From NCBI GenBank assembly GCA_026991065.1, contig JALXCG010000405.1, positions 1 through 6,093 of the forward strand: DNA of 6,093 bases. The letters run 5' to 3'. The DNA is from JALXCG01 sp026991065 [NCBI: Gemmatimonadota bacterium]. Its GTDB lineage: Bacteria; GCA-2686955. A program made the translations under genes and the position numbers. Shown piece after piece: positions 1-6,093 of this stretch. Under the pieces are notes generated by a model. That model was not told the DNA's origin and made no database searches. It was given only the letters and a program-made list of their open reading frames with translations. The first letter of the stretch is position 1. The number at the start of each line of letters is the position of its first letter.

Positions 1-1
1 C

Positions 2-1582
2 GAAGAGTTCGTCACCCTTGATGGCGACTCTCACAAGCTACCGGCGGGGGTTGTGATGATCGCCTCCGAGGAGCAGGCGGTGGCGATTGCCGGGGTGATG
101 GGGGGATTGGATTCCGCGGTCACCGAAGAGACCCGTGACATTCTGCTCGAGAGCGCCTATTTCGACCCGAGTGCGGTTCGTCGGGCTCGCACCCAGCTCC
201 GCATTCAGTCGGAGTCGGCATTTCGCTTCGAGCGCGGGGTGGATCCCGAGCGCGTGGCCGAAGCCGCGGCCCGAACCGCCTGGCTGATCGCGAGGCACAC
301 GGGTGGCAAGGTCGTTCCCGGAACTGTCGATGCCTATCCTCGGCCGGTCGAGCGCGCTTCCCTGACTCTGCGGCAATCGCGGATGGATCGGATACTGGGG
401 TATTCCGTGCCGATCGCGGATACCACGCGCATACTCGATCGCCTGGGGCTTGCGCCATGCCTGGACGATGATGATGCCGTGACTTGGCAAGTGCGCGTGC
501 CCTCCTATCGTCACGACCTCGAGCGAGAGATTGACTTGATCGAGGAGGTGGCGCGGATCCACGGGTATGACCAGATTCCCGAGACGACCGGCCTGTCCGG
601 GCCCGCTCCCGTGGGGTTGAGCAACGCCGATCGCGCGGTGCGCGACATCGAGGGGGCTTTGGTGGGCATCGGCTACGCCGGGACCGCGGGCAACACACTG
701 ATCTCTCCGGATGATCTCGAGGCTTTGCGGCTCAACGGCAAGGACCAACCTCGGCCGGTTCAGCTCAGCAATCCGACCGGGGCGGACCAATCTCTGCTGC
801 GCCCGTCGCTCTTCCCCTCTCTCTTCGCCAGCATTGAGCGCAATCGGGCTCGCGGCAGCAGCGATCTGCGCTTCTTCGAGATTGGCAAGGTTTTCGAGGA
901 TCGCGGTGGATCTCATGTGCGTGGCGCCGAGGAGCGCTTTGTGGAGCGCCACGTGCTGCAGATGGCTGCGATCGGCAAGGCTGCGCCCCTGCACTGGAGC
1001 GCACCCGCCCGGGAGTTGGACTTTTTCGACATGCGCGGGCACATTGAGCACCTGCTGCAGGTGTTGCGGGCACCGCAATGGAAGTTCGCGGCGCAGGTCG
1101 CGGCTCCCTTCCTGGCGCCTGAACCAGCTGCCACACTGGCCATTGGCGAGGATGTGATTGGTTGGATCGGGCTCCTGGACCGGGCCGCTGCCGCACGCTG
1201 GAATCTGGATGACTCGGCTGTGGTGGTTGCCCATCTGGAGGTGGATCTACTGGTGCCGCTGCTGCGAACGGAGCGCCGTTTTGTTGCTCCATCACGGTTC
1301 CCTGCTTCACGTCGCGATCTGTCGATGATCATCCCGGCCGGAGTGAGTTTCGACCAACTGGAGTCCACCATTCGGGAAGCCGCGCGGCGTCAATTGCGCA
1401 GCGTCGATGTGTTCGACGTGTATGAAGGCAAGCCGTTGGCCGCGGGCGAGCGCAGCATCGCCCTGCGTTTGACCTACCGTGCTCAAGATCGAACCTTGAC
1501 CGACGATGAGATCCGCAAGTCGCAGGAGCGCGTGATCATGGCTCTGGAAAAGGCGCACGGTGTGCGAATCCGGGGAGCCTGA
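2..1582 (+). CDS. pheT: Phenylalanine--tRNA ligase beta subunit, 5' end missing
   Basis: The beta chain of the cytoplasmic alpha2-beta2 enzyme that charges tRNA-Phe using ATP. The reading frame is open from base 2 and ends at TGA 1580-1582, so 526 residues are present. Family members are about 800 residues, so roughly the first 270 (EMAP/OB-fold tRNA-binding and B1 regions) lie upstream of the window. Visible landmarks, numbered within the fragment, are FVTLDG at 3-8 and AIAGVMGG at 29-36 (B3/B4 editing module), RFERGVDP at 76-83, the B5 motif PSYRHDLEREIDLIEE from 167, LSNPTG and RFFEIGKVF (B6/B7 catalytic-like core), and a C-terminal anticodon-binding FDX-ACB domain from about 430 (SRFPASRRDLS, then VFDVYEGKPL). 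No frameshift or missing block is seen. GTG at 53 and ATG at 56 are internal codons, not the start. pheS is expected just upstream, which is inference. Identification is very secure. Confidence 0.97.
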   Translation, partial: EEFVTLDGDSHKLPAGVVMIASEEQAVAIAGVMGGLDSAVTEETRDILLESAYFDPSAVRRARTQLRIQSESAFRFERGVDPERVAEAAARTAWLIARHTGGKVVPGTVDAYPRPVERASLTLRQSRMDRILGYSVPIADTTRILDRLGLAPCLDDDDAVTWQVRVPSYRHDLEREIDLIEEVARIHGYDQIPETTGLSGPAPVGLSNADRAVRDIEGALVGIGYAGTAGNTLISPDDLEALRLNGKDQPRPVQLSNPTGADQSLLRPSLFPSLFASIERNRARGSSDLRFFEIGKVFEDRGGSHVRGAEERFVERHVLQMAAIGKAAPLHWSAPARELDFFDMRGHIEHLLQVLRAPQWKFAAQVAAPFLAPEPAATLAIGEDVIGWIGLLDRAAAARWNLDDSAVVVAHLEVDLLVPLLRTERRFVAPSRFPASRRDLSMIIPAGVSFDQLESTIREAARRQLRSVDVFDVYEGKPLAAGERSIALRLTYRAQDRTLTDDEIRKSQERVIMALEKAHGVRIRGA

Positions 1583-1583
1583 T

Positions 1584-1620
1584 CCCGCCCGGTCTTCTCA
1601 TCGATGAAGTCGGGGGCGGG
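1584..1620 (+). terminator. GC-rich hairpin just after pheT, possible terminator or attenuator
   Basis: The inverted repeat CCCGCCC (1584-1590) and GGGCGGG (1614-1620) forms a perfect 7 bp GC stem. A second short pairing, CTTC (1594-1597) with GAAG (1606-1609), encloses an 8-base loop, with a small asymmetric internal loop between the two stems. The hairpin begins two bases after the pheT stop codon, where a terminator would sit. There is no run of T on either side, so it is not a classical intrinsic terminator. It could instead pause polymerase, protect the pheT 3' end, or do nothing. Confidence 0.35.
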
Positions 1621-1663
1621 TGGTTGCGTCCAGCGCGGAAATGGGATTCCCCGTGAGCGGGCG

Positions 1664-1672
1664 TGTTATGCT
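1664..1672 (+). promoter_or_regulatory. Possible extended -10 promoter for the coiled-coil/zapA/rny run
   Basis: TGTTATGCT fits an extended -10 element: TG (1664-1665), one spacer base, then TATGCT (1667-1672), which matches TATAAT at four of six positions. No convincing -35 box lies 16-18 bases upstream. Transcription would begin near 1679 and leave a leader of about 55 bases before the ATG at 1734. It lies downstream of the post-pheT hairpin in the longest gap of the window, a plausible place for a new promoter. The evidence is motif match and position only. Confidence 0.3.
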
Positions 1673-1733
1673 CATCCACAGCGATTCTTGCCCTCTTCAA
1701 TGCGGCGGGAACGCGGTAACAGGAGAAGCGCCA

Positions 1734-2096
1734 ATGGCATCGCCCGAACTAACGATCGACGCACTGGAAGCTCGCTTGCGGCGGGCGATCCAGGCGATTG
1801 ACGCGCTCGTCGCCACCGCCGAGAGGCTGCGCGGAGAGCGGGATCAGTTGCGGCGGGAGTGCGATGAGGCGCATGCGGAGGTGGAGCAGATTCGGCGCGC
1901 GCAACGTCGTGTCGACAGCTTGCAGGAGGAGATTGAACGTCTGCGCCGCCACAATCAGGAGCTGCGCGCGTTGCGCACCGAGGCGCTACGGCATGGTCGC
2001 CAGATCGCCCGCAAGATTGGGATTCTGGATGAGGATCTTGGCTTGAGCATGATGGGCAAGGGTGGCACCGGCAATGTGAACGAGGCGAGCGCATGA
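1734..2096 (+). CDS. Small coiled-coil protein next to ZapA (ZapB-like by context)
   Basis: A 120-residue protein of no family I can name from sequence alone. Residues about 8-98 are rich in Leu, Glu, Arg and Gln with heptad-like spacing (LRRAIQAIDALV, VDSLQEEIERLRRHNQEL), so most of it should be one long cytoplasmic coiled coil. A short tail (IGILDEDLGLSMM, then a Gly-rich end) follows. There is no signal peptide or membrane segment. ATG 1734 is chosen because AGGAGA (1721-1726) sits 7 bases upstream; an in-frame GTG at 1620 would add 38 residues of different composition and lies in the hairpin. The stop overlaps the zapA start as ATGA, so the two are probably translated together. By size, fold and position it may be a ZapB-type partner that links ZapA to the division ring. 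That role is inferred from context, not shown by a motif. Confidence 0.85.
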   Translation: MASPELTIDALEARLRRAIQAIDALVATAERLRGERDQLRRECDEAHAEVEQIRRAQRRVDSLQEEIERLRRHNQELRALRTEALRHGRQIARKIGILDEDLGLSMMGKGGTGNVNEASA

Positions 2097-2401
2097 AAGG
2101 GCAGTCGATCCGTCTGCGGGTGTTTGGCCGGGAGTTCCCGGTGCGGGTGCATGGCGATGCCGATCATGCGCGGCGCGTGGCGGAACGCGTGGACGCCACC
2201 ATGAACGCGATCGCCCGCATGAGTAAGCGCTCCGGCGCCCAGGAGATCGCCATTCTGACCGCCCTCAACCTGGCCGATCTGATCGAGCGTGAGGCGAGCG
2301 CACCGGAGCTGGACCTCTCCCCGTTGGAGAGTGTCAATGAGGAGTTGGAGAGTGCGGTTCAGCGTGCGGAAGAGTTTCTAGCGGGGTGGAATGACGAGTA
2401 G
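2093..2401 (+). CDS. zapA: Cell division protein ZapA
   Basis: ZapA binds FtsZ in the cytoplasm and cross-links its filaments at the division site. The 102-residue length is normal for the family. The N-terminal part shows the expected beta-strand pattern with IRLRVFGREFPVRV, followed by the helix ARRVAERVDATMNAI and the typical IAILTALNLADLIERE segment. The C-terminal half continues as an amphipathic, Glu-rich helix suited to the dimer/tetramer coiled coil. ATG 2093 is preceded by GAGG (2082-2085) and overlaps the TGA of the coiled-coil gene by four bases, which favours translational coupling. The TAG stop at 2399-2401 is followed by 63 bases and then rny. I saw nothing unusual in the protein. 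Family assignment rests on length, pattern and the pheT-zapA-rny neighbourhood. Confidence 0.9.
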   Translation: MKGQSIRLRVFGREFPVRVHGDADHARRVAERVDATMNAIARMSKRSGAQEIAILTALNLADLIEREASAPELDLSPLESVNEELESAVQRAEEFLAGWNDE

Positions 2402-2464
2402 AACCCTCGGTCTGCGTTTGGTGCGGAGCTGCGCCGCAATCATCGGGTTCATTGCCGGTGGCGA

Positions 2465-4045
2465 ATGGTCCTTCCTGGGTATGGCGTGCTAACCACGATT
2501 TTCATTAGCGGGTTTACGGGAATCCTCGGCACTTGGCTGGTGCGCCGGTATCTCTATGAGGCCCGGCTCGGCACTGCACGCGAACGTGCCGCGGAGATCC
2601 TACGCAACGCCCAGGCGGAAGCGGATCGCTGTGCCCGTTTGGCGCGTGAAGAGGCTCTCCTGGCGGTGCGCAAGCAGGCTCTGATTCAGCAAGAGGAGGC
2701 CGAGGCGGCGATCGAGACTCAACGCCGCGCTCTGCAGCGGGAATGGGAGCGGCGGGAGGCGCGCGAAGTTGATCTTCGCGCCCGGCTCGATGTTCTGGAA
2801 CGGAAGACCGCCCATATCAATCGCCGGGCGGATGAACTCATTGCCCGCTCGAAAGAGCTGGATGAGCGCGAAGCCCGCATCGAGGCATTGAAAGAGGAGA
2901 GGATCCGCCGACTGGAAACGGTCAGCGGCATGGAGCGTGACGAGGCCTCCGCCGAACTCCGCTCCAGCATCATGAAGAGCGCGCGTGCGAGTGCTTCCCG
3001 CGAGGCGAATCGTCTGATCCAGGCCGCGCAGGCCGATGCCGGACGCGAAGCCCGGCGCATTCTGGCCGCCGCGATTCAACGCAATGCCGTGGCGGTTGTC
3101 AATGAATCCACGGTGAGCACGATCGAGCTGGCCAGTGACGACATGAAAGGCCGCATCATCGGCCGTGAAGGCCGCAACATCCGCGCGTTCGAGTCCGAGA
3201 CCGGCGTCGATGTGATCATCGATGACACGCCTCGTCGGGTTTTTCTCTCCTCCTTCAATCCGGAGATTCGCGAGGTCGCACGATTGGCGCTTGAGGAGTT
3301 GCTGGCCGATGGACGCATCCACCCGGCGCGCATTGAAGATGTGGTGGCTTCCGCTCGGTCGCAACTCGGCGTGCGAATGCGCGAGATCGGCGAGATGGCA
3401 GCTTTTGAGGCCGAGGTTTATGGGCTCGCCGATGAGTTGATTCTGCACCTGGGCCGCCTGAGCTTCTGCGTGATGGGTGGCCAAAACGCGTTGCAGCACT
3501 CGATCGAAGTGAGTCATCTGGCGGCGGCGATGGCCCAGATGATCGGCGCCGACGAGGTGCTTGCCCGCCGCGCCGGGCTTCTCCACGACCTCGGCTGGTC
3601 GCGCCCCGGGGATGTGACCGGCGATCCGCATCAGGCAACGCTGGATCTTCTTGCGCACTACGGTGAGACCGAGCGCGTGCAGGAGACCGTGGCCGGTATG
3701 CGCCAGAGCAAAACCACGTCGCCGGTGGAGTCGGTTCTCGCGGCTGCCGCCAACGAGGTGTCGAAGGCACGCCCGGGTGCGCGCAGGGACCAACTCCGCC
3801 GTCACGTGCGACGACTGGAGACCATGGAAGATGTCGCGCGCGGCATTCGCGGCGTCGAGCGGGTTCACGCGATCCAGGCAGGGCGGGAATTGCACGTGAT
3901 TGTCGATCCCAGCGTGGTTGATGATGCTCGGGTTTTTGAACTCTCGCAAGAGGTTGCACGAAAGATCCAGAAGGAGTTGAGGTATTCTGGATCGATTCGC
4001 GTTACGGTGATCCGCCAGTTTCGCAGCACTGCCATTGCGCAGTGA
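2465..4045 (+). CDS. rny: Ribonuclease Y with an atypical HD nuclease domain
   Basis: RNase Y is a membrane-anchored endonuclease that starts mRNA decay. The 526 residues are close to the usual ~520. In order: an N-terminal membrane helix (about 7-27, including TTIFISGFTGILG) followed by Arg; a long charged coiled coil (about 35-205); a KH RNA-binding domain (about 220-285) with DDMKGRIIGREGRNIRAFE, its GxxG being GREG; an HD domain (about 340-440); and the conserved tail AIQAGRE ... IRVTVIR. In the HD domain His345 (LQHSIEVSHL) and the His374-Asp375 dyad remain, but the usual His-His-Gly-Asp is Met412-Arg413-Gln-Ser, the final ligand Asp of AAD is Asn430, and the Lys of HD-x-G-K is Trp378. 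Activity may therefore be changed or lost. ATG 2465 is the first standard start after the in-frame zapA stop; its ribosome binding site is weak (GGTGG at 2457-2461). ymdB follows, a common pairing. Family identity is firm; catalytic competence is doubtful. Confidence 0.95.
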   Translation: MVLPGYGVLTTIFISGFTGILGTWLVRRYLYEARLGTARERAAEILRNAQAEADRCARLAREEALLAVRKQALIQQEEAEAAIETQRRALQREWERREAREVDLRARLDVLERKTAHINRRADELIARSKELDEREARIEALKEERIRRLETVSGMERDEASAELRSSIMKSARASASREANRLIQAAQADAGREARRILAAAIQRNAVAVVNESTVSTIELASDDMKGRIIGREGRNIRAFESETGVDVIIDDTPRRVFLSSFNPEIREVARLALEELLADGRIHPARIEDVVASARSQLGVRMREIGEMAAFEAEVYGLADELILHLGRLSFCVMGGQNALQHSIEVSHLAAAMAQMIGADEVLARRAGLLHDLGWSRPGDVTGDPHQATLDLLAHYGETERVQETVAGMRQSKTTSPVESVLAAAANEVSKARPGARRDQLRRHVRRLETMEDVARGIRGVERVHAIQAGRELHVIVDPSVVDDARVFELSQEVARKIQKELRYSGSIRVTVIRQFRSTAIAQ

Positions 4046-4097
4046 CGCCCGCCCGCCGCTCCGCCCACAAATTCCTTGCAACCGCACTGGTCGAAAC

Positions 4098-4103
4098 AGG
4101 AGA
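4098..4103 (+). promoter_or_regulatory. Ribosome binding site fixing a TTG start for the ymdB homologue
   Basis: AGGAGA is a strong Shine-Dalgarno match, five bases before TTG 4109. It decides between that start and an in-frame TTG at 4076, which lacks such a site and would add 11 residues not expected in the family. Confidence 0.75.
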
Positions 4104-4108
4104 ACTCA

Positions 4109-4921
4109 TTGTCCACCATCAACATACTCTTTGTCGGCGATATTGTTGGCAGTCCCGGACGACGAGCGTTGGCGGAACTCCTGCCGCGATTGCGCCAGCG
4201 TTATCACCCCCACGTGGTGATCGCCAATGCGGAGAACTCCGCGGCCGGCTTTGGGTTGACCTATCCGATCTTCACCGAATACCAGGAGTTGGGGGTCGAT
4301 GTTCTGACCAGTGGCAACCACATCTGGGATCGCAAGGAGATCCTGCGCTTCATCGATCAGGAGGAGCGCCTGCTGCGCCCGATCAACTACCCCGATCCCT
4401 GCCCGGGGCATGGTTCCACACGGATTCTTGCGGGCGGTATCGAGTTGGTGGTGGTCAATTTGATGGGGCGTGTTTTCATGCGGCCGATTGACTGCCCCTT
4501 CAAGGCGATTGACAAAGAGCTGGCGCAGCTTGGGAAGGATCCTCGGAAGCGCCTGGTATTCGTCGATTTTCATGCCGAAGCCTCATCTGAAAAAGTCGCC
4601 ATGGGGCGCTATCTGGATGGTCGAGTCGGCGCAGTGGTTGGCACCCATACCCACGTGCAGACCGCGGATGAACGGATTCTCGCGGGTGGAACGGCCTATC
4701 TGACCGATACCGGTATGACCGGCGCCTATGAGTCGGTGATCGGGATGGAAGCGGACGGCGCGATCGAGCGTTTTCTGACCGGTCGCAATGTGCGCCTGAA
4801 TCCGGCTCGTGGCGGGCTTCGGGTTTGTGCCGCGATGATCCGTCTTGATCCTGATACCGGACTGGCGGTCTCCATCGAGCGTGTGAATGAGAGCGTGGAG
4901 AATGTGCGACTCAGAGGGTGA
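4109..4921 (+). CDS. ymdB: TIGR00282/YmdB-family metallophosphodiesterase
   Basis: A cytoplasmic calcineurin-like phosphodiesterase. The Bacillus member YmdB has a dinuclear metal centre and hydrolyses 2',3'- and 3',5'-cyclic nucleotides, affecting biofilm and motility choices. The 270 residues match the usual 260-270. All expected metal-site motifs are present: GDIVGSPGR with Asp11, NAEN with Glu42 and Asn43, GNHIWD with Asn70 and His71, DFHAEASSEK with His155, and GTHTHVQTAD with His180 and His182. DTGMTGAYESVIG matches the conserved DxGMTGPYxSxxG segment, with Ala for the usual Pro. The start is TTG 4109, which gives STINILFVGD directly before the first metal ligand, as in relatives. It lies 63 bases after rny. 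Rny and YmdB genes are adjacent in many bacteria, which suggests linked roles in RNA or nucleotide turnover. The substrate in this organism is not shown by the sequence. Confidence 0.93.
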   Translation: MSTINILFVGDIVGSPGRRALAELLPRLRQRYHPHVVIANAENSAAGFGLTYPIFTEYQELGVDVLTSGNHIWDRKEILRFIDQEERLLRPINYPDPCPGHGSTRILAGGIELVVVNLMGRVFMRPIDCPFKAIDKELAQLGKDPRKRLVFVDFHAEASSEKVAMGRYLDGRVGAVVGTHTHVQTADERILAGGTAYLTDTGMTGAYESVIGMEADGAIERFLTGRNVRLNPARGGLRVCAAMIRLDPDTGLAVSIERVNESVENVRLRG

Positions 4922-4954
4922 CGGTGTCGCCCGTGGAGCGCGGAGAGAAGAAGC

Positions 4955-5827
4955 ATGAGTGCACGAATTATAGATGGTAAGGCGATCGCGGCCCTGGTTC
5001 GAAGCGAATTGGGGGCCCGCGTCGACAGCCTGCGATCGCGCGGTGTCGTTCCCACTCTGGCGGTTGTTCTGGTGGGAGATGACCCGGCGTCCGCTGTATA
5101 TGTGCGCAACAAGGCGAAGGCGGCGCGATCCATCGGGATTGAAGACCGTACCCTGCGGCTGCCCGCGGATACCTCAAGGCAGAAACTCATCGAGGTTGTC
5201 GACAGGCTCAATCGGGATGTCGATGTGCACGGGATTCTGGTGCAACTGCCGCTGCCCGCGGGGCTGGATGCCGAGGCGATCATCGCCCGCATCGACCCGG
5301 CGAAGGATGTCGACGCCTTTCATCCGGAAAATGTCGGCCGGATCATGCTCGGCAGACCGCGATTTTTGCCCTGCACCCCCGCCGCTGTGCGCGAGATCCT
5401 GCGTCGAGAAAAGATCGCCACGGCAGGTCGCCATGTGGTGATTGTGGGGCGAAGTGATATTGTAGGTAGGCCTTTGGCGAACATTTTGCTTTGGCGGGGC
5501 GCCAGCGGTGATGCGACTGTGACGGTTTGCCATTCTCGAACCCCTCATCTGGAACGTTTTACCCGTCAGGCGGAGATCCTGGTGGCTGCTGTCGGCGTGC
5601 CGGAACTGATTCGTGGGGACATGATTCAGGAAGGCGCCGTCGTGGTTGACGTGGGTGTCAACCGGGTGGCCGATGCAACCCGCCGCCGCGGTTATCGTTT
5701 GACCGGCGACGTTCTCTTTGATGAAGCGGTGGAGGTTGCCTCCGCCATAACTCCGGTGCCCGGCGGGGTCGGGCCGATGACCATTGCGATGCTCCTTCAA
5801 AATACAGTGACATCAGCAGAAAATTGA
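4955..5827 (+). CDS. folD: Bifunctional methylenetetrahydrofolate dehydrogenase/cyclohydrolase
   Basis: FolD interconverts 5,10-methylene-, 5,10-methenyl- and 10-formyl-tetrahydrofolate in the cytoplasm using NADP, supplying one-carbon units for purines and formyl-Met-tRNA. The 290 residues are the normal length. The active-site set is intact: YVRNK with Tyr49 and the catalytic Lys53, GILVQLPLP with Gln97, and KDVDAFHPENVG with Asp120. The Rossmann nucleotide-binding part carries GRSDIVGRP (165-173) and CHSRT (192-196), and the C-terminal signature PVPGGVGPMT ends the protein fold. ATG 4955 has GGAGAG (4942-4947) seven bases upstream. It follows ymdB by 33 bases and precedes the prenyl synthase by six, so it is probably co-transcribed. 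The xseA and xseB genes that often sit between folD and the prenyl synthase are absent here. Identification is very secure. Confidence 0.97.
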   Translation: MSARIIDGKAIAALVRSELGARVDSLRSRGVVPTLAVVLVGDDPASAVYVRNKAKAARSIGIEDRTLRLPADTSRQKLIEVVDRLNRDVDVHGILVQLPLPAGLDAEAIIARIDPAKDVDAFHPENVGRIMLGRPRFLPCTPAAVREILRREKIATAGRHVVIVGRSDIVGRPLANILLWRGASGDATVTVCHSRTPHLERFTRQAEILVAAVGVPELIRGDMIQEGAVVVDVGVNRVADATRRRGYRLTGDVLFDEAVEVASAITPVPGGVGPMTIAMLLQNTVTSAEN

Positions 5828-5833
5828 TCCGCC

Positions 5834-6093
5834 ATGACATCATCTGAATCTCGATCCACTCTCGATCCCTATCTATCAACCTGGGCTCAGCGCGTTCACG
5901 CGCGCCTGGGGGAGTTGGTCCCCGGGGGCGACCTGCGCGTCCAGGAGGCGATGCGCTATTCCGTGCTGGCGGGAGGGAAGCGCTTGCGTCCGGTATTGGC
6001 GATTGCCGCCCACGAGGCTGTTGGCGGCACTCCGGAAGCCGTTGTCGACCCTGCCTGCGCTCTCGAACTGATTCACACCTACTCGCTGATCCA
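5834..6093 (+). CDS. Polyprenyl (farnesyl/geranylgeranyl-type) diphosphate synthase, 3' end missing
   Basis: The first 86 codons of a trans-isoprenyl diphosphate synthase run off the window edge. Enzymes of this family condense isopentenyl diphosphate with an allylic diphosphate to build C15-C20 or longer chains. Seen here are MRYSVLAGGKRLRPVL, whose GGKRLRP is the isopentenyl-diphosphate binding signature, and ALELIHTYSLI, which immediately precedes the first Asp-rich motif (DDxxxxD); that motif itself falls just past the end. The short N-terminus resembles IspA-type enzymes rather than long-chain synthases, but chain length cannot be judged without the region before the Asp-rich motif. ATG 5834 lies six bases after the folD stop and has no clear Shine-Dalgarno sequence, so it may rely on coupling to folD translation. 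Family is secure; the exact product is not, so I give no gene symbol. Confidence 0.9.
   Translation, partial: MTSSESRSTLDPYLSTWAQRVHARLGELVPGGDLRVQEAMRYSVLAGGKRLRPVLAIAAHEAVGGTPEAVVDPACALELIHTYSLI

Follow-up and report, generated by a model that had tools for sequence, protein, structure and literature searches.

The rny gene of the window (the whole stretch of DNA analysed, 6,093 nucleotides) encodes a member of the RNase Y family by descent, whose HD domain has an incomplete set of the ligands of active RNase Y. We suggest that this protein (Y1) is probably an RNA-binding scaffold subunit of a mixed RNase Y oligomer, in which the cutting would be done by a second RNase Y (Y2) encoded on contig C640 of the same genome; the loss of catalysis and the oligomer are both inferred. 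The wider proposal, that RNase Y was repeatedly split into an obligate two-subunit enzyme, made of an RNA-binding pseudonuclease in the ancestral operon and a KH-less nuclease encoded elsewhere, stands in our judgement at about even chances, and the split form looks like the standard form of the enzyme in at least one phylum.

According to the proposed mechanism, two copies would have been present before they drifted apart, the KH domain changing in Y2 and the HD domain in Y1, the copy at the ancestral locus; the commonest Y1 change is the replacement of Asp430 (mostly by Asn). Y1 would be a pseudonuclease paralogue keeping the anchor, the coiled coil, the KH domain and the HD fold, with an HD site short of ligands for the usual metal centre. 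The two proteins would hetero-oligomerise via the coiled coil, and Y1 would bind RNA and deliver it to Y2. Dead copies and partners alike retain the N-terminal coil region, and the mixed oligomer is the simplest reading. According to excerpts of the respective reports, the coiled coil contributes about 72% of the buried surface in a predicted dimer of full-length B. subtilis RNase Y (PMC9775385), and the RNase Y KH domain is RNA-binding, while the HD domain is metal-chelating and needed for activity (PMC3997798).

HD site and conservation of the window RNase Y

The features of the window are collected in Table 1. The rny frame was uninterrupted in translation (2465-4042), and a polyprenyl-synthase-like gene (named by reading) begins after folD at the window's end. 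A coiled-coil ORF (1620-2096) between pheT and zapA gave a sub-threshold Pfam match to ZapB. The ymdB ORF was listed from the TTG at 4076, and the TTG at 4109, with an AGGAG-like site on its 5' side, is by eye the likelier start. A search of the window against Rfam gave no match with E of 1 or less.

Table 1. Features of the window and residues of the RNase Y paralogue
Feature	Coordinates	Strand	Basis and remarks
pheT, 3' part	2..1582	+	named by reading; also adjoins other rny loci
zapA, upstream of rny	2093..2401	+	Pfam ZapA 5.1e-13
rny, RNase Y paralogue with inactive-looking HD domain, 526 aa	2465..4045	+	translation, Pfam, TIGR03319
N-terminal hydrophobic stretch, probable membrane anchor	2477..2548	+	by eye; RNase_Y_N (Pfam) spans residues 11-208
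long helical coiled coil (dimerisation region of the family)	2549..3088	+	AlphaFold2 helices 5-153 and 158-216; role of the coil from B. subtilis RNase Y (PMC9775385, excerpts)
KH domain, GRIIGREGRN kept	3104..3289	+	Pfam KH_1 residues 224-274; KH deviation 0.05
C335 V336 M337 G338 replacing RTSY	3467..3478	+	alignment
His345, first HD ligand, kept	3497..3499	+	alignment
His374-Asp375, HD dyad, kept	3584..3589	+	alignment
Trp378, Lys in the family (HDIGK)	3596..3598	+	alignment
Pro388-His389, His388 ligand lost, His one residue downstream	3626..3631	+	alignment
Met412-Arg413, His-His in the family	3698..3703	+	alignment
Asn430, Asp (last ligand) in the family	3752..3754	+	alignment
ymdB-like phosphoesterase, downstream of rny	4109..4921	+	Pfam YmdB 1.4e-101
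folD	4955..5827	+	named by reading; sole match in genome bin

Membership of the family was indicated by the score against TIGR03319 (486.7 bits, over the cut-off of 454.35), by the Pfam matches to RNase_Y_N, KH_1 and HD, all found and in this order, and by the gene neighbourhood. The window protein was aligned with 111 further RNase Y ORFs and with its own duplicate, locus L001 (113 rows), and the RNase Ys from 101 single-copy genomes, that is, genomes in which one match was found, served as the reference for invariant columns. Six of the 33 invariant columns are changed in the window (335, 337, 378, 388, 413 and 430), all of them within or just before the HD domain and none in the KH domain, which exceeds chance. 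Differences were found at 20 of the 104 columns with at least 90% identity in the 101 single-copy proteins, the columns used for the deviation values below.

The ligand set H, HD, H, H, D of active RNase Y is incomplete in the window: H345, H374 and D375 are kept, and H388, H413 and D430 are lost. The family residues at these columns are nearly constant in the 113 rows (H345 in 113, H374 in 113, D375 in 112, K378 in 110, H388 in 109, H412 in 110, H413 in 109 and D430 in 108), and P388, M412, R413 and W378 were restricted to the window and its duplicate row. A six-ligand pattern of the same form is described for the dinuclear HD protein YqeK (PMC8177086, excerpted text), and would correspond in RNase Y to H345, H374-D375, H388, H413 and D430; H413 rather than H412 was taken as the ligand because 412 alone is replaced in two single-copy genomes. 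The most often changed ligand position was D430 (14 of the 16 dead copies compared).

The initial annotation had read QHSIEV (His345) and the HD dyad (374-375) as kept, MRQS (412-415) where HHGD is expected, AAN (Asn430) for AAD and HDLGW for HDIGK; translation and alignment agree with the first three readings and W378 was read in the translation. The histidine of GDPH (386-389), described there as one residue out of register, aligned without a gap one position downstream of the histidine of GSH. Alignment added the losses R335C, S337M and Y338G.

An enzyme with an altered metal centre or substrate, using for instance H345, H374 and D375 together with a new ligand such as H389, would fit the residues kept in the window, the many Y1 proteins in which D430 is the one difference among the six ligands and the plasticity of HD sites (PMC8177086, excerpted text); since HD sites tolerate unusual ligands, the Asn430-only copies may be active. 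Yet K378 and residues 335-338 change as well, different lineages lose different ligands, family f261 replaces four together, and an HD-GYP protein inactive toward c-di-GMP has the terminal Asp changed to Asn, although it is also without the GYP tyrosine (same source). We regard this reading as improbable overall, and the loss of several ligands in one copy makes a different metal arrangement less likely there.

At the conserved columns the window protein deviates by 0.05 in the KH domain, 0.31 in the HD domain and 0.28 in the C-terminal region (single-copy mean 0.035). The open frame and the KH domain were as well kept as the initial annotation had stated, but the C-terminal tail, which it had placed with them, has drifted, with no invariant column lost. 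The AlphaFold2 model (mean pLDDT 84.4, pTM 0.47) retained the HD helices, and fold comparison gave domain-level matches to YhaM (Z 11.9), an exosome-type KH protein (Z 11.7) and the MamM C-terminal domain (Z 10.8). The sequence search of solved structures returned two weak KH matches and none to the whole protein.

A second RNase Y in this and other genomes

The genome bin comprises 902 contigs and is 84% complete, the window being contig 405. The search for a second rny in the genome, proposed in the initial annotation, was positive: locus L002 on contig 640 (G000:C640) encodes an RNase Y 37% identical to the window protein, with an intact HD site (HDIGK, GAH, HHAD and AAD; HHDKHHHD). L002 also retains the KH GXXG motif (KH deviation 0.18), and judged from these sequences a full KH/HD split is not shown for the window's own pair. 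RNase E/G is present in the same genome, and RNase J (TIGR00649) was not found there at E 0.001. The sole rny match of the one other genome of the same family and phylum examined (G001) groups with L002 (SH-aLRT 100). The bin has a single folD match, which lies on the contig of the window; none was found in G001, and the window's locus may therefore simply be missing from the 84% complete assembly of G001.

Of 386 genomes searched, 325 gave at least one match and 21 at least two, with at most three candidates scored per genome, so that some second copies may be missed. The second match of G314 is a fragment, which leaves 20 genomes with two full-length RNase Ys. Scoring H345, H374, D375, H388, H413 and D430, we found ligand loss in exactly one copy in 13 of the 20, and in all 13 the other copy has all six ligands. 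Three two-copy genomes of one genus (G113, G250, G377) miss H412 only, and four (G075, G216, G197, G092) show no ligand loss. Among the 101 single-copy genomes, a non-random set (41 from the comparison panel and 60 hand-picked from the best-scoring rows, with the partner-type L119 of G001 included), a scored ligand was lost in one (G258, D375 to Ala), and two more were without H412 alone. Fisher's test of 13/20 against 1/101 gave p about 1e-11, the genomes being related to each other. The ligands lost differ between lineages of the two-copy survey, and the same pairing was found in single-contig genomes (G345, G268, G438). Parsimony on a weakly resolved tree gave at least eight changes of the HD state and one of the KH state, counts that are rough because the tree was built quickly and has long-branch partners and many unresolved forks.

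Several single loci are recorded here. L258 (G258:C240:1527-3071) reads HA at the HD dyad, with the other ligands intact, and is the sole match in its genome, where a second copy may be missed. L122 (G005:C57) is a single match with an open frame of 392 aa starting at query residue 169 and a KH deviation of 0.26. The genome G092 (L167, L134, L151) has a KH-lost copy beside a full-ligand copy, the latter on two contigs with the same HD region, and is possibly an early stage of the split. Among the five genomes of the phylum of G052 both copies were found in three; G425 has the partner type only, by score, and G424 has none.

A decaying pseudogene, or an error of sequencing, assembly or binning, could be argued from the fragmented MAG with its short window contig, from the absence of a close relative of the window's Y1 among the genomes searched, and from codon usage, which ties the window to the C640 gene (correlation 0.746) no better than to some foreign loci (0.872 with L079). 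This explanation is very unlikely in view of the open frame, the conserved KH domain, the single folD of the bin, the similar GC of the two contigs (0.628 and 0.616), the low dN/dS in relatives and the occurrence of the same phenomenon in many genomes, single-contig ones included; composition as a link between the two contigs is weak. Sequencing error, pseudogene and misbinning were rejected as main explanations on the open frame, the conserved KH domain and the recurrence elsewhere. The same three observations uphold the earlier claim that the change is selective for the nuclease site, and on the side of selection the claim is upheld by the low dN/dS among the dead copies of relatives.

Reciprocal erosion and its possible order

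We compared 16 pairs, hand-chosen with one or two per family and including f113 (H412 loss only). KH deviation was 6% in the dead copies and 36% in the partners (single-copy mean 2.4%), HD deviation was 23% and 10%, respectively (single-copy mean 3.0%), and the C-terminal region deviated about equally, by 19.5% and 19.0%. The dead copy has less KH and more HD deviation than its partner in all 16 pairs. The partners of f19, f212, f188 and f248 are without a recognisable GXXG, and the other partners compared, L002 included, keep it with a KH deviation of 0.15-0.36. Pfam detected HD without KH_1 in five of five KH-lost partners scanned (that of G092 included) and both KH_1 and HD in five of five dead copies; RNase_Y_N was matched in all ten, slightly below the cut-off in L164. 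Complementary KH loss in the partner was seen in the phylum of G346 as well as in f19 and f212; in the window's genome it is only mild.

Y1 might instead act on its own, with no Y2 partnership, as a non-catalytic protein that binds RNA or serves as a scaffold, for instance for a degradosome or for YmdB. Its conserved KH domain, the HD helices kept in the model, the ymdB gene adjoining several of the loci and the presence of glycyl-tRNA synthetase HD domains among the fold matches agree with this. The glycyl-tRNA synthetase HD domains bind tRNA without HD catalysis, a property for which we found no paper in the open-access literature. However, such a role explains neither the opposite erosion of the two copies, KH in the partners and HD in Y1, nor the rarity of ligand loss in single-copy genomes, and we consider it unlikely.

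The ancestral neighbourhood is pheT-zapA-rny-ymdB-folD, and most dead copies are found there: tblastn with the window's neighbours located at least one of pheT, zapA, ymdB, folD and the polyprenyl synthase near 12 of 13 dead-copy loci (the window excluded, L178 with H412 loss only included), the exception, L150, having flanks of about 1.5 kb on each side. None of these neighbours was found by tblastn at any of 17 partner loci, some of which have short flanks (L002, L163). Going by these loci, it is the copy at the ancestral position whose catalytic site has been lost.

Selection was estimated on close relatives, the window's own gene standing outside these comparisons, in several of which synonymous changes are near saturation. 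Nine dN/dS values were computed for dead copies (two saturated; of the seven finite ones six are 0.02-0.15 and one is 0.48) and eight for partners (two saturated; the six finite ones are 0.01-0.12, with one of 0.45). The dead-copy values resemble those of the partners, and in none of the nine dead-copy comparisons was any part of the protein more conserved than KH.

The pairing was then followed in the phylum of G346 (G217 included), from which 56 genomes, sampled from a larger group, were chosen after the initial survey. All 56 have a match and 49 have two; with G433, G462 and G479 left out, 46 pairs were compared (44 new ones plus G346 and G217). In each of the 46, KGRIIGREGRN is intact in Y1 and residue 430 is Asn, whereas Y2 is without the KH motif (deviation 0.69-0.87) and keeps all six ligands. 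Further Y1 ligand losses were detected in G443 and G464, and none of the 47 Y1 sequences listed retains Tyr338, which is mostly replaced by Gly. HD deviation is greater in Y1 than in Y2 in only 38 of the 46 pairs. Seven genomes of 72-90% completeness have one match; G474 (72% complete) has an Asn430 copy with no partner found, and the single match of G466 is a KH-lost, HD-intact copy.

A graded series was found in the phylum of G345. The Calditrichaceae genome of L038 belongs to this phylum, the locus matching G392 in contig and coordinates. Forty genomes of the phylum were taken, and both HD domains were readable in 33, three of which (G345, G075, G216) are shared with the 20 two-copy genomes. 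Set aside were G392 (Y1 only), G398 (no match), G407 and G421 (Y2 only), and, for cut copies, G409, G417 and G420. Y1 is degenerate in 21 of the 33 readable pairs and has all six ligands in 12 (families f75, f263, f264). Asn430 was found in 15 (13 of f247, one of f262, one of f263), and four of the six ligands (D375, H388, H413, D430) are replaced together in six, all of f261. Partners have all six ligands in 32 of the 33. The exception is the bin G388, in which neither copy is canonical: the partner L241 (G388:C33:9400-11400) reads HYVGK for HDIGK (Asp375 to Tyr) and Y1 has Asn430. The partner predicted in the genome of L038 was not found in G392 (87% complete), which has an Asn430 copy alone; the 14 other genomes of its family have two matches in 13 cases and none in one.

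The KH deviation of the partner is already 0.15-0.21 where Y1 has all ligands (f75, f263, f264), and in G092 the KH motif of the partner is absent (0.79) beside a full-ligand copy. This KH drift beside an intact Y1 suggests that the KH decay of Y2 preceded the HD decay of Y1, an order that would be expected if Y2 already depended on Y1 for RNA binding.

Annotation, significance and known systems

The cut-off of TIGR03319 is passed by the ligand-poor L211 (590.8), as by the window protein, and by the HD-intact partners that keep KH, L002 (504.3) and L160 (580.5), whereas the HD-intact, KH-lost copies L166 (321.5), L165 (271.1), L114 (342.8) and L164 (360.8) fall below it. Since the scanned dead copies pass and the KH-lost intact copies fail, automatic annotation may give the name ribonuclease Y to the wrong copy.

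RNase Y is a main initiator of mRNA decay in many bacteria. If the split is true, an enzyme that the excerpted literature treats as a dimer of one protein would be divisible in several lineages, and the pairs would provide natural separation-of-function variants for the question of how the KH domain passes RNA on to the HD site. With the graded series of the G345 phylum one can test in which order the steps towards a pseudoenzyme were taken. In the open-access PMC literature searched, represented mostly by titles and abstract openings, neither a dead nor a split RNase Y was described.

The window protein is like RNase Y (rny; TIGR03319) in the order of RNase_Y_N, KH and HD, in the ymdB neighbourhood and in a score over the equivalog cut-off, and unlike it in the replacement of Arg335, Ser337, Lys378, His388, His413 and Asp430 and in being one of two copies. 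The change of the terminal HD Asp to Asn is shared with Bd1817, an HD-GYP protein inactive toward c-di-GMP; Bd1817 belongs to another HD family, is without the GYP tyrosine and, in the excerpts of PMC8177086, is not presented as half of a pair.

Parallels to the window pair, described here from abstract openings, are eukaryotic: in the trypanosome AdoMetDC with its prozyme (PMC5201418), in deoxyhypusine synthase (PMC3663545) and in the RNase III proteins that occur in pairs in RNA editing complexes (PMC9508840), a dead paralogue is retained beside an active one, and activation by a dead paralogue is known in eukaryotic enzymes. Dead-paralogue pairs as such are already known, and what is new, as far as these partial sources extend, is the pairing of dead and active RNase Y, reciprocal and in bacteria: in contrast to the eukaryotic pairs, the RNase Y pairs are bacterial, recurrent and reciprocal, with the partners eroding in their RNA-binding domain.
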